64,000 bases of DNA, from NCBI RefSeq assembly GCF_900172275.1, contig NZ_FWFT01000004.1:124001-188000 (forward strand), written 5' to 3'. This document shows, one piece after another, positions 1 through 64,000 of the stretch. The notes under the pieces were generated by a model that worked only from the letters and a program-made list of their open reading frames with translations, was not told the origin of the DNA and ran no database searches. The translations under genes were made by a program, and so were the position numbers. The DNA is from Pseudooctadecabacter jejudonensis (GTDB lineage: Bacteria > Pseudomonadota > Alphaproteobacteria > Rhodobacterales > Rhodobacteraceae). The first letter of the stretch is position 1. The number at the start of each line of letters is the position of its first letter.

Positions 1-420
1 AAACGGCGCCGCCGACCCGACCGTGGCCAGCACTGTCAATCCGCGCTGCAACCGTTCGGTCTCCTTGGCAATCGCCACATCCATGTTGCGGTCAATCCGT
101 GCCGTGGCCCCGGCAATCAGCCCACCGTCCTGGCGGTGCGACCGTCGCCACTCCAACATACCGGCGGCAAAAATCTTCTCCGACGGGCCGCTTGGGTTCG
201 CCCCGATCCGGTCAAACAGCTCATCCAACGGGTTGCCCGACCAGAACGCCTCATCAAAGATCCGCGCCTCGGTGCGTGCTTTGCGGTACTGGATGAACTT
301 GTCCACAATCACCGCCCAACACCAGATAGAGGCGACAATCAGCATGATCATAACGATTTTTACGGTAATGGTCGCGCGGGCAAACAATGCCCACATCGTG
401 AATTCGTGTGCTACTTCCAT
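1..420 (-). CDS. tolQ: TolQ, Tol-Pal proton channel subunit (3' part cut by window edge)
   Basis: Partial gene: the first 140 codons are present and the rest runs off the left edge. The product starts MEVAHEFTMWALF, has one hydrophobic segment at about residues 17-38 and then a soluble loop containing the FDEAFWSG and AAGMLEWRRS stretches typical of TolQ/ExbB/MotA proteins. TolQ forms the inner-membrane proton channel with TolR and energises TolA-Pal during outer-membrane constriction at division. ybgC lies directly upstream on the same strand, the usual first gene of tol-pal operons, which favours TolQ over ExbB. About 113 bp separate the two genes. Confidence 0.88.
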   Translation of the reverse strand, partial: MEVAHEFTMWALFARATITVKIVMIMLIVASIWCWAVIVDKFIQYRKARTEARIFDEAFWSGNPLDELFDRIGANPSGPSEKIFAAGMLEWRRSHRQDGGLIAGATARIDRNMDVAIAKETERLQRGLTVLATVGSAAPF

Positions 421-533
421 AACGCCTGCTCTGCTTTGCGGGCCACTTTTGGCCTCTGATTGCGATCAGATGTAACGCAGGTTTGTCCGCAAAGCCAACA
501 AAACGTCAAATCGCAGGCCGCAAAGGGCTCCAA

Positions 534-923
534 TCAGTGCAGTTTTAAGCGAAATGCCGCCGGAAGACGCGCCGGCGCGCCGCCCTCGTTCAGGGCCACA
601 ATGGTCACGAGGGCCGAAAACAAGACCTCGCCGCCCCGTTCGACAGCCTGTCGCACGACCAACCGCGCGCCCGTCACGGCCTCAACATCCGTGGTGACAA
701 CCAGCTGATCATCATAATGGGCGGGCTTGTGGTAATCGGCCTCAACTCGACGCACGGCAAAAACCACGCCGTCGTCGCGCTTCATCGCCGCCTGATCGAG
801 ACCCAAACCGCGCACCCATTCCGACCGCCCACGTTCGATGAACTTCAAATAATTGGCGTAATAGACAATGCCCGCCAGATCGGTGTCTTCATAATAGACG
901 CGGATCGGAAACCGGTGGCTCAC
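534..923 (-). CDS. ybgC: YbgC-type acyl-CoA thioesterase of the Tol-Pal cluster
   Basis: A 129-residue single-domain hotdog-fold thioesterase of typical family length. The N-terminus carries the family signature YYEDTDLAGIVYYANYLKF, whose Asp in DLAGIVYY is the catalytic residue of the 4-hydroxybenzoyl-CoA thioesterase group, followed by FIERGRSEW. Family members hydrolyse acyl-CoA or acyl-ACP thioesters and act with phospholipid synthesis near the Tol complex. The start is GTG at 923, which overlaps the TGA of the upstream gene in a GTGA arrangement and implies translational coupling. It belongs to the minus-strand operon that continues into tolQ. Confidence 0.92.
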   Translation of the reverse strand: MSHRFPIRVYYEDTDLAGIVYYANYLKFIERGRSEWVRGLGLDQAAMKRDDGVVFAVRRVEADYHKPAHYDDQLVVTTDVEAVTGARLVVRQAVERGGEVLFSALVTIVALNEGGAPARLPAAFRLKLH

Positions 924-1558
924 TGGATCACCTCCCCAGCGGGCCCCATCCGAGCCGCAAGCCTGAGGGCGTGGCTTGCATCATGGGCCACAGCGGGCAT
1001 TACAGGGTCATAGAGCCCACGGATCACCGCCGCGATATCCGGCCGCAACACCGCCTTGCCGTCCACCAATGCCAGGGGCGAGCTGTCGTTGAACGCCACA
1101 TCAGACCACAGCACGATCGATTGCACCGCCTGGCTCAGCGCCAAAGTCTCCGCGGGAACCTGCGCCAATTGGTCATCCATGCGCAGGAAGATGAAACAGG
1201 CACGAATGGCCCCCGCATCATCAAACCGGAAAATCCGGTACTGGTTCGCATCCGCTTTGATCAGCCGCGTCACCAGCGGGCCCAATTCGGGCACCAATCG
1301 GTCAAGGTCCCGCACCGCTGTCAGTTCATCCCAATCCCGACAGAAAAACATCATCACGTTGACGCCCAACTCAGGGTCCGTCTCCGCCATCTGATGATTG
1401 GCCAAAAGGCACACGGCCTCAAACGCGCCCTTCATCAAAGAGATGGTCTCGTCTTCCACTCCAAAAATGACAGGCACAAGGGGCCGGCCCCAGCGCGCAC
1501 AAAGATAGGTGTCGTCTGACCGCGTGAACAACGCAGCTATTGTGTCGTGATCCATCAT
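920..1558 (-). CDS. Conserved protein of unknown function in the ruv-tol interval
   Basis: A soluble protein of about 212 residues starting MMDHDTIAALF. I chose ATG at 1558 over the longer frame reaching 1615 because AAGGCG sits a few bases before it and the longer version would run through a terminator hairpin. There is no signal peptide or membrane segment. Visible stretches include VPVIFGVEDETISLMKGAF and FRFDDAGAIRACFIFLRMD, giving an alternating alpha/beta look, but I recognise no catalytic motif. It overlaps ybgC by four bases, so it is probably the first gene of the ybgC-tolQ operon. Function unknown. Confidence 0.75.
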   Translation of the reverse strand: MMDHDTIAALFTRSDDTYLCARWGRPLVPVIFGVEDETISLMKGAFEAVCLLANHQMAETDPELGVNVMMFFCRDWDELTAVRDLDRLVPELGPLVTRLIKADANQYRIFRFDDAGAIRACFIFLRMDDQLAQVPAETLALSQAVQSIVLWSDVAFNDSSPLALVDGKAVLRPDIAAVIRGLYDPVMPAVAHDASHALRLAARMGPAGEVIQ

Positions 1559-1615
1559 GTCGCCTTGATGCGCGAAATCGGCGGCCCTGAAAAGGGTCAG
1601 CGCCCCAAAACCCAT

Positions 1616-1637
1616 AAAACCGCCTCGGGCGGTTTTT
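1616..1637 (-). terminator. Terminator between ruvCAB and the ybgC-tol operon
   Basis: Hairpin with nine-base arms AAAACCGCC / GGCGGTTTT and a TCG loop. The A and T ends make it workable on both strands. It lies between the ruvB stop and the start of the next minus-strand gene, so it most likely ends ruvCAB transcription. Confidence 0.7.
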
Positions 1638-1753
1638 CAAGCGCCCCAAACCAACACGTCTGCACGAAATCATCCTACATGACGCGCAGTTCCGCCCAGC
1701 TTCGCTGCACACCGTAAACCCAGGCGCGCGCCCACCAATCAACGTGCAGCACC

Positions 1754-1784
1754 CCTCTTCATCTGACCAGAAAAACTCAAACCC
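1754..1784 (-). repeat. Dispersed 3' element, copy 1 (after ruvB)
   Basis: Read on the minus strand this contains GAGTTTTTCTGGTCAGATGA, seven bases after the ruvB stop. It is one of eight related elements in the window, all placed downstream of a gene and in its orientation. Confidence 0.55.
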
Positions 1785-1790
1785 GGCGTC

Positions 1791-2804
1791 TCAGCCAAAC
1801 AAATCCGTCTGCCCCTTGGGTGCCGCCATGCCCAAATGTGTCCACGCCTTTTGCGCCAGCATCCGCCCGCGCGGTGTGCGCTGGATCAGGCCTTGCTGCA
1901 GCAAATAAGGCTCAATCACCTCTTCGAGGGCATCGCGGCTTTCACTCAGCGCCGCTGACAATGTCTCAATCCCCACAGGTCCGCCCTGATAATTCTCGGC
2001 AATCAGTCGCAAATACCGGCGGTCTGCCCCATCAAGGCCCAAATGATCCACACCCAACCGCGTCAAGGCGCGGTCCGCGATCTCTTGACTGACGGTGCCG
2101 TCGCCCTCGACGACCGCAAAATCCACCACCCGACGCAGCAGACGGCCCGCGATGCGCGGCGTGCCCCGCGCACGCCGTGCGATTTCCTCGGCCCCGCCCT
2201 CGGTGGCCGGCGCCCCCATCAGACGGGCGCCTCGCGTCACGATCTCATGCAACTCCGCCACCGTGTAGAATTGCAGCCGCGTCGGGATGCCGAACCGGTC
2301 GCGCAGTGGCGTGGTCAAAAGCCCCATCCGCGTCGTTGCCCCAATCAGGGTGAACGGCTGCAGCTCAATGCGCACTGTGCGCGCCGCGGGTCCTTCGCCG
2401 ATCACCAGATCAAGCTCGAAATCCTCCAACGCGGGATACAGCACCTCTTCGACGGCAGGGTTCAACCTGTGGATTTCGTCGATAAACAGCACATCACGCG
2501 CCTCAAGGTTGGTCAGGATCGCGGCCAGATCGCCCGCCTTGGCCAACACAGGACCAGATGTCATGCGAAACCCCACGCCAAGCTCACGCGCCATGATCTG
2601 CGCCAGCGTGGTTTTGCCAAGACCGGGTGGCCCATGAAACAACGTATGATCCATTGCCTCGCCGCGCCGCTTGGCGCTTTCGATGAACACCTTGAGGTTC
2701 GCGCGCGCCTCCGCCTGCCCGATGAAGTCGTCCAGCACCTGCGGGCGCAGGGCCCTGTCGTTGTCCCCGGCCTGACGGTCCGGCTGCACCACAGTCTCTG
2801 ACAT
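1791..2804 (-). CDS. ruvB: RuvB, Holliday junction branch-migration helicase
   Basis: A 337-residue AAA+ ATPase of normal RuvB length. Visible motifs are Walker [10 protein letters not shown] near residue 60, Walker [10 protein letters not shown], sensor [10 protein letters not shown], the arginine-finger region TPLRDRFGI, and the C-terminal winged helix around [11 protein letters not shown]. RuvB hexamers pump DNA through Holliday junctions held by RuvA before RuvC cleaves them. GTG at 2807 and ATG at 2804 are adjacent; I use the ATG, preceded by AAGGGGTGAGG. Last gene of ruvC-ruvA-ruvB; the ruvA stop is a few bases upstream. Confidence 0.97.
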
Positions 2805-2808
2805 CACC

Positions 2809-3468
2809 TCACCCCTTCGGCGCCAACAGCTTCAACGCGGCGCGGATCAACGTGGCCGCATCCGCGCTTGGGTCTTCGCCCGCGGCCTGTGCAATGGCCT
2901 GCGTTGCCTCTGACGGGCCATAGCCCAGATTGCCCAAGGCCGACAGTGCGTCCGCCTGCGCCAAGCCGTCGCTTGGGGCGACAACCTCGACGGCTTCGAT
3001 GACCGCATCGGATCCCGCGTCAGCGGGGGTCGATGCGGCACTGCTTTGGCCAGCCATGGCCATCACCGTATGGGCCTTGTCCTTCAATTCCAAAATTGCC
3101 TTCTTGGCCGTCTTTGGCCCCACACCCTTGGCCGTGGCCACGGCGGCCCAATCGCCCAGCGCAATGGCGCGTCCAACGCCATCCGCGCCCAGCGCGCCAA
3201 GGATCGCCAAAGACGCCTTCGCCCCGATGCCCTGCACGGACATCAGCAACCGGTGCCATTCCTTTTCCACCAAGGTGGTAAACCCGAACAACTGCAACAG
3301 ATCTTCGCGCACCAGCAGATCCGTATAAAGCGCCACAGCGTCCCCCGGTGCGGGCAGTGAAGCCATCACGCGGTCAGAGACATAGACAACATAGCCCACG
3401 CCGCGCACATCAATCAGCACGTGATCACTGGCCTTGTATTCCAACCGTCCGGCCACCCGCCCGATCAT
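2809..3468 (-). CDS. ruvA: RuvA, Holliday junction binding subunit
   Basis: Starts [12 protein letters not shown], the family N-terminus, so the longer frame to 3522 is rejected. Domain I is the OB fold (residues 1-65). Two helix-hairpin-helix motifs follow, visible as [13 protein letters not shown] and [16 protein letters not shown], then an Ala-rich linker and the small domain III ([16 protein letters not shown]) that contacts RuvB. About 219 residues, slightly long because of the linker. The ATG overlaps the ruvC TGA by four bases. Expression is therefore likely coupled along ruvCAB. Confidence 0.96.
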
Positions 3469-3962
3469 GCCGACACCCGGCGCGCTGTGGCCTGTGCAGA
3501 TTGCAAATGGTGCGCATGACAAATGGCGATGGCCAGCGCGTCTGCCGCATCGGCCCCTGCCAATTCCACCCCCGGCAATTGCAACTTCACCATATGCTGA
3601 ACCTGCGCCTTGTCCGCGTGGCCCACACCCACAACGGCCTTCTTGACCTTGTTGGGCGCGTATTCCCCGATGGCCAATCCCGCGCGGGCTGGCACCAACA
3701 GCGCAATTCCTCGCGCCTGACCCAGCTTCAGGGTGCCTGACCCGTCCTTGTTCACAAACGTCTGCTCCACTGCGGCGGCGGTCGGCGCGAATTCTGCGAT
3801 CACATCTTCAAGCTGGTCGTGCAAAGACACCAAACGATCCGCCAATTCACCGGTGCCGGACTTGGCCGTGCCGTTGGCAATATGACGCAGGCGAGAGCCA
3901 GAGACCTCAATCACGCCCCAGCCCATGTTCCGCAACCCTGGATCAATGCCCAATACTCGCAT
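3465..3962 (-). CDS. ruvC: RuvC, Holliday junction resolvase
   Basis: A 165-residue RNase H-fold endonuclease. The first catalytic acidic residue is in [16 protein letters not shown], Glu is in [14 protein letters not shown], and the C-terminal acidic pair is in [16 protein letters not shown], so the active site looks complete. RuvC cuts Holliday junctions symmetrically after RuvAB branch migration. It is the first gene of the operon; the promoter should lie in the 318-bp divergent region upstream. No SOS (LexA) box was recognised by eye. Confidence 0.97.
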
Positions 3963-4280
3963 TCTTTGCCCCGTTTATCTCTTGTTAAGACTGGGGTTAG
4001 CACAAAAGGCGAACACCCGCCTAGCCCCGATTGTGTCGGGGCGGTCCCGCCCAATGTGAACAAAGCGGCCTAAAAACGTCATTTTCCAGCCTGTTTTCGA
4101 CACAGTTTAACGCAAATTAACCTATATTTATGAATACCTTACGTATCACCCATGGTCATGCAAAAATCGCATATCACCCATGCTAAAGCGGCAGTGGTGA
4201 AACGGAAAATTAGCCCCTACCTGCCCCCCAGAAAGATTTCCCTGTAACGGCGCCTGCCCTTTTTTATCGGAGTATGACCC
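3963..4280. other. Divergent intergenic region, ruvC / DUF1127 gene
   Basis: 318 bp without a supported gene. It holds the presumed promoters for ruvC (leftward) and the DUF1127 gene (rightward). An AT-rich patch at 4105-4140 contains two TTAAC pentamers, and TATCACCCATG occurs twice near 4144 and 4171. No confident operator was assigned. Confidence 0.5.
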
Positions 4281-4478
4281 ATGGCCGCCATCGACTACCG
4301 CTCTGCCGCACCAAAAACCGGCTTTTCCCTGCAATCCATCGTCGGCACCCTTGTCGCATGGAACGACCGCCGCATGACCCGCGCCTCTCTCAACCGCCTC
4401 ACCGCACGTGAGCTGGACGACATCGGACTGACACGCGGCGACATCGACGCAGTCGCTTATGGCAACCTGATCCGCTAA
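4281..4478 (+). CDS. DUF1127 (YjiS-like) small protein
   Basis: A 65-residue protein. The C-terminal half, WNDRRMTRASLNRLTARELDDIGL, is the DUF1127 signature, an Arg-rich helical motif. It continues TRGDIDAVAYGNLIR, the usual ending. Small DUF1127 proteins in alphaproteobacteria have been linked to RNA binding and to phosphate, stress and growth control, but no role can be fixed for this one. GGAG lies about nine bases before the ATG. It is a single-gene unit: a strong hairpin terminator begins 23 bases after the stop. Confidence 0.88.
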   Translation: MAAIDYRSAAPKTGFSLQSIVGTLVAWNDRRMTRASLNRLTARELDDIGLTRGDIDAVAYGNLIR

Positions 4479-4500
4479 GCGCGCCTTCAGTTCAACGACA

Positions 4501-4534
4501 AACGCCGCCCCTGACATCAGGGGCGGCGTTTTGC
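4501..4534 (+). terminator. Terminator after the DUF1127 gene
   Basis: Perfect 14-bp arms AACGCCGCCCCTGA / TCAGGGGCGGCGTT around a CA centre, followed by TTGCGTTTTG. It can also serve the convergent minus-strand gene at 4573. Confidence 0.85.
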
Positions 4535-4572
4535 GTTTTGGGGCATGGCGGGCGGATCAAACCGCCGCACGT

Positions 4573-4923
4573 TCAGCGCTGAAAAAAGAACTGTTTCAGA
4601 TACCCGCCCACGGCGACCGTCACCGGCTCTGGCTGCATCACAACCGCACCGGCCTGTTCCAGCAGTGTTCCCTGTCGCAGGGCCTCCACGCGCAGATCGT
4701 AATTGTTGGGCCCGATCTGAGCGAACAAAACCGATTTGAACAGGATCAACAGCCCGACCAGAACAGCCAACCCGCGCCAAGGAAATTGCGGACGGATCAA
4801 ACGCGGTCGGGACCGGATCAGCCCATCGCGCCCCACGCGGTGTACCACACCGTTCCGCTTCATCTTGTCGTGTTTACGCACCACTCGGCGGAGACGTTCA
4901 TTCAACGACGCATCAATAGTCAT
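4573..4923 (-). CDS. Single-pass membrane protein of unknown function
   Basis: A 116-residue protein. A basic N-terminal region (NERLRRVVRKHDKMKRNG, RVGRDGLIRSRPRLIRP) precedes one hydrophobic helix, about residues 50-68 (GLAVLVGLLILFKSVLFA), and a short periplasmic tail of about 45 residues. By the positive-inside rule the N-terminus is cytoplasmic. I do not recognise a family domain. It stands alone on the minus strand, facing the DUF1127 terminator, with 116 bp between its start and the prmA stop. Function unknown. Confidence 0.7.
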   Translation of the reverse strand: MTIDASLNERLRRVVRKHDKMKRNGVVHRVGRDGLIRSRPRLIRPQFPWRGLAVLVGLLILFKSVLFAQIGPNNYDLRVEALRQGTLLEQAGAVVMQPEPVTVAVGGYLKQFFFQR

Positions 4924-5039
4924 AACAGCAGCCTAACTCACACATAGGCCCCCACCTACGCGATGCAGAGTCACCTCCAAATAAGGCAAAAATGGGGCAA
5001 ACCCTGAAAATTTGGCCAAAACCTGTTGTAAACGTGCAA

Positions 5040-5915
5040 TTAACCCTGTTGGCGGCGCAACGTCAGGGTCGTCCAGTCAACAATCTGGTCACGCGTCTGC
5101 AGATTGAACCCTGCGCGTGCATAAACCTCAATCACCTCGTCGGCCTGTTCATTCAAAATCCCCGAAAGAATCGCGGCCCCGCCGGGCTTGCACGCCTCTG
5201 CCATGTCCTCCGCCAGCATAATCAGCGGCCCCTTGAGGATGTTGGCAAAGATCAAATCAAACGGTGCGGCTCTCGCCAGATCTGGCGCGTCAAAGCCCGC
5301 CGCCACCACGCATTTTACAGCGCCTGCCATGTTATTGGCCGCCAGATTGGCCTCTGCCACATCGACCGCCACGGGATCAATGTCACTGGCAATCACGGCC
5401 GCGTCCGTCGTCTTGGCCGCCGCCATCGCCAGAACGGCGGTCCCACAGCCGATGTCGGCCACATCGGCAAAGGTCTCTCCCGCCGCCAACATCGCATCAA
5501 AGGCCCGCAGGCAGCCCAGCGTTGTGCCATGGTGGCCGGTCCCAAAGGCCATGGCCGCATCAATCAACAGCCCCACGCGGCCCTCCGGCAGGGTGTCCGC
5601 GTCATGGCTGCCATAAACGTAAAACCGCCCCGCCTCCACCGGTGCCAGTTCGCGGCGCACATGGGCGACCCAATCTGTGTCCGGAACTTGCGACACGGCA
5701 AAGGGCTTTGCCCCGAACGTCGCCGCCAACAGCGCCAATGCGGCCTCATCGGGCTGGCCCTCAAAATAGCCGCCGACTTCCCACAATCCGCTGTCGTCTT
5801 CGACCTCGAATACGCCGATCCCTGTTGGCTCAGGTGTCATCCTCTCCATCGCGGCGCCCAGGGCGTCCGCCGCCGGTTTGCCTGCCAATGTGGTCAATGC
5901 TGTCCAAGTCGCCAT
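5040..5915 (-). CDS. prmA: PrmA, ribosomal protein L11 methyltransferase
   Basis: About 291 residues from MATWTALTTLAG. I chose ATG at 5915 because GGAG precedes it and the longer frame has no family similarity. The N-terminal substrate-recognition domain is followed by the SAM-binding Rossmann fold, with AFGTGHHGTTLGCL, motif I ADIGCGTAVLAMAAAK, acidic SDIDPVAVDVA, and FANILKGPL, the family's catalytic-loop region. PrmA trimethylates several amino groups of ribosomal protein L11. It follows the MFS gene after only five bases, so the two are probably co-transcribed. Confidence 0.94.
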   Translation of the reverse strand: MATWTALTTLAGKPAADALGAAMERMTPEPTGIGVFEVEDDSGLWEVGGYFEGQPDEAALALLAATFGAKPFAVSQVPDTDWVAHVRRELAPVEAGRFYVYGSHDADTLPEGRVGLLIDAAMAFGTGHHGTTLGCLRAFDAMLAAGETFADVADIGCGTAVLAMAAAKTTDAAVIASDIDPVAVDVAEANLAANNMAGAVKCVVAAGFDAPDLARAAPFDLIFANILKGPLIMLAEDMAEACKPGGAAILSGILNEQADEVIEVYARAGFNLQTRDQIVDWTTLTLRRQQG

Positions 5916-5920
5916 GTCTC

Positions 5921-7156
5921 TCACTCCGCTGGCGCAGGCGTCATCACCCCGCGCGCAAATATCGTTTCTCGTCCCGCCTCGGGGTGGCGGGGGATCATCA
6001 GCGACAAGATCAACGACACAATCGCCATCCCCGCTGCCGCCATAAACACCAAGCCGGGCGACGTCAGCCACAAATACCCAAGCGCCGCAGGCAAAAAGAC
6101 CGCGGCGATATGGTTGATCGTAAAGGCCACCGCTGCCGTGGGCGCAATGTCACCCGGATCCGCAATCTTCTGAAAATATGTCTTCAACGCCAGCGCGAGG
6201 CTGAAGAAGATGTGGTTGAACACATACAAGGCCGCGGCCAGCATCACGCCCCAGCCGAAATAATACAGACCACCGTAAAGGAAAAAGATCGCAGCCAGAC
6301 CGATGTATTCAAACACCAGCGCATTGCGCTCCCCGAACACGGCCACCGCGCGACCCACCAACGGGGCGGTGATGATGTTGGCCATCAGCGTGATCAGGAA
6401 CAGCGATGTGACCTCATGCACGGCAAAGCCGAATTTCTCGACCATCATAAAACCGGCAAACACCACGAAGATCTGCCGCCGTGCGCCGGACATGAACTGC
6501 AGCGCATAATACAGCCAATACCGCTTGCGCAGCACAAACTGTTTGCGTTGGGGGTTGGGGGACTCAAATTGCGGATAGGCCAGCAGGCAGAACACACCCA
6601 CGATGGCCGTAATCCCGCCAGATACCCAGTAAACAATGGAATAGGAGAGGCCCAGCGCCTCCCACGTCAGCACAATCAAGACATAGGCCAGAAACGTGGC
6701 CCCTGATCCGGCCGCAATCAACCACCCCAACGTTTGCGGCGCACGCGCCTTGTCGATCCATTGCAGCTGTAGCGACTGATTGACCGTCTCGTAATAATGA
6801 AACCCGATGGAGCTGAGCATGGTGATCACCAGTATCCCGCCCATGCTGGGGAATTGCGCCGTCATCGCCGTGGCCACCCCCAACAGCACCAGCGACACCA
6901 ACCCCAAAACCTGTTCGCGAAACAGCATCAACAGGACAATCACGCCCACGGCAAAAAACCCTGGAATTTCGCGCACGGTATGCAGCCAACCAATGTCGGA
7001 CCCGTCAAAATCCGCGGCCTCAATGACAAAGTTGTTCAGCAAGGCCGACCACGTCGAAAACGCAATCGGCATGGCCGCCGCCATCAGGAACAACAAAGTC
7101 ACAGGTCGCCGCCAAAGAGGCAGTGCCCGGGCATCAGACAAGGTCACAGTTTTCAT
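5921..7156 (-). CDS. MFS transporter, 12 predicted membrane helices
   Basis: About 411 residues from MKTVTLSDARALPLW (ATG at 7156; upstream in-frame codons lack similarity and would cross the divergent promoter). Hydrophobic segments occur through the whole length, for example MAAAMPIAFSTWSALLNNF, FFAVGVIVLLML and ALGYLWLTSPGLVFMAAAG. Short loops and a central charged loop (NPQRKQFVLRKRYW) fit a 12-helix major facilitator. The substrate cannot be told. It sits directly upstream of prmA and is divergent from the small gene at 7233. Confidence 0.82.
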   Translation of the reverse strand: MKTVTLSDARALPLWRRPVTLLFLMAAAMPIAFSTWSALLNNFVIEAADFDGSDIGWLHTVREIPGFFAVGVIVLLMLFREQVLGLVSLVLLGVATAMTAQFPSMGGILVITMLSSIGFHYYETVNQSLQLQWIDKARAPQTLGWLIAAGSGATFLAYVLIVLTWEALGLSYSIVYWVSGGITAIVGVFCLLAYPQFESPNPQRKQFVLRKRYWLYYALQFMSGARRQIFVVFAGFMMVEKFGFAVHEVTSLFLITLMANIITAPLVGRAVAVFGERNALVFEYIGLAAIFFLYGGLYYFGWGVMLAAALYVFNHIFFSLALALKTYFQKIADPGDIAPTAAVAFTINHIAAVFLPAALGYLWLTSPGLVFMAAAGMAIVSLILSLMIPRHPEAGRETIFARGVMTPAPAE

Positions 7157-7232
7157 AGGCCCCGTCCTACGCCCCATACCCCCTATTGTCGAACCCGCAT
7201 TTGCGCATATCCTGCCACCAAAGGATGCACAG

Positions 7233-7535
7233 ATGCCAAAGACCTCACACGACAAAATTGACGTTCAAAACATCAACACACCGGGCAAAACCACCCGCGT
7301 GGACGCCGCGAAATACCGCGCCATGCTGGACGCGATGATGCAGGTGATGACCAAAACCGCCCCCGGCGACACCGCCAAGGATATCAAAGACGCGACAAAG
7401 CCGCACCTGCCGCAGGCTCTTTTTCCCGAAGGCGCAACCTCCGGCTGGTGGCAAAAAACGGTCCAACTGGATCTTGAGGCCAAGGGCATCATCACCCGCA
7501 GCCCCACCAAACCTTTGCGGTTTTACCTCACCTGA
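7233..7535 (+). CDS. Small conserved protein, DUF6958-like
   Basis: A 100-residue soluble protein starting MPKTSHDKIDVQNINTPGK; AAGGA precedes the ATG at suitable distance. The sequence YRAMLDAMMQVM and the C-terminal FPEGATSGWWQKTVQLDLEA followed by KGIITRSP match what I remember of DUF6958 proteins. The C-terminal block looks like a winged-helix recognition region (SGWWQKTVQLDLEAKGII), but DNA binding is inference. It is transcribed away from the MFS gene. The family assignment is from memory and is the weak point. Confidence 0.7.
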   Translation: MPKTSHDKIDVQNINTPGKTTRVDAAKYRAMLDAMMQVMTKTAPGDTAKDIKDATKPHLPQALFPEGATSGWWQKTVQLDLEAKGIITRSPTKPLRFYLT

Positions 7536-7584
7536 CCCGCAACGCCCCTCCAAAGGCCGCACCTCTGGTGTGGAAAACCGCGCC

Positions 7585-7612
7585 CCTGTTTCGCTGTTTC
7601 AAAAATATGCAA
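7585..7612 (-). repeat. Dispersed 3' element, copy 2 (after priA)
   Basis: On the minus strand it reads ATATTTTTGAAACAGCGAAA, about 35 bases downstream of the priA stop. It is a divergent member of the eight-copy family. Confidence 0.45.
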
Positions 7613-7644
7613 AAAACAGTCCAGCCACCACGCGCCTCGCTGGC

Positions 7645-9837
7645 TCAATAAAAACTCTGCGGATCAATATCGATGGCCATGCGCAGCTCACCGCGCAATT
7701 TGAACTGGCCCGCCCAAGCCGCCAAAGCGGCCTGCAACGGCGCGCCCTTCTCCGCCTTCACCAACAATCGAACCCGATGCCGCCCACGGATCCGTGCGAT
7801 GGGGGCGGGCGCGGGGCCAAACACCTGCGCCCCGATCCGGCGCAACGGCGCATCGTTGCGCGCCATTTGCGTGCCCAAATCGAACACCTCCTGCACATCC
7901 GTAGACGATAAAACGATGCCCGCCATCCGCCCATATGGCGGCACGCCCGCGGCCTTGCGCTCACCCGCTTCGGCGGCCCAGAACGCCTCCTCGTCGCCCC
8001 CCAGGATGGCGCGGATCACGGGATGTTCGGGCTGAAATGTCTGCAACACCGCCTCCCCGGGGGCCTCTGCGCGCCCTGCACGGCCCGCGACTTGCCGCAT
8101 CAGCTGAAATGTCCGCTCCGCCGCGCGCAAATCCGACCCCTGCAACCCAAGGTCGGCGTCAATGACACCAACAAGGGTCAGCTTCGGGAAATTGTGCCCC
8201 TTGGCCACCAGCTGAGTTCCCACAATCACATCCGCGTCCCCTCGCGCGATGCTCTCGATATGCTCTTTCAAGGCCCGCGCGGACCCATACAAATCCGACG
8301 ACAGCACCGCCACCCGCGCGTCTGGAAACAGCGCCTGCGCCTCTTCGGCCATCCGCTCGACACCTGGCCCGACAGGGGCCAATCGGTCTTCTGCCTCGCA
8401 AGACGGGCAGACCGTGGGCATCGGTTTCGTCTCCCCGCATTGATGGCACATCAGCCGTTTCAGAAACCGATGTTCCACCATCGTCGCATCGCAATCATCG
8501 CAGCCAATCTGATGCCCGCAGGCCCTGCAGATCGTCACCGGCGCATAGCCGCGACGGTTGAGAAACAGCAACGACTGCTCGCCCCGTTCCAACCTCTGGC
8601 GCACTTTGCCCGCCAGCGTGGGCGACACCCAGCGGCTCCCCGGCAAATCCTCCGCGCGCATATCAATCGCGGACATATCCGGCAACACAGCGGCCCCATA
8701 GCGCGACGTCAGCGTCACACGCGCATATTTGCCCGCCTCCACATTCGCCCAGCTCTCAAGCGACGGCGTGGCCGAGGCCAGCACCACCTGTGCCCCATTC
8801 AGCGACGCCCGCAAAACGGTCATATCGCGGGCGTTGTACAGCACCCCGTCCTCTTGTTTGTAGGACGTGTCATGTTCCTCATCGACGACGATCAACCCCA
8901 GATCCCGGTACGGCAAAAACAAAGCAGAGCGCGCGCCCACGACCAATTGTGCCTCCCCCTGCCCGACCATTTTCCAGCAGCGCCGCCGTTCGGTCATCGT
9001 CACACCGGAATGCCATTCGGCGGGCTTCATCCCGAACCGCGCCTCGACCCGTGTGATGAACTCGGACGTCAGTGCAATTTCCGGCAATAGAACCAGCGCC
9101 TGCCGTCCTTGGCGCAGGCATTCCGCCACGGCCTCAAGATAGACTTCGGTCTTGCCCGATCCGGTCACACCCTTCAGCAACGTCGTGCCATAGGTGCCCG
9201 ACCGCACCGCGTCGCGGAGCACCCGAGCACCGCCCTCCTGGTCGTCGGTCAAATCCTTACGGCCATATTCCGGATCAAGCCGAGGATAGGGCAGATCGCG
9301 GGGGCTGTCTTCTTCGGCAACCGCCCCCAATTTCACCAATCCTTTGACGACGGACGATGTGACGCCAGCCATGTCCGCCACTTCCTTAAGCGTAAAAGAC
9401 AGCCCGCCGTAGTCCCGCAGCACATCCAGCACCTTGGTGCGGGCCTCGGTCATGCGGTCCGGCGTCACCGATCCCAATCGGTAGACCTTGCGCATGGACG
9501 GCGCATCGCCCAAGCCCGGCGCGCGGGTGGCCAGCCGCAACATCGCGCTCAGCGGGGTCAGCGTATAGTCCGCAGCACGGGTCAGGAACTGCTGCATCTC
9601 ATCGGCCATGGGCGCCACATCCAGCACGCGGATGACCGACCGCACCTTGGCATAGTCCCAATCACCCTTGCCCGCTGACCAAACCACGCCCAGCACTTTG
9701 CGTGGGCCCAACGGGACCTCGACGAAGGCCCCAAGGCTGCAGCCGCCTTCGGGCGCTTTGTAATCCAGCACGCGGTCAATCGGCTGAGTGGTCAAGACCC
9801 CCACCAATTCGCCTTCATGGAAAAAATCGCCCCGCAC
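7645..9837 (-). CDS. priA: PriA, primosomal replication-restart helicase
   Basis: A 730-residue protein. The N-terminal 3'-end-binding domain begins [20 protein letters not shown]. Walker A is GVTGSGKT (223-230) and the DEEH box is at 319-322. Eight Cys of the zinc region are visible in [13 protein letters not shown] and [17 protein letters not shown], and helicase motifs V-VI include [12 protein letters not shown] and QVAGRAGRA. PriA reloads DnaB at stalled forks. The start is GTG at 9837, immediately preceded by an in-frame TAG, so it is the earliest possible start. It is divergent from the transaldolase gene, with 78 bp between. Confidence 0.97.
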
Positions 9838-9915
9838 CTACAGCCCTTTCGTCTTGTGCCCGCATCAGGTAAACGCTCGGCCAACCATATCCAACCCAGA
9901 CCGGAGTGCACCCCC

Positions 9916-10569
9916 ATGAAATTCTTTGTCGACACCGCAGATGTAGATGCCATCGCAGAACTGAACGATCTTGGCATGGTGGACGGGGTCACAACGAACC
10001 CCTCCATCATCGCGAAATCCGGCCGCAATATCCTTGAGGTGACCAAAGAGATTTGCGACATGGTCGAGGGGCCCGTCTCCGCTGAGGTCGTGGCCACCGA
10101 AGCTGATGCCATGATCGCCGAAGGTCGCAAGCTGGCGAAGATCGCCGAAAACATCGCTGTCAAAGTGCCCCTGACCTGGGACGGCCTGAAGGCCTGCAAA
10201 GTGCTGTCGGGCGAAGGCAACATGGTGAACGTCACGCTCTGTTTCTCCGCCAATCAGGCGTTGCTGGCCGCCAAGGCCGGTGCAACATTCATCTCTCCGT
10301 TCATTGGTCGCTTGGATGACATTAACCTCGACGGGCTTGAGCTGATCGAGGATATCCGCACGGTCTACGACAACTACGGGTTTGAGACCCAGATCCTCGC
10401 GGCCTCCATCCGATCGGCCAACCATATGTCCGAATGCGCCAAAATCGGTGCGGATGTGGCCACGGCCCCACCTGCCGTGATCAAGGCGATGGCGAACCAC
10501 GTTTTGACCGACAAAGGGTTGGCCGCATTTTTGGAAGACGCCAAGAAAGCGGACATCAAGATCGTCTGA
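9916..10569 (+). CDS. fsa: Transaldolase / fructose-6-phosphate aldolase, small (TalC/FSA) type
   Basis: 217 residues, the normal length of the short transaldolase subfamily. It starts [16 protein letters not shown] and contains [13 protein letters not shown]. The Schiff-base Lys lies in [15 protein letters not shown], then [19 protein letters not shown] and SPFIGRLDD follow. These enzymes transfer or release dihydroxyacetone units in the pentose-phosphate pathway. Transaldolase and F6P-aldolase activity cannot be separated by eye. GGAG lies about ten bases before the ATG. It ends 59 bases before copy 3 of the 3' element, whose GC hairpin probably terminates it. Confidence 0.9.
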
Positions 10570-10594
10570 GTTTGGGGCGCGGTCGGGCGCAATC

Positions 10595-10658
10595 GGGGCG
10601 CTGCCCCCGGCGCAAAGCGCCTCCCCCGGGATATTTTTGAAACAAAGACAGGCAGCGC
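10595..10658 (+). repeat. Dispersed 3' element, copy 3 with GC-rich hairpin (after fsa)
   Basis: A GC-rich block with a GGCGC-AAAG-CGCC hairpin is followed by GGGATATTTTTGAAACAAAG. The hairpin plus T-run looks like a terminator for the upstream transaldolase gene. The same combined structure occurs at 31724 in the other orientation. Confidence 0.65.
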
Positions 10659-10771
10659 CCACGGCCCCCCGTGCGGCGCTGCAACACTTTTTCAGCATCA
10701 GAATTTAGACTGGCAAGGTGAGGCCACCGCCTGATACACTCGTCCCCAAGATCAAGAAAATGAGTTGAGTG

Positions 10772-11479
10772 ATGAGCAGTGATCCCCTTTTGACGGACGA
10801 CGTTCGGTCCAAAATCATGTCCGATCCGCAAGCCTTGCTGGAAGATCAGGACATTATGCGTGCCCTTGTGACCGCCAACGACGACACCCGCGGCGGCAAT
10901 ATTGTCGATCTGCGCGGGATCGCGATGGACCGGCTTGAGGCCCGGCTGGACCGGCTGGAGGACACCCACCGAAACGTCATCGCCGCCGCCTATGAAAACC
11001 TGGCCGGCACAAACCAGATCCACCGCGCCATTCTGCGCATGATGGACGCCACCCGGTTTGAGCCGTTTTTGCGGGATTTGCGCGGCGAAGTGGCCGATAT
11101 TCTGCGGGTCGATGTCGTGCGGTTGATTCTTGAATCGTCCTCCTCCGATCCGGACCCCACCGTTGCCCAGCTCAGCGATATTTTGTCCGTGGCCGAACCC
11201 GGCTTTGTTCAAGACTATATCTCGATGGGTCGGTCCGCGCCCGCGCGGCAGGTCACCTTGCGGCAGGTCACCGCCGAGGACGAAGAGATTTTCGGCGAAA
11301 AGGCCCCCTATATCCGGTCCGAGGCCTGCCTGCGTCTGGACCTTGGTGTGGGGCGCTTGCCAGGCATGTTGATCCTTGGCGCCGAAGACCCCCATCAGTT
11401 CACGCCACAACAGGGGACGGATTTGCTGACGTTCTTTGCCGGTGTTCTTGAACGGTCCTTGCGCCGGTGGCTCAGCTGA
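10772..11479 (+). CDS. DUF484 family protein
   Basis: 235 residues. The early part (residues 5-35) is the family-like LLTDDVRSKIMSDPQALLED, then a coiled-coil-like segment DRLEARLDRLEDTHRNVI, and a GAF-like C-terminal half ending LLTFFAGVLERSLRRWL. DUF484 proteins are commonly found beside xerC, as here; the gene overlaps xerC at TGATG. Its biochemical role is not established. GTG at 10769 directly precedes ATG at 10772; either would give nearly the same protein. Confidence 0.88.
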   Translation: MSSDPLLTDDVRSKIMSDPQALLEDQDIMRALVTANDDTRGGNIVDLRGIAMDRLEARLDRLEDTHRNVIAAAYENLAGTNQIHRAILRMMDATRFEPFLRDLRGEVADILRVDVVRLILESSSSDPDPTVAQLSDILSVAEPGFVQDYISMGRSAPARQVTLRQVTAEDEEIFGEKAPYIRSEACLRLDLGVGRLPGMLILGAEDPHQFTPQQGTDLLTFFAGVLERSLRRWLS

Positions 11480-12393
11480 TGATCAGCGCGGCCCTGTCGG
11501 CTGCCCTGGCAGGTTGGCTCGACCATCAAAAGGCCTTGAAGGGCGCGGCTGAAAACACGCTGAAGGCCTATCAAACGGATGTGTTGGGGTTTTTGGCCTT
11601 CATGTCGGGCCATCACGGTGAGGCCCAGGGCCTCGGCCCGATCCGCACATTGACGGTCAGCGATATGCGCGCCTGGATGGCCCATGAACGCGGGCGCGGT
11701 GTTGCGGCGCGGTCACTGGCGCGCAGTCTGTCTGCGGTCAAAACCTTCTACGGATGGCTGGCAGACCGCGAAGGGTTTGACCCGTCCGCCGTTTTGTCCG
11801 CCCGCGCGCCCAAGTTTCAAAAGAAACTGCCCCGCCCGCTGGCCCCCGACGCCGCACGTGCCATGATCGACACTGTCGAAGTACAAGCGCGTGAGCCTTG
11901 GATCGCCGCCCGTGACACGGCGGTTGTCACCCTTTTGTACGGCTGCGGGCTGCGGATCTCTGAGGCGCTGTCACTGACAGGGCGCGATGTCCCGCTGCCC
12001 GCCAGCCTGCGCATTCGCGGCAAAGGCGGGAAGGAACGGCTGGTGCCGGTGCTGCCCGCGGCCCGCGCCGCTGTTGACGCCTATCTGCGCGCCTGCCCCT
12101 ATCCCCCTGCCGCTGACGCGCCGATTTTCAAGGGCACCCGCGGTGGCCCCCTTTACCCACGTGCGATCCAGTCGGTCATGGCACAGGCCCGCATGCAGCT
12201 GGGCCTGCCCGCCACGGCCACGCCCCACGCCATGCGCCACAGCTTTGCGACGCATCTGCTGAACGCAGGCGGCGATCTGCGCGCGATACAGGAGCTGTTG
12301 GGCCACGCGTCTCTCAGCACAACGCAGGCCTACACCGCCGTCGACACCGCCCGCTTGATGGAGGTCTACGACCAAGCCCACCCGCGCGCGTGA
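11479..12393 (+). CDS. xerC: XerC, tyrosine recombinase for chromosome dimer resolution
   Basis: 304 residues from the ATG that overlaps the DUF484 stop (TGATG); a GTG at 11467 would add four residues. The N-terminal SAM-like core-binding domain carries ENTLKAYQTDVLGFL and SLSAVKTFYGWL. The catalytic set is visible: Arg in GCGLRISEALSLTG, Lys in GKGGKERLVPV, HxxR in HAMRHSFATHL, His in LGHASLSTTQ and the nucleophilic Tyr in QAYTAVDTARLM. XerC with XerD resolves chromosome dimers at dif near FtsK. It could be XerD-like in name only, but the DUF484 neighbour favours XerC. Confidence 0.93.
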   Translation: MISAALSAALAGWLDHQKALKGAAENTLKAYQTDVLGFLAFMSGHHGEAQGLGPIRTLTVSDMRAWMAHERGRGVAARSLARSLSAVKTFYGWLADREGFDPSAVLSARAPKFQKKLPRPLAPDAARAMIDTVEVQAREPWIAARDTAVVTLLYGCGLRISEALSLTGRDVPLPASLRIRGKGGKERLVPVLPAARAAVDAYLRACPYPPAADAPIFKGTRGGPLYPRAIQSVMAQARMQLGLPATATPHAMRHSFATHLLNAGGDLRAIQELLGHASLSTTQAYTAVDTARLMEVYDQAHPRA

Positions 12394-12447
12394 CGCCCCA
12401 TCCCATCTGCATTGCCCCAAGCCCCCATTCCTGTCATGTAGGCGCCC

Positions 12448-13143
12448 ATGACCGCATCCCTCAAAGCCCTTTCCGTCCATTGGTTCACCGCCACAGGTGC
12501 CGTGTTTGCCATGCTCGCCATGCTCGAAGCGATCAACCGGGATTGGTCGGCGATGTTCGTCTGGCTGATCGTGGCTTTCGCCGTCGACGGGATCGATGGG
12601 CCGCTGGCCCGCAAATACGACGTGAAAACCCATGCACCACAATTTGACGGGGTGCTGCTGGACCTGATCATTGACTATCTGACCTACGTCTTCATCCCCG
12701 CCTATGCGCTCTACGCGTCTGGTCTGATGGACGGCTGGTCGGGCTGGGTCGCGATCATTGTGATCACGTTCACCTCAGCGCTTTATTTTGCCGACACACG
12801 GATGAAAACAAACGACAATTCGTTTTCCGGCTTTCCGGGGTGCTGGAACATGCTGATCCTTGTGCTCTTCGCCCTCAGCCCGCCGTGGTGGGCCTGCCTT
12901 GCCTTGGTCGCCGTTTTGTCGGCAGCGATGTTTGTGCCGGTGAAATTCATTCACCCCACACGCACAAAACGCTGGCGCCTGATTTCTCTGCCCATGGCAC
13001 TGGCATGGACAGCTTTTGCGGGCCTTGCCGCGTGGGAATCCTTCTCCCCCGATCCGTTGGTGTTCTGGGGGCTGATGGCGACGTCGGTCTACCTGCTGTT
13101 TGCAGGGGCCCTGCAGCAAGCCATGTTCGGCCCCGACGGCTAA
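12448..13143 (+). CDS. pcs: Phosphatidylcholine synthase (CDP-diacylglycerol + choline)
   Basis: 231 residues with about eight hydrophobic segments. The CDP-alcohol phosphotransferase motif is present in the wider spacing characteristic of Pcs: DG-x2-AR-x12-G-x3-D-x3-D, seen as DGPLARKYD then FDGVLLDLIID. Pcs condenses choline directly with CDP-diacylglycerol to make phosphatidylcholine in the inner membrane. It stands alone after xerC with a 54-bp gap and faces ogt. This is a typical membrane-lipid trait of alphaproteobacteria. Confidence 0.92.
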   Translation: MTASLKALSVHWFTATGAVFAMLAMLEAINRDWSAMFVWLIVAFAVDGIDGPLARKYDVKTHAPQFDGVLLDLIIDYLTYVFIPAYALYASGLMDGWSGWVAIIVITFTSALYFADTRMKTNDNSFSGFPGCWNMLILVLFALSPPWWACLALVAVLSAAMFVPVKFIHPTRTKRWRLISLPMALAWTAFAGLAAWESFSPDPLVFWGLMATSVYLLFAGALQQAMFGPDG

Positions 13144-13162
13144 CAGATCACGCGCGCCCCCC

Positions 13163-13192
13163 CCTTCATCTGACCAAAAAAACTCAAATCCC
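13163..13192 (-). repeat. Dispersed 3' element, copy 4 (after ogt)
   Basis: On the minus strand it reads GAGTTTTTTTGGTCAGATGA, five bases downstream of the ogt stop. It is nearly identical to copy 1. Confidence 0.55.
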
Positions 13193-13196
13193 TGCG

Positions 13197-13649
13197 TCAG
13201 ATCAAAAAACCGCCCGCCCCTTCATGACGCAACAGCGCCACCTTCGTCTCCACCCCGCCCTTGCCCGAAAATCCGGTCAACCCCTTGGCCCCCATGACGC
13301 GATGGCACGGGATAATGACCGGAATCGGATTGCCGCCACAGGCCACGCCAACAGCTTGGGCGGGCACGCCCAAAGTCGATGCAATAGCGCCATATGTCAC
13401 GGTCTGCCCGAACGGGATTGCAAGCATCTGCGCACAAACGGATTTTTGAAAATCCGATCCGCGCACAGCCAATGGCAAATCAAACTGGCTGAGTGTCCCT
13501 TGATCGTAAGCCCGCAATTGGGCGGCCGCCTTCTGCAACAAAGGGGTGTCGTCCGCACATGCCCCGTCCCAATCCAAACCAACGATAGCCCCGTCCGCTT
13601 CAATCAGGGTCAATGGTCCGAATTGCGTGTCTACTGTCAGCTTGGGCAT
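13197..13649 (-). CDS. ogt: Methylated-DNA--protein-cysteine methyltransferase
   Basis: 150 residues, a single-domain O6-alkylguanine-DNA alkyltransferase. The acceptor Cys is in IPVIIPCHRVMGAKG, preceded by the helix-turn-helix FGQTVTYGAIASTLGVPAQAVG and followed by GFSGKGGVETKVALL, which matches family architecture. It has no Ada N-terminal regulator domain. It removes alkyl groups from O6-guanine by suicide transfer. It lies downstream of ileS on the same strand but behind a hairpin terminator at 13661-13699, so it is probably transcribed separately. Confidence 0.94.
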   Translation of the reverse strand: MPKLTVDTQFGPLTLIEADGAIVGLDWDGACADDTPLLQKAAAQLRAYDQGTLSQFDLPLAVRGSDFQKSVCAQMLAIPFGQTVTYGAIASTLGVPAQAVGVACGGNPIPVIIPCHRVMGAKGLTGFSGKGGVETKVALLRHEGAGGFLI

Positions 13650-13660
13650 GCCGCATCCTG

Positions 13661-13699
13661 AAACAAAAATGGCTCAGGTCTCAATCCGAAACCTGAGCC
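13661..13699 (-). terminator. Terminator after ileS
   Basis: Nine-base arms GGCTCAGGT / ACCTGAGCC at 13671-13699; on the minus strand the hairpin is followed by ATTTTTGTTT. It lies between ileS and ogt. Confidence 0.8.
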
Positions 13700-13703
13700 A
13701 TCC

Positions 13704-13724
13704 CTAAAATTCTGCGAATTTTAG
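13704..13724. repeat. AAAATTC palindrome, copy 1 (abuts ileS stop)
   Basis: Arms CTAAAATTC / GAATTTTAG with a three-base spacer, directly adjacent to the ileS stop codon. One of six such AT-rich palindromes in the window. Confidence 0.6.
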
Positions 13725-16682
13725 TCAGCCGCCCGACAAGGCGGCATCGCAGCGCCCACAAACGCCGGCATGACTGTGCGTCCCCACATCGGGCAAGATT
13801 TTCCAGCAACGCTGGCACTTTTGGCCTTCGGACTTCGCGAAAACCACGCCCACGCCCGCCACATCGTCCAGGGCAAAAGCACCCTCTGGGGCTGCCCCTT
13901 CGACCAAAGTGATCTGGCTGGTGATGCACAGGTCGGCAAAGGTTTCTGGGTTGGTGATGACCGCCGCCAGCTCAGCCGACAGATAGACCGTCGGTGCGGC
14001 CTCCAGCGATGAGCCGATGACCTTCGCCGTGCGCTCCGCCTCCAACGCGCCTGTCACCACGCGGCGCACGCTGCGCACGGTCTCTGCCCGTGCTGCCAGC
14101 GCATCGTCGCGCCAGGCGGCGGGGGTGTCTGGGAAGTCCTCCAGATGCACAGACGTGTCCGCCCCATTGCGCTCCAACCAGACCTCTTCCATCGTGAACG
14201 TCAGGATCGGGGCCAGCCAGGTTGTCAGCCGCGCATAAAGCGCATCCAGCACCGTCAGCGCCGCCAACCGGCGCGGGCTGTCCCCGTCGCAGTACAAAGC
14301 ATCCTTGCGGATATCGAAATAGAACGACGACAAATCCAGCGTCGCAAACTCAAACACTGCGCGGAACACGCCCTGGAAGTCGTACTTGGCATAACCGTCG
14401 CGCACGACGCCATCCAAGACGGCCAACTTATGCAGGATCAACCGCTCCAGCTCCGGCATATCCTCTGCCGCGACGGCCTTGGCCGGATCGTAATCCGCCA
14501 GCGACCCCAACATAAACCGAACCGTGTTGCGCAACCGGCGATAGCTGTCGGCCACACCTTTCAGGATTTCATCCCCGATCCGCAGATCAACCGTATAGTC
14601 CGATTGCGCCACCCACAGCCGCAGAATATCTGCGCCGTACTGCTGCACGACCTTCTCGGGCGCCACCGTGTTGCCGATGGATTTGGACATCTTCATGCCC
14701 TTCTCATCCAGCGTGAACCCGTGGGTCAGCACCCCACGATACGGAGCCCGCCCGATGGTGCCGCAGCCCTGCAGCATGGACGAATGGAACCACCCACGGT
14801 GCTGGTCCGTGCCCTCAAGGTACAAATCGGCCAACCCATCCTCGGACCCATCCTCACGGTCCCGCAGAGTGAACGCATGGGTCGAACCGCTGTCAAACCA
14901 CACATCCAGAATGTCCATGACCTGGATCCAGTCCTCCGGATCGTATTCATTCCCAAGGAACCGCGCCTTTGCCCCTGGCTTATACCAGGCATCCGCGCCT
15001 TCCTCTTCAAACGCCTGCAAGATGCGCGCGTTCACGGCCTCATCGCGCAACAGATAATCTTCATCAGTAGGCTTCGCCCCCGCCTTCACAAAACAGGTCA
15101 GCGGCACACCCCACGCCCGTTGACGTGACAACACCCAGTCGGGCCGCGCTTCGATCATGGAATACAACCGGTTGCGTCCCTTCTGCGGGGTCCATGCGAC
15201 CAACTCATCAATCGAGCGCAGCGCTCGCTCCCGGATCGTCGTGCCATAGGTGTCTTGCCCATCGCCCACGGCCTTGTCGACAGCGGCAAACCACTGTGGC
15301 GTGTTGCGATAGATCACGGGTGCCTTGGACCGCCAGCTGTGCGGGTAGGAGTGTTTGATCTTCCCGCGCGCCAACAGCCCGCCCACCTCGGCAAGCTTGG
15401 ACATGATCGCGGCGTTGGCATCGCCCTCCCAATTCCCCTTCTTGGCCTTCTCCCGCAGGATGCGTTTGCCGCCAAAGAACGGCAGGTCCTCGCGGAAGGT
15501 GCCATCGTCCATGACGTTATATGTGATGACCTTTTCCAGCCAGCTGCCGCCATCGGGATGCGCGCCCAGATCACGGTAAAGCTCAAACTCCTCCATCCCG
15601 TGGGACGGCGCACAATGGACAAAGCCCGTGCCCTCCTCATCCGTGACAAAATCCGCCGCACGGAAATCACGCAGATCGTCCCATTCGCCATCCGCCCCGT
15701 CGGCACCGGCCAGCGGGTGTTTCAACGACAGGCCCGACAATTCATCCGCAGTGACATCACGCACCCGCGTCCACATGCCCTCGTCCAGACGCGCCTTGGT
15801 GAACACGTCAGACGCCAGCTTGTCCGCCACAAGGAACCGTTCCCCGACGGTGACCCAGCTTTCCGCCGGCGTGCCCGTGATCTCATACAGGCCATAGGAA
15901 TAGTCGGCCCCGAACACGACCGCCTTGTTGGACGGGATCGTCCAAGGCGTCGTCGTCCAGATCACGACCTTCGCGCCCTCCAGATCGCCCACTGTCGCGA
16001 CGGCGAACTTCACCCAGATCGTGAAACTCTCCTTGTCGTGGTACTCCACCTCCGCCTCAGCCAGCGCGGTCTGCTCCACCGGCGACCACATCACGGGCTT
16101 GGACCCCTGATAGAGCGTCCCCGTCATCAGGAACTTCTGAAACTCCTCAGCGATCACCCGCTCGGCATGGAAATTCATCGTCAGATACGGATCCGCCCAG
16201 TTGCCGGTGATCCCCAACCGCTTGAATTCCTCACGTTGGATGTCCACCCAGCCGCTGGCAAAATCGCGGCACTCCTGACGGAACTCCACCACATCCACGG
16301 CGTCCTTGTCCTGGCCCTTCTCGCGGTACTTTTCCTCGATCTTCCACTCAATCGGCAGCCCGTGACAATCCCAACCGGGGATATACCGCGCATCGCGCCC
16401 CATCATCTGCTGAGACCGCACCACCATATCCTTGAGGATCTTGTTCAGCGCGTGCCCGATGTGCAAATGCCCGTTGGCATAGGGCGGCCCGTCGTGCAGC
16501 GTGAACGGCGGGCGCGTCTCTGCCTTCGCCTTCTCGCGCAGCTTGCCATACACATCCATCTCCCCCCAACGGGCCAGCCATTCGGGCTCTCGTTTGGGCA
16601 GGCCCGCGCGCATCGGAAAGTCTGTGCGCGGCAGGTTCAGCGTGTCTTTATATTCGTTTGTCTCGGTCTTCTCAGCACACAT
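13725..16682 (-). CDS. ileS: Isoleucyl-tRNA synthetase
   Basis: 985 residues, class I synthetase. The HIGH signature is at residues 74-77 ([16 protein letters not shown]) and KMSKS at about 664-668. The CP1 editing domain lies between, visible in [17 protein letters not shown]. The C-terminal zinc-binding part has paired Cys in CQRCWKIL and CGRCDAAL, so this is the bacterial type. It charges tRNA-Ile and edits valine. The start is ATG at 16682, read as [19 protein letters not shown] short Ile-rich ORF with a hairpin sits 80-130 bases upstream and may regulate it. Confidence 0.98.
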
Positions 16683-16763
16683 CGAATGCGTCCTTTATCA
16701 TCGGTCATGTCAGGAAATAACGGCAGTGCGGATCGCTCATACACCTTTGCCCGGCGGCTGTTC

Positions 16764-16814
16764 TTACAGCGCCGGGGATGTAATTCGAATAATCTTGATC
16801 AGACGCATCATCAT
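16764..16814 (-). CDS. Putative Ile-rich leader peptide of ileS
   Basis: A 16-codon ORF reading MMMRLIKIIRITSPAL, with four isoleucines among residues 6-11 (three ATT, one ATC). ATG at 16814 lies seven bases after a TATAAC -10 hexamer, so the transcript may start at the ATG itself (leaderless). A GC hairpin spans its stop codon (CCCGGCGCTG / CAGCCGCCGGG with one bulged C). ileS starts 81 bases downstream. The layout resembles a ribosome-mediated attenuator sensing Ile-tRNA supply. There is no U-run after the hairpin, and no Shine-Dalgarno. Function is inference. Confidence 0.4.
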   Translation of the reverse strand: MMMRLIKIIRITSPAL

Positions 16815-16820
16815 GGGCGC

Positions 16821-16848
16821 GTTATACCAACAAAGTCCGCCACGACAA
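16821..16848 (-). promoter_or_regulatory. Predicted sigma70-type promoter of the ileS leader
   Basis: Minus strand: TTGTCG, 16-bp spacer, TATAAC. The predicted start coincides with the first base of the leader ORF. Confidence 0.5.
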
Positions 16849-16912
16849 CCCGTCCCCAAAACACAAAGCGTCGCCCAGCGGACCACCCTCCAATCACGAA
16901 CAACGCCCTGCT

Positions 16913-16937
16913 TCTTTGGGTCAAAAATACCTAAACG
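16913..16937 (-). repeat. Dispersed 3' element, copy 5 (downstream of ubiK)
   Basis: On the minus strand it reads AGGTATTTTTGACCCAAAGA. It lies downstream of the ubiK terminator in the orientation of ubiK. Confidence 0.55.
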
Positions 16938-16968
16938 CAAACAGCATCCACGAAACCCCAAGCCCAAG

Positions 16969-16993
16969 AAAAAGGGCCACCCACCGGCAGCCC
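16969..16993 (-). terminator. Terminator after ubiK
   Basis: On the minus strand an eight-pair hairpin (two G-U pairs) GGGCTGCC-GGTG-GGTGGCCC is followed by TTTTTC. Confidence 0.65.
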
Positions 16994-17032
16994 TTCCCAA
17001 ATCAATAAAAACGCGCGGCGCAGCCGCTCCGC

Positions 17033-17272
17033 TTACTTCCCCTCAAGCGCCTCGATCCGCGCCAAAAGGGCCGCGTTCTCTTCGCGGGCCTTTTGCGCCA
17101 TGGTGCGCACGGCCTCAAATTCTTCCCGCGTGACCAGATCACGGTCGGCCAACCAGCGATCCACCATGGACGACATCGCTGTCTGCGCCTCATCCTTGGC
17201 GCCCTGTGCGACGCCCATGGCGTTCGTCATCAACTGGGACAAATCATCAAAAACCTTGTTGCGCGTCTGCAT
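17033..17272 (-). CDS. ubiK: UbiK-type accessory factor (BMFP family)
   Basis: 79 residues, MQTRNKVFDDLSQLMTNAMG. An amphipathic N-terminal helix is followed by a C-terminal coiled coil, EEFEAVRTMAQKAREENAALLARIEALEGK cut here to EENAALLARIEALEGK at the end, the architecture of the BMFP/YqiC/UbiK family. Family members help ubiquinone biosynthesis and bind membranes. AAGGAG precedes the ATG at 17272. It is divergent from lgt with 111 bp between. The symbol is transferred by family likeness and is less certain than the family itself. Confidence 0.85.
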   Translation of the reverse strand: MQTRNKVFDDLSQLMTNAMGVAQGAKDEAQTAMSSMVDRWLADRDLVTREEFEAVRTMAQKAREENAALLARIEALEGK

Positions 17273-17383
17273 GGCACTCTCCTTCGCTAGCCCCCTATAT
17301 GGGACGCGTTGCGCGTCGGGACAACCCCGCGCGCCCGGCTGAGGGCGGTTGACATCGCCGCACCCATTGGCACTAAGGGCTGC

Positions 17384-18298
17384 ATGTTGGCCGCTGTTCC
17401 CTTCCCCGAAATCTCGCCGGTGATTTTCCAGATCACCCTGTTCGGCATGACCTTTGCCCTGCGCTGGTACGCCATGGGCTATATCGTGGGCATCCTGATC
17501 GGCTGGTGGATCGCCACCCGTGCCATCAACCGCCCCACCCTTTGGGCAAACGACACGCCTCCCCTCACCCGCGACCAGATCGAAGACCTGCTCACTTGGG
17601 TCATCGTCGGCGTCATCGCGGGCGGGCGGTTCGGCTACGTGCTGTTTTACGGCGACGGGCAGTTTGCCGACGATCCCATGGGCGTGTTTCGCATCTGGGA
17701 CGGGGGCATGTCGTTTCATGGCGGGTTCATCGGTGTTTGCGTCGCTGTCATCGCCTGTTCCTATCGCTACGGCGCGGCCCTGGGCGATGTGGCCAACATT
17801 CTGGCACTGACTGCGACACCGGCCATTTTTCTGGTCCGCATTGCCAATTTCATCAACGCAGAGCTCTTCGGCCGCGCCACCGACGTCCCCTGGGCCGTCA
17901 CCTTCCCGCAAATGTGCGTCGATCCGGCCCGCCAGCTGTGCCAAACGGCGGGGGAGTGGTTCTACACCGGCGCCGAAGTGCCCCGCCACCCCAGCCAACT
18001 CTATGAGGCCCTGCTGGAGGGCCTGATCCTCGGTGCCATTATCCTCACCCTCGCCTTTACCCGCGGTTGGCTCAAACGTCGCTGGTCATTGGTGGCTGTC
18101 TTCCTTGTGGGCTACGGGGCGGCCCGTTTTGCCGTGGAATTTGTCCGCCAGCCGGATCAACAGTTCCAATCGCCCGACAATCCCATCGGCTGGGCCTATG
18201 ATTTTGGCACATGGGGCCTCACCCAAGGTCAGGCGCTGTCGATCCCGATGATCCTTGCCGGTCTGGTGCTGATCGTGCTGACCCGCCGCCGCACATGA
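17384..18298 (+). CDS. lgt: Prolipoprotein diacylglyceryl transferase
   Basis: 304 residues with about seven membrane helices. ATG at 17384 (MLAAVPFPEISPVIFQI) is preceded by AAGGG; longer frames lack similarity. The family motifs are visible: ALRWYAMGYIVGIL, GGRFGYVLFY, MSFHGGFIG with the essential His, RIANFINAELFGR, and HPSQLYEALLEG. Lgt moves diacylglycerol from phosphatidylglycerol to the lipobox Cys of prolipoproteins in the inner membrane. Its stop overlaps the next start by four bases (ATGA), beginning an lgt-midA-pgeF operon. Confidence 0.97.
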   Translation: MLAAVPFPEISPVIFQITLFGMTFALRWYAMGYIVGILIGWWIATRAINRPTLWANDTPPLTRDQIEDLLTWVIVGVIAGGRFGYVLFYGDGQFADDPMGVFRIWDGGMSFHGGFIGVCVAVIACSYRYGAALGDVANILALTATPAIFLVRIANFINAELFGRATDVPWAVTFPQMCVDPARQLCQTAGEWFYTGAEVPRHPSQLYEALLEGLILGAIILTLAFTRGWLKRRWSLVAVFLVGYGAARFAVEFVRQPDQQFQSPDNPIGWAYDFGTWGLTQGQALSIPMILAGLVLIVLTRRRT

Positions 18299-19365
18299 CC
18301 GCCCTGCGCGACCACATCGCGGCCCGCATCGCAGCCCAGGGCCCGCTGACCATCGCCGACTACATGGCCGAGGCCTTGCTGCATCCCACCCACGGCTACT
18401 ACACCACCCGTGATCCGCTGGGCCGTGATGGCGATTTCACCACCGCGCCCGAGATCAGCCAGATGTTCGGCGAACTGATCGGCCTCACGCTGGCGCAAAG
18501 CTGGCTGAATCAGGGCGCGCCTGCTCCCTTCACACTGGCCGAATTGGGCCCCGGCCGTGGCACCCTGATGGCCGATATCCTGCGGGCAACGGCTGGGGTC
18601 CCCGGCTTTGTGGCCGCGGCTCAGGTCCATCTCGTCGAAGCCTCCCCCACCTTGCGCGCCGAACAGGCCAAACGCCTGGCCCAGGCCACCTGGGACGACG
18701 ACATCACCACCCTGCCAGAAGCCCCGCTGTTTCTGGTCGCCAACGAATTCTTTGACGCGCTGCCCATCCGCCAGTTTCAACGCGACGACGGCGGCTGGCG
18801 CGAAATTCAGGTCGGGGGTGGGGCCGCAGGCGCCGGTCCTGACCTCATCCTTGGCCTGTCCGCGCCCGCGCCCCTCGCCCTGCTGGACCACCGGCTGGAC
18901 GACACCCAGCCAGGCGATATCGTCGAACAGTGCCCCGCCCTGCCCGCCATCACACAAACCATCTCAGCGCGGATCGCGGATCACGGCGGCGCGGCGCTCA
19001 TCATCGACTACGGCGACTGGCGGTCGCTGGGCGACACATTGCAGGCCGTGCAGAACCATACACCCGTCAACCTCTTGGCTGACCCCGGATCAGCCGACCT
19101 CACAGCCCATGTGGATTTTGAGGCGATCGCCCAAAACACAGCCCCCGCCGCATACAGCCGCCTGACACCACAGGGCGTGTTTCTGGAACGCCTTGGCATC
19201 ACCCAGCGCGCGCAATCCTTGGCACAAAGCCTCAGCGGTCCGGCGCTTGATGCGCATGTCGCCGCCCACCGCCGCTTGACCCACCCGTCAGAAATGGGTT
19301 CCCTGTTCAAGGTGCTGGGGATCTATCCCGCAGGCCAAACACCTCCACCGGGGCTCGACCCATGA
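18295..19365 (+). CDS. MidA/NDUFAF7-type SAM-dependent methyltransferase
   Basis: 356 residues. It starts MTALRDHIAARIAAQGPLTIADYM and contains the family blocks HPTHGYYTTRDPLGRDGDFTT cut to GDFTTAPEISQMFGELIG, the SAM-binding LAELGPGRGTLMADILRA, VANEFFDALPIRQF and IIDYGD. Its mitochondrial counterpart methylates an arginine of a complex I subunit during assembly; the bacterial substrate is not known from sequence. It overlaps lgt by four bases and pgeF by four bases, so translation is probably coupled. Confidence 0.9.
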   Translation: MTALRDHIAARIAAQGPLTIADYMAEALLHPTHGYYTTRDPLGRDGDFTTAPEISQMFGELIGLTLAQSWLNQGAPAPFTLAELGPGRGTLMADILRATAGVPGFVAAAQVHLVEASPTLRAEQAKRLAQATWDDDITTLPEAPLFLVANEFFDALPIRQFQRDDGGWREIQVGGGAAGAGPDLILGLSAPAPLALLDHRLDDTQPGDIVEQCPALPAITQTISARIADHGGAALIIDYGDWRSLGDTLQAVQNHTPVNLLADPGSADLTAHVDFEAIAQNTAPAAYSRLTPQGVFLERLGITQRAQSLAQSLSGPALDAHVAAHRRLTHPSEMGSLFKVLGIYPAGQTPPPGLDP

Positions 19366-20126
19366 CACTAGACATCATCACCGCCGACGCTTTGACCCCG
19401 TTCCAGCACGGGTTCTTCACCCGCAAGGGCGGTGCCTCCTCGGGCGTGTTCGAAGGCCTCAATTGCGGCATGGGCAGCACAGACCAGCATCAGGCGGTGA
19501 CGATCAACCGCAGCCGGGTCGCGGACGCCATGGGCGTCCCACTGCATGCGCTGATGGGGGTGCATCAAGTTCATTCACCGGATGTCGTGACAATCACCAG
19601 CCCCACGCCCGACCGCCCCAAAGCAGACGCGCTTGTCACAAACCAACCCGGGCTGGCGCTGTCCATTTTGACGGCCGATTGCCAACCCGTCCTGTTTGCG
19701 GACCCAAATGCAGGCGTGATCGGCGCGGCCCATGCAGGCTGGAAAGGCGCGCTGGCTGGTGTGTTGGAAAACACCCTGACCGCAATGGAAAGCTTGGGTG
19801 CCAATCGCGCCAACACCACCGCCATCATCGGCCCGTCCATCAGCCAACGCGCCTATGAGGTCGGGCCGGAGTTCTTCGAAGACTTCATCACCCAAGACCC
19901 TGCCTTCGCCCGTTTCTTTGCCCAAGGGACCGGTGATCGCATGATGTTCGATCTGCCCGCCTTGGGCCTCTACCGGCTGCGCGAGGCGGGCGTGGGTCAC
20001 GCGGAATGGACCCGCCACTGCACCTATTCCGACCCGGACAGATTCTTCAGCTACCGCCGCGCGACCCATCAAAAAGAGGCCGACTATGGCCGCCTGATCG
20101 CAGCCATCGCCCTGCCGCAGGCCTGA
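19362..20126 (+). CDS. pgeF: Peptidoglycan editing factor PgeF (multicopper-oxidase-like DUF152/YfiH)
   Basis: 254 residues. The metal site set of the family is present: His in MGVHQVHSPDVV, Cys in LTADCQPVLFAD and His in AAHAGWKGALAGV, with GPSISQRAYEVG and the C-terminal FFSYRRATHQKEADYGRL. Members were called laccases; recent work ties them to removing wrong amino acids (Ser) from peptidoglycan precursors or to purine nucleoside breakdown. It is the last gene of lgt-midA-pgeF, overlapping the previous stop. Confidence 0.9.
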   Translation: MTLDIITADALTPFQHGFFTRKGGASSGVFEGLNCGMGSTDQHQAVTINRSRVADAMGVPLHALMGVHQVHSPDVVTITSPTPDRPKADALVTNQPGLALSILTADCQPVLFADPNAGVIGAAHAGWKGALAGVLENTLTAMESLGANRANTTAIIGPSISQRAYEVGPEFFEDFITQDPAFARFFAQGTGDRMMFDLPALGLYRLREAGVGHAEWTRHCTYSDPDRFFSYRRATHQKEADYGRLIAAIALPQA

Positions 20127-20219
20127 TCTGGACAGCAACAGGGCAAAGGCCGCCGCGCTTTTGCCCGATTGTCTTAGAAACAATCCCGTCCACGCAGAAC
20201 AATTGTCGCCGATCAGCTT

Positions 20220-20236
20220 AGAAACAAACCGTTTCT
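20220..20236. promoter_or_regulatory. Operator-like inverted repeat
   Basis: AGAAAC-AAACC-GTTTCT, six-base arms. The CTTAGAAACAA stretch leading into it also occurs at 20173. It lies between pgeF and the small gene at 20385; the binding protein is unknown. Confidence 0.3.
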
Positions 20237-20286
20237 GTCCCGCCTACGCAAAAAAGACGCCGCCACAATTCGGTCGTCCGACCCGC

Positions 20287-20305
20287 AGAATTTTAGTAAA
20301 ATTCT
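20287..20305. repeat. AAAATTC-type palindrome, copy 2
   Basis: AGAATTTTA-G-TAAAATTCT, nine-base arms. It lies 160 bases after pgeF and has the arm order inverted relative to the other copies. Confidence 0.5.
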
Positions 20306-20384
20306 TCGATCCGGCCCAACTCACGCCCCTTTGATCCACGACAGTACCGTCATCGAGCAGCAAATGAGCAAAGGGACGAACCCA

Positions 20385-20552
20385 ATGACCAAATCACCCC
20401 GTTGGATCCAATCCACTCTGAAAGAGGCCGAGGCCTGCACCGCAAAAATGCCGTGGGAACGTGGCCTGCGCCGCCAAGCGTTCATCGCCAGCCGCCGCGC
20501 TGTGGCGCAATTGGCCGCGATGCCGAACCGCACGGCGCGCCCGGCAGCCTAA
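20385..20552 (+). CDS. Small basic protein of unknown function
   Basis: 55 residues, MTKSPRWIQSTLKEAEACTA then KMPWERGLRRQAFIASRRA. Rich in Arg and Ala, with no membrane segment. AAGGGA stands eight bases before the ATG at 20385, better than for the ATG at 20364. The stop codon is the first TAA of a 15-bp tandem repeat whose three copies all place TAA in the same frame. Similar short proteins occur in related genomes from memory, but I know no function. Confidence 0.6.
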   Translation: MTKSPRWIQSTLKEAEACTAKMPWERGLRRQAFIASRRAVAQLAAMPNRTARPAA

Positions 20553-20592
20553 AACACGGCCGCCTAAAACACGGCCGCCTAAAACACTGCGG
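20548..20592 (+). repeat. 15-bp tandem repeat, three copies
   Basis: Unit CCTAAAACACGGCCG at 20548, 20563 and 20578; the last copy has changes near its end. The length is a multiple of three, so each copy supplies TAA in the reading frame of the preceding small gene. Confidence 0.9.
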
Positions 20593-20624
20593 CTCAAATC
20601 AGGCCGCACGCCTCCCCGAATTTC

Positions 20625-20664
20625 ATCGCCGTCCTCGCACCTGCCGGGGGCGGCGATTCTTTTT
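20625..20664 (+). terminator. Terminator after the small gene at 20385
   Basis: Arms ATCGCCG / CGGCGAT around a long GC-rich loop, followed by TCTTTTTC. Confidence 0.6.
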
Positions 20665-20732
20665 CGCAAAGTCCGCAATCTGCCCAAATGTGGCAGACAC
20701 GTTTTCAAATTTCGAACAATCCGATGAACCAG

Positions 20733-20754
20733 ACCGCGATTGATCGCGGTTTTT
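20733..20754 (+). terminator. Second hairpin terminator
   Basis: ACCGCGA-TTGA-TCGCGGT followed by TTTT, 70 bases after the previous terminator. Confidence 0.65.
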
Positions 20755-20881
20755 CGCGTTTGAACGGTTTTCGTTGACGCTTCGCGCCCCTTTCAGCCAC
20801 ATTTCAGGAAATCGCAACGCTCCTCAGATGTTGTCGGTGGGGGCCGACAGATGATGTGACCAACCTTGATGGGATGATCGC

Positions 20882-21682
20882 ATGATACCGAAGACCCCCC
20901 TCACCTCCGCCTCAGAGGTGACACAGTCTCAAGAACCGGTGGCCTCCTCAGCCCGGTTCTCTCAACCAGACGGACGGCCTCAGCGCACCCAGCCTCTTAT
21001 GCGCAGATATGAGGTCGTCCATCTGCTTCCCAACGGCGATATCGACGATTTCACCCGCATCGCCCCCGCAACCCCTGCGTTTGAAGACAGCTTTGGCGCC
21101 ATCGCGCGCGGCGGTCTTTTGAAAACGAACCGTGGCGTGGTCGCCATCGAAGACATCCTGCCCGGGGATGAGGTGAAAACCGTCACCAACGGGTTCCAAA
21201 AAGTGCTGTGGCGCGGTGCCATGTCCGTTGTCCCGAATGCAGGCGATCAGCCCGCCCGCATGGGCAAGCTGATCCGCATGTCTGCGGACGCTTTGGGGAT
21301 CGGCCGCCCCATGCCTGATCTGCTGCTCGGCCCCTCAGCGCGTCTGTATCAACGATCCCCCACCTTGCAACGCGTCACAGGACAAGAGGCCGCCTTTGTT
21401 CCTGCGGCTGATTTTATCGATGGCCTCAACGTGGTTGAGGTACAGCCCCCCGCCGCGGTGCAGGTGTTCCAGCTTGGCTTTGCCGCACATGAACGCATTG
21501 TGGTGAATGGTGTCGAACTCGACAGCCAGAACCCGGGCGCACGCCACGAACTGGGCCTTCGGGGCGAGGCTTTGGCCCTTTACCTCAGCCTGTTCCCACA
21601 CGTGGACCGGATTGAGGCCTTCGGACGCCTGATGCACCCGCGCCTGTCCCTCAATGATCTGGATTTCGGCGTGGTTGCCTGA
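20882..21682 (+). CDS. Hint (Hedgehog/intein-like) domain protein lacking the nucleophile
   Basis: 266 residues. After about 70 variable residues comes a Hint-type core: GGLLKTNRGVVAIEDILPGDEVKT, LWRGAMSV, IRMSADALG, DLLLGPSARLY, and VQVFQLGFAAHERIVVNGV. Rhodobacteraceae often encode such Hint proteins, usually with Cys-Phe before the first strand. Here the matching position reads EDSFGAIARG with no Cys, so autoprocessing is unlikely. The C-terminal part has the 'LxPHxR/HERIVVNG' type of Hint tail. There is no signal peptide and the Shine-Dalgarno is weak. The biological role is unknown. Confidence 0.7.
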   Translation: MIPKTPLTSASEVTQSQEPVASSARFSQPDGRPQRTQPLMRRYEVVHLLPNGDIDDFTRIAPATPAFEDSFGAIARGGLLKTNRGVVAIEDILPGDEVKTVTNGFQKVLWRGAMSVVPNAGDQPARMGKLIRMSADALGIGRPMPDLLLGPSARLYQRSPTLQRVTGQEAAFVPAADFIDGLNVVEVQPPAAVQVFQLGFAAHERIVVNGVELDSQNPGARHELGLRGEALALYLSLFPHVDRIEAFGRLMHPRLSLNDLDFGVVA

Positions 21683-21798
21683 CGCCTGCGACCTGACCTT
21701 GCTGTCAACCCGCACGCAAATCCGGCGTCGCGCCATGTCTGCCGCGGGTCGCGCATAAGCGCGGTTCGTGGCATCGTCGATCGGGGCCGCAGTGCCCC

Positions 21799-22308
21799 TC
21801 AGTCGTCCAGCTTCAACCGCTCTTCCAAAACATCGAACGGCACGCCCGGGTCATCCTTGGCCCCGCGGATCACCAGCGACGTCTTTACCGATGCCACATT
21901 GTCCGCCTTCAACAAATCTTCGGTCAAAAAATTCTGAAACGTCCGCAAATCCGGTGCCACGCATTTCAGAATGAAATCCACCTCACCGTTCAGCATGTGG
22001 CATTCACGGACCAGCGGCCAACGTTTGCAGCGGTTTTCAAAGGCGCTCAAATCGGCCTCGGCCTGACTGACCAGCCCGACCATCGCGAACACCTGAACCT
22101 CAAACCCCAACTCTCGCGCATTCACGTCTGCATGGTAGCCCCGGATGAACCCCTGTTCTTCCAATGTGCGCACGCGGCGCAGGCAAGGCGGCGCGGAAAT
22201 GCCCACGCGTTTGGCCAGCTCAACGTTGGTCATCCGACCATCCGCCTGCAATTCGGCCAGGATCATCCGGTCAATTTCATCAAGCTTTTGTCCTGGCATA
22301 TTGCGCAT
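21799..22308 (-). CDS. Lrp/AsnC family transcriptional regulator
   Basis: About 169 residues. The N-terminal helix-turn-helix is LDEIDRMILAELQADGRMTN followed by VELAKRVGISAPPCLRRVRTL, with the C-terminal RAM ligand-binding domain (FEVQVFAMVGLVSQ, VRECHMLNGEVDFILKCVA). ATG at 22308 has AAAGGGG four bases upstream; the next ATG at 22299 is also possible. It is divergent from trxB with about 160 bp between and may act on that region, but this is inference. The amino acid sensed is unknown. Confidence 0.9.
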   Translation of the reverse strand: MRNMPGQKLDEIDRMILAELQADGRMTNVELAKRVGISAPPCLRRVRTLEEQGFIRGYHADVNARELGFEVQVFAMVGLVSQAEADLSAFENRCKRWPLVRECHMLNGEVDFILKCVAPDLRTFQNFLTEDLLKADNVASVKTSLVIRGAKDDPGVPFDVLEERLKLDD

Positions 22309-22469
22309 CGTCCCCTTTGGCTGTTGCAAAACATACGCCTGAACGCAAAGCAGCGCAATATTGTTTCAACACTCCGCAAGATGATTTCGCCCCATCACAG
22401 CCCCGCGATGCCCCTTTTCCAGACCGCCCGGCACGCGTATATCTTCACCTCAACAAAGGGGATTCTGAC

Positions 22470-23480
22470 ATGGCCGAAACGCGCAAAACCAAAGTTCTGA
22501 TCATCGGCTCCGGCCCTGCAGGCTACACCGCCGGTGTCTACGCCAGCCGCGCCATGCTGGATCCGATCCTTGTGCAAGGGATTGAGCCAGGCGGCCAGCT
22601 GACCACCACCACCGAGGTTGAAAACTGGCCCGGCGATACCGAGGTCCAAGGCCCCGACCTAATGGTCCGCATGGAGGCCCACGCCCGCGCCATGGGCTGT
22701 GAAATCATTGGCGACATCATCTCGTCTGTCGATTTTTCCAAACGCCCCTTCGTTGCGCAGTCCGATTCAGGCACGGTGTATGAGGCCGACGCGATCATCC
22801 TGGCCACCGGCGCGCGCGCCAAATGGTTGGGCCTGCCCTCGGAAGAGGCGTTCAAGGGCTTCGGCGTCTCCGCCTGTGCGACCTGCGACGGGTTCTTCTA
22901 CCGCGGCCAGGAAATTGTCGTGGTGGGGGGCGGCAACACGGCCGTGGAAGAGGCGCTGTTCCTGACCAATTTCGCCTCCAAAGTCACGCTGGTGCATCGC
23001 CGCGATGAATTGCGGGCCGAAAAAATCCTGATTGACCGGCTGATGAAGAACCCCAAGATCGAACCATTGTGGGATCACGAACTGGTTGAGGTCTATGGCG
23101 ACGACAACCCCAAGGGCGTCGAAGGCATCAAGGTCAAGCACGTCAAAACCGGCGCGATGACAGACATCCCCGCCAAAGGTGTCTTCATCGCCATCGGCCA
23201 CGCGCCCGCCAATGAATTGGTCAAAGACGTGCTGGAAACCCATATGGGCGGCTATGTGGTCACCAAACCCGACAGCACCGAAACCTCGATCCCAGGCGTC
23301 TTTGCCGCAGGCGATTTGACGGACCACAAATACCGTCAGGCCGTGACGTCTGCTGGCATGGGCTGCATGGCGGCGTTGGAGGCCGAACGGTTTTTGGCCG
23401 AACACGGGCAAGACGCGGGCCCTGCGGCGGATCATTCCGAACCCTTGGGCTACGGCGCGCAAAACGAACCGGCGGAATAA
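22470..23480 (+). CDS. trxB: Thioredoxin reductase
   Basis: 336 residues. FAD-binding GSGPAGYTAGVYASRA, the redox disulfide CATC at about residue 140 (SACATCDGFFYRGQ), NADPH-binding VVGGGNTAVEEALFL with HRRDELRAEK, and the C-terminal FAD motif GVFAAGDLTDHKYRQAVTSA. It reduces thioredoxin with NADPH. ATG at 22470 follows AAGGGGATTCTGAC; the longer frame is not used. The C-terminal tail is about 15 residues longer than in the E. coli enzyme. The next gene starts three bases after its stop. Confidence 0.97.
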   Translation: MAETRKTKVLIIGSGPAGYTAGVYASRAMLDPILVQGIEPGGQLTTTTEVENWPGDTEVQGPDLMVRMEAHARAMGCEIIGDIISSVDFSKRPFVAQSDSGTVYEADAIILATGARAKWLGLPSEEAFKGFGVSACATCDGFFYRGQEIVVVGGGNTAVEEALFLTNFASKVTLVHRRDELRAEKILIDRLMKNPKIEPLWDHELVEVYGDDNPKGVEGIKVKHVKTGAMTDIPAKGVFIAIGHAPANELVKDVLETHMGGYVVTKPDSTETSIPGVFAAGDLTDHKYRQAVTSAGMGCMAALEAERFLAEHGQDAGPAADHSEPLGYGAQNEPAE

Positions 23481-23483
23481 CCG

Positions 23484-23960
23484 ATGGCTGCAACCCACGG
23501 ACCGCTTCGAAAATCGCGCCTTTCTTTTCTGCTTTTTGCCGTGCCCGCTGTGGCGATTGTGGGCATTTCTGTCGCGATCAGCCTGCCGGACGCAGACTCT
23601 GTCCGGGCTGCTTTTGACGCACCTATGGTGGCGATGTCTTTTTTGCTTGCCCTCGCCGCCCTGATTTGGGGCGGCGTTTTCGTGTCCCGACCAATCGTCA
23701 CCTTGACCCCCGATGGCGTTGATTGGCCCAATGGGCGCACCCTCAAATGGACGCAGGTCACGGCGGTTGAGGCCGGACAGGAGATCACAAACGCCCCGTC
23801 CCAAAGCGGCGCAACCCGACAAACCGTGCATGAGGTCACCCGCCTGTTTCATGGGGACGGCGAGGAGTCCAAAATCACCACCACATGGGCCGCCATCGGC
23901 CCACAGGCGGCGAACGACCGCATCGCAGAGGCCTTCGCGCAAAGCCGCAAGCCGCAATGA
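23484..23960 (+). CDS. Two-helix membrane protein of unknown function, PH-like
   Basis: 158 residues. Two hydrophobic helices at about residues 12-32 (LSFLLFAVPAVAIVGISVAI) and 48-68 (MVAMSFLLALAALIWGGVFV) precede a soluble part, RPIVTLTPDGVDWPNGRTLK, WTQVTAVEAGQEI. That layout resembles bacterial PH-like membrane proteins, though I cannot confirm the fold. It begins three bases after trxB and overlaps the next gene by four bases, so the three are likely one transcript. Function unknown. Confidence 0.7.
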   Translation: MAATHGPLRKSRLSFLLFAVPAVAIVGISVAISLPDADSVRAAFDAPMVAMSFLLALAALIWGGVFVSRPIVTLTPDGVDWPNGRTLKWTQVTAVEAGQEITNAPSQSGATRQTVHEVTRLFHGDGEESKITTTWAAIGPQAANDRIAEAFAQSRKPQ

Positions 23961-24256
23961 CCGACAAGGCCTCTCGTGTTGATCGCTACCTGACCCTGAC
24001 CCGCCAGACCCTGCCTGACAGTGCGCGCAGCCGGGACTGGCCTGTCGTGAATGATCACTGTTTTCAACGGATCATCCTTGACCATATTTCAGGCGGCGTT
24101 TGGTATGACCATATCAACCGCCCAGCCTATAAAAACATGACCGACGCGCAACTGGCACAGGCCATTAAGCTGGCCGAGGATATCTTGCACGGGCGCGCGT
24201 ATCTGCACGCCATGAACCGCCAGTCGTTGAAATGGCGTGGCAAACTCCGCCAGTGA
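23957..24256 (+). CDS. Conserved small protein of unknown function
   Basis: 99 residues, MTDKASRVDRYLTLTRQTLP. The block WPVVNDHCFQRIILDHISGG then VWYDHINRPAYKNMT is strongly patterned and is probably conserved among relatives; some databases label similar proteins acetyltransferases, which the length does not support. No membrane segment. It overlaps the previous stop (ATGA). It may work with the upstream membrane protein, an inference from coupling alone. Confidence 0.7.
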   Translation: MTDKASRVDRYLTLTRQTLPDSARSRDWPVVNDHCFQRIILDHISGGVWYDHINRPAYKNMTDAQLAQAIKLAEDILHGRAYLHAMNRQSLKWRGKLRQ

Positions 24257-24287
24257 CGTCGCGGGTTGGTGCCCTATCTTGCGCCCC

Positions 24288-24833
24288 ATGGATGACCTTG
24301 AAATCACAACCCCCGACGCGCTTTGGGACTGGCTTGACAAAAACGCGGCCCAGCCCGACAGCCTCCGACTGATCACATGGAAGAAACACCACCCCGACAA
24401 ATACGTGGGCCGCGAAGACGTGCTGGATGCGCTTTTGGCCCATGGCTGGATCGACGGGCGACGCTTCGTGGTCGACGATGACCGCACCGCACAACTGATC
24501 AGCCCGCGCAAACAACAGGCTTGGTCCCAATCCTACAAAGACCGCATCGCGCGGCTGGAGGCCGAAGGCCGCATGCACCCGCAGGGGGCCGCCGTCGTCG
24601 CCGCAGGCAAAGCCTCAGGACTGTGGGATTTCTTTGCCGATGTGGATGCGCTCATCGTGCCCGATGATCTGGCGGTGACGTTGGATCAGGCCAAATGGGA
24701 CATCCTGCCCCCTTCGTACCGACGCAATGTGCTGCGGTGGATCAAGCTGGCCAAGACCGACAAGACCCGCGCCAAGCGGGTGGCGGAGGCCGCAGAGGCC
24801 ACCGCCCAAGGGCGTCGCATCCCTCAGATGTAG
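24288..24833 (+). CDS. YdeI/OmpD-associated (OmdA-like) family protein
   Basis: 181 residues from MDDLEITTPDALWDWLDKNA. The family marks are LRLITWKKHHPDKYVGREDV, LAHGWIDGRRFVVDDDRTAQ, ISPRKQQAWSQSYKDRIARL and the C-terminal LPPSYRRNVLRWIKLAKTDKTRAKR region. The molecular role of these proteins is unclear; the C-terminal helix-rich part is the OmdA domain. It ends three bases from a convergent gene. Start at 24288 is the first ATG after the preceding stop. Confidence 0.85.
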   Translation: MDDLEITTPDALWDWLDKNAAQPDSLRLITWKKHHPDKYVGREDVLDALLAHGWIDGRRFVVDDDRTAQLISPRKQQAWSQSYKDRIARLEAEGRMHPQGAAVVAAGKASGLWDFFADVDALIVPDDLAVTLDQAKWDILPPSYRRNVLRWIKLAKTDKTRAKRVAEAAEATAQGRRIPQM

Positions 24834-24835
24834 GC

Positions 24836-25357
24836 CTAACGGTCTGTGACCAGACCACCGCGCGCATCACTCAACCCCGATGGATCCGTCACGACAGGGC
24901 CCGACTGCGGCTGGACGGCCTCCGCTGTGGATGGGGCGGGACCGGCCAGATCCATCACCTCAACGGGTGCGGACAAGGCATCAATCACGGACTGCGTCCG
25001 CGCCGTTTCCTGATAGCGTTCAGCCGCGGCACGGGCCAAGGCAATCTCATCCTTGGCTGACGGGGCTGGTGCATCAGAACGGGCAATCTGGTCCGCCAAA
25101 GCCGCCTCAACCGCGACACCGGCGGCGCGGTCGTTCTCAGCGGGCTTGGTTTGCTCGGCTTTGGGCGCCGCTGTTGTCGGCGCCGCCTGCGACGGGCTTT
25201 GCGTGGGGGGTGCGGCATCCGCATCCTTGGGGCCACCGGCCTGCTGGGCCGGCGCTGACCCTGCCGCCCCAGAGGGTTCAGATGGCGGATTAGACTGGCG
25301 CGCGTCGCCCAAAGCGCCTGTCGGCGTAATCAGTCCGCCGAGTGGAGAACCTAACAT
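24836..25357 (-). CDS. Ala/Pro-rich low-complexity protein, unknown
   Basis: 173 residues rich in Ala, Pro, Gln and Ser, for example APAQQAGGPKDADAAPPTQS. One helical stretch, KDEIALARAAAERYQETART, is followed by QSVIDALSAPVEVMDL. No signal peptide or recognised domain. The ATG at 25357 has a clear AAAGGACG Shine-Dalgarno, so I believe it is expressed. It is divergent from the MarR-sulfurylase fusion gene across 221 bp, and could share its control region. Probably an intrinsically disordered protein. Confidence 0.6.
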   Translation of the reverse strand: MLGSPLGGLITPTGALGDARQSNPPSEPSGAAGSAPAQQAGGPKDADAAPPTQSPSQAAPTTAAPKAEQTKPAENDRAAGVAVEAALADQIARSDAPAPSAKDEIALARAAAERYQETARTQSVIDALSAPVEVMDLAGPAPSTAEAVQPQSGPVVTDPSGLSDARGGLVTDR

Positions 25358-25403
25358 TTCAACGTCCTTTCATTAACACCCCCGCAATACAAATTAGGAA
25401 GTT

Positions 25404-25484
25404 ATGAAGACATTACGCCCCCTAAACTGTCCCTATGGTTTCCCAAATCTTAACGTCCGATGTCCCCGCCCGACTGTGACTTGA
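25404..25484 (+). CDS. Possible 26-residue upstream ORF before the sulfate-activation gene
   Basis: ATG at 25404 follows TAGGAAGTT, a good ribosome binding site. It reads MKTLRPLNCPYGFPNLNVRC PRPTVT with two Cys codons. It ends 95 bases before the fusion gene. It could be a leader or chance; no attenuator hairpin was evident besides the operator palindrome. Confidence 0.25.
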   Translation: MKTLRPLNCPYGFPNLNVRCPRPTVT

Positions 25485-25506
25485 AACCCACGCAAACCAG
25501 CCCCGC

Positions 25507-25534
25507 AAAGTTTGTTCTTTCCTGAACAAACTTT
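25507..25534. promoter_or_regulatory. Operator-like palindrome O1 upstream of the MarR-Sat-CysC fusion
   Basis: Perfect 11-bp arms AAAGTTTGTTC / GAACAAACTTT with a six-base spacer. Half-site GAACAAAC recurs in O2. A 28-bp site with dyad symmetry fits a MarR-type dimer, and the downstream gene itself begins with such a domain. Confidence 0.6.
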
Positions 25535-25547
25535 CTTGGCTAACTAC

Positions 25548-25565
25548 GTTCACGAATGAACAAAC
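25548..25565. promoter_or_regulatory. Operator-like site O2, next to the start codon
   Basis: GTTCA-CGAA-TGAAC (25548-25561) overlaps a further GAACAAAC half-site ending 13 bases before the ATG. Binding here would block transcription or translation start. Confidence 0.5.
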
Positions 25566-25578
25566 CGACTCGCATGAC

Positions 25579-27672
25579 ATGACATCCCCCTCGCCCCTTC
25601 AAATGACCGACGAAGAACAGGCCCTCTTTCGCCTGCTGCGTCAGGTCAATCTGACGCCACGCGCCTCCCAGCGCGACTTGGCGAAGGCCGTGGGCGTGTC
25701 TTTGGGGCGGTTCAACGCACAACTCAAATCCGCCATGACCGACGGTCTCATTCAAACCAGCGACCTCGACGGCACCGATCCAGCCAGTACGGACCGCCGC
25801 AAACGGGTCGCCTACGTTCTCACCCACCGGGGCGCGACAGAACAGGCCCGCCTGACCGATCGCTTCCTCGCCCGTAAATTTGCCGAATACGACGCGCTTC
25901 ATGCGGAACTCACCGGCAGCTCAAGCGGCTATGTTCCGCCCAACAACAGGACCACTTTGATGCAAAACAACCTCGCACCGATCCCTGAACTTTATGTCTC
26001 TTATGACAGCGCCCAGAAACTCAAGGTTGAGGCGGCTGATCTCACCTCCCATGACCTCAGCCCGCGCCAGATCTGCGATCTGGAACTGCTGATGAACGGC
26101 GGCTTCAATCCGCTCAAGGGCTTCCTGTCCGAGGCTGACTACAACAGCGTCGTCGATACCATGCGTCTGACCACGGGTGAGTTGTGGCCCATGCCCATCA
26201 CCCTAGATGTGTCCGAAGACTTCGCCGCCTCGCTTGAGATCGGCCAGGATATCGCCCTGCGCGACCAGGAAGGCGTGATCCTTGCCACCATGACCGTCAC
26301 CGACCGGTGGACGCCCAACAAAGCGCACGAGGCCGAACAGGTGTTTGGTGCCGACGACGACGCACATCCTGCCGTGAACTACCTGCACAATCAGGCTGGC
26401 AAAATCTATCTGGGCGGTCCCGTGACTGGCATCCAACAGCCCGTCCACTACGATTTCCGCGCCCGCCGCGACACGCCCAACGAATTGCGCAGCTATTTCC
26501 GCAAAATGGGCTGGCGCAAAGTGGTCGCTTTTCAAACACGCAACCCCCTGCACCGCGCGCATCAGGAACTGACGTTCCGCGCCGCCCGTGAAGCGCAGGC
26601 CAACCTGCTGATCCACCCCGTCGTGGGCCTCACGAAACCAGGCGACGTGGATCATTTCACCCGTGTGCGCTGCTACGAGGCCGTGCTGGACAAATACCCC
26701 CAGTCCACCACCTCCATGTCGCTGCTGAACCTCGCCATGCGCATGGCTGGCCCGCGTGAGGCTGTCTGGCACGGATTGATCCGCAAAAACCACGGCTGCA
26801 CCCACTTCATCGTGGGCCGCGACCACGCGGGCCCCGGCAAAAACTCTGCCGGTGACGATTTTTATGGCCCCTATGATGCGCAGGACCTGTTCCGCGAAAA
26901 TCAGGAGGAAATGGGCATCGAAATGGTCGATTTCAAACACATGGTCTGGGTCGACGAACGCGCGCAATACGAAGCAATTGACGAGATTGAGGACAAGGAC
27001 GAGGTCACGATCCTCAACATCTCCGGCACCGAACTGCGTCGTCGTTTGCAGGAAGGTCTGGAGATCCCCGAATGGTTCTCCTTCCCCGAAGTCGTCAAGG
27101 AACTGCGCCGCACCAAACCGCCACGGTCCAAACAGGGCTTCACCGTCTTCTTCACCGGTTTCTCCGGCTCCGGCAAATCCACCATCGCCAACGCTCTGAT
27201 GGTCAAGCTGATGGAGATGGGCGGCCGTCCCGTGACATTGCTCGATGGGGACATCGTGCGCAAAAATCTGTCGTCGGAATTGGGGTTCAGCAAGGAACAC
27301 CGCGACTTGAACATCCGCCGCATCGGCTACGTCGCATCCGAGATCACCAAGAACGGCGGCATCGCCATTTGTGCGCCCATCGCGCCCTACGCCACCACCC
27401 GCCGCGCGGTGCGTGAAGACATCGAAGGCTTCGGTGCCTTTGTCGAAGTGCACGTCGCAACATCGATCGAAGAATGCGAACGCCGCGACCGCAAAGGCCT
27501 CTATAAGTTGGCACGCGAAGGCAAGATCAAGGAGTTCACGGGTATTTCAGACCCCTACGATGTGCCCGTCGATCCTGAATTGCGGGTCGAAACCGAAAAT
27601 GTGGACGTCGACAACTGCGCCCATCAGGTTCTGCTGAAACTGGAATCCATGGGCCTGATCGCCGCGGAATAA
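25579..27672 (+). CDS. Fusion: MarR-type winged helix + sulfate adenylyltransferase + APS kinase
   Basis: 697 residues in one uninterrupted frame. Residues about 9-110 are a MarR/EPS-associated winged helix: FRLLRQVNLTPRASQRDLAK, AVGVSLGRFNAQLKSAMTDG, YVLTHRGATEQARLTDRFLA. From Met128 (QNNLAPIPELYVSYDSAQKL) it is a complete ATP sulfurylase, with QTRNPLHRAHQ near residue 320 and GRDHAGPGK near 412. From about 520 it is an APS kinase with P-loop GFSGSGKST and LDGDIVRKNLSSELGFS. The enzyme halves make PAPS from sulfate and ATP for reduction or sulfation. Ordinary homologs start at about Met128, which here has AGGA eight bases upstream (ATG 25960), so a short form is possible. Palindromes just upstream suggest autoregulation. 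Confidence 0.93.
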   Translation: MTSPSPLQMTDEEQALFRLLRQVNLTPRASQRDLAKAVGVSLGRFNAQLKSAMTDGLIQTSDLDGTDPASTDRRKRVAYVLTHRGATEQARLTDRFLARKFAEYDALHAELTGSSSGYVPPNNRTTLMQNNLAPIPELYVSYDSAQKLKVEAADLTSHDLSPRQICDLELLMNGGFNPLKGFLSEADYNSVVDTMRLTTGELWPMPITLDVSEDFAASLEIGQDIALRDQEGVILATMTVTDRWTPNKAHEAEQVFGADDDAHPAVNYLHNQAGKIYLGGPVTGIQQPVHYDFRARRDTPNELRSYFRKMGWRKVVAFQTRNPLHRAHQELTFRAAREAQANLLIHPVVGLTKPGDVDHFTRVRCYEAVLDKYPQSTTSMSLLNLAMRMAGPREAVWHGLIRKNHGCTHFIVGRDHAGPGKNSAGDDFYGPYDAQDLFRENQEEMGIEMVDFKHMVWVDERAQYEAIDEIEDKDEVTILNISGTELRRRLQEGLEIPEWFSFPEVVKELRRTKPPRSKQGFTVFFTGFSGSGKSTIANALMVKLMEMGGRPVTLLDGDIVRKNLSSELGFSKEHRDLNIRRIGYVASEITKNGGIAICAPIAPYATTRRAVREDIEGFGAFVEVHVATSIEECERRDRKGLYKLAREGKIKEFTGISDPYDVPVDPELRVETENVDVDNCAHQVLLKLESMGLIAAE

Positions 27673-27696
27673 AGCACCACCCCTCGGCTGACCAAA

Positions 27697-27728
27697 AAAC
27701 GCCCCGCGTCAAACGTGGGGCGTTTTTC
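27697..27728. terminator. Bidirectional terminator, fusion gene / aspartoacylase gene
   Basis: AACGCCCC-GCG-TCAAA-CGT-GGGGCGTT, about 11 pairs with one wobble, flanked by A-run and TTTTTCTT. It serves both convergent genes. Confidence 0.85.
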
Positions 27729-27736
27729 TTGTCGCG

Positions 27737-28777
27737 CTAGATGATCTCGTCCTCGTCAAACAGGGGGGAGGTTTCCAACTGCGCAGCCAACCCCTCCACC
27801 GCGCGTGCAGGATCATCGTGGCGCACCTGCGCCAGATGGAACACGGCATCCCCTTCGTTGACGACGGGCATAACAGCCCGTCCAATGATAATGCCCCCAT
27901 CTGGGGCGACCATTTCAACATCTTGTGCGCCAAAAGGGTCTGAGACGGCGGCGATCACCTCGCCCGCTTCAACCACGTCGCCATCGCCGCGATAGGTGCG
28001 CAACAGCCCGCCTGCCGGGGCGCGCAACCAGCGGCTGGATTGGCACACCAACGGCGCAACCCGCGCCTTGGCGATGCCCTTTGCGGGCAACATCCCCAGA
28101 TGTCTCAAAACACGCAGAATGCCCGCTACGCCCGCGCGTGCCGCCATTTCATCAAACCGCAACCCCTCGCCCGCCTCATACAGCAACACATCGACGCCGG
28201 CCTCTTTGGCCTCCGCACGCAGAGATCCGTCGCGCAACGGGGACGTCAGGATCACAGGGGCGCCAAACACAGCCGCCAACTCACGCGTCCGCTCATTGTC
28301 AGGCGAAATCCGCAACTGCGGCAGGTTGGTCCGGTGGATCGCCGCGGAATGCAGGTCAATCCCCAGATCACACCGCCGCACCACCTGATCCAGAAAAATT
28401 CCGGCGAGCCTTGACGCCAAAGACCCGGACGCCGACCCCGGAAACGACCGGTTCAAATCCCGCCGGTCCGGCAAATATCGGCTGCGGTTGTGAAACCCGA
28501 AAGCATTCACAATGGGCACCACCATCAACGTGCCCCGCAGGTTCTCCAAAAGGCCCGATTGCAACAGCCGCCGCGCAACCTCAACGCCCATCACCTCATC
28601 GCCATGAACGGCGGCGCTGACAAACACCGTCGGCCCCGGTTTGCGCCCATGGATGACATGCACCCTAAGACTGACCGGAGTGTGATCCGACAACAAAGAC
28701 ACAGGGACATCAACCGTGCGGCGCGCGCCACCCTCGACGGATTGACCGGAAATTTCAAATGGTCTGCGTGGGGGCAT
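27737..28777 (-). CDS. Succinylglutamate desuccinylase/aspartoacylase-like zinc hydrolase
   Basis: 346 residues, M14-related fold. Zinc ligands are visible as HGDE (VSAAVHGDEVMGVEVARRLL) and His in LGIDLHSAAIHRTNLPQL; the substrate-binding Arg-rich NRSRYLPDRRDLNRSFPG matches the family. The C-terminal part has a barrel-sandwich look (GDVVEAGEVIAAVSDPFGA). Such proteins deacylate small N-acyl amino acids or related compounds, but the substrate is unknown; related members sit with ectoine and other uptake genes, which are absent here. It is convergent with the fusion gene. Confidence 0.88.
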   Translation of the reverse strand: MPPRRPFEISGQSVEGGARRTVDVPVSLLSDHTPVSLRVHVIHGRKPGPTVFVSAAVHGDEVMGVEVARRLLQSGLLENLRGTLMVVPIVNAFGFHNRSRYLPDRRDLNRSFPGSASGSLASRLAGIFLDQVVRRCDLGIDLHSAAIHRTNLPQLRISPDNERTRELAAVFGAPVILTSPLRDGSLRAEAKEAGVDVLLYEAGEGLRFDEMAARAGVAGILRVLRHLGMLPAKGIAKARVAPLVCQSSRWLRAPAGGLLRTYRGDGDVVEAGEVIAAVSDPFGAQDVEMVAPDGGIIIGRAVMPVVNEGDAVFHLAQVRHDDPARAVEGLAAQLETSPLFDEDEII

Positions 28778-28827
28778 GATCGTATCCTTCTGCCCGCCAC
28801 ATTCGCGAATCTGAGAGGCCGCGCAAC

Positions 28828-28849
28828 TCTAAAATTCCGGAATTTTAGA
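28828..28849. repeat. AAAATTC palindrome, copy 3 (six bases after DUF1150 stop)
   Basis: Perfect 22-bp palindrome, half TCTAAAATTCC. It lies between the DUF1150 stop and the aspartoacylase start and may fold at the transcript end. Confidence 0.65.
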
Positions 28850-28855
28850 TCCGGC

Positions 28856-29080
28856 CTAATGCACCGTCACCGGCATCATGTCATTCTGTCGCGCCAGAAC
28901 AAATGCCATCTCCCGTTCGGCCACCAACGCCAGCTGTTGGCCCGCGCTGTCATGCACGGCAAACAATTCCTCACGGTCGCCTGCGGCCTCTTGCACATCG
29001 CTGGGCAAATCTGCGACGGCCACGGATTTTACGTAAACCACGCGGTCACCCATTTCTGAGAAATCAAATTTCGTGTCCAT
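28856..29080 (-). CDS. DUF1150 family protein, partner of Hsp20
   Basis: 74 residues, starting MDTKFDFSEMGDRVVYVKSV. The pattern VYVKSVAVADLP, ELFAVHDSAGQQLALVAERE and MAFVLARQNDMMPVTVH is the DUF1150 family, which in alphaproteobacteria is almost always encoded after a small heat-shock protein. It starts four bases after the hsp20 stop, so it is in the same heat-shock transcript. Biochemical function unknown. Confidence 0.92.
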   Translation of the reverse strand: MDTKFDFSEMGDRVVYVKSVAVADLPSDVQEAAGDREELFAVHDSAGQQLALVAEREMAFVLARQNDMMPVTVH

Positions 29081-29084
29081 GATA

Positions 29085-29498
29085 TCACCCTTTCCGAATA
29101 TTGATCGTTTGCACCACGGTCTCCGGCACGGACCGGCTCAGATCCACGTGCAACAGACCATTTTCCATCGTCGCGTCACCCACATCGACCCCTTCGGCCA
29201 ACACAAAAGACCGTTGGAACTGCCGCGCGGCTATTCCGCGATGCAAGAACACACGGCCCTCGCTGTCGTCAGACTGGCGCCCACGGATGACCAACTGGTT
29301 ATCCTCAACGGTGATGGACAGATCTTGTTCCGAAAAACCCGCCACGGCCAAGGTGATCCGATACGACGTCTGTGACGTCTGTTCGATATTGTAAGGGGGA
29401 TAGCCTTCGTTGCCGGATTTGGCGGTGCGTTCCACCAGCCGCTCCAGCTCCTCAAAGCCAAGAAGGAACGGATGCGTTCCCAAAGTCAATTTCGTCAT
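29085..29498 (-). CDS. Hsp20/alpha-crystallin small heat-shock chaperone
   Basis: 137 residues, MTKLTLGTHPFLLGFEELER. The alpha-crystallin domain spans about residues 30-125: YPPYNIEQTSQTSYRITLAV, AGFSEQDLSITVEDNQLVIR, FLHRGIAARQFQRSFVLAEG and the conserved ENGLLHVDLSR. ATG at 29498 follows AAGGA. IbpA-like proteins hold denatured clients for DnaK/ClpB. A heat-shock-type promoter lies about 67-95 bases upstream, and DUF1150 follows directly. Confidence 0.94.
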   Translation of the reverse strand: MTKLTLGTHPFLLGFEELERLVERTAKSGNEGYPPYNIEQTSQTSYRITLAVAGFSEQDLSITVEDNQLVIRGRQSDDSEGRVFLHRGIAARQFQRSFVLAEGVDVGDATMENGLLHVDLSRSVPETVVQTINIRKG

Positions 29499-29564
29499 GC
29501 GACACGTCCTTATCGTAAGCGACATCTCAATCCGTGACCCCAATGCGCGGCGATCACGTAAAAA

Positions 29565-29593
29565 ATATGGGGTCCACTTCGGTCTCTTGCAAG
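29565..29593 (-). promoter_or_regulatory. Predicted RpoH (sigma32) promoter of hsp20-DUF1150
   Basis: Minus strand: CTTGCAA, 14-bp spacer, CCCCATATTT. This matches the RpoH consensus CTTGAAA / CCCCATNT closely, and the gene is a heat-shock gene. Confidence 0.75.
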
Positions 29594-29662
29594 TCCCATT
29601 CACCGGTTTTGCTTTGTGAAACGCGACCAAGCCCCTACATTCAAGGTTCACCGCAGCAACGC

Positions 29663-29893
29663 ATGGGATTCGCCGTGAACAGCACCGCCCGCATGGAACA
29701 GCTTGAGGTTTTGCGCATCGAACTGGGCGTTCTGCGTCAGGAGCACCGCGACCTTGACGACGCCATCCGCGCGCTTGAGGACACTGGCACCGCCGACATG
29801 CTGACGGTCAAACGTCTCAAAAAGCAAAAACTGGCCCTCAAAGACCGCATCAGCGTGCTTGAGGATCGCACAACGCCGGATATCATCGCCTGA
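29663..29893 (+). CDS. DUF465 (YdcH-like) coiled-coil protein
   Basis: About 76 residues. The typical DUF465 helix pair is present: LRIELGVLRQEHRDLDDAIR and LTVKRLKKQKLALKDRISVL, with the conserved HRDLD and KRLKKQKL blocks. The start is ambiguous: ATG 29663, GTG 29675 (ATGGGA would be its ribosome site) or ATG 29693. Function unknown; family members are small cytoplasmic helical hairpins. It precedes purE by 118 bp and is probably separate. Confidence 0.85.
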   Translation: MGFAVNSTARMEQLEVLRIELGVLRQEHRDLDDAIRALEDTGTADMLTVKRLKKQKLALKDRISVLEDRTTPDIIA

Positions 29894-30010
29894 CCGTCAG
29901 CCGCGTTCGGCCCCCGCCCAAAAGCCCCCCACCCGAACGCCCCAGCGTTGCACCCGTCCCCCACCCCGCTATAAAGCCGCCCTAAAGGCACCGCTTGAAA
30001 GGCGAACGAT

Positions 30011-30496
30011 ATGACACCACCCGTCGGCATCATCATGGGCAGCCAGTCCGATTGGTCCACCATGAGAGAGGCGGCCACCCTGCTGGATGAGCTTGGCATC
30101 GCCTACGAATCCCGCATCGTATCCGCCCACCGCACGCCCGACCGCTTGTGGTCCTACGGCAAGGAAGCCGCGGGCCGTGGCTTGCAGGTCATCATCGCAG
30201 GCGCCGGGGGGGCCGCACACTTGCCCGGCATGATGGCCTCCAAAACCAGGCTGCCCGTCATTGGCGTCCCCGTGCAGACCAAGGCGCTCTCTGGCGTCGA
30301 CAGCCTTTATTCCATCGTGCAGATGCCCAAAGGCTTCCCCGTGGCCACCATGGCCATCGGTGCTGCCGGGGCCGCCAACGCAGCCCTCATGGCGGCAGGC
30401 ATTCTTGCCCTGCAAGACGACGCCCTGGCCGCGCGGCTTGACGCCTGGCGCGATGCGCTCTCCGCCTCCATCCCAGAAAGCCCGACAGATGAGTGA
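30011..30496 (+). CDS. purE: PurE, N5-carboxyaminoimidazole ribonucleotide mutase
   Basis: 161 residues, class I PurE. The family blocks are [20 protein letters not shown], the catalytic His in [32 protein letters not shown], and [20 protein letters not shown]. It converts N5-CAIR from PurK to CAIR in purine synthesis. AAAGGCG precedes the ATG. purK overlaps its end by eight bases, so both are co-translated. Confidence 0.97.
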
Positions 30497-31577
30497 AGCC
30501 TCAAACACCGCTCCGTTGAAAACCGGTGCCACCATCGGCATCCTAGGCGGCGGCCAGCTGGGCCGCATGTTGTCCGTGGCCGCCGCACGGCTCGGGTTCA
30601 AGACCTGCATCTATGAACCCGGCGGCGATTGTCCGGCCTCCCACGTGGCCAATTACCACTTCCAAAAGGACTACGCCGACACCGACGCCCTGACCCAATT
30701 CGCCCAAAGCTGTGATGTCGTCACCTATGAGTTCGAAAACATCCCCGCAGAGGCTCTGGACACGATAGAGGCCCACGCCCCCATCCACCCCAACCGCGAC
30801 GCCCTCACCACATCCCAGGACCGTTTTCTGGAAAAGAATTTCCTGACACGGATCGGCCTGCAAACCGCACCCTATGCCGCCGTGGACGATGCCGAGGGCC
30901 TGCAACTGGCCATCGACCAGATCGGCACTCCCGCGATCCTGAAAACCCGTCGGCTGGGGTATGACGGCAAAGGTCAGGCGCGGCTGATGTCGCCCGACGA
31001 TGCGGATCAGGCTTTGGCCGACATGGCCGGCGCACCTGCGATCCTAGAAGGCTTCATCGACTTCTCACATGAGGTCTCCGTCATCGGCACCCGCAGTCTG
31101 GACGGCGCCGTCAGCTGTTTTGACCCCGGCGAAAACGTCCATCGGAACGGCATCCTGCACACAACGACCGTGCCCGCCAAACTCACGCCCTCCCAGCGCA
31201 CCGACGCTGTGCTGCTGACCGCAAACATCATGGGCGCGCTGAATTATGTCGGCACAATGGGGGTTGAGCTTTTCGTGACACCGCAAGGTTTGATCGTCAA
31301 CGAAATCGCCCCCCGCGTCCACAATTCCGGTCACTGGACGCAAAGCGGCTGCGCCATCGACCAGTTCGAACAACACATTCGCGCCATCGCAGGCTGGCCC
31401 TTGGGCGACGGATCGCGCCATTCGAACGTGGTGATGGAAAACCTGATCGGCGATGACGTCGACCGCATCCCCGACATCGCCAAGACAAACACAGCGATCC
31501 ATTTGTATGGGAAGGCCGAGGCCAAAAAGGGCCGCAAAATGGGCCACATCAACACCGTCACCGGCCCCGCCACATAA
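30489..31577 (+). CDS. purK: PurK, N5-carboxyaminoimidazole ribonucleotide synthase
   Basis: 362 residues, ATP-grasp fold. [20 protein letters not shown] at the N-terminus, [54 protein letters not shown] and [17 protein letters not shown] are all hallmark blocks. It carboxylates AIR with bicarbonate and ATP. ATG at 30489 lies within the last codons of purE. An element of the 3' family follows after about 150 bases but in the opposite orientation, so it belongs to the facing gene. Confidence 0.97.
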
Positions 31578-31723
31578 AACGCGCGCACCTTCGACACGGC
31601 CAAATTCGTTTGTTCTGAGCCCGCAGCTAGGCAGCTCGGGCCTCCAACCACACGCGCGTCATCAATCCCCCGGATCAATTCCAAGACGGCACGGGTCTCC
31701 AACCAGTCTCGCCTATCGGCTCG

Positions 31724-31793
31724 AATTCTTTGGGTCGAAAATACCTCGGGGGAGGCGCTCCGCGCCGGGGGCAGCGCCCCCTCCCACATCGCA
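31724..31793 (-). repeat. Dispersed 3' element, copy 6 with GC-rich hairpin
   Basis: Minus strand: GGCGCGGAGCGCC hairpin, then CTCCCCCGAGGTATTTTCGA and CCCAAAG. It begins three bases after the stop of the lipase-like gene and matches copy 3 over the whole hairpin and tail. Confidence 0.65.
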
Positions 31794-31795
31794 GC

Positions 31796-32530
31796 CTATT
31801 GCAACCCGAACATGACCCCACCCAAGGTCAAATCAGGGTCAAACGCTCCGGTCTCGATAAAGGTCATGGCCTGACGCATCACCAGCGGATTGTTCATCAT
31901 AAATGTATGCGTCACCGGCAGAACCAAATGATCCGTCATGCCGTCCAACCGTGTGCTCTCCACCGACACTTTGCCATCATCCGGCCCCTCGATCAGACTT
32001 GAATAATAGGCGTTCAAGGTCCGATCGCCCGCAATGATGCCCAATTCGGACCCGGGCCAAGGCAGGCTCAGTGGCGCGCCGCGATCGTCCGCCTCCTCAA
32101 CTCCAAGCTCCATCCCCGCAGGGCCATTGACCCAGACAAACGGGTCCAAATCCCCGAAAATGTCGACCAGCTCAGACCCCCCGTTGGGCGGCCCCAACAT
32201 CACCACGCGCCCCAAGTTTTCGGGCACCTCTTGCGCCAGATAGACCCGCACCAAAATGCCGCCCATGGAATGCGTGATGAAATGCACCCGTCGTGCCCCA
32301 CAGGCTGCGACGGCCTGGGGCACATTTTGCTGCACCAATGTCTCAATATCAGCCGACGTCGACGGATAGCCCTCGTTGACCACCAGATACCCCTCCAGCT
32401 CCAGCAACTCCTCCAAGGGCACAAACGAAGTCTCCGTGCGCGCCAAGCCATGCAGCAACACAACACAGTCCTCGGCCAAAGCCGCCACAGGGGTGAAGAT
32501 CAGCCAAAAGGCCAGAAAAAATCGTCTCAT
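31796..32530 (-). CDS. Secreted alpha/beta-hydrolase, lipase-like
   Basis: 244 residues from ATG 32530 ([20 protein letters not shown]), a clear Sec signal peptide; the longer frame is rejected. The mature part begins [16 protein letters not shown] and has the nucleophile elbow HSMGG ([15 protein letters not shown]) and an oxyanion HG motif. A catalytic His is probably in [14 protein letters not shown]. It is likely a periplasmic esterase or lipase; the substrate is unknown. It is divergent from the Nudix gene. Confidence 0.88.
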
Positions 32531-32609
32531 ATGGCGTAGATAGTACCCGCTTGACCAAAGCGTAAGGTCAGGCTTGCCTGACCTGGCGGAAAAGCTGCAA
32601 ACTGCGGGC

Positions 32610-33056
32610 ATGTCTCGTCCCATCCGCCTCGCCGCACGTGGCATCGTGCTACACGACACGCGTTTGCTTTTGGTAAACGCTTACGGCAATCGCACGGATC
32701 TGTGGTGCGCGCCGGGCGGCGGGGCCGAGGCGCACGCCAGCTTGCCCGAAAACCTCGCCCGCGAAATTCACGAAGAAACCGGCCTCACGGTTACCGTCGG
32801 CGCGCCGTGTCTGGTCAATGAATTTCACGATCCTGACCACGACTATCATCAGGTTGAAGTGTTCTTTCGATGCACGCTCATCTCAGGCACCTTGGATCCG
32901 GCATGGCAGGATCCCGAACAGATTGTCAAACACAGACGCTGGGTGTCGCGGGCCGAAATGGGAACGATGACCGTGCGCCCCAAATCCCTGGCCGCCGTCG
33001 CTTGGCGCGACGCAGACGCGCCCACCTATGATCCACTCGAACGCATCCTGCCCTAA
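32610..33056 (+). CDS. Nudix hydrolase
   Basis: 148 residues from ATG 32610 ([20 protein letters not shown]); a TTG at 32574 would add 12. It has the Nudix fold blocks [20 protein letters not shown] and REIHEETGL. The box fits G-x5-E-x7-REUXEEXGU except that the first Glu is Ala, while the REUXEE metal site is intact. Nudix enzymes cleave nucleoside diphosphates linked to another moiety; the substrate is unknown. An AAAATTC palindrome overlaps its stop codon. Confidence 0.88.
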
Positions 33057-33073
33057 AATTCCGGAATTTTAGG
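33052..33073. repeat. AAAATTC palindrome, copy 4 (overlaps Nudix stop)
   Basis: Perfect 22-bp palindrome, half CCTAAAATTCC; TAA of the Nudix gene is inside the left arm. Confidence 0.75.
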
Positions 33074-33076
33074 ACC

Positions 33077-33100
33077 CGCCAAAATTCCGGAATTTTGGCG
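33077..33100. repeat. AAAATTC palindrome, copy 5
   Basis: Perfect 24-bp palindrome, half CGCCAAAATTCC, three bases after copy 4. The two share the core but have different flanks with compensating changes. Confidence 0.75.
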
Positions 33101-33160
33101 ACGCAGCAAAAAGGACGACCCGATGGGCCGCCCGTGCCGGGTCTCGTCACAGATAGAATT

Positions 33161-33475
33161 CAAGGCTCTCATCGTTCCTACGGAACGACTGCCGCCCCAA
33201 CAAACAAAGGGCGGCCTCAAAAGACCGCCCCCGTTTTGCTTCGCAAGTCCGGTCAAGGCTCTCATCGTTCCTGCGGAACGACTGCCGCCCTAAAAAACAA
33301 AGGGCGGCCTCAAAAGACCGCCCCCGTTTTGCTTCGCAAGTCCGGTCAAGGCTCTCATCGTTCCTGCGGAACGACTGCCGCCCTAAAAAACAAAGGGCGG
33401 CCTTAAAAGACCGCCCCCGTTTTGCTTCGCAAGTCCGGTCAAGGCTCTCATCGTTCCTGCGGAACGACTGCCGCC
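33161..33475. repeat. 93-bp tandem cassettes (three full copies plus one partial) with terminator hairpins
   Basis: Units begin at 33161, 33254, 33347 and 33440 (partial, 36 bp) with only a few base differences. Each full unit has CGTTCC-TG/TA-CGGAACG and a GGGCGG ... CCGCCC hairpin. On the plus strand the latter is followed by CCGTTTT, on the minus strand by TTTGTTTTTTA, so each is a bidirectional terminator between the convergent Nudix gene and groEL. Confidence 0.85.
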
Positions 33476-33486
33476 TTGCTGCGGAC

Positions 33487-33510
33487 GTCGAAACGCGATC
33501 GCGTTTCGAC
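33487..33510. repeat. 24-bp perfect palindrome abutting the groEL stop
   Basis: Half GTCGAAACGCGA; the centre is GCGATCGC. It touches the groEL stop codon, so the mRNA end can fold into a 12-bp stem. Confidence 0.85.
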
Positions 33511-35172
<1,662 letters not shown>

Positions 35173-35204
35173 TTAGATGTTATGCGTGTTTCGGGGGCGT
35201 CCGC

Positions 35205-35492
35205 TTAGGACAGCTTGCCCAGAATGTCGCTTTCTTTCATGATCAACAGCTCTTCGCCGTCCACGGTCACTTCGGTGCCGGACCACTTGCCAAACAAGAT
35301 GCGGTCGCCAGCGGCCACAGCCATTGCGATCAATTCGCCGTTGTCTTTGCGCGCGCCTTCGCCCACTGCAACAACTTCGCCTTCAGACGGCTTTTCTTTT
35401 GCGGTGTCAGGGATGATCAGGCCGCCAGCGGTCTTTTCTTCGCTCTCTACGCGGCGAACCAGCACGCGGTCATGAAGCGGTGTAAAAGCCAT
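35205..35492 (-). CDS. groES: GroES, co-chaperonin
   Basis: 95 residues, [20 protein letters not shown]. The mobile loop [20 protein letters not shown] and the C-terminal [16 protein letters not shown]-type ending are conserved. It caps GroEL. AGGAGC precedes the ATG. It is the first gene of groESL. Confidence 0.99.
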
Positions 35493-35546
35493 GTCAGTAG
35501 CTCCTTAGCTTATAATTTCAGGTTGACCCACCCTCCCGGCGAGCCG

Positions 35547-35573
35547 TTATCACTCACTCATGGCGAGTGCTAA
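35547..35573 (-). promoter_or_regulatory. CIRCE element (HrcA operator) of groESL
   Basis: TTATCACTC-N9-GAGTGCTAA, one mismatch to the TTAGCACTC-N9-GAGTGCTAA consensus. It lies at the predicted transcript start, 55 bases before groES, implying HrcA repression. Confidence 0.95.
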
Positions 35574-35580
35574 CGGCGGA

Positions 35581-35609
35581 TAGTTAGGAAAGTGACGTGG
35601 GCCTGTCAA
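35581..35609 (-). promoter_or_regulatory. Predicted sigma70 promoter of groESL
   Basis: Minus strand TTGACA, 17-bp spacer, TAACTA, ending eight bases before CIRCE. Confidence 0.8.
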
Positions 35610-35649
35610 CAACCTAACGTCAAGAATCTGAATAAGATGCGCAGGTCGG

Positions 35650-37701
35650 TCAGGACGCCTTCGACGCGACATCCGTGGAGTGCAACACCTCTCCCGACAC
35701 GACCTGCTGCAACTGCTCGTGTGACAGCGGAAGGCCGAAATAAAATCCTTGAACGGACGCGCAATTCTCAGCCCGCAAGAACTCCAAATCGCTTTCGTCT
35801 TCAACGCCTTCGGCCAGAACTGGAATTTTCAATGCGTGCCCCAACAAAAGCGTCGAGCGCACAATCGCGGCCCGTTGTTCGTCGGAATGGGCGGCATTCA
35901 CGAAACTGCGGTCGATCTTGATTTTGTCAAAGGGAAACGCCTGAAGCGACGCCAAGGACGAATACCCGGTGCCGAAGTCATCCATAGCGATCCGAATGCC
36001 CATCGCCTTCAGTTCCGTCATCACGCGCAGGGTATTTTCAGGATCATTGATCATTCCCGCCTCGGTGATCTCAAGTTCCAACCGCGCTGGATCAAGACCG
36101 GTTTTGTCCAAAGTCATCGCCACTTGATCAACAAAAGATGGCTGGACCAGCTGTTGCGGGGCCACGTTCACAGCGATACTATAGGGTTTCGTCCATTTGG
36201 CGGCCTCTTCGCAGGCGGTATTGAGCACCCAAAGACCGATGCCGCGGATCAAACCGGTCTCTTCAGCCAATGGAATGAAGTCATCCGGCGCGATCAGACC
36301 CTTTTCGGGATGTCGCCATCGAATAAGGGCTTCAAACCCCTCCGGCTCCAACGTAGACATGGCGTTCTGGATTTGGTAATTCAATTCAAAGTGCCCAACT
36401 TCAAGCGCAGTGCGCAAATCAGCGATCATTGCAATGCGGGCATGGCTCGCCTTCGCCATCGCCTCGTCGAACATCGCCAAGTAGATATCCGGCTGGGATT
36501 TGGCGTGATACATGGCCATGTCGGACTTTTTCATCAGATCTTCGATGTCGCGCCCGTCCTCAATAGAGGTTGCCGCGCCAATCGATATCCCCACACTGAA
36601 CACGCCCGCCGACACTTCGATGGGTTCCATCAGAACGCCATTCAATCGATCAGCCATCGCGACAACCTGATCGACACGTTGGAAATTCCATTTGATGATG
36701 ACGAATTCATCCCCTCCGTAACGGGCTACAAATTCCGCAGGGCCCAATGTCTCCGCCAGACGGGCGGCGATGGAGCACAGAATTTCGTCGCCAACTGCAT
36801 GACCTTGCGAGTCGTTGATGTGTTTGAAGTTGTCGAGGTCAAAGGTCAGAACTGCCACACGCATGGTGGTGTCCTCTGCAAGCTGGCGACCAAGTTTTGC
36901 CATCACCGATTTTAACTGTATCCGGTTTGGCAAACCCGTCAGCGGATCCTTCAAAACGGCCTCCCGCATGCGGCCGATATTTTCCGTATCGATGCCAAAT
37001 GAAAAATACCCCACAAGATAAAGAACCGTTGCGACCGAAACCACAAAGATCGCAAAGACCTGATCTGACACCAGTTGCTCTGGAACGGGCACACCAGAGT
37101 CGAGCGCGATGGTAAACGCGGTCATCCCCGTAAAGTGCATCGCACAAATCGCAAGGATAATCAGCGCGATGGCGCCCGAACGGCAATAGCGGGTGTAGGG
37201 ATAAAGGATGCGGTGGTACCCCATAACACCCAGCACCGTGCCCGCGACGACAGACCAAAGCACACGATCGGCCTCCCACAAGATGTGGCCCGGCAAAATC
37301 ACGGCATTCATCCCAGTGTAGTGCATCGTGGCAACTGTCAGCCCAAAAAGCGCGCCAGGCAGCACCACCCTCATCCAGCCGCGGCAATACGCCAATGCGA
37401 CACAACTGATCAGCAGTCCCACGGCCGCAATCAGCAGCGATTTGATGGTCAAAACAGGATCATAGACATGCTGCACCCCTGGGTCATAGGCCAGCATCGA
37501 CAGGAAATGTGTCGACCAGATCGTTGCCCCACCAATAATGCTGGCCAAGGCCAGATACAGGACCTGATGACGCCCTTCGGATCGTACCATGCGCCGCAGC
37601 AACAGGACGAAAATGATGGATCCGGTCAAACAACTGGCCACTGCAAATGCCAAAAGGCCGAAATGATGGTCCTGCGTGATGCAGGCATAGATCCGATACA
37701 T
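35650..37701 (-). CDS. MHYT-GGDEF-EAL membrane c-di-GMP enzyme
   Basis: 683 residues. The N-terminal third has about seven membrane helices with MHYT motifs: WSTHFLSM, VATMHYTGM and CAMHFTGM, the putative gas or copper sensor. The GGDEF domain (about 255-415) has DPLTGLPNR, FDLDNFKHINDSQGHAVGDE and RYGGDEF. The EAL domain (about 430-670) has FEALIRWRHP, LELEITE, DDFGTGYSSL, KIDRSFV and AEGVE. Both catalytic sets look intact, so it could make and break c-di-GMP. It sits alone beside groESL. Confidence 0.95.
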   Translation of the reverse strand: MYRIYACITQDHHFGLLAFAVASCLTGSIIFVLLLRRMVRSEGRHQVLYLALASIIGGATIWSTHFLSMLAYDPGVQHVYDPVLTIKSLLIAAVGLLISCVALAYCRGWMRVVLPGALFGLTVATMHYTGMNAVILPGHILWEADRVLWSVVAGTVLGVMGYHRILYPYTRYCRSGAIALIILAICAMHFTGMTAFTIALDSGVPVPEQLVSDQVFAIFVVSVATVLYLVGYFSFGIDTENIGRMREAVLKDPLTGLPNRIQLKSVMAKLGRQLAEDTTMRVAVLTFDLDNFKHINDSQGHAVGDEILCSIAARLAETLGPAEFVARYGGDEFVIIKWNFQRVDQVVAMADRLNGVLMEPIEVSAGVFSVGISIGAATSIEDGRDIEDLMKKSDMAMYHAKSQPDIYLAMFDEAMAKASHARIAMIADLRTALEVGHFELNYQIQNAMSTLEPEGFEALIRWRHPEKGLIAPDDFIPLAEETGLIRGIGLWVLNTACEEAAKWTKPYSIAVNVAPQQLVQPSFVDQVAMTLDKTGLDPARLELEITEAGMINDPENTLRVMTELKAMGIRIAMDDFGTGYSSLASLQAFPFDKIKIDRSFVNAAHSDEQRAAIVRSTLLLGHALKIPVLAEGVEDESDLEFLRAENCASVQGFYFGLPLSHEQLQQVVSGEVLHSTDVASKAS

Positions 37702-38111
37702 GCTTGATCCGTTCTGTTCCCGTCTTACGTCTCTTTAGACGCTCATCCTTAATGAGGCCTTAGCGGCGGCGGCCCAAATAGGCTGCATTCGAAGCATTTC
37801 TGGATGGATCCTCAAACAGCCCGACACCAGCTCAGAGTGTTGCGCATGAGGCGCCCGAAATGATCTGTTCAGTCCTAAAAACATATCACTCAGTAACTTT
37901 CCGCCTTTCTTCAAAGTGTCATAAAATAAGGCTTGATCGGGTGTGGAGTCGCCCGCACACCACCGCCACCTAAGAAGGAGACGCGATATGATGATAGGAG
38001 TATTTGCCCGAGCCTGCTGATGCAGCCCCGTCGGTCGCGCGGCGCGCTTTGCGCCTTGTCTTTCCCTCAAACTTCACCCGTTTTTGGACCTCTTTCTTCA
38101 GGAAAACACAC
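37702..38111. other. 410-bp region before the 98-residue gene
   Basis: Only a short leader ORF with a strong ribosome site (37988-38020) is supported. A hairpin GGTGTG/CACACC (37940-37961) precedes it and a GGCGCG-rich hairpin follows near 38040. A minus-strand frame of 111 codons at 37735-38070 shows no coding features. Confidence 0.5.
37988..38020 (+). CDS. Possible 10-residue leader peptide
   Basis: MMIGVFARAC with a near-ideal Shine-Dalgarno, AAGAAGGAG eight bases before the ATG. It ends 91 bases before the 98-residue gene. Such a strong site for so short an ORF suggests a translated leader; what it senses is unknown. Confidence 0.45.
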   Translation: MMIGVFARAC

Positions 38112-38408
38112 ATGCAAAATCTGTTCTATATCCCGCCCCATCACCCGCAGGACAGTCACCCACGCCCCCTTGGCGTGCGGTCTGTGGTCAAACGCAACAG
38201 CCCGACGCGGCTCGATCTGGCCGCTCCGCATACGGCCCTCGACATGGGGTTGGTGACGCACGGCGATATCGCGCCCGAGCCTGTCTTGGCCCCCGTCTAT
38301 ACCGTCCCATCCCGCACGGGTCTGCGGACAAAACTTGGCCGCTGGATCGTGCGGTTTGGTGAAAAGATCGCGGGTGAAACCGCGCCCCCCTTAGGCCAAC
38401 CCGTCTGA
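38112..38408 (+). CDS. Small protein of unknown function, with terminal hairpin
   Basis: 98 residues, MQNLFYIPPHHPQDSHPRPL. Rich in Pro, Arg and His; no membrane segment or known domain. ATG 38112 has CAGGA eight bases upstream; earlier in-frame codons belong to the leader region. Its last codons (PPLGQPV and stop) lie inside the left arm of a 23-bp perfect inverted repeat. Function unknown; moderately sure it is expressed because of the ribosome site and leader. Confidence 0.55.
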   Translation: MQNLFYIPPHHPQDSHPRPLGVRSVVKRNSPTRLDLAAPHTALDMGLVTHGDIAPEPVLAPVYTVPSRTGLRTKLGRWIVRFGEKIAGETAPPLGQPV

Positions 38409-38434
38409 CCGGACGGGTTGGCCTAAGGGGGGCG
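38383..38434. terminator. 23-bp perfect inverted repeat at the gene end
   Basis: Arms of 23 bases (38383-38405 and 38412-38434), loop TGACCG, covering the stop codon at 38406. The arms begin CGCCCCCCTTAGGCC. No T-run follows, so it is a stable 3' hairpin rather than a standard terminator. Confidence 0.75.
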
Positions 38435-38497
38435 TCATCTGCATTGCGCCCCGCCCGCAGGCGTCTACATTAGGGGCAACTGAATAAGGTCTGCCCC

Positions 38498-39493
38498 ATG
38501 CTCCGTCTGTTCAAACTTGCCCTCATTGCGATGTGCCTGCCCGCTGCGGCACAGGCCCAATGCACGGGCCCCAGCTTTGCCGACACCCTTTCGCCCGCCC
38601 AACAGGCCGATTTGGACCAACGTGCGGCGGACACCGCCTATGGCACCGGCCTCATCTGGCAGGCCGAAAAGGACGGCACAACCCTGATCATCGCAGGCAC
38701 CATGCACCTGCCCGATCCGCGCCACGCCACCCTGCGCGACCGTCTGCGCCCCGCGCTTGAGGCGGCTGACCTGCTGCTGGTGGAAGCCACGCTGCAAGAC
38801 CAGACAAACATGCAGCTTTATATGGCCGAAAACCCCGATCTGATGGCCATCACCGACGGTCCCACCCTGCCCGAGGCCCTGCCCCCAGACACATGGGACG
38901 CCATCGTAGAAGCCGCCGCCGCGCGGTCCATCCCCGGCTTTATGGCCGCCAAAATGCAGCCGTGGTTTCTGGCCATGACCTTGGCCATGCCCCCCTGCGC
39001 CGTGATGCAAATGGCGCGCGGCGAAGGCGGCTTGGATGCGCTTTTGATGCAGGATGCCGCATCCTTGGGCCTGCCCACCGCCCCGCTTGAGCCATGGGAG
39101 GACATGTTCGCCCTGCTGTCCGGCGGCACCTTTGAGGACCAGATTGAAGCCCTGCAATTGGCCCTGTTCGACCCCGCCGATCAAAACGCGCTGATCGTTG
39201 CCCTGACAGAGTTCTATTTCAGCGAGCAGACGGCGCTCAGCTGGCACATCAACAGCTTTACCCAGGATCTGATCGACGGCCTTGATCCGGCGACGTTTGA
39301 GGCCCAAATGACCCAGCTTGAAGAAGACCTGCTGTTCGCGCGCAACGCCAACTGGATCCCCGTGATCGAGGCGGCGGCTACACAACACGACAAGATCGTC
39401 GTAGCCTTTGGCGCAGCCCATCTGATCACAGACCGCGGCGTGTTGGCCCTGCTGGCCCAGCGCGGCTGGCACATTACACGGCAGACGCCCTAA
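38498..39493 (+). CDS. TraB/GumN family secreted protein
   Basis: 331 residues with a Sec signal peptide (LFKLALIAMCLPAAAQAQC). Two conserved motifs of the TraB/GumN/Tiki family are present: IIAGTMHLPDPRH near the N-terminus and IVVAFGAAHLITDRGVLALL near the C-terminus, carrying the putative metal-binding GxxH pairs. Family members are thought to be metalloproteases in the periplasm; the substrate is unknown. The stop overlaps the next gene's stop by four bases (convergent). Confidence 0.9.
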   Translation: MLRLFKLALIAMCLPAAAQAQCTGPSFADTLSPAQQADLDQRAADTAYGTGLIWQAEKDGTTLIIAGTMHLPDPRHATLRDRLRPALEAADLLLVEATLQDQTNMQLYMAENPDLMAITDGPTLPEALPPDTWDAIVEAAAARSIPGFMAAKMQPWFLAMTLAMPPCAVMQMARGEGGLDALLMQDAASLGLPTAPLEPWEDMFALLSGGTFEDQIEALQLALFDPADQNALIVALTEFYFSEQTALSWHINSFTQDLIDGLDPATFEAQMTQLEEDLLFARNANWIPVIEAAATQHDKIVVAFGAAHLITDRGVLALLAQRGWHITRQTP

Positions 39494-40137
39494 ACATCAC
39501 CCCAATCGCCCAGTCCCTTGCGGCCTGCAGCACTCAGCCGGTAAACGCCCGTTTCGACCTTCTCGAACCATCCGTAATGATCGTCGCGCATGATCCGCGT
39601 GGCCTGCGGCACCTCCGCCCATTCCGCGACCTTTGACCCTTTGCTCGCCCCGTGAACCGCCAAAAACCGCGCGCATTTCAGCGCATCCTGACGGTATCCC
39701 GTCACGATCCCGTGCCGCGTGGCCCCGCCTGCATTTGGGTCGCCCTCCAGCCGGTCAAATGCGCGCAGCAGCTGGGTTTTCTTCTTCTTGATCTGACGTG
39801 CCGCATAGGGGCCGGGATCGGCCAGAACCTCGACAAATCCGTCGCGCGTCCGGACGGTCAGCACGCCCAGCCCCAACCGCCGCGCCAGTTTGACGTTGTT
39901 GCGCAACGCCTTGGTCTTGCCGCCCGCAGGCACCGCAACATAAACGTCTTCCGTCACCACCAGCCGGTCCATCGCCTGATGGAACAGCGCCAGCGAAAAT
40001 CCCAGCTTCAACTCGACAATCACAACGGCGTCGCCGCGCACACCGACCACATCGGCCGCCCCAACCTCGCCCTTCACGTCATAGCCCTGACGTTGCAAAT
40101 GGGCCTTCACGGGCGCGTAAAGATCGGCTTCTTTCAT
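39490..40137 (-). CDS. DUF2161 PD-(D/E)XK phosphodiesterase-like protein
   Basis: 215 residues from MKEADLYAPVKAHLQRQGYD. The nuclease-like core is visible as VKGEVGAADVVGVRGDAVVI followed by VELKLGFSLALFHQAMDRL, giving E, D and ELK of a PD-(D/E)XK site, and VYVAVPAG. The C-terminal third looks like a DNA-binding winged helix (GWFEKVETGVYRLSAAGRKG). DUF2161 proteins are predicted DNases of unknown role. It is convergent with TraB/GumN. Confidence 0.85.
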   Translation of the reverse strand: MKEADLYAPVKAHLQRQGYDVKGEVGAADVVGVRGDAVVIVELKLGFSLALFHQAMDRLVVTEDVYVAVPAGGKTKALRNNVKLARRLGLGVLTVRTRDGFVEVLADPGPYAARQIKKKKTQLLRAFDRLEGDPNAGGATRHGIVTGYRQDALKCARFLAVHGASKGSKVAEWAEVPQATRIMRDDHYGWFEKVETGVYRLSAAGRKGLGDWGDV

Positions 40138-40416
40138 GGGCTGCACCTTGCGCAAAGGACAGCGCGTCTTCAAGGGCTGCCAACCACATCGCCCGTCACG
40201 CGCGGGGCCCCACCCGAAGGGGCGGGGTTAAGGCGTGCGTGTCCGTTGTCAGTTCACTCAACATGGGATGGTCCGATGCAAGCAAAAGAACTCCGAACCG
40301 TCAAATCACCGCCGCAAGGCAGCCTTGGTCCCCTGTGCGAAGGGATGGGGGTGACAGCCCGCACACCCAGCCCTATAACGCGCGCAAATTCGCAATTGCA
40401 AAAGGTCATTCCTCCC

Positions 40417-41334
40417 ATGACAACGCTCGTTTTCGGCCACAAGGCCCCCGACACCGACAGCCTCGGCTCCGCCCTCATCTGGGCGTGGTTCCTGAACCAC
40501 ACCGGCACAGATGCCGCCGCCCGCCTGCTTGGCACCCCCAACACCGAAGCGGCCTTCGTCGCCAAACGCTGGGGCTTTGATGAACCGCAGATCATCGCAG
40601 ACGTCGAAGACGATCAGGATTGCGTCATCGTCGACACCAACAACCCGGCAGAGCTGCCCGCAAACATCAACAACGCCAACGTCACCGCCATCATCGACCA
40701 CCACAAGCTGGTCGGCGGCCTTGAAACCAAAGGCCCCATCGACATCACCGTGCGTCCCTTGGCCTGCACGGCAACCATCATGTACGACCTGATGGGCGAT
40801 CACGCGGCCCATATGCCTGACGCCGTCAAAGGCCTGATGTTGTCCTGCATCCTGTCTGACACGTTGGAATTCCGCAGCCCCACCACCACCGACCGCGACC
40901 GTGATCTGGCCGTTGCCCTGGCCGGTCAGCTGGGCCTCGCGATCCCCGACTACGCAGGCGAAATGTTTGCCGCCAAATCCGACGTCTCGGCCTTTTCCGA
41001 CGCAGAGCTTTTGCGCATGGACAGCAAGGAATACGAAGTCGACGGCACCAAATTCCGCGTCTCCGTTCTGGAAACCACGGCCCCCGCCATCGTGCTGGAC
41101 CGCAAGGCCTCCATCATGGAAACCATGACATCGGTGGCCTCAGAAGACGGCGTTGATCAGGTGCTGCTGTTCGTGGTCGACATCCTCAACGAAGAAGCCA
41201 CGATGCTGATCCCCAACGACCTGACCAAAGGCGTGGCCGAAAAATCCTTCGGCGCGACTGTCACAGGCGACGCGGTCGTGCTGCCCGGCATCATGTCGCG
41301 CAAAAAGCAGATCATCCCTGCCCTGAAGGTCTGA
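40417..41334 (+). CDS. ppaC: Manganese-dependent inorganic pyrophosphatase (family II)
   Basis: 305 residues from MTTLVFGHKAPDTDSLGSAL. The DHH-family metal motifs are present: GHKAPDTDS, IVDTNNPAEL, AIIDHHKLVGG and the DHHA2 region LPGIMSRKKQIIPAL with the conserved SRKKQ. It hydrolyses pyrophosphate in the cytoplasm. AAAGG lies about 12 bases before the ATG. The long frame that reaches back to 39652 crosses the DUF2161 gene and is not used. A clean terminator follows. Confidence 0.95.
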   Translation: MTTLVFGHKAPDTDSLGSALIWAWFLNHTGTDAAARLLGTPNTEAAFVAKRWGFDEPQIIADVEDDQDCVIVDTNNPAELPANINNANVTAIIDHHKLVGGLETKGPIDITVRPLACTATIMYDLMGDHAAHMPDAVKGLMLSCILSDTLEFRSPTTTDRDRDLAVALAGQLGLAIPDYAGEMFAAKSDVSAFSDAELLRMDSKEYEVDGTKFRVSVLETTAPAIVLDRKASIMETMTSVASEDGVDQVLLFVVDILNEEATMLIPNDLTKGVAEKSFGATVTGDAVVLPGIMSRKKQIIPALKV

Positions 41335-41355
41335 TCCGACCCAAATCCAAACACC

Positions 41356-41388
41356 AAACCCGCGCCCCCACCTGGCGCGGGTTTTTTT
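41356..41388 (+). terminator. Terminator after ppaC
   Basis: AAACCCGCGCC-CCCACCT-GGCGCGGGTTT followed by a run of T. Confidence 0.93.
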
Positions 41389-41493
41389 CATGCCCGTTAA
41401 AAAATCAAACGCACGTGAAACTCACGACACGTTCATTTCGTTCCTTTCTGCAAGCTGCCTAAAACTGCAGCACATGTTTGAAAGGACGACCTC

Positions 41494-42351
41494 ATGTTGA
41501 AATTCACCCTCCCCCTCGCCACATCCGCGATCCTCGCCTCCTCCAGCGCTATGGCCGACGGCCACGCGGCCCTGATGGGCTACGCTCTTGCGGGCGACGG
41601 ACAAACACTTGTGACCATGGCCAGCCTTGCGGCCCCAGAAGACGTGATGACCTTTGATCTGGCCAACACGGTCGACGCCATCGCCTATCGTCCTGTCACC
41701 GGTGACCTGCTGGGCTTTGCCAAATCCGGTGCGGTCTACACCATCGATCCCATGACAGGTGAGATGACAGACCTCAACGCCACCTTCATGGACGACGCCA
41801 TGATTGGCGAAGGTGCCGTGGCCTTTGATTTCAACAACGCCATCGACGCCGTGCGCGCCGTGGGCGCGGATGGCACCAACCTCGTCTACTTCCCCGAAGG
41901 CTTCGGCGACAACGATGAACGCGCAGGCTCCGTGCGCCGCTTCACCGATACATTCTACGTGGACGGCGACACTAATGCCGGAACCGAGCCGCTGATCTAC
42001 GCCAACGCCTACACCAACGCAATTTCCGGTGCGAAGGCCTCCAGCACATTCCAATATGCCCTCGACGCCCGCACCAACGCATTGGTGAGCCTGGCCAACA
42101 ACGCAGGTGAATTGACAACCGTGGGTGCCGTCACAATCGACGGGGCGGCGGCCGATCTGGTCAGCGCGGGTGGCTTTGACATCATCTCACCCGAAGAGGG
42201 CACCGATCTGGCCTTCGCCATCCTGCAACTGGACGGGTCCGACACCTCCGGCCTCTACGGCATCGACCTTGAAACAGGTGCGGCAACCTTGATGGCCGAT
42301 CTGGGTGCCACCGGCTTCACAGGCTTCGCTGTCTCTGCAGGCGGCATGTAA
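41494..42351 (+). CDS. Secreted DUF4394 protein
   Basis: 285 residues with a signal peptide (FTLPLATSAILASSSAMADG). The mature protein is a series of repeated beta blades typical of DUF4394: LGYALAGDGQTLVTM-like, VDAIAYRPVTGDLLGFAKSG, VGAVTIDGAAADLVSAGGFD and LYGIDLETGAATLMADLGA. It is acidic and Cys-poor, as expected for an exported protein. Function unknown. AAAGGACG precedes the ATG. A hairpin terminator follows. Confidence 0.85.
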   Translation: MLKFTLPLATSAILASSSAMADGHAALMGYALAGDGQTLVTMASLAAPEDVMTFDLANTVDAIAYRPVTGDLLGFAKSGAVYTIDPMTGEMTDLNATFMDDAMIGEGAVAFDFNNAIDAVRAVGADGTNLVYFPEGFGDNDERAGSVRRFTDTFYVDGDTNAGTEPLIYANAYTNAISGAKASSTFQYALDARTNALVSLANNAGELTTVGAVTIDGAAADLVSAGGFDIISPEEGTDLAFAILQLDGSDTSGLYGIDLETGAATLMADLGATGFTGFAVSAGGM

Positions 42352-42390
42352 TCCCCCGCCCCATCGGGGGAAAGGCCTTCGGGCCGCGGA

Positions 42391-42435
42391 CCCCGCCTTC
42401 ACCGTTCCAGTGCAGCGGTGGGGGCGGGGTTTTTT
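42391..42435 (+). terminator. Terminator after the DUF4394 gene
   Basis: Nested CCCCGCC ... GGCGGGG stem with inner CACCG/CGGTG pairing, then TTTTTT. Confidence 0.85.
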
Positions 42436-42547
42436 ATGCGCACACATCACTGCACGCCGCCCCCCTTGTGCTCCGCTCGGACCACGCGGCTGGGGGCTCC
42501 GCCCGTTCTCACCTGAAAACCGCCACCGGAGGTTTTCTTTTCCGTTT

Positions 42548-42574
42548 CGAACGCATTGGGTCAAAAATACCTTC
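42548..42574 (-). repeat. Dispersed 3' element, copy 7
   Basis: Minus strand AAGGTATTTTTGACCCAATG, downstream of the aldo/keto reductase and in its orientation, preceded by CCCTTCGGGCGG hairpin sequence. Confidence 0.55.
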
Positions 42575-42673
42575 CGCCCGAAGGGCATGTGGGACGCGCT
42601 ATGGGACGCGCTATGGGACGGGGGGCGGGGCGCCTTTGCGCACGCAAACAGCGTCGCCCCCGTCCAACATCCC

Positions 42674-43483
42674 TTACGCGACATCCCACGCAGGGCACCA
42701 CGGCCCATCCACCAACCGCAACTCGGCGTTCAAACTGTCAATGCGCGCCAGCTGATCCGGCGACAAATCAAGATCCTGCGCTGCAAAATTCTCGGCAATC
42801 CGTGCTGGCGCACCCGCCGAAGGGATGACCACATATCCTTTGGCCAACAGCCACGCCAACGCCACCTGCGACGCCGTGCCCCCGACCTGCCCGCCAATCT
42901 CGCGCAGCACCGGATCTTCCAACACCTTACCACGCGCCAGTGGCGAATACGCCGTCATGCGGATGCCGCGGGCCGTGCAATCATCGACGATGGGGCGGTT
43001 GTGCAGATACACATGCAGCTCAACCTGATTGACCAACAGCTTGCGATCGCCCAGCAACTCCACCGCGCGGGCGATATAGGGCTTGGTGAAATTCGACACG
43101 CCAATGGCATGGCACAGGCCCGCGTCATAGACCTCGGCGAACTGGGCCATGTAATCCTCGATATCATATTCGTCACCGATGGACGGATAATGCAGCAACA
43201 GCAAATCCACCGGTCCCACACCCAGCTTGTCCAACGAGGCTTCGACATGGGGCCGCACCTGGCCGGGCCCGAAACTTTCAGGGGCCACCTTGGTCGTCAC
43301 CCACAGCTGGTCCCGCGGCAGGCCGACGTCCGCAATCGCACTGCCCACGAATTCCTCATTGTCGTAGCCTTCCGCACAATCAAGATGCCGGTATCCGGCC
43401 TCCAACGCGGCGACCACCCCATCATAGGCGGCACTTTCGGGCCTGTTCCATGTCCCGTATCCGATTTGCGGAATATTTTTCAT
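42674..43483 (-). CDS. Aldo/keto reductase
   Basis: 269 residues from ATG 43483 with AGGAG upstream; a GTG directly before it is also in frame. The tetrad is complete (numbered with the extra Met): Asp36 and Tyr41 in HLDCAEGYDNEE, Lys66 in VTTKVAPES, His99 in LLLLHYPSI. The NADPH-binding part shows VIPSAGAPARIAENFAA. It reduces aldehydes or ketones; the substrate is unknown. It is flanked by copy 7 of the 3' element downstream. Confidence 0.93.
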   Translation of the reverse strand: MKNIPQIGYGTWNRPESAAYDGVVAALEAGYRHLDCAEGYDNEEFVGSAIADVGLPRDQLWVTTKVAPESFGPGQVRPHVEASLDKLGVGPVDLLLLHYPSIGDEYDIEDYMAQFAEVYDAGLCHAIGVSNFTKPYIARAVELLGDRKLLVNQVELHVYLHNRPIVDDCTARGIRMTAYSPLARGKVLEDPVLREIGGQVGGTASQVALAWLLAKGYVVIPSAGAPARIAENFAAQDLDLSPDQLARIDSLNAELRLVDGPWCPAWDVA

Positions 43484-43616
43484 CACATCGCTCCTGTTTG
43501 ACCATGCGAAGCCTTACGGCATTCGGCGCGCTTGCGACATGAACAAACTGGTGATCTGGCCAATTTTACGCCACCTTAACACTCTCGCACCCGCAGCATC
43601 ACGTTGCCCTGATCAT

Positions 43617-43660
43617 AGCCATACGCTAGCCATACGCCAGCCATACGCAAACCATACGCC
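43617..43660 (+). repeat. 11-bp tandem repeat, four copies
   Basis: AGCCATACGCN at 43617, 43628 and 43639, and AACCATACGCC at 43650, about 64 bases before the HAD gene. Confidence 0.9.
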
Positions 43661-43723
43661 CCCCAGCCGGCCCCAAACCGTCCTCAAACCGTCCCCTGAC
43701 CAGCCCGAAAGGCCCCTTGTCCC

Positions 43724-44599
43724 ATGTCCCAGATCGTCTCTACTTTTGCCGAGATTTCAGACCAATATGACGTGGCTTTTGTCGATCTGTGGGGGTGTAT
43801 GCACAACGGCATCACACCCTTTGCGGATGCCGTGGCCGCCATGAAGCACTACCGCGGGCGCGGCGGGGTCGTGATCTTGGTGACCAACTCCCCCCGCCCC
43901 TGGGACAGCGTGGCAACACAGATCACTGATATGGGGCTAGACCCTGACAGCTGGGACGCCATCGCGACGTCCGGCGACAGTGCGCGCGCGGCCATGTATC
44001 GCGGTATCGTGGGGGGCAAAATCTGGTTCATGGGCGAAACCCCGCGTGATGACGACTTCTTTAAACCTCTGAAAATCATCGAAAATCCTGTACAGATCGA
44101 AAAGGTCGCCCTGGAAGACGCCGAAGGCATCGTCTGCTGCGGCCCCTTCGACACACAGGCCGATCCATCGGTGAACCGCCCCGAATTTTTGTACGCGAAA
44201 CAAAAGGGCCTAAAGTTGCTGTGCGCCAACCCCGATATCATCGTCGATCGGGGCGAAACCCGCGAATGGTGTGCGGGGGCGCTGGCGGCCCTTTATACGG
44301 AAATGGGCGGGGAAAGCCTCTATTTCGGCAAACCCCATCCCCCCATTTACGACCTCGCCCGCCGCCGGTACGCTGCCTTAAACAATTCCATGCATGATCC
44401 GCGTATCATTGCCATCGGCGACGGGATTCGCACCGACATTCTGGGCGGCCAGATGGAAGACATCGACACCCTGTTCATCACCGGCGGCCTCGCCGCCACA
44501 GAGACCGCAACGGATGTTCAACCGGATGAGGGCAAGCTAAACGCCTATATCGAAACGGAAAAAGTGACACCAACCTATGCGATCGGCTTTCTGCGCTGA
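43724..44599 (+). CDS. HAD-superfamily class IIA hydrolase (TIGR01459-like)
   Basis: 291 residues. Motif I is VAFVDLWGCMHNG with the usual second Asp replaced by Trp-Gly, as in this subfamily; motif II is ILVTNSPRPWD; the C-terminal GKPHPPIYDLA and IIAIGDGIRTDILGGQ supply motifs III-IV. NagD-like phosphatases act on sugar or nucleotide phosphates; the substrate here is unknown. It is preceded by an 11-bp tandem repeat region. Confidence 0.85.
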   Translation: MSQIVSTFAEISDQYDVAFVDLWGCMHNGITPFADAVAAMKHYRGRGGVVILVTNSPRPWDSVATQITDMGLDPDSWDAIATSGDSARAAMYRGIVGGKIWFMGETPRDDDFFKPLKIIENPVQIEKVALEDAEGIVCCGPFDTQADPSVNRPEFLYAKQKGLKLLCANPDIIVDRGETREWCAGALAALYTEMGGESLYFGKPHPPIYDLARRRYAALNNSMHDPRIIAIGDGIRTDILGGQMEDIDTLFITGGLAATETATDVQPDEGKLNAYIETEKVTPTYAIGFLR

Positions 44600-44703
44600 C
44601 CGCGCGGTGCGCTAAGTTCTTGTTGACTCTTTCTGCATCCGCAAAGTAATAAAATTTCAACCTATGGCGTTTAGGTGATTTTTTGTTACCCAGAGGATCA
44701 GAC

Positions 44704-45147
44704 ATGTTGGACAACGACCCCCGCGGCACCATCTGCATCGAAGACATCGAAATCGGCATGTCGCGGTCCTTGCGCAAAATCATCAGCGACCGCGACATCG
44801 AACTGTTCGCTGAGGTGTCGACAGATCATAACCCCGTCCATCTAGATGACGCTTATGCCCAGGACACCATCTTCGAAGGCCGCATCGCCCACGGTATGCT
44901 CACGGCGGGTCTGATCTCGGCCGTGATCGGCGAACAGCTCCCCGGGCATGGCACTGTGTATCTTGGCCAAAGCCTTAAATTTCTGGCCCCTGTGCGCCCC
45001 GGCGACATGGTTGAGGCTGTCGTGACCGTGACCGATATGGACATCTCCAAACGCCGCGTGACCATGGACACGCACTGCGCCATCGACGGCAAAAAGGTCC
45101 TGAAGGGGGAGGCGGTGGTCCTCGCTCCGTCGCGCAAATTCGACTAA
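44704..45147 (+). CDS. MaoC-like (R)-enoyl-CoA hydratase
   Basis: 147 residues from ATG 44704 (MLDNDPRGTICIEDIEIGMS), AGAGGAT upstream. The hydratase-2 motif is present: VSTDHNPVHLDDAYAQ with the catalytic Asp and His, and FEGRIAHGMLTAGLISAVIG. Such hotdog enzymes hydrate trans-2-enoyl-CoA, as PhaJ does in polyhydroxyalkanoate supply. The link to PHA is an inference; no other pha gene is in the window. Confidence 0.9.
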   Translation: MLDNDPRGTICIEDIEIGMSRSLRKIISDRDIELFAEVSTDHNPVHLDDAYAQDTIFEGRIAHGMLTAGLISAVIGEQLPGHGTVYLGQSLKFLAPVRPGDMVEAVVTVTDMDISKRRVTMDTHCAIDGKKVLKGEAVVLAPSRKFD

Positions 45148-45208
45148 CAGGCCCGTCATCTTCGGGCCCTTGCTTGCGCCGCCTCGAAACCCGCGCTAGC
45201 ACATCGTC

Positions 45209-46141
45209 ATGCGCATTTTACGTGACCCCGCCTTCATCTCCCCCGACGACCGTGGCGCTGCCGTGGCCTTGGGCAATTTCGACGGCGTGCATCTGGGTCA
45301 CCGCTCCGTTCTGGACCTGACGCGCGACTGTGCCAAAGGCGCACCGTTTGGCGTGCTGACGTTTGAACCACACCCCCGCGAATACTTCGCCCCCGACGCC
45401 CCGCCCTTCCGCCTGATGAACGCCGACGCCAAGGCAAATCGCCTTGAAAAACTGGGGCTTGATGTGCTGTTTGAAGTGCCGTTCAACGATGCCCTCGCCG
45501 CTCTGACACCGCGCGAATTTGCGCAAAACATCCTCACCGATGCGCTGGGCCTGACCCATGTCGTCGTGGGGGCTGACTTCCGGTTTGGCAAAGGCCGTGC
45601 GGGCGATATCGAAAATCTTAAGACATTTGGCGCAGAAATGGGCTTCGATGTCACGGTTGCCCCGATGTTTGAAAACAACGGGGTTGAGGTGTCGTCCACC
45701 GCCATCCGCGACGCGCTGGCCCAAGGCCGGCCCCGCGATGCGGCCAAGATGCTCGGCCATTGGCACCGGATCGACGGGCCGGTCATCACCGGCGAACAAC
45801 GTGGCCGCGAACTGGGTTATCCCACCGCGAATATGTCCATCGACGGGCTACACCCGCCTAAATTCGGCGTCTATGCGGTCAAGGTTGACGTGCTCAGCGG
45901 GCCTTATCAGGGCAGCTACGACGGGGCGGCCTCCATCGGGGTGCGGCCCATGTTCGGGGTGAACACCCCCAACTGCGAAACCTTTGTCTTTGATTTTTCT
46001 GGCGATCTTTATGGCACCCCCCTGTCCGTCGCCTTGGTCGAGTATTTGCGCGGCGAAGAAAAGTTCGACGGGCTTGAGGCGCTGATCACCCAGATGGACG
46101 CCGATTGCGCCCGCGCGCGGGACATCCTGCGCAATGTCTGA
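45209..46141 (+). CDS. ribF: RibF, riboflavin kinase / FAD synthetase
   Basis: 310 residues, bifunctional. The nucleotidyltransferase half has VALGNFDGVHLGHRSVLD and STAIRDALAQGRP. The flavokinase half has GEQRGRELGYPTANMSIDG and FDFSGDLYG. It makes FMN and then FAD. It overlaps the next gene by eight bases and leads ribF-ycgN-threonine aldolase. Confidence 0.96.
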   Translation: MRILRDPAFISPDDRGAAVALGNFDGVHLGHRSVLDLTRDCAKGAPFGVLTFEPHPREYFAPDAPPFRLMNADAKANRLEKLGLDVLFEVPFNDALAALTPREFAQNILTDALGLTHVVVGADFRFGKGRAGDIENLKTFGAEMGFDVTVAPMFENNGVEVSSTAIRDALAQGRPRDAAKMLGHWHRIDGPVITGEQRGRELGYPTANMSIDGLHPPKFGVYAVKVDVLSGPYQGSYDGAASIGVRPMFGVNTPNCETFVFDFSGDLYGTPLSVALVEYLRGEEKFDGLEALITQMDADCARARDILRNV

Positions 46142-46604
46142 CCCCATCGACCGCGACAACATACGCCCGTCTTTTTGGTCCCATATGTCATTGGAAAAGC
46201 TGACGAATTCCGAATGGGAGGCGCTGTGCGACGGCTGTGGCAAATGCTGCCTGAACAAGCTTGAGGATGAAGACACCGGAGAGGTCGCACTGACCCGCGT
46301 GGCGTGCAAACTCCTTGACGACAGCACCTGCCGCTGCAGCGCCTATGACATCCGCCACCGGTTTGTGCCTGAATGCATTGTGCTGACACCGGCCACCATC
46401 ACGGATCATATGTACTGGCTGCCGCAAACCTGCGCTTACCGCCTTGTCCACGAAGGCAAACCGCTGTTCGATTGGCATCCGCTGATCTCAGGCACGGCGC
46501 AGTCGGTCCATGATGCGGGCGTGTCCGTCCAAGACATGACCGTGTCCGAAGCCAACACGCCAGACGACGACTGGGAAACCCATATCATTGAGGAGCCTTT
46601 GTAG
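46134..46604 (+). CDS. YcgN-type cysteine cluster protein (UPF0260)
   Basis: 156 residues. Cys cluster CDGCGKCCLNKLED near residue 32 and CRCSAYDIRHRFVPECI, DHMYWLPQTCAYRLVHEGKP are the family blocks; the Cys residues probably bind zinc or an iron-sulfur cluster. Function not known. It overlaps ribF by eight bases and its stop is directly followed by the next ATG. Confidence 0.9.
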   Translation: MSDPIDRDNIRPSFWSHMSLEKLTNSEWEALCDGCGKCCLNKLEDEDTGEVALTRVACKLLDDSTCRCSAYDIRHRFVPECIVLTPATITDHMYWLPQTCAYRLVHEGKPLFDWHPLISGTAQSVHDAGVSVQDMTVSEANTPDDDWETHIIEEPL

Positions 46605-47645
46605 ATGTTTTTCGCTTCAGACAATTCCGGCCCGGCCCACCCAAATGTCATGGAGGCCATGCTGCGCGCCAACGAAGGCTACCGCTTTGGCTACGGCGCC
46701 GACGCGGAAATGGACCGTGTCCGCCAAGGCATCCGCGACCTGTTCGAAGCGCCCGAGGCTGCAGTCTATCTGGTGGCCACAGGCACGGCGGCGAACTCCA
46801 TCGCACTTGGCACATTGGCCAACCCGTGGGACGCAATTTTCTGCACCAAGATGAGCCATATCAACGAAGACGAATGCAACGCGCCCGAATTTTATTCCGG
46901 CGCCAAGCTGACGTTTGTTGAGGACACCAACGCGAAGATGACGCCAGATGCATTGCGGACAGCAATTGAGGCGGAACAAACCCGCGGCGTGCACGGCCCA
47001 CAACGCGGGCCTGTATCAATCACGCAGGTGACGGAAAAAGGCACGGTGTACACGCTGGATGAAATTTCCGCGTTGACTGCTGTGGCCCGCGAATTTGGCC
47101 TCGCCACCCATTTGGACGGGGCACGGTTTGCCAATGCGATTGTCACGCTGGGCTGCACCCCCGCCGAGATGACGTGGAAAGCGGGCATCGATTGTGTCTG
47201 TTTTGGCGGCACCAAGAACGGTTTGATGGGCGTCGAGGCGGTGGTGTTTTTCGACCCCAAACACGCGTGGGAATTTGAATTGCGCCGCAAACGGGGGGCG
47301 CATCTGTTTTCCAAACACCGCTATCTCAGCGCGCAAATGGTGGCCTATCTGGAGGACAACCTGTGGCATGATCTGGCGACCAAAGCCAATGCCAGCGGCC
47401 AACGTTTGGCACAGGGCCTGCAGGCCACGAACGCGGTGACTTTCCCCTATCAGCCCGAAGCCAATCTGATGTTCTTCGAGATGCCACGTGCCCTGCACCA
47501 CAAGGTACAGGCCGCAGGGGCGCAGTACTATTTGATGGGCGATGCCGACGGCGACCCTGATGCGCCCGTTCTGGGGCGTTTGGTGTGCGATTGGTCTGTT
47601 GGGGCCGAGGGCGTGGATGCGTTTTTGGCAGCCCTGAAGGGCTGA
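46605..47645 (+). CDS. ltaE: Low-specificity L-threonine aldolase
   Basis: 346 residues, fold type I PLP enzyme. PLP Lys is in CFGGTKNGLMGVEAVVFF; HLDGARFANAIV supplies the cofactor Asp; FFASDNSGPAHPNVMEAMLR is the N-terminal signature. It splits L-threonine or allo-threonine to glycine and acetaldehyde. It begins at the base after the previous stop, so it is co-transcribed with ribF and ycgN. A palindrome and copy 8 of the 3' element follow. Confidence 0.9.
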   Translation: MFFASDNSGPAHPNVMEAMLRANEGYRFGYGADAEMDRVRQGIRDLFEAPEAAVYLVATGTAANSIALGTLANPWDAIFCTKMSHINEDECNAPEFYSGAKLTFVEDTNAKMTPDALRTAIEAEQTRGVHGPQRGPVSITQVTEKGTVYTLDEISALTAVAREFGLATHLDGARFANAIVTLGCTPAEMTWKAGIDCVCFGGTKNGLMGVEAVVFFDPKHAWEFELRRKRGAHLFSKHRYLSAQMVAYLEDNLWHDLATKANASGQRLAQGLQATNAVTFPYQPEANLMFFEMPRALHHKVQAAGAQYYLMGDADGDPDAPVLGRLVCDWSVGAEGVDAFLAALKG

Positions 47646-47662
47646 CGCCTGCGGCGGGCGGG

Positions 47663-47687
47663 CAACAAAATTCGACGAATTTTGTTG
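47663..47687. repeat. AAAATTC palindrome, copy 6 (after ltaE)
   Basis: Arms CAACAAAATTCG / CGAATTTTGTTG around one A, 17 bases after the ltaE stop. Confidence 0.7.
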
Positions 47688-47697
47688 ATGCCTCCGG

Positions 47698-47722
47698 CGG
47701 GAGTTTTCGGGTCAGATGAAGG
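47698..47722 (+). repeat. Dispersed 3' element, copy 8 (after ltaE)
   Basis: Plus strand CGGGAGTTTTCGGGTCAGAT then GAAGG, preceded by CCTCCGGCGG. It lies downstream of ltaE in the same orientation and ends six bases before the convergent hydrolase stop. Confidence 0.55.
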
Positions 47723-47728
47723 CGAGGC

Positions 47729-48496
47729 TCACGCGCGCGCGAGGGCTTTTGCGACTTCAGCGGGGTGGGTGATCGCAACCATGTGATCCGCGCCCGCGAT
47801 CTGGCTTCGGGCGGCGTTGGGGATATCAGCAGCCAGACGGTCCAGGATCGCGCCCATCACAGGCTGGCTGTTTTCGCCTTCGATCAAATCGGTCGGGCAC
47901 CTGATTTGACCCAGCCGCGCCACAAGTTTGTGCACATCTTCTTCAATGGCGGGTGCTGTGGCGGGAATCATGTGTATCTGGTCCATGATCCTGTGTTTGT
48001 TGCGGGTTGGCAGGTCATGCCATGCGGGGCCAGTCCCCCACATGGATGTGAACAGGCGCGACGCACTCTCTCGGTCGCCGTTTTTCCACGCTGTTGTGAA
48101 CGGCGCGAAGGTGTGTTCATGGGCCGCGCGCGCCTCTGGGGCTGCGGCTGCAAAAAGCACGGGTTCGATCAACGTCAAACGTGTCACACGTTCAGGGCGT
48201 TCAATGGCCAGCCGCAGCGCGACCGTGGCCCCAAAGGAATGGCCGATGACATGGGTCGGGCCCGTCGTGAGGGCCTCAAGAATGGCGAGGCAGTCGCTGT
48301 GGTAGTCGTTTCCTGTCCATCCCGCGGATGTGCCATGGCCCGGTAGATCAAACAGCGTGTTGGTGCCCTTGGGCATGGCTTCGGCCAAGGGCATCAGGGA
48401 CAGGCCACGGCCGAGCGAGCAGTGGACAAACACACGGGACGGGTCACCCTGCCCCGTCTGTTTGACCCAGATTTCGTGGCCCGCAATCACAGGCAT
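47729..48496 (-). CDS. Alpha/beta-fold hydrolase
   Basis: 255 residues from MPVIAGHEIWVKQTG. Nucleophile elbow GHSFG (THVIGHSFGATVALRLA), FVHCSLGRGLS in place of the common HG oxyanion segment, and a C-terminal His in AGADHMVAITHPAEVAKAL. The substrate is unknown. It is downstream of an HCCA isomerase-like gene with four bases between, suggesting a two-gene operon for a small-molecule pathway. Confidence 0.88.
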   Translation of the reverse strand: MPVIAGHEIWVKQTGQGDPSRVFVHCSLGRGLSLMPLAEAMPKGTNTLFDLPGHGTSAGWTGNDYHSDCLAILEALTTGPTHVIGHSFGATVALRLAIERPERVTRLTLIEPVLFAAAAPEARAAHEHTFAPFTTAWKNGDRESASRLFTSMWGTGPAWHDLPTRNKHRIMDQIHMIPATAPAIEEDVHKLVARLGQIRCPTDLIEGENSQPVMGAILDRLAADIPNAARSQIAGADHMVAITHPAEVAKALARA

Positions 48497-48500
48497 GGGG

Positions 48501-49097
48501 TCAGAATTCGCCGGATAGGTGCCGATCCAGATCGTCAATCCGGTCCTGGCCCCAGAACCGTTCATCTTTGTCGGAGATGAAGAAGGGCGCGCCAAAGACA
48601 CCTTTGGCGACGGCCTCTTCCAAGTTCGCGGCGTAGGTTTCCGCCCCTTCGAGAAGGCCGCTGTCAGCCAAGGCCGGATCGAAACCTGTTTCTTCAAGGC
48701 AGGCGCGGATCACGGCGTCGTCGGAGATGTCTTTGTCATCGGCCCAGCAGCTGCGGCACAGGGCCTGCACCAAAGCCCCCACAGGGGCGCCCGTGTTCTG
48801 CGCCGCGATGATTGCATAGGACGAGGGCGCCATATTCGTGGGCCAATGGGCCGGTTTCATGTTGAACGGAAGGCCCGTGACAATGGCACGGCGGCGCATG
48901 TCTTGCAGGCGGTATTCTTGCCGGTTGGGATGGCGGTCCTTTGGGGGCACGCCGCCTGTGCGACCGAAAAGCCCCATGATATCCAGCGGTTTGTAAGTCA
49001 CGGTCGCGCCGTGCTTTTGGGCGACCTCTTCGAACTGTGGCCCCGCGAGGTATGTGAACGGAGAGATCGTCGCGAAGTAGTAGTCGATATGTGGCAT
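48501..49097 (-). CDS. 2-hydroxychromene-2-carboxylate isomerase / DsbA-like
   Basis: 198 residues, kappa-class GST/DsbA fold. It starts MPHIDYYFATISPFTYLAGP, with the Ser-Pro of the active-site loop in place of CxxC, and ends FFISDKDERFWGQDRIDDLD. Homologs isomerise 2-hydroxychromene-2-carboxylate in naphthalene degradation, but many act in other glutathione-dependent steps. ATG at 49097 gives the normal length. It leads the operon with the hydrolase and is divergent from prs. Confidence 0.88.
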   Translation of the reverse strand: MPHIDYYFATISPFTYLAGPQFEEVAQKHGATVTYKPLDIMGLFGRTGGVPPKDRHPNRQEYRLQDMRRRAIVTGLPFNMKPAHWPTNMAPSSYAIIAAQNTGAPVGALVQALCRSCWADDKDISDDAVIRACLEETGFDPALADSGLLEGAETYAANLEEAVAKGVFGAPFFISDKDERFWGQDRIDDLDRHLSGEF

Positions 49098-49194
49098 TTG
49101 GGCCCCCTAATTGGTGCGTGGTTTGTTGGTCGCAGGCTACTTCCATGCTACGCGGTGTCAACGTCACGAATCTGTCATCCTCAGGACACCGAAC

Positions 49195-50211
49195 ATGCCC
49201 AACCTCATCGAACCGAAGCTGATTTCAGGCAACGCCAACACACCCTTGGCGCAAGCCGTCGCCAAACGGATGTCCATGCACCGCGGCATCAATGTCGGCC
49301 TTGTGGATGCGCGGGTGGAGCGGTTCAACGACGGTGAGGTGTTTGTTGAGGTGTTTGAGAATGTGCGTGGTGAGGACATGTTCATCATCCAGTCCACATC
49401 GAACCCTGCCAACGACAACCTGATGGAGCTGTTGGTGATCGCCGATGCGCTGCGCCGGTCGTCCGCCCAGCGGATCACGGCTGTGATCCCTTACTTTGGC
49501 TATGCCCGGCAGGATCGCCGGTCCAAGGCGCGCACGCCCATCACGGCCAAACTGGTGGCCAATATGTTGGTCGAGGCGGGGATTGAGCGGATTTTGACCC
49601 TCGACCTGCATGCCACCCAGATCCAGGGGTTCTTCGATATTCCTGTGGACAACCTTTATGCGGCGCCGGTGTTCGCGCTGGATGCGATGCACCATTTCAA
49701 GGGCCGCGATGATGTGATGGTCGTGTCCCCCGATGTGGGCGGCGTGGCCCGCGCGCGTGATCTGGCGCAACGCATTGGCGCGCCTTTGTCGATCGTCGAC
49801 AAACGTCGCGGAAAGCCCGGTGAAGTAGCTGAAATGACCGTCATCGGTGACGTCAAGGACCGGACCTGCTTGATCGTGGACGACATCGTCGATACCGCAG
49901 GCACCCTGTGCAAAGCGGCCGAGGTGCTGATGGACCATGGTGCCAAGGAAGTGCATTCCTATATCACCCACGGGGTGCTCTCTGGCCCAGCGATTGACCG
50001 GATCAGCAAGTCGGTCATGAAACATCTGGTGATCACAGACACCATCAAACCGACCGAGGCTGTTCTGGGGTCAGAGAAAATTCGCATCGTGCCCACGGCA
50101 CCGATGTTCGCACAGGCCATCATGAATACGTGGAACGGCACATCGGTGTCTTCGCTCTTCGATCACAATACCCTGCAGCCGATCTACGAAGGCATGTATT
50201 CGGGCGTCTAG
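49195..50211 (+). CDS. prs: Ribose-phosphate pyrophosphokinase
   Basis: 338 residues from [24 protein letters not shown] lies nine bases upstream. The class I PRPP synthetase motifs are present: [40 protein letters not shown], the [20 protein letters not shown] block and the PRPP loop [17 protein letters not shown]. It makes PRPP for purine, pyrimidine, histidine and NAD synthesis. It is a single gene, convergent with the lectin gene (six bases between stops). Confidence 0.98.
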
Positions 50212-50217
50212 GCTTGA

Positions 50218-50568
50218 TTAGCCGACGTCCCAGTCGCCCTCTTGACGTAATTCTCCCGTGGCCTGCCAGGCCACGCGGACGCGGGCGATTTTGCTGTCCC
50301 CCCATGTGCGAAACACGATGGCGAAGCCGTCGGGTGTGATGTCCTCGGCCTGAACATCAACGCGGCCATTGGCCCCGTTTGAAATGTCGAACATCGACAA
50401 GGTCGTGATCACGACAGGTGGTGTGCGGTAACTTTCGGAAAACTCGACATGGGCGCGGACCTGCCGCGCGCCATCGCCCGTCCACATCACGCCGTCATGT
50501 TCAAAATCAGAGAACATCACAACATCGCCGTGATCGACCCCAATCAAGTGATTGCGCATCCGTTTCAT
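50218..50568 (-). CDS. H-type lectin domain protein
   Basis: 116 residues from ATG 50568 (MKRMRNHLIGVDHGDVVMFS). The H-type lectin core is clear: VRAHVEFSESYRTPPVVITT, LSMFDISNGANGRVDVQAED, ITPDGFAIVFRTWGDSKIAR. In animal agglutinins this domain binds N-acetylgalactosamine; bacterial copies occur in Rhodobacteraceae without known roles. There is no signal peptide. It lies at the prs end; the Tet-type transporter on the same strand stops 98 bases upstream of it. Confidence 0.82.
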   Translation of the reverse strand: MKRMRNHLIGVDHGDVVMFSDFEHDGVMWTGDGARQVRAHVEFSESYRTPPVVITTLSMFDISNGANGRVDVQAEDITPDGFAIVFRTWGDSKIARVRVAWQATGELRQEGDWDVG

Positions 50569-50665
50569 TGTCGTCTCGTTATCCAATACCCAAGGTGACG
50601 GTCTCACACCCTTCGGGAGAAAGCAATTCTAGCCGGCCTTTGCCATGGCAAAGGCCGGACCTGGA

Positions 50666-51868
50666 TCAGGATTGTGCGAGGGGGCGCAAGCGCCAGATGA
50701 GGGGGGCAATCAGCAGGATCATCAAAGCACTGATCAGGAACGGCGCGCCAGGCAGGTAGAGGCCTGCATCATCGACGAAGCGTTCAAAGATGCCCGTCAC
50801 GGCAAGGGGGGCCAGGAACGCGGCGATGGATGACAGGGACGCGATGACCCCTTGCACAAGGCCCTGCCGGTCTTCGTCCACCGTGTTGGACGCCATGGCC
50901 GTCACCATCGGAGGCGTCAAATCCGACAGAGCGGCCAAAAGCAAAAACACGATCAGGCCTGTGACGGTTGAAATCACGCCAAATCCGATCAACCCAACCA
51001 AGGCCGAGACAAAGCCCAGTTGCAACGTCCGAAATTCCCCGATCCGTTTGATCATCACCGGCATCAAGCCCCCCTGCACAAGGGCCAGAAGCACGCCATA
51101 ACCAGCCAGTGATATACCGATATAAAGCGTGGACCATCCAAACAATTCACGTGTGAAAAACGCCCAAAGGGTCGGATAGACCATGTTGGCGAATTCGAAA
51201 ACGAACAAACAGATAAGCGGAATCGCAAGGCCCGGAATGCGAAAGGCCTGAAAGATCGCACCAAAGGGGTTCAGATCCCGTCGTCCGAAGGCGCGGCGTT
51301 TTTCGGGGGCCAGGCTTTCAGGAAGCACGAACAGACCAAACAGCACATTCAGTCCGGCCATACCGGCGGCAATCCAGAACGGGGCCGTGATGTGCCATTC
51401 AGCGGCGATCCCGCCCAAGGCAGGCCCCAACACGAACCCGATGCCAAAGGCCGCACCAATCATCCCGAACCGCGCGGCCCGTTCCTTGGCGGATGAAATG
51501 TCAGCAATATAGGCGGTGGCGGTCGTGTAGGTTGCGCCTGCGACACCTGCCAAAATGCGGCCCACCAACAGAACCCAGAAGACCTCTGCCATGGCCATGA
51601 TCACGTAATCCACGGCCAGAACGAACAGCGCCAGCAACAAAACGGGTTTGCGCCCATAGGCGTCCGACAGCGATCCGATCACAGGGGCGAACAAAAACAG
51701 CGCGCCCGCGTAGGACGCCATGAGGATCCCGCCCCAGAACGCGCCCTCCCCGGTGCTGCCCGCGCCCACACGATCCATCAGGTCGGGCATGATCGGAAAG
51801 ACGATGCCAATGCCGATGGCATCAATCATCAAGGTGATCAGGATAAAGGTGTAGGCGCGATTGTTCAT
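50666..51868 (-). CDS. MFS transporter, Tet (TCR) family
   Basis: 400 residues from ATG 51868 (MNNRAYTFILITLMIDAIGI); the longer frame adds only 12 residues. Twelve hydrophobic helices; loop 2-3 has GSLSDAYGRKPVLLL, the MFS motif A of Tet proteins, and GRILAGVAGATYTTATAYIA is their helix-4/5 region. It exports drugs or related compounds; real tetracycline resistance is not shown by sequence. It stands alone, divergent from the SGNH gene across 204 bp. Confidence 0.9.
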   Translation of the reverse strand: MNNRAYTFILITLMIDAIGIGIVFPIMPDLMDRVGAGSTGEGAFWGGILMASYAGALFLFAPVIGSLSDAYGRKPVLLLALFVLAVDYVIMAMAEVFWVLLVGRILAGVAGATYTTATAYIADISSAKERAARFGMIGAAFGIGFVLGPALGGIAAEWHITAPFWIAAGMAGLNVLFGLFVLPESLAPEKRRAFGRRDLNPFGAIFQAFRIPGLAIPLICLFVFEFANMVYPTLWAFFTRELFGWSTLYIGISLAGYGVLLALVQGGLMPVMIKRIGEFRTLQLGFVSALVGLIGFGVISTVTGLIVFLLLAALSDLTPPMVTAMASNTVDEDRQGLVQGVIASLSSIAAFLAPLAVTGIFERFVDDAGLYLPGAPFLISALMILLIAPLIWRLRPLAQS

Positions 51869-52072
51869 GGGTCTGTCGTGACAGGTTTTGCCCCTCCGAC
51901 GCAAGGCGCAGGGGCGGGCTTTGCTGACATCGTCGTGTCAGTAACCTTTCAACATACACGCGAAGTTGTGAACATCTGTCGTTGGCCTGTTAAGAGAATT
52001 TCGATCACCATGTGTCATACGCGCAGGACGGCCTTGGGAAATGATGTCCGCGCCGCATAGGGGAAGACGACG

Positions 52073-53047
52073 GTGACAGTGACGAAAACACTTACGTGGG
52101 AACTGCGTGTTCTGGCGATGTGCGGGGCAATTTGCGCAGCACCCGCGCTGGCAGAAGACTTTACGCCGCCGGATATCCTCATCCTCGGCGACAGCCAGTT
52201 GTCCTTTGGCGCGGGCCCTGTGTTTCTGGATTTCTTCAGCAACCTTCATGAAAATTGCGCGATGTCTGCTACACAATCCACCCAGCTTGACCAATTGGAT
52301 CAATCGCGTGTTTCCGTCATTGGGGTGCGATCGACCTCCGTTCCGTCGTGGATCGCGACGGGTGGGCGGGCCAAGGACACCGTGTGCAAGGTCGATCCGA
52401 CGTGGCGTGTGAACGCGGGGAGTTACGGGTATCAAAACACAAGCGGCAATCAATATGTGCAAATCGGTCAGGGCGCGCCTTACCAGTTCTGTGCCGCCGG
52501 TCAGTCCCCCCTGCAACACATGTTTCGGGACGACTATTATGATCCCAGTCTGGTGGTCTTCAACTTCCTCGGCAATTCCGCGCGACGGTGGGCCGACAGC
52601 CCCGAACGGGCGATCCAGGACGTGACTGAGATGATGGCGCAATTGCCCGACGATCAAGCCTGCATCTTCATGACGACCGCCCCGGCCTATCGCCAGAACA
52701 CGGTCGACCTACGTCTGCGGGCGCAAGATAATTTACAGGCCGCGTTCGATGTGGTGGGGCAACAGTGCACTTTTGTCGAAGGGGCCACGCCAGAAACAAT
52801 CGCGGCCAATCTTGGCAACGCCAGTCATTTTCGCAGACGTGCCAACGGCACCGTGAAGGATCCGTTCCATCCCAACACCGCCGCGTCCGAGACCTTCTTC
52901 GATCTTCAGCGCGGCGCCATTTGCGATGCCATTTTTGCCGAATTGGACCCAGCCCCCGCCGAACCGTTCTTGGTCGTCAGCACGATGGATGAAAGCATGT
53001 ATGACATGCCGGTGGTCGCGGTCGCGAAAGTGGTGACGGCCAACTAG
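52073..53047 (+). CDS. Secreted SGNH/GDSL hydrolase
   Basis: 324 residues with a signal peptide (ELRVLAMCGAICAAPALAED). The catalytic block I is ILILGDSQLSFG, block III Asn appears in VVFNFLGNSARRW, and a C-terminal Asp-x-x-His fits VKDPFHPN. SGNH hydrolases cleave esters on lipids or polysaccharides; the substrate is unknown. The start is GTG at 52073 with GGGGAAG before it. It is followed by an IspZ-like gene. Confidence 0.85.
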   Translation: MTVTKTLTWELRVLAMCGAICAAPALAEDFTPPDILILGDSQLSFGAGPVFLDFFSNLHENCAMSATQSTQLDQLDQSRVSVIGVRSTSVPSWIATGGRAKDTVCKVDPTWRVNAGSYGYQNTSGNQYVQIGQGAPYQFCAAGQSPLQHMFRDDYYDPSLVVFNFLGNSARRWADSPERAIQDVTEMMAQLPDDQACIFMTTAPAYRQNTVDLRLRAQDNLQAAFDVVGQQCTFVEGATPETIAANLGNASHFRRRANGTVKDPFHPNTAASETFFDLQRGAICDAIFAELDPAPAEPFLVVSTMDESMYDMPVVAVAKVVTAN

Positions 53048-53146
53048 CCCACGACGATGTTGGATTTGCGGCGGCCTCAAGCCATATTTCATTCATAATC
53101 GGCAAGTATCTGTACCCAAGATGGGTGGCCAAGGCGATTGAACATC

Positions 53147-53746
53147 ATGAAACGACCCCCCTCACGCGGTGTAATCGCCGCCTTGGAATTTGGTCCCGTC
53201 TTTGGCTATCTCCTGGCCTACCTGATCTTTCGGGCGGACACGTTTCAGGTCGGTGAAACCGAATATGGCGGATTTATCGCCGTGACGGCCGCATTTATCC
53301 CCATCTTTCTGGTGGCCAATGGCGCCTTTTGGTTTCTGACCCAAAAAATTGCGCGGATACAGGTGGCCGCGACCCTGCTGATCGCGGTGTTTGGCGGCCT
53401 TGGCGTTTGGCTGAATGATCCTGATTTGATCAAGATGAAACCGACGGCAATTTACCTTGCGCTGGCCGGCCTGCTTGGGCTGGGGCTGCTGCGTGGTCAG
53501 TCCTGGCTGAAATACATCATGGAAGATTCGATCCCCTTGCGCAAAAGGGGGTGGATGATCCTAACCCGGAGACTGACGGTTGTATTTGTGCTGTCAGCGG
53601 CGGCGAATGAGGTGGTCTGGCGCACCCAATCGGAAAGCTTCTGGGTGCTTTTTGAAACGCTGGTGATGCCTGTCTTGATCGTGCTGTTTTTCCTGACGCA
53701 GATCGGTCTGTTCATCGACAACATCTCGGCCAAAAAAGGACGCTGA
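53147..53746 (+). CDS. YciB/IspZ-type inner-membrane protein
   Basis: 199 residues from ATG 53147 (MKRPPSRGVIAALEFGPVFG); TTG at 53138 is an alternative. It has about five membrane helices and the family pattern FGPVFGYLLAYLIFRADTFQ and AANEVVWRTQSESFWVLFET. YciB/IspZ proteins act in cell envelope integrity and septation. It ends at a bidirectional terminator shared with the F1-ATPase operon. Confidence 0.85.
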   Translation: MKRPPSRGVIAALEFGPVFGYLLAYLIFRADTFQVGETEYGGFIAVTAAFIPIFLVANGAFWFLTQKIARIQVAATLLIAVFGGLGVWLNDPDLIKMKPTAIYLALAGLLGLGLLRGQSWLKYIMEDSIPLRKRGWMILTRRLTVVFVLSAAANEVVWRTQSESFWVLFETLVMPVLIVLFFLTQIGLFIDNISAKKGR

Positions 53747-53753
53747 TCCAAAC

Positions 53754-53784
53754 AAAAAGGGCGCCCCCAGGGGACGCCCTTTTT
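53754..53784. terminator. Bidirectional terminator, ispZ / atpC
   Basis: AAAAAGGGCG ... CGCCCTTTTT with further CCCC/GGGG pairing inside; A and T runs on both sides. Confidence 0.92.
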
Positions 53785-53799
53785 AAAGAATTGAAGGCT

Positions 53800-54201
53800 T
53801 TATAGCCCGATCGAGCCCATGACCTCGACCAATGTGGCGCGCATTTGGGCAGCGTCATCGGCACCGGTCCCGCTGGCCAAGGCGGCCTCATGCACTTCAT
53901 CGGCTTTGGCAATCAGCTCATCCATATGGGCCTTGGTCACGTCACCCTTGGGCATCGCTTTTTCGGCCAGCACGGACACGGCACCGCCTGTGATTTCCGC
54001 AAAACCACCAGAGACGAAGAAATCGTCGGTGCCTTTGGCGTGCGTCACGCTCAGGATGCCGGGACGCAAGGTCGTGATGGTCGGCGCATGATCGGCCATG
54101 GCCGTCATATCACCGTCCGCGCCCGGGATCTGAACCTCGGTCACATCCAGAGACGCCAAACGGCGCTCTGGGCTGACAAGGTCGAATTTGAAGTCTGCCA
54201 T
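53800..54201 (-). CDS. atpC: F1-ATPase epsilon subunit
   Basis: 133 residues. N-terminal beta-barrel with [40 protein letters not shown] and [19 protein letters not shown], then a short C-terminal helix pair. It regulates rotation in the F1 stalk. It is the last gene of atpHAGDC, 21 bases after atpD. Confidence 0.96.
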
Positions 54202-54222
54202 GTTTGGCTCCTAACTTCTGAC

Positions 54223-55662
<1,440 letters not shown>

Positions 55663-56538
55663 TTACAGCGCTTCCGCGCCGGAAATGATTTCAATCAGCT
55701 CGTTGGTGATCACAGCCTGACGCGAGCGGTTATATTCGATGGTCAGTTTGTCGATCATCTCACCTGCGTTGCGGGTCGCGTTGTCCATGGCGGACATCCG
55801 CGCGCCCTGCTCCGAGGCGCCGTTTTCAAGCAAGGCCGAGAAGATCGCCGTTGCGACGCCGCGCGGCAGCAGATCGGCCAAGATGGCCTCTTCGCTGGGC
55901 TCGTAGTCGTAAAGCGCGCCGTCCTCAACCTCTGTGCCTTCGGGCACTTCGAACGGGATGACCTGCTGAGCGGTGGGGATCTGTGTCACGACGTTCTGGA
56001 ACTTCGCGTAAAAGATCGTGGCCACATCAAATTCACCGGCGTCAAAACGGTTCAGCACATCGCGAGCGATATCCTGTGCCGTGTCGTAGCCGACGTTTTT
56101 GACTTCGGTCAGGTCCACATGGCCGACAAAGCTGTCTGCCAAATCGCGTTTGATCGCGTCACGGCCTTTCTTGCCGACCGTGATGACCTTGACTGTTTTA
56201 CCAGCCGCCTTCAGCTCAGCCGCATGGGCACGGGCCAATTTGGCGATGTTGCCGTTAAAGCCGCCGCACAGGCCACGTTCTGCTGTCATCACCACCAACA
56301 GGTGCGTCTGATCAGCGCCCGTGCCGGACAGAAGCTTAGGCGCGCCCTCGCTGTCACCAGCCGCCGCTGCAAGGCCCGCCATCACCGCGTTGAAACGCTC
56401 AGTATAGGGGCGGGACATTTCAGCCGCGTCCTGGGCCCGCCGCAGTTTTGCGGCGGCCACCATCTGCATGGCCTTTGTGATCTTGCGGGTCGATTTGACC
56501 GACTCGATCCGATTTTTAAGGTCTTTAAGGTTAGGCAT
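55663..56538 (-). CDS. atpG: F1-ATPase gamma subunit
   Basis: 291 residues. The N-terminal helix [20 protein letters not shown] and C-terminal [20 protein letters not shown] with [20 protein letters not shown] form the rotor coiled coil. The central domain includes [13 protein letters not shown]. It couples Fo rotation to the alpha-beta sites. It follows atpA by 18 bases. Confidence 0.97.
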
Positions 56539-56556
56539 AGCCTAAATTCCTTTCCC

Positions 56557-58095
56557 TTAGGCGTAATCAGCGGCGAATGCGTCGAGCGCTGCTTTCAGCT
56601 TGTCCGCGGCGTCGCCCTTGATTTTGGGATCTTCGTTCGTGATCCAATCGAGGTCATCAGCGTGGTTGCTGTGCATATGCTTGAGCAGTGCCTCTTCCCA
56701 TGCGCCCACTTCGGACACGTCGACCTTGTCGAGGTAGCCGTTGGTGCCTGCGAAGATGATCACAACGATTTCGGCGTTGGTCAGTGGCGAATACTGCTTT
56801 TGCTTCATCAGCTCTGTCAGACGTGCACCACGGTTCAGCAGCTGCTGGGTGGCGGCGTCAAGATCGGAGCCGAACTGCGCAAAGGCAGCCATTTCGCGGT
56901 ACTGGGCCAGCGACAGTTTAACTGGGCCCGCAACCGAAGACATCGCCTTCGTCTGGGCGGAGGAGCCAACGCGGGACACGGACAGACCAGTGTTCACCGC
57001 AGGACGGATGCCCTGATAAAACAGCTCGGTTTCCAGGAAGATCTGACCGTCGGTGATCGAAATCACGTTTGTCGGAATAAACGCAGACACGTCACCACCT
57101 TGGGTTTCGATGACAGGCAGGGCTGTCAAGGAACCGGCGCCGTTGTCTTCGTTCAGCTTCGCAGAGCGTTCCAGCAGACGTGAGTGGAGGTAGAACACGT
57201 CACCAGGATAGGCTTCGCGGCCTGGTGGGCGACGCAGCAACAGCGACATCTGGCGATAGGCTACAGCCTGCTTGGACAAGTCATCATAGATGATCAGCGC
57301 GTGACGGCCGTTGTCGCGGAAGTGTTCCGCCATGGCTGTCGCAGCATAAGGGGCAAGGAACTGCAGCGGGGCCGGATCGGATGCCGTCGCAGCCACAACG
57401 ATGGAATATTCCATCGCGCCGTTTTCTTCGAGCTTTTTGACAAGCTGGGCCACTGTGGACCGCTTTTGACCCACAGCCACGTACACGCAGTAGAGCTTCT
57501 TGCTCTCGTCGTCGCCCGCAGCTTCGTTGTAGGACTTCTGGTTCAGCATCGTGTCGAGGGCGATGGCTGTTTTACCTGTCTGACGGTCGCCAATGATCAG
57601 CTCTCGCTGGCCGCGGCCAACAGGGATCATCGCGTCCACAGATTTCAGGCCGGTTGCCATAGGCTCGTGCACAGATTTACGTGGGATAATGCCCGGCGCT
57701 TTCACGTCGGCCACGCCGCGCTTTTTCGCCTTGATCGGGCCTTTGCCGTCCAGCGGGTTGCCCAGACCGTCAACAACGCGGCCCAGCAGTTCGTCACCGA
57801 TTGGCACGTCCACAATGGCGTTGGTCCGCTTGACGGTGTCGCCTTCTTTAATGTCTTGGTCGGACCCGAAGATCACAACGCCGACGTTGTCGGCTTCGAG
57901 GTTCAGGGCCATACCCTGAATGCCACCGGGGAATTCGACCATCTCACCGGCCTGGATGTTGTCCAGACCGAAGACGCGCGCAATACCGTCACCGACGGAA
58001 AGAACGCGGCCAACCTCGGCCACTTCGGCGTCCTGGCCGAAGTTCTTGATCTGGTCCTTGAGGATCGCGGAAATTTCCGCAGCTTGGATCGCCAT
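56557..58095 (-). CDS. atpA: F1-ATPase alpha subunit
   Basis: 512 residues. P-loop [32 protein letters not shown], and the arginine-finger region [40 protein letters not shown] at 58095 shares one base with the atpH stop (TAATG). Regulatory, non-catalytic nucleotide sites. Normal length. Confidence 0.99.
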
Positions 58096-58655
58096 TATCG
58101 GGCCTCTTTCATGGTATTCTGGAGGGCGGCAAGCTTCGCTTTGACCGACGTGTCGATCATCTTGGAGCCTACCTTAACGACAAGACCGCCGATGAGGGAT
58201 TCATCAACGGTCGCATTGATATTCACAGCAGAGCCGATGGACGCCTTGAGCGTCTTGGCCAGCTTGTCTGTCTGCGCTTTGGTCAGGGCCTTGGCAGACA
58301 CCACGTCAGCGGTGACTTCGCCCTTTTCGCGCGCCAGCATGTCACGCAGGGATGCGATCATCTGGGGCACCACGAACAGTCGACGCTTGGACGCCATCAG
58401 CGCCAGCGTGTTGGTCATGGTTTTGGACAGTTTCATTTTCTTTGCAATGGCGGCAATCGCGGCACCCTGTTCATCACGGCTGTACAGCGGGGACGAGATC
58501 AAGGTGCGCAGGTCGTCGCTGCTGTCCAGCGCGGCCGACACGGCATTGATATCTGTTTCAAGACCTTTGAGGCCTTTTGCGTCTTTCGAGATGTCGAAGA
58601 CGGCTGTGGCATAGCGATCAGCGATGCCGGAGGAGATCGAAGCTGGTTCGGACAC
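58095..58655 (-). CDS. atpH: F1-ATPase delta subunit
   Basis: 186 residues from GTG 58655 (read [20 protein letters not shown]), with GGAAGGG at good distance; GTG 58661 would place the ribosome site too near. The OSCP/delta pattern is clear in [37 protein letters not shown] and the C-terminal [20 protein letters not shown]. It joins F1 to the peripheral stalk. First gene of the operon; no Fo genes are nearby, as in other Rhodobacteraceae. Confidence 0.94.
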
Positions 58656-59013
58656 GTCCACCCTTCCGATGTCTTGGCCCGTCAGTCAGCCTGCGAAAAC
58701 AGGGGTCTGACGGGGCGTTTTGGTCCCCCTGCAACAGCAGAGGCGGTAAAATCAGGGCGGATGTAGCAGAGGGTGTGCGGTGTAGCAACCGCCCATGTCA
58801 CCAAATTATGAACGTATCGAAGGCCTTGATCGGTTGGTGTTTTTCGCCGCCGTTGCTGGGGGTGCGACGGTTTGAGGCACCTTCTTTGGCACACGGGTCG
58901 CACAAATGCGGTCACGCTAGGTCAAATTTGATTCTGATTTGCGACATCGGATCGGACGCCCGCGCCATCTTTGGCAGGCCCAGCGCCGGTTTACACGGGC
59001 ACCGCGCGGCCCC
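58656..59013. other. 358-bp region upstream of atpHAGDC
   Basis: No gene is supported. It must contain the atp promoter on the minus strand and the 3' end of the methyltransferase transcript. A GTAGCA repeat occurs near 58764 and 58782. No hexamer pair stood out. Confidence 0.5.
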
Positions 59014-59760
59014 CTAAACGGGCTTCACCACCGGACCGCCCATGCCTTCCAGAACGCGAAGGGGCTTTTTGACGGCTTCTGTCAGGCCCGGTCGTTTGGG
59101 TTGCGGCACTTGCTTTGTCACCTCAACCATCAAGACGCCCCCTGCGGTGAAAAGCGGCAAATGCCGCCCCGACCGTTCCATCGCACCTGCCATTTTGCGC
59201 CAAATGCGCCGGGATGAGGGGGGCTGGTACAGGGTCGACAACGTGTGCGTCGGGATAAGGCCCGTGTCTCGCAACTGCTGTTCCAGCTGGCCCAATGAAT
59301 ACGGACGGCCAAACCCGAACGGCGTCCGGTCCGACCGCGACCAAAGCCCCGCACGATTGGGCACGATGAACACCGCCCTGCCCTGCGGCGCAAGAACCCG
59401 CCAGCATTCATCAAGCAACGCCAAGGGATGCTCTGACGTTTCTAGCCCGTGCATCAAAACCAGTTTGTCCACCACCCCGGACGCCACGGGCCATAAGGTG
59501 TCCTCACACAGCACACTCACGTTTGGCGCATCCGCAGGCCACGGCATCACCCCTTGTGGCCCCGGCATCAGGCCAATGACCCGCCGCGCGTCCGTCAGAA
59601 ACGGACGCAGCAAGGGCACGGCAAACCCATAGCCCACAACCGTCTCTCGCGTTGCTTTCGGCCAAAGTTGCACCAGTTCGTCCCGCACAACCTTTTGTGC
59701 CGCACGCCCCAACGGACTGCGGTAATAGAATTCGCGAAGATCATGCACGTCCAGATGCAT
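59014..59760 (-). CDS. Class I SAM-dependent methyltransferase
   Basis: 248 residues from ATG 59760 ([20 protein letters not shown]). The Rossmann motif I is degenerate, [20 protein letters not shown], and the methyltransferase-11 pattern continues [40 protein letters not shown]. The N-terminus and the [11 protein letters not shown] region resemble a family seen in Rhodobacteraceae next to gloB, but the substrate is unknown. It is divergent from gloB with 61 bp between. Confidence 0.85.
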
Positions 59761-59821
59761 TGCCGATCCCTGGCATTTGGTCAAAACTGATCCCACCATA
59801 GCAAGACCGGACCCAAGCGCC

Positions 59822-60583
59822 ATGCCTCTCACACTTTTGACAATCCCTTGCCTCGAGGACAATTACGCCTTTCTGCTGCACAACCCAGACACAGGTGAGA
59901 CGTTGCTTGTCGACGCGCCCGAGCCCGCGCCCATTCAAGCCACCCTTGATGTGCAAGGCTGGACGTTGACCGATATTTTGCTGACCCATCATCACTGGGA
60001 TCATGTGGATGGTCTGGACCCCTTGCGCGCTGACACCCGCGTTATTGGTGCCAGTGCCGACGCCCACCGCCTGCCGCCGCTGGATCTGGCGGTGGCCGAG
60101 GGCGACCGCCTGACCATCTGTGGGGAAGAGGCCGAGGTCTTTGATGTGTCCGGCCATACCGTGGGCCACATCGCCGTTTACTTTCCCAAATCCGGCATCG
60201 TGTTCACCGCCGACAGTTTGATGGCCCTTGGATGTGGCCGACTGTTCGAAGGGACGCCCGCACAAATGTGGGACAGCCTGCAGAAACTGCGCGCGCTTCC
60301 GGACGACACCCGTGTGTGTTCGGGCCACGAATACACCCAGACCAACGCCCGCTTTGCGCTGACCATTGAACCGAACAATCCAGACCTTATATCGCGGTCA
60401 GACGCAGTGGCCGCCGCCCGATCAAAGGGGGAGGCCACAGTTCCTTCAACGTTAGCTTTAGAAAAACAAACAAACCCATTTCTGCGGGCCGATGTGCCCG
60501 CGTTGAAAAAAGCCGTCGGCATGCCCGACGCCCCCCCGGCTGAGGTCTTTGCCCATGTTCGCAAAAAACGTGACGCTTTCTAA
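59822..60583 (+). CDS. gloB: Hydroxyacylglutathione hydrolase (glyoxalase II)
   Basis: 253 residues from [20 protein letters not shown]. The metallo-beta-lactamase zinc motif is [10 protein letters not shown]; further ligands are in [32 protein letters not shown] and [14 protein letters not shown]; the C-terminal NPFLRAD is typical of glyoxalase II. It hydrolyses S-lactoylglutathione to lactate and glutathione. It precedes clpA by about 212 bp. Confidence 0.96.
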
Positions 60584-60795
60584 GATGCTGAAAAACTCGG
60601 CAACCCCCTGAAAAGATGCAGGTTTGGGCCACAGCATCACCCAATGTAACAGACATGTGGCAATTTTTTCCTTGAAGCTGCGGAAAATAAGCCAAAACTT
60701 AACCTTAAGAGGCCACGGTAATGTCGGGCCGACGGTCCACCCTGTTTTCGGGCCAAAGATCCCCGGCAAGACCCCGATCAAGAGGAGCACGCAAG

Positions 60796-63117
60796 GTGCC
60801 ATCATTCTCGACCACGCTTGAGCAGTCCATTCACTCCGCCTTGGCGATTGCGAACGCGCGCAAACATGAACTGGCCACATTGGAGCATCTGTTGTTGGCC
60901 CTGCTGGACGAACCGGACGCCGCCCGCGTGATGCAAGCCTGTTCAGTCAATCTCGATGATCTGCGCAAAACGCTTGAGGACTTTATCGACGACGACCTGT
61001 CCACCCTCGTGACCGAGGTTGAGGGATCCGAGGCCGTGCCAACGGCCGCATTCCAGCGCGTCATCCAGCGCGCCGCGATCCATGTGCAGTCGTCAGGCCG
61101 GACGGAAGTGACCGGTGCGAATGTGCTGGTCGCCATCTTTGCAGAACGCGAAAGCAACGCGGCCTATTTCCTGCAAGATCAGGATATGACCCGTTACGAT
61201 GCTGTGAATTTCATCGCCCACGGTGTCGCCAAAGACCCCGCTTTCGGGGAAAGCCGCCCCGTCTCGGGCGCCCCGTCCATCGAAGATGAGGCTGAGGCAA
61301 CCGCGGAAGGTAGCAAAGAAGAATCCGCGTTGGCAAAATACTGCGTGGACCTGAACGAGAAAGCCAAGAAGGGCGATGTCGACCCGCTGATCGGGCGCAG
61401 CCATGAGGTTGAACGCTGCGTGCAGGTGCTGTGCCGCCGCCGCAAAAACAACCCGCTGTTGGTCGGCGACCCAGGCGTCGGTAAAACCGCCATCGCTGAG
61501 GGCCTGGCCAAGAAAGTTGTTGAAGGCGAAGTGCCTGAGGTTTTGGGCGAAACCACCATCTATTCTCTGGACATGGGCGCATTGCTCGCCGGGACGCGTT
61601 ATCGCGGAGATTTCGAAGAACGGTTGAAGGCCGTAATGACCGAAATGGAAGAGCACGACGATGCAGTCCTGTTCATCGACGAAATCCACACCGTGATTGG
61701 TGCAGGTGCGACCTCTGGTGGCGCGATGGATGCCTCCAACCTGCTCAAGCCCGCGCTTCAGGGCGGCAAATTGCGCTGCATGGGGTCCACCACCTACAAG
61801 GAATTCCGCCAACATTTTGAGAAAGACCGCGCGCTGAGCCGTCGTTTCCAGAAGATCGACGTCACCGAACCTTCGGTCGAGGACAGCATCAAGATCCTCA
61901 AAGGCCTCAAGCCATATTTTGAAGATCACCATCAGATCAAATACACGGCCGATGCGATCAAAACGGCTGTTGAATTGGCCGCGCGCTACATCAACGACCG
62001 CAAGCTGCCCGACAAAGCCATCGACGTGATCGACGAGGCAGGTGCGGCACAACATCTGGTCACCGAAAGCAAACGCCGCAAAACCATCGGCGCCAAAGAG
62101 ATCGAGGCTGTCGTGGCCAAGATCGCGCGCATTCCACCAAAGAACGTCAGCAAAGACGATGCAGAGGTGCTGAAAGACCTCGAGGCATCGCTGAAACGCG
62201 TCGTGTTTGGCCAGGATCAAGCCATCGAAGCCTTGTCCTCCGCCATCAAACTGGCCCGCGCAGGCCTGCGTGAACCTGAAAAGCCCATCGGCAACTATCT
62301 GTTCGCCGGCCCGACCGGTGTGGGCAAAACGGAAGTGGCAAAACAACTGGCCGACACGTTGGGTGTTGAATTGCTGCGCTTTGATATGTCCGAATATATG
62401 GAGAAACACGCGGTCTCTCGCCTGATCGGTGCGCCTCCGGGATATGTGGGGTTTGATCAGGGCGGCATGTTGACCGACGGTGTCGACCAAAACCCGCACT
62501 GCGTTCTGCTGCTGGATGAAATGGAAAAGGCCCACCCTGACGTCTACAACATCCTGTTGCAGGTCATGGACGCCGGTAAGCTGACGGATCACAATGGCCG
62601 GACCACGGATTTCCGGAATGTGATCATTATCATGACCTCCAACGCGGGCGCGTCCGAAATGGCAAAATCCGCCATCGGCTTTGGCCGGGATCGCCGCACG
62701 GGTGAGGATACGGCGGCGATTGAGAAAACATTCACGCCGGAATTCCGCAACCGTTTGGATGCTGTCGTCAGCTTCGCTCCATTGGGTCAGGACGTCATCT
62801 TGCAGGTGGTCGAAAAGTTCGTGCTGCAACTCGAAGCGCAACTGATGGACCGTAACGTGTCAATCGAACTCACAAAGCCCGCCGCCGAGTGGCTGGCTGA
62901 AAAGGGGTATGATGATCGCATGGGTGCCCGCCCCTTGGGTCGCGTGATCCAAGAGCATATCAAAAAGCCGCTGGCCGAAGAATTGCTGTTCGGCCAGCTG
63001 GCAAAAGGTGGTCTCGTGAAAGTCGGCGTGAAGAAGGGCGAACTTGATCTGCAGATCGAACCGCCGGAGAATGCCCGCATCTCAAACGACAAACCCCCAC
63101 TGCTCGCTGCAGATTGA
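60796..63117 (+). CDS. clpA: ClpA, ATPase subunit of ClpAP protease
   Basis: 773 residues from GTG 60796 (PSFSTTLEQSIHSALAIANA), with GAGGAG eight bases before; the longer frame to 60721 is not family sequence. The N-domain includes KHELATLEHLLLALLDEPDA. Two AAA+ modules carry GDPGVGKTAIAEGLAKKVVE and FAGPTGVGKTEVAKQLADTL, with Walker [21 protein letters not shown]. The IGF-type loop for ClpP is AKSAIGFGRDR. It unfolds substrates for ClpP. clpS is not seen here. Confidence 0.97.
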   Translation: MPSFSTTLEQSIHSALAIANARKHELATLEHLLLALLDEPDAARVMQACSVNLDDLRKTLEDFIDDDLSTLVTEVEGSEAVPTAAFQRVIQRAAIHVQSSGRTEVTGANVLVAIFAERESNAAYFLQDQDMTRYDAVNFIAHGVAKDPAFGESRPVSGAPSIEDEAEATAEGSKEESALAKYCVDLNEKAKKGDVDPLIGRSHEVERCVQVLCRRRKNNPLLVGDPGVGKTAIAEGLAKKVVEGEVPEVLGETTIYSLDMGALLAGTRYRGDFEERLKAVMTEMEEHDDAVLFIDEIHTVIGAGATSGGAMDASNLLKPALQGGKLRCMGSTTYKEFRQHFEKDRALSRRFQKIDVTEPSVEDSIKILKGLKPYFEDHHQIKYTADAIKTAVELAARYINDRKLPDKAIDVIDEAGAAQHLVTESKRRKTIGAKEIEAVVAKIARIPPKNVSKDDAEVLKDLEASLKRVVFGQDQAIEALSSAIKLARAGLREPEKPIGNYLFAGPTGVGKTEVAKQLADTLGVELLRFDMSEYMEKHAVSRLIGAPPGYVGFDQGGMLTDGVDQNPHCVLLLDEMEKAHPDVYNILLQVMDAGKLTDHNGRTTDFRNVIIIMTSNAGASEMAKSAIGFGRDRRTGEDTAAIEKTFTPEFRNRLDAVVSFAPLGQDVILQVVEKFVLQLEAQLMDRNVSIELTKPAAEWLAEKGYDDRMGARPLGRVIQEHIKKPLAEELLFGQLAKGGLVKVGVKKGELDLQIEPPENARISNDKPPLLAAD

Positions 63118-64000
63118 GACGGCTCGCTCCAGTGATCATCTCCTGCGCCATGCCCGCCATGGCGCAGGACTTTTTGTTGGATGTACCGGTCGACTGCACC
63201 TTGGGCACCACATGCTACATCCAAAATTACGTCGATCAGGACTCCGGGCCAGGTGCCATCAATTTCATGTGCGGCGGGCTGACCTATGACGGGCATCAAG
63301 GCACCGATTTCGCAGTCCCCACCCTTCGGGATATGAACGAGGGCATCAACGTTCTCGCTGCAGCCGCAGGCACCGTCACAGGGGTCCGCGACGGAATGGA
63401 TGATGTCCTTTACACAGAAGAAAATGCCGCAAACCTACGGGGCCGCGATTGCGGAAATGGCGTGGTGTTGCGCCATGATAACGGATGGGAAACCCAATAT
63501 TGCCACTTGGCGCTGGGCTCCGTCACCGTGACCACCGGTGATTTCGTGGCGTCGGGCACACCTTTAGGCCAAATCGGCTTATCCGGCCGCACCCAATTCC
63601 CTCACGTCCATCTAACAGTGCGACAAAACGGTGTGGTCGTTGATCCGTTCGACCCCAATGAAGACGCCAGCTGCACCGCCCCAAATGTCGCGACCCTGTG
63701 GGCAGATCCTCTTGCGTCGCCGCAAGGCGGGATGCTGGCGTCAGGGTTCAGCACTGGCATCCCGGAGTACAGTGACGTCAAAGCAGGCACCGCGTCCGCT
63801 GAGGTCTTGTCCCCAACAGCCCCCATCGTCGTTTGGGGCTATGCCTTCGGCGCCCGCCCCGATGATGTGATGTCCATCGAAATCAATGGCCCTCTCGGGC
63901 CCATTTTCTATACCGAGAACACGCTGGACCGCGAACAAGCCCTGGTCTTTCGCGCAGGCGGACGAAACCCACCAGAGGACGGATGGCCATCCGGATTGTA
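63114..64000 (+). CDS. Secreted M23 peptidase (LytM-type), cut by window edge
   Basis: At least 295 codons, open at the right edge. I start it at TTG 63114, which overlaps the clpA stop and gives the signal peptide MRRLAPVIISCAMPAMAQDF; GTG 63132 is an alternative. The M23 zinc motif is GHQGTDFAVPT, the second block HVHLTVRQNG, and QYCHLALGSVTV lies between. Metalloendopeptidases of this type cut peptidoglycan peptides, or act as inactive activators. The overlap suggests coupling with clpA. Confidence 0.85.
   Translation, partial: MRRLAPVIISCAMPAMAQDFLLDVPVDCTLGTTCYIQNYVDQDSGPGAINFMCGGLTYDGHQGTDFAVPTLRDMNEGINVLAAAAGTVTGVRDGMDDVLYTEENAANLRGRDCGNGVVLRHDNGWETQYCHLALGSVTVTTGDFVASGTPLGQIGLSGRTQFPHVHLTVRQNGVVVDPFDPNEDASCTAPNVATLWADPLASPQGGMLASGFSTGIPEYSDVKAGTASAEVLSPTAPIVVWGYAFGARPDDVMSIEINGPLGPIFYTENTLDREQALVFRAGGRNPPEDGWPSGL

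Follow-up and report, generated by a model that had tools for sequence, protein, structure and literature searches.

The window analysed here, a stretch of 64,000 nucleotides from Pseudooctadecabacter jejudonensis, carries the isoleucyl-tRNA synthetase gene ileS on the minus strand, with a short leader ORF and two hairpins upstream of it. The features are as follows.

16843..16848, minus strand: −35-like hexamer TTGTCG, read from the sequence; same-genus genomes align TTTACC or TTTACG here
16821..16826, minus strand: −10-like hexamer TATAAC, from the sequence, aligned same-genus genomes, and the TATANN box comparison
16764..16814, minus strand: leader ORF (uORF) encoding MMMRLIKIIRITSPAL and a stop, from the ORF and its presence across Rhodobacteraceae
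16781..16787, minus strand: invariant core CGAATTA (read in frame as CGA ATT A..), with CCCGG following after 4 nt
16750..16776, minus strand: hairpin P1 (CCCGGCG-CTG, loop with the TAA stop, CAG-C-CGCCGGG), from energy and covariation
16725..16745, minus strand: weak hairpin P2 (GGTGT ... GCACT in this genome), from the family pairing match
16691..16696, minus strand: Shine-Dalgarno sequence AAAGGA of ileS, from the sequence; AAGGA is kept in alignments
13725..16682, minus strand: ileS, isoleucyl-tRNA synthetase, 985 aa, from the ORF; relatives were retrieved by its first 268 aa

TTGTCG (16848-16843), a spacer of 16 nt, and TATAAC (16826-16821) are followed after 6 nt by the leader ATG at 16814. 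The leader ORF (16814-16764; 16 codons) has the Ile codons ATC, ATT, ATT, and ATT as residues 6, 8, 9, and 11. Hairpin P1 starts 5 nt past the ATT codon of the core, its loop holds the TAA stop, and the distance from this stop to the ileS ATG (16682) is 81 nt. An initial annotation had placed the same promoter and ORF here, with four Ile codons at residues 6-11, three of them ATT, and its positions were accurate; the strong hairpin that it saw over the stop codon, with ileS 81 bases on, was also correct when re-read from the sequence.

With the window Ile frequency as background, the probability of at least four Ile among 15 residues was ~0.004. Conservation, however, is far stronger evidence for the leader than this P value. 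A generic promoter scan of the window did not list TTGTCG-16-TATAAC among its sites; the support for this promoter is comparative. Upstream of the promoter lies a short repeat, TTTAGGTATTTTTGACCCAAAGAARCAGGGCG (16900-16935, minus strand), which has one copy in the window and about 40 copies in this genome (87-100% identity).

Conservation of the leader and its hairpins in Rhodobacteraceae

We compared the ileS upstream regions of 17 same-genus genomes and 80 other Rhodobacteraceae records, with one species in both sets. A short ORF was found at the matching place in 97/97 loci, with its stop 76-111 nt upstream of ileS, and the leader was also present in 29/29 further Rhodobacteraceae genomes drawn at order level. 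The usual peptide is MTxxxAIIIRI(I/T)xPAL followed by the stop, and its N-terminal half varies freely. At three same-genus loci (L091, L101, and L105) the leader stops early (..IIRII, then TAG upstream of the hairpin) and the core is kept.

The end of a TATANN box lies 6 or 7 nt upstream of the leader ATG in 79 of the 97 loci, and 6-10 nt upstream in 95. A box 6-7 nt before the ATG predicts that the transcript begins on the ATG itself or right beside it, with no room for a Shine-Dalgarno sequence of the leader; that is, a leaderless uORF.

The two codons that lead up to the conserved Arg, −2 and −1, encode Ile in 87/96 and 84/96 leaders, respectively. The first two bases of these codons are nearly fixed (entropy 0.15-0.60) and the third is free (1.37-1.38), which is a coding signature. 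The initial annotation had expected Ile codons to be kept while their bases vary, and this was borne out. Most leaders have 3-5 Ile apiece, and one (L141) has just 1 Ile with the core kept. The leader Ile codons are rich in ATT (216 ATT, 126 ATC, and 64 ATA versus 149, 532, and 59 in the window genes). The core codons show almost no synonymous drift, with CGA in 90/96 leaders and ATT in 95/97; as background, CGA makes up 80/1134 Arg codons and ATT 149/740 Ile codons of the window genes.

The RNA from the leader to the ileS start folded better than shuffled sequences at this locus (z = −2.8), and P1 alone did so over 93 loci (mean z = −4.26). Our covariation analysis of P1 showed that 92.8% of cells were paired versus 33-53% in slid controls, and that both sides had changed in 6/10 pairs, counts that take no account of relatedness. 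The P2 pairing (GGTG/CACC or GGCG/CGCC) was found in 65 of the 72 scored Rhodobacteraceae leaders, also uncorrected for relatedness. Judged by these comparisons, the leader upstream of ileS is not a product of chance, and the Ile-rich ORF with its hairpin very probably has a genuine role in control.

The core across Alphaproteobacteria and before other genes

The class set comprised 88 ileS loci of Alphaproteobacteria, most families being represented by a single locus. A search for the peptide R-I-x-x-P with any codons gave candidates upstream of ileS in 37/88 loci, and all 37 use CGA ATT. The nucleotide-level search for the core was positive in 42/88 loci. Of these, L256 is apparently a chance match, while L214 and L255, with a long ORF, resemble the type found before the ACT-like genes described below. 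The core stands before ileS, in frame in a short ORF, in about 40 of these 88 family-diverse loci. In frame 0, which reads CGA ATT, 41 of the 42 core loci have an in-frame ATG within 30 codons and 36 have a stop within 15 codons; in the other two frames, only 2 and 7 loci have an ATG within 30 codons. The spacing from the core to CCCGG is constantly four bases in the class ileS leaders, and the bases themselves are free. The pattern CGAATTAN4CCCGG had 114 matches in 192 class genomes versus 19 for the reversed control pattern. At several class loci without the core, ileS lies directly behind an apparent ribF (gene named by eye).

Ile accounts for about 10% of the residues upstream of the core in the class leaders, often with just 1-3 Ile in total. 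Because Ile can fall this low (1 in L141), yet CGA and ATT refuse synonymous change, something beyond Ile supply is under selection.

A covariance model built from the core and P1 also matched far from ileS. Among the matches that were opened, most lie upstream of a gene whose product has about 100 residues and an ACT-like pattern. The profile of this protein was found in 28 of 115 class genomes, and the core lies upstream of the gene in 24 of 29 loci (L268-L296). These proteins had no match in Pfam or NCBIfam, and the sole PDB match of the profile was the acetolactate synthase III small subunit (weak, E = 0.84), so the ACT-like label is tentative. As read by eye, the next gene is threonine dehydratase-like at L183 and L269, and is ileS itself at L295.

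An apparent Nudix-type gene often comes after the ACT-like gene at L268-L296. At L203 (1321 and 1503) and at L270, one ACT-like gene has the element twice upstream of it, with about 200 nt between the copies. Variants that stop earlier, at the sixth codon (RIxxPA, then stop), lie before genes for proteins named by eye as NTF2-like (L307) and ATPase-like (L309 and L310).

In the P. jejudonensis genome, the sole other match to a 2-mismatch pattern (L267) shows neither a leader nor a hairpin that could be recognised, and the ileS copy is the only convincing one. Confinement of the element to ileS is thus true in this genome by the 2-mismatch pattern and false across the class.

Ile upstream of the core was no richer in ileS leaders (10.6%) than in ACT-like leaders (8.6%). 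Directly after the core, Ile was found in 18/37 ileS leaders versus 4/26 ACT-type leaders (Fisher p = 0.008), which supports an isoleucine role beyond the shared core. Because the same core is found before ileS across the class and before the small ACT-like gene, the core with P1 is, by its distribution, a class-wide module, with Ile codons enriched in the Rhodobacteraceae ileS leader. The nucleotide-fixed core, its persistence in leaders with one to three Ile codons, and the second gene family all go beyond what the initial annotation foresaw. That ACT-like genes have the core too hints at a small regulon in common, which may be one of isoleucine metabolism.

Proposed mechanism and its alternatives

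Besides what was computed here, namely the ORF and its conservation in frame, the core with its fixed spacing, and hairpin P1, we infer a ribosome pause, its dependence on tRNA-Ile, and an output step. We lean slightly towards the explanation that the leaderless uORF would serve as a sensor of ribosome position, with the ribosome paused at CGA-ATT against P1 and the pause tuned by charged tRNA-Ile. Transcription would begin on the leader ATG or close beside it, and the ribosome would initiate directly on that ATG. It would then meet the slow codons CGA and ATT, which in Rhodobacteraceae are preceded by two or three Ile codons, and P1 would at that moment lie roughly where the mRNA enters the ribosome. 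When CGA occupies the P site and ATT the A site, the mRNA entry is about at the P1 start. With little charged tRNA-Ile, the ribosome would wait longer at CGA-ATT and P1 would stay intact; with enough of it, the ribosome would reach the stop inside P1 and open the hairpin. The two ribosome positions would lead to different ileS output, for which Rho-dependent termination or RNase cleavage would fit better than an intrinsic terminator or Shine-Dalgarno masking. What speaks against this explanation is that Ile can drop to low counts beside an unvarying CGA and ATT, that the core is also found upstream of genes other than ileS, that the Ile share ahead of the core does not set ileS leaders above ACT-like ones, and that neither a terminator nor an alternative fold accounts for the output.

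The stretch before ileS is unstructured, and over the family it is C-rich and G-poor: C minus G was 0.18 versus 0.03 in 30 control regions of the window, which is a small control. In this genome the value was just 0.05. Because the bias is seen over the family and not notably in this genome, Rho-dependent output is rated as possible. The Rfam scan of the window gave no match at the gathering threshold, and the leader gave only a chance match to another family (E = 2.5). A T-box was rejected because the window has no Rfam covariance-model match to one, and a frameshift from the leader into ileS was rejected because the stop-to-start gap is not constant modulo 3 among the Rhodobacteraceae loci.

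A classical transcription attenuator or a Shine-Dalgarno-masking switch driven by the Ile codons is suggested by an Ile-rich leader upstream of an Ile gene and by the two hairpins P1 and P2. However, we disfavour it as quite improbable. Four T within 10 nt were found after P1 in 0/93 leaders and after P2 in 8/93; the RNA between the P1 3' strand and the Shine-Dalgarno sequence, in which an alternative fold or antiterminator was sought, was less structured than shuffles (mean z = +0.64); and constrained folding of the 93 leaders gave an ileS ribosome-site access of 0.489 with the ribosome on the Ile codons versus 0.470 with the ribosome on the stop. The initial annotation had correctly seen no U-run past the hairpin. 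Its ribosome-mediated attenuator stands as regards a leader ORF with conserved Ile codons, leaderless by promoter spacing, and falls as regards a terminator and an alternative fold, while the control of translation that it suggested finds no support in the access values as occlusion of the Shine-Dalgarno sequence. It is very improbable that the leader peptide itself acts in trans, like peTrpL in Sinorhizobium, with its position before ileS incidental. Although the tail RI(I/T)xPAL is kept in Rhodobacteraceae, the PAL codons are the P1 5' strand, so that RNA structure explains this part of the tail, and the N-terminal half is free to vary.

A ribosome-shielded RNase E site would be an improbable, though not far-fetched, alternative: GAAUU lies beside the hairpin, and a paused ribosome would cover it and stabilise the ileS mRNA. 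The RNase E consensus is RN↓WUU, which GAAUU fits. Such a site would account for the nucleotide-level conservation, the hairpin without a U-run, and the missing alternative folds. However, these sites are usually degenerate and demand neither a fixed C before, nor an A after, nor a reading frame, and the literature search yielded no cleavage data. We give more credence, while still regarding it as rather unlikely, to a codon-pair or sequence-specific pause at CGA ATT A against P1 that is independent of isoleucine and would report translation speed or another signal, the extra Ile codons of Rhodobacteraceae being later tuning. It accords with the absence of any synonymous swap of CGA ATT in the 37 peptide-defined class leaders, with the invariable 4-nt spacing to CCCGG, with a core common to the upstream regions of ACT-like, NTF2-like, and ATPase-like genes, and with the excess of genome-wide matches over the reversed pattern (114 versus 19 in 192 genomes). 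However, the two commonest targets, ileS and a gene faintly like that of the acetolactate synthase small subunit (E = 0.84), suggest an isoleucine theme, and Ile is selected at −2/−1 in Rhodobacteraceae and enriched at +2 in ileS leaders.

The sensor of ribosome position tuned by charged tRNA-Ile therefore remains our preferred explanation. A wider proposal, to which we give a little less than even credence, is that CGA ATT A N4 CCCGG with P1 would be an undescribed class-wide module of Alphaproteobacteria, in which a ribosome on a leaderless uORF would be held at a fixed codon pair against a hairpin and would control ileS and the small ACT-like family with neither a terminator nor a Shine-Dalgarno switch.

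Comparison with known systems

The literature searched says little about how Alphaproteobacteria control their aminoacyl-tRNA synthetase genes. Lopatovskaya et al. in 2010 reportedly treated the attenuation of aminoacyl-tRNA genes, and their work may predict some of these leaders. A leader that is present in every examined Rhodobacteraceae ileS locus and recognisable class-wide provides a precise, mutable target, and with the CGA ATT pair fixed and its distance to a hairpin unchanging, pausing by codon pair and hairpin becomes a testable question.

No ileS leader of Rhodobacter came up in the literature searches. The initial annotation knew of no such leader for ileS in this group, which agrees with the literature searched as regards Rhodobacteraceae. 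In Caulobacter crescentus, however, a ribosome-profiling study that mapped CDSs names an ‘ileS leader CDS’, CCNA_03934 (PMC4117421). The novelty of our leader is partial because this CDS had already been named. Both are small CDSs upstream of ileS in an alphaproteobacterium; however, the available part of that study names CCNA_03934 without mechanism, sequence comparison, or regulation.

T-boxes have been predicted for ileS in Actinobacteria (PMC1262725), which is likewise RNA control of ileS. However, those T-boxes would sequester the Shine-Dalgarno sequence and involve no translated leader, whereas the ileS leader studied here has no Rfam match. The trpL/rnTrpL of Sinorhizobium meliloti is a leaderless leader and a transcription attenuator that releases an sRNA (PMC10117765). 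It resembles the ileS leader, which is likewise predicted to be leaderless, as a short ORF upstream of an amino-acid gene in the same bacterial class, but trpL releases its sRNA via attenuation, whereas the ileS leader has no terminator past P1.

According to the available part of its description, S. meliloti duf1127_1 is a uORF attenuator that works without a classical terminator-antiterminator pair (PMC12218461). Together with Escherichia coli tnaC and Bordetella bp2923, it shows premature termination that is controlled by a uORF and is Rho-dependent or presumed so, an output that the ileS leader may share; the difference is that the same available part describes neither isoleucine codons nor a CGA ATT core for the three. 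We file the ileS leader under uORF-mediated control, outside the classical attenuators.
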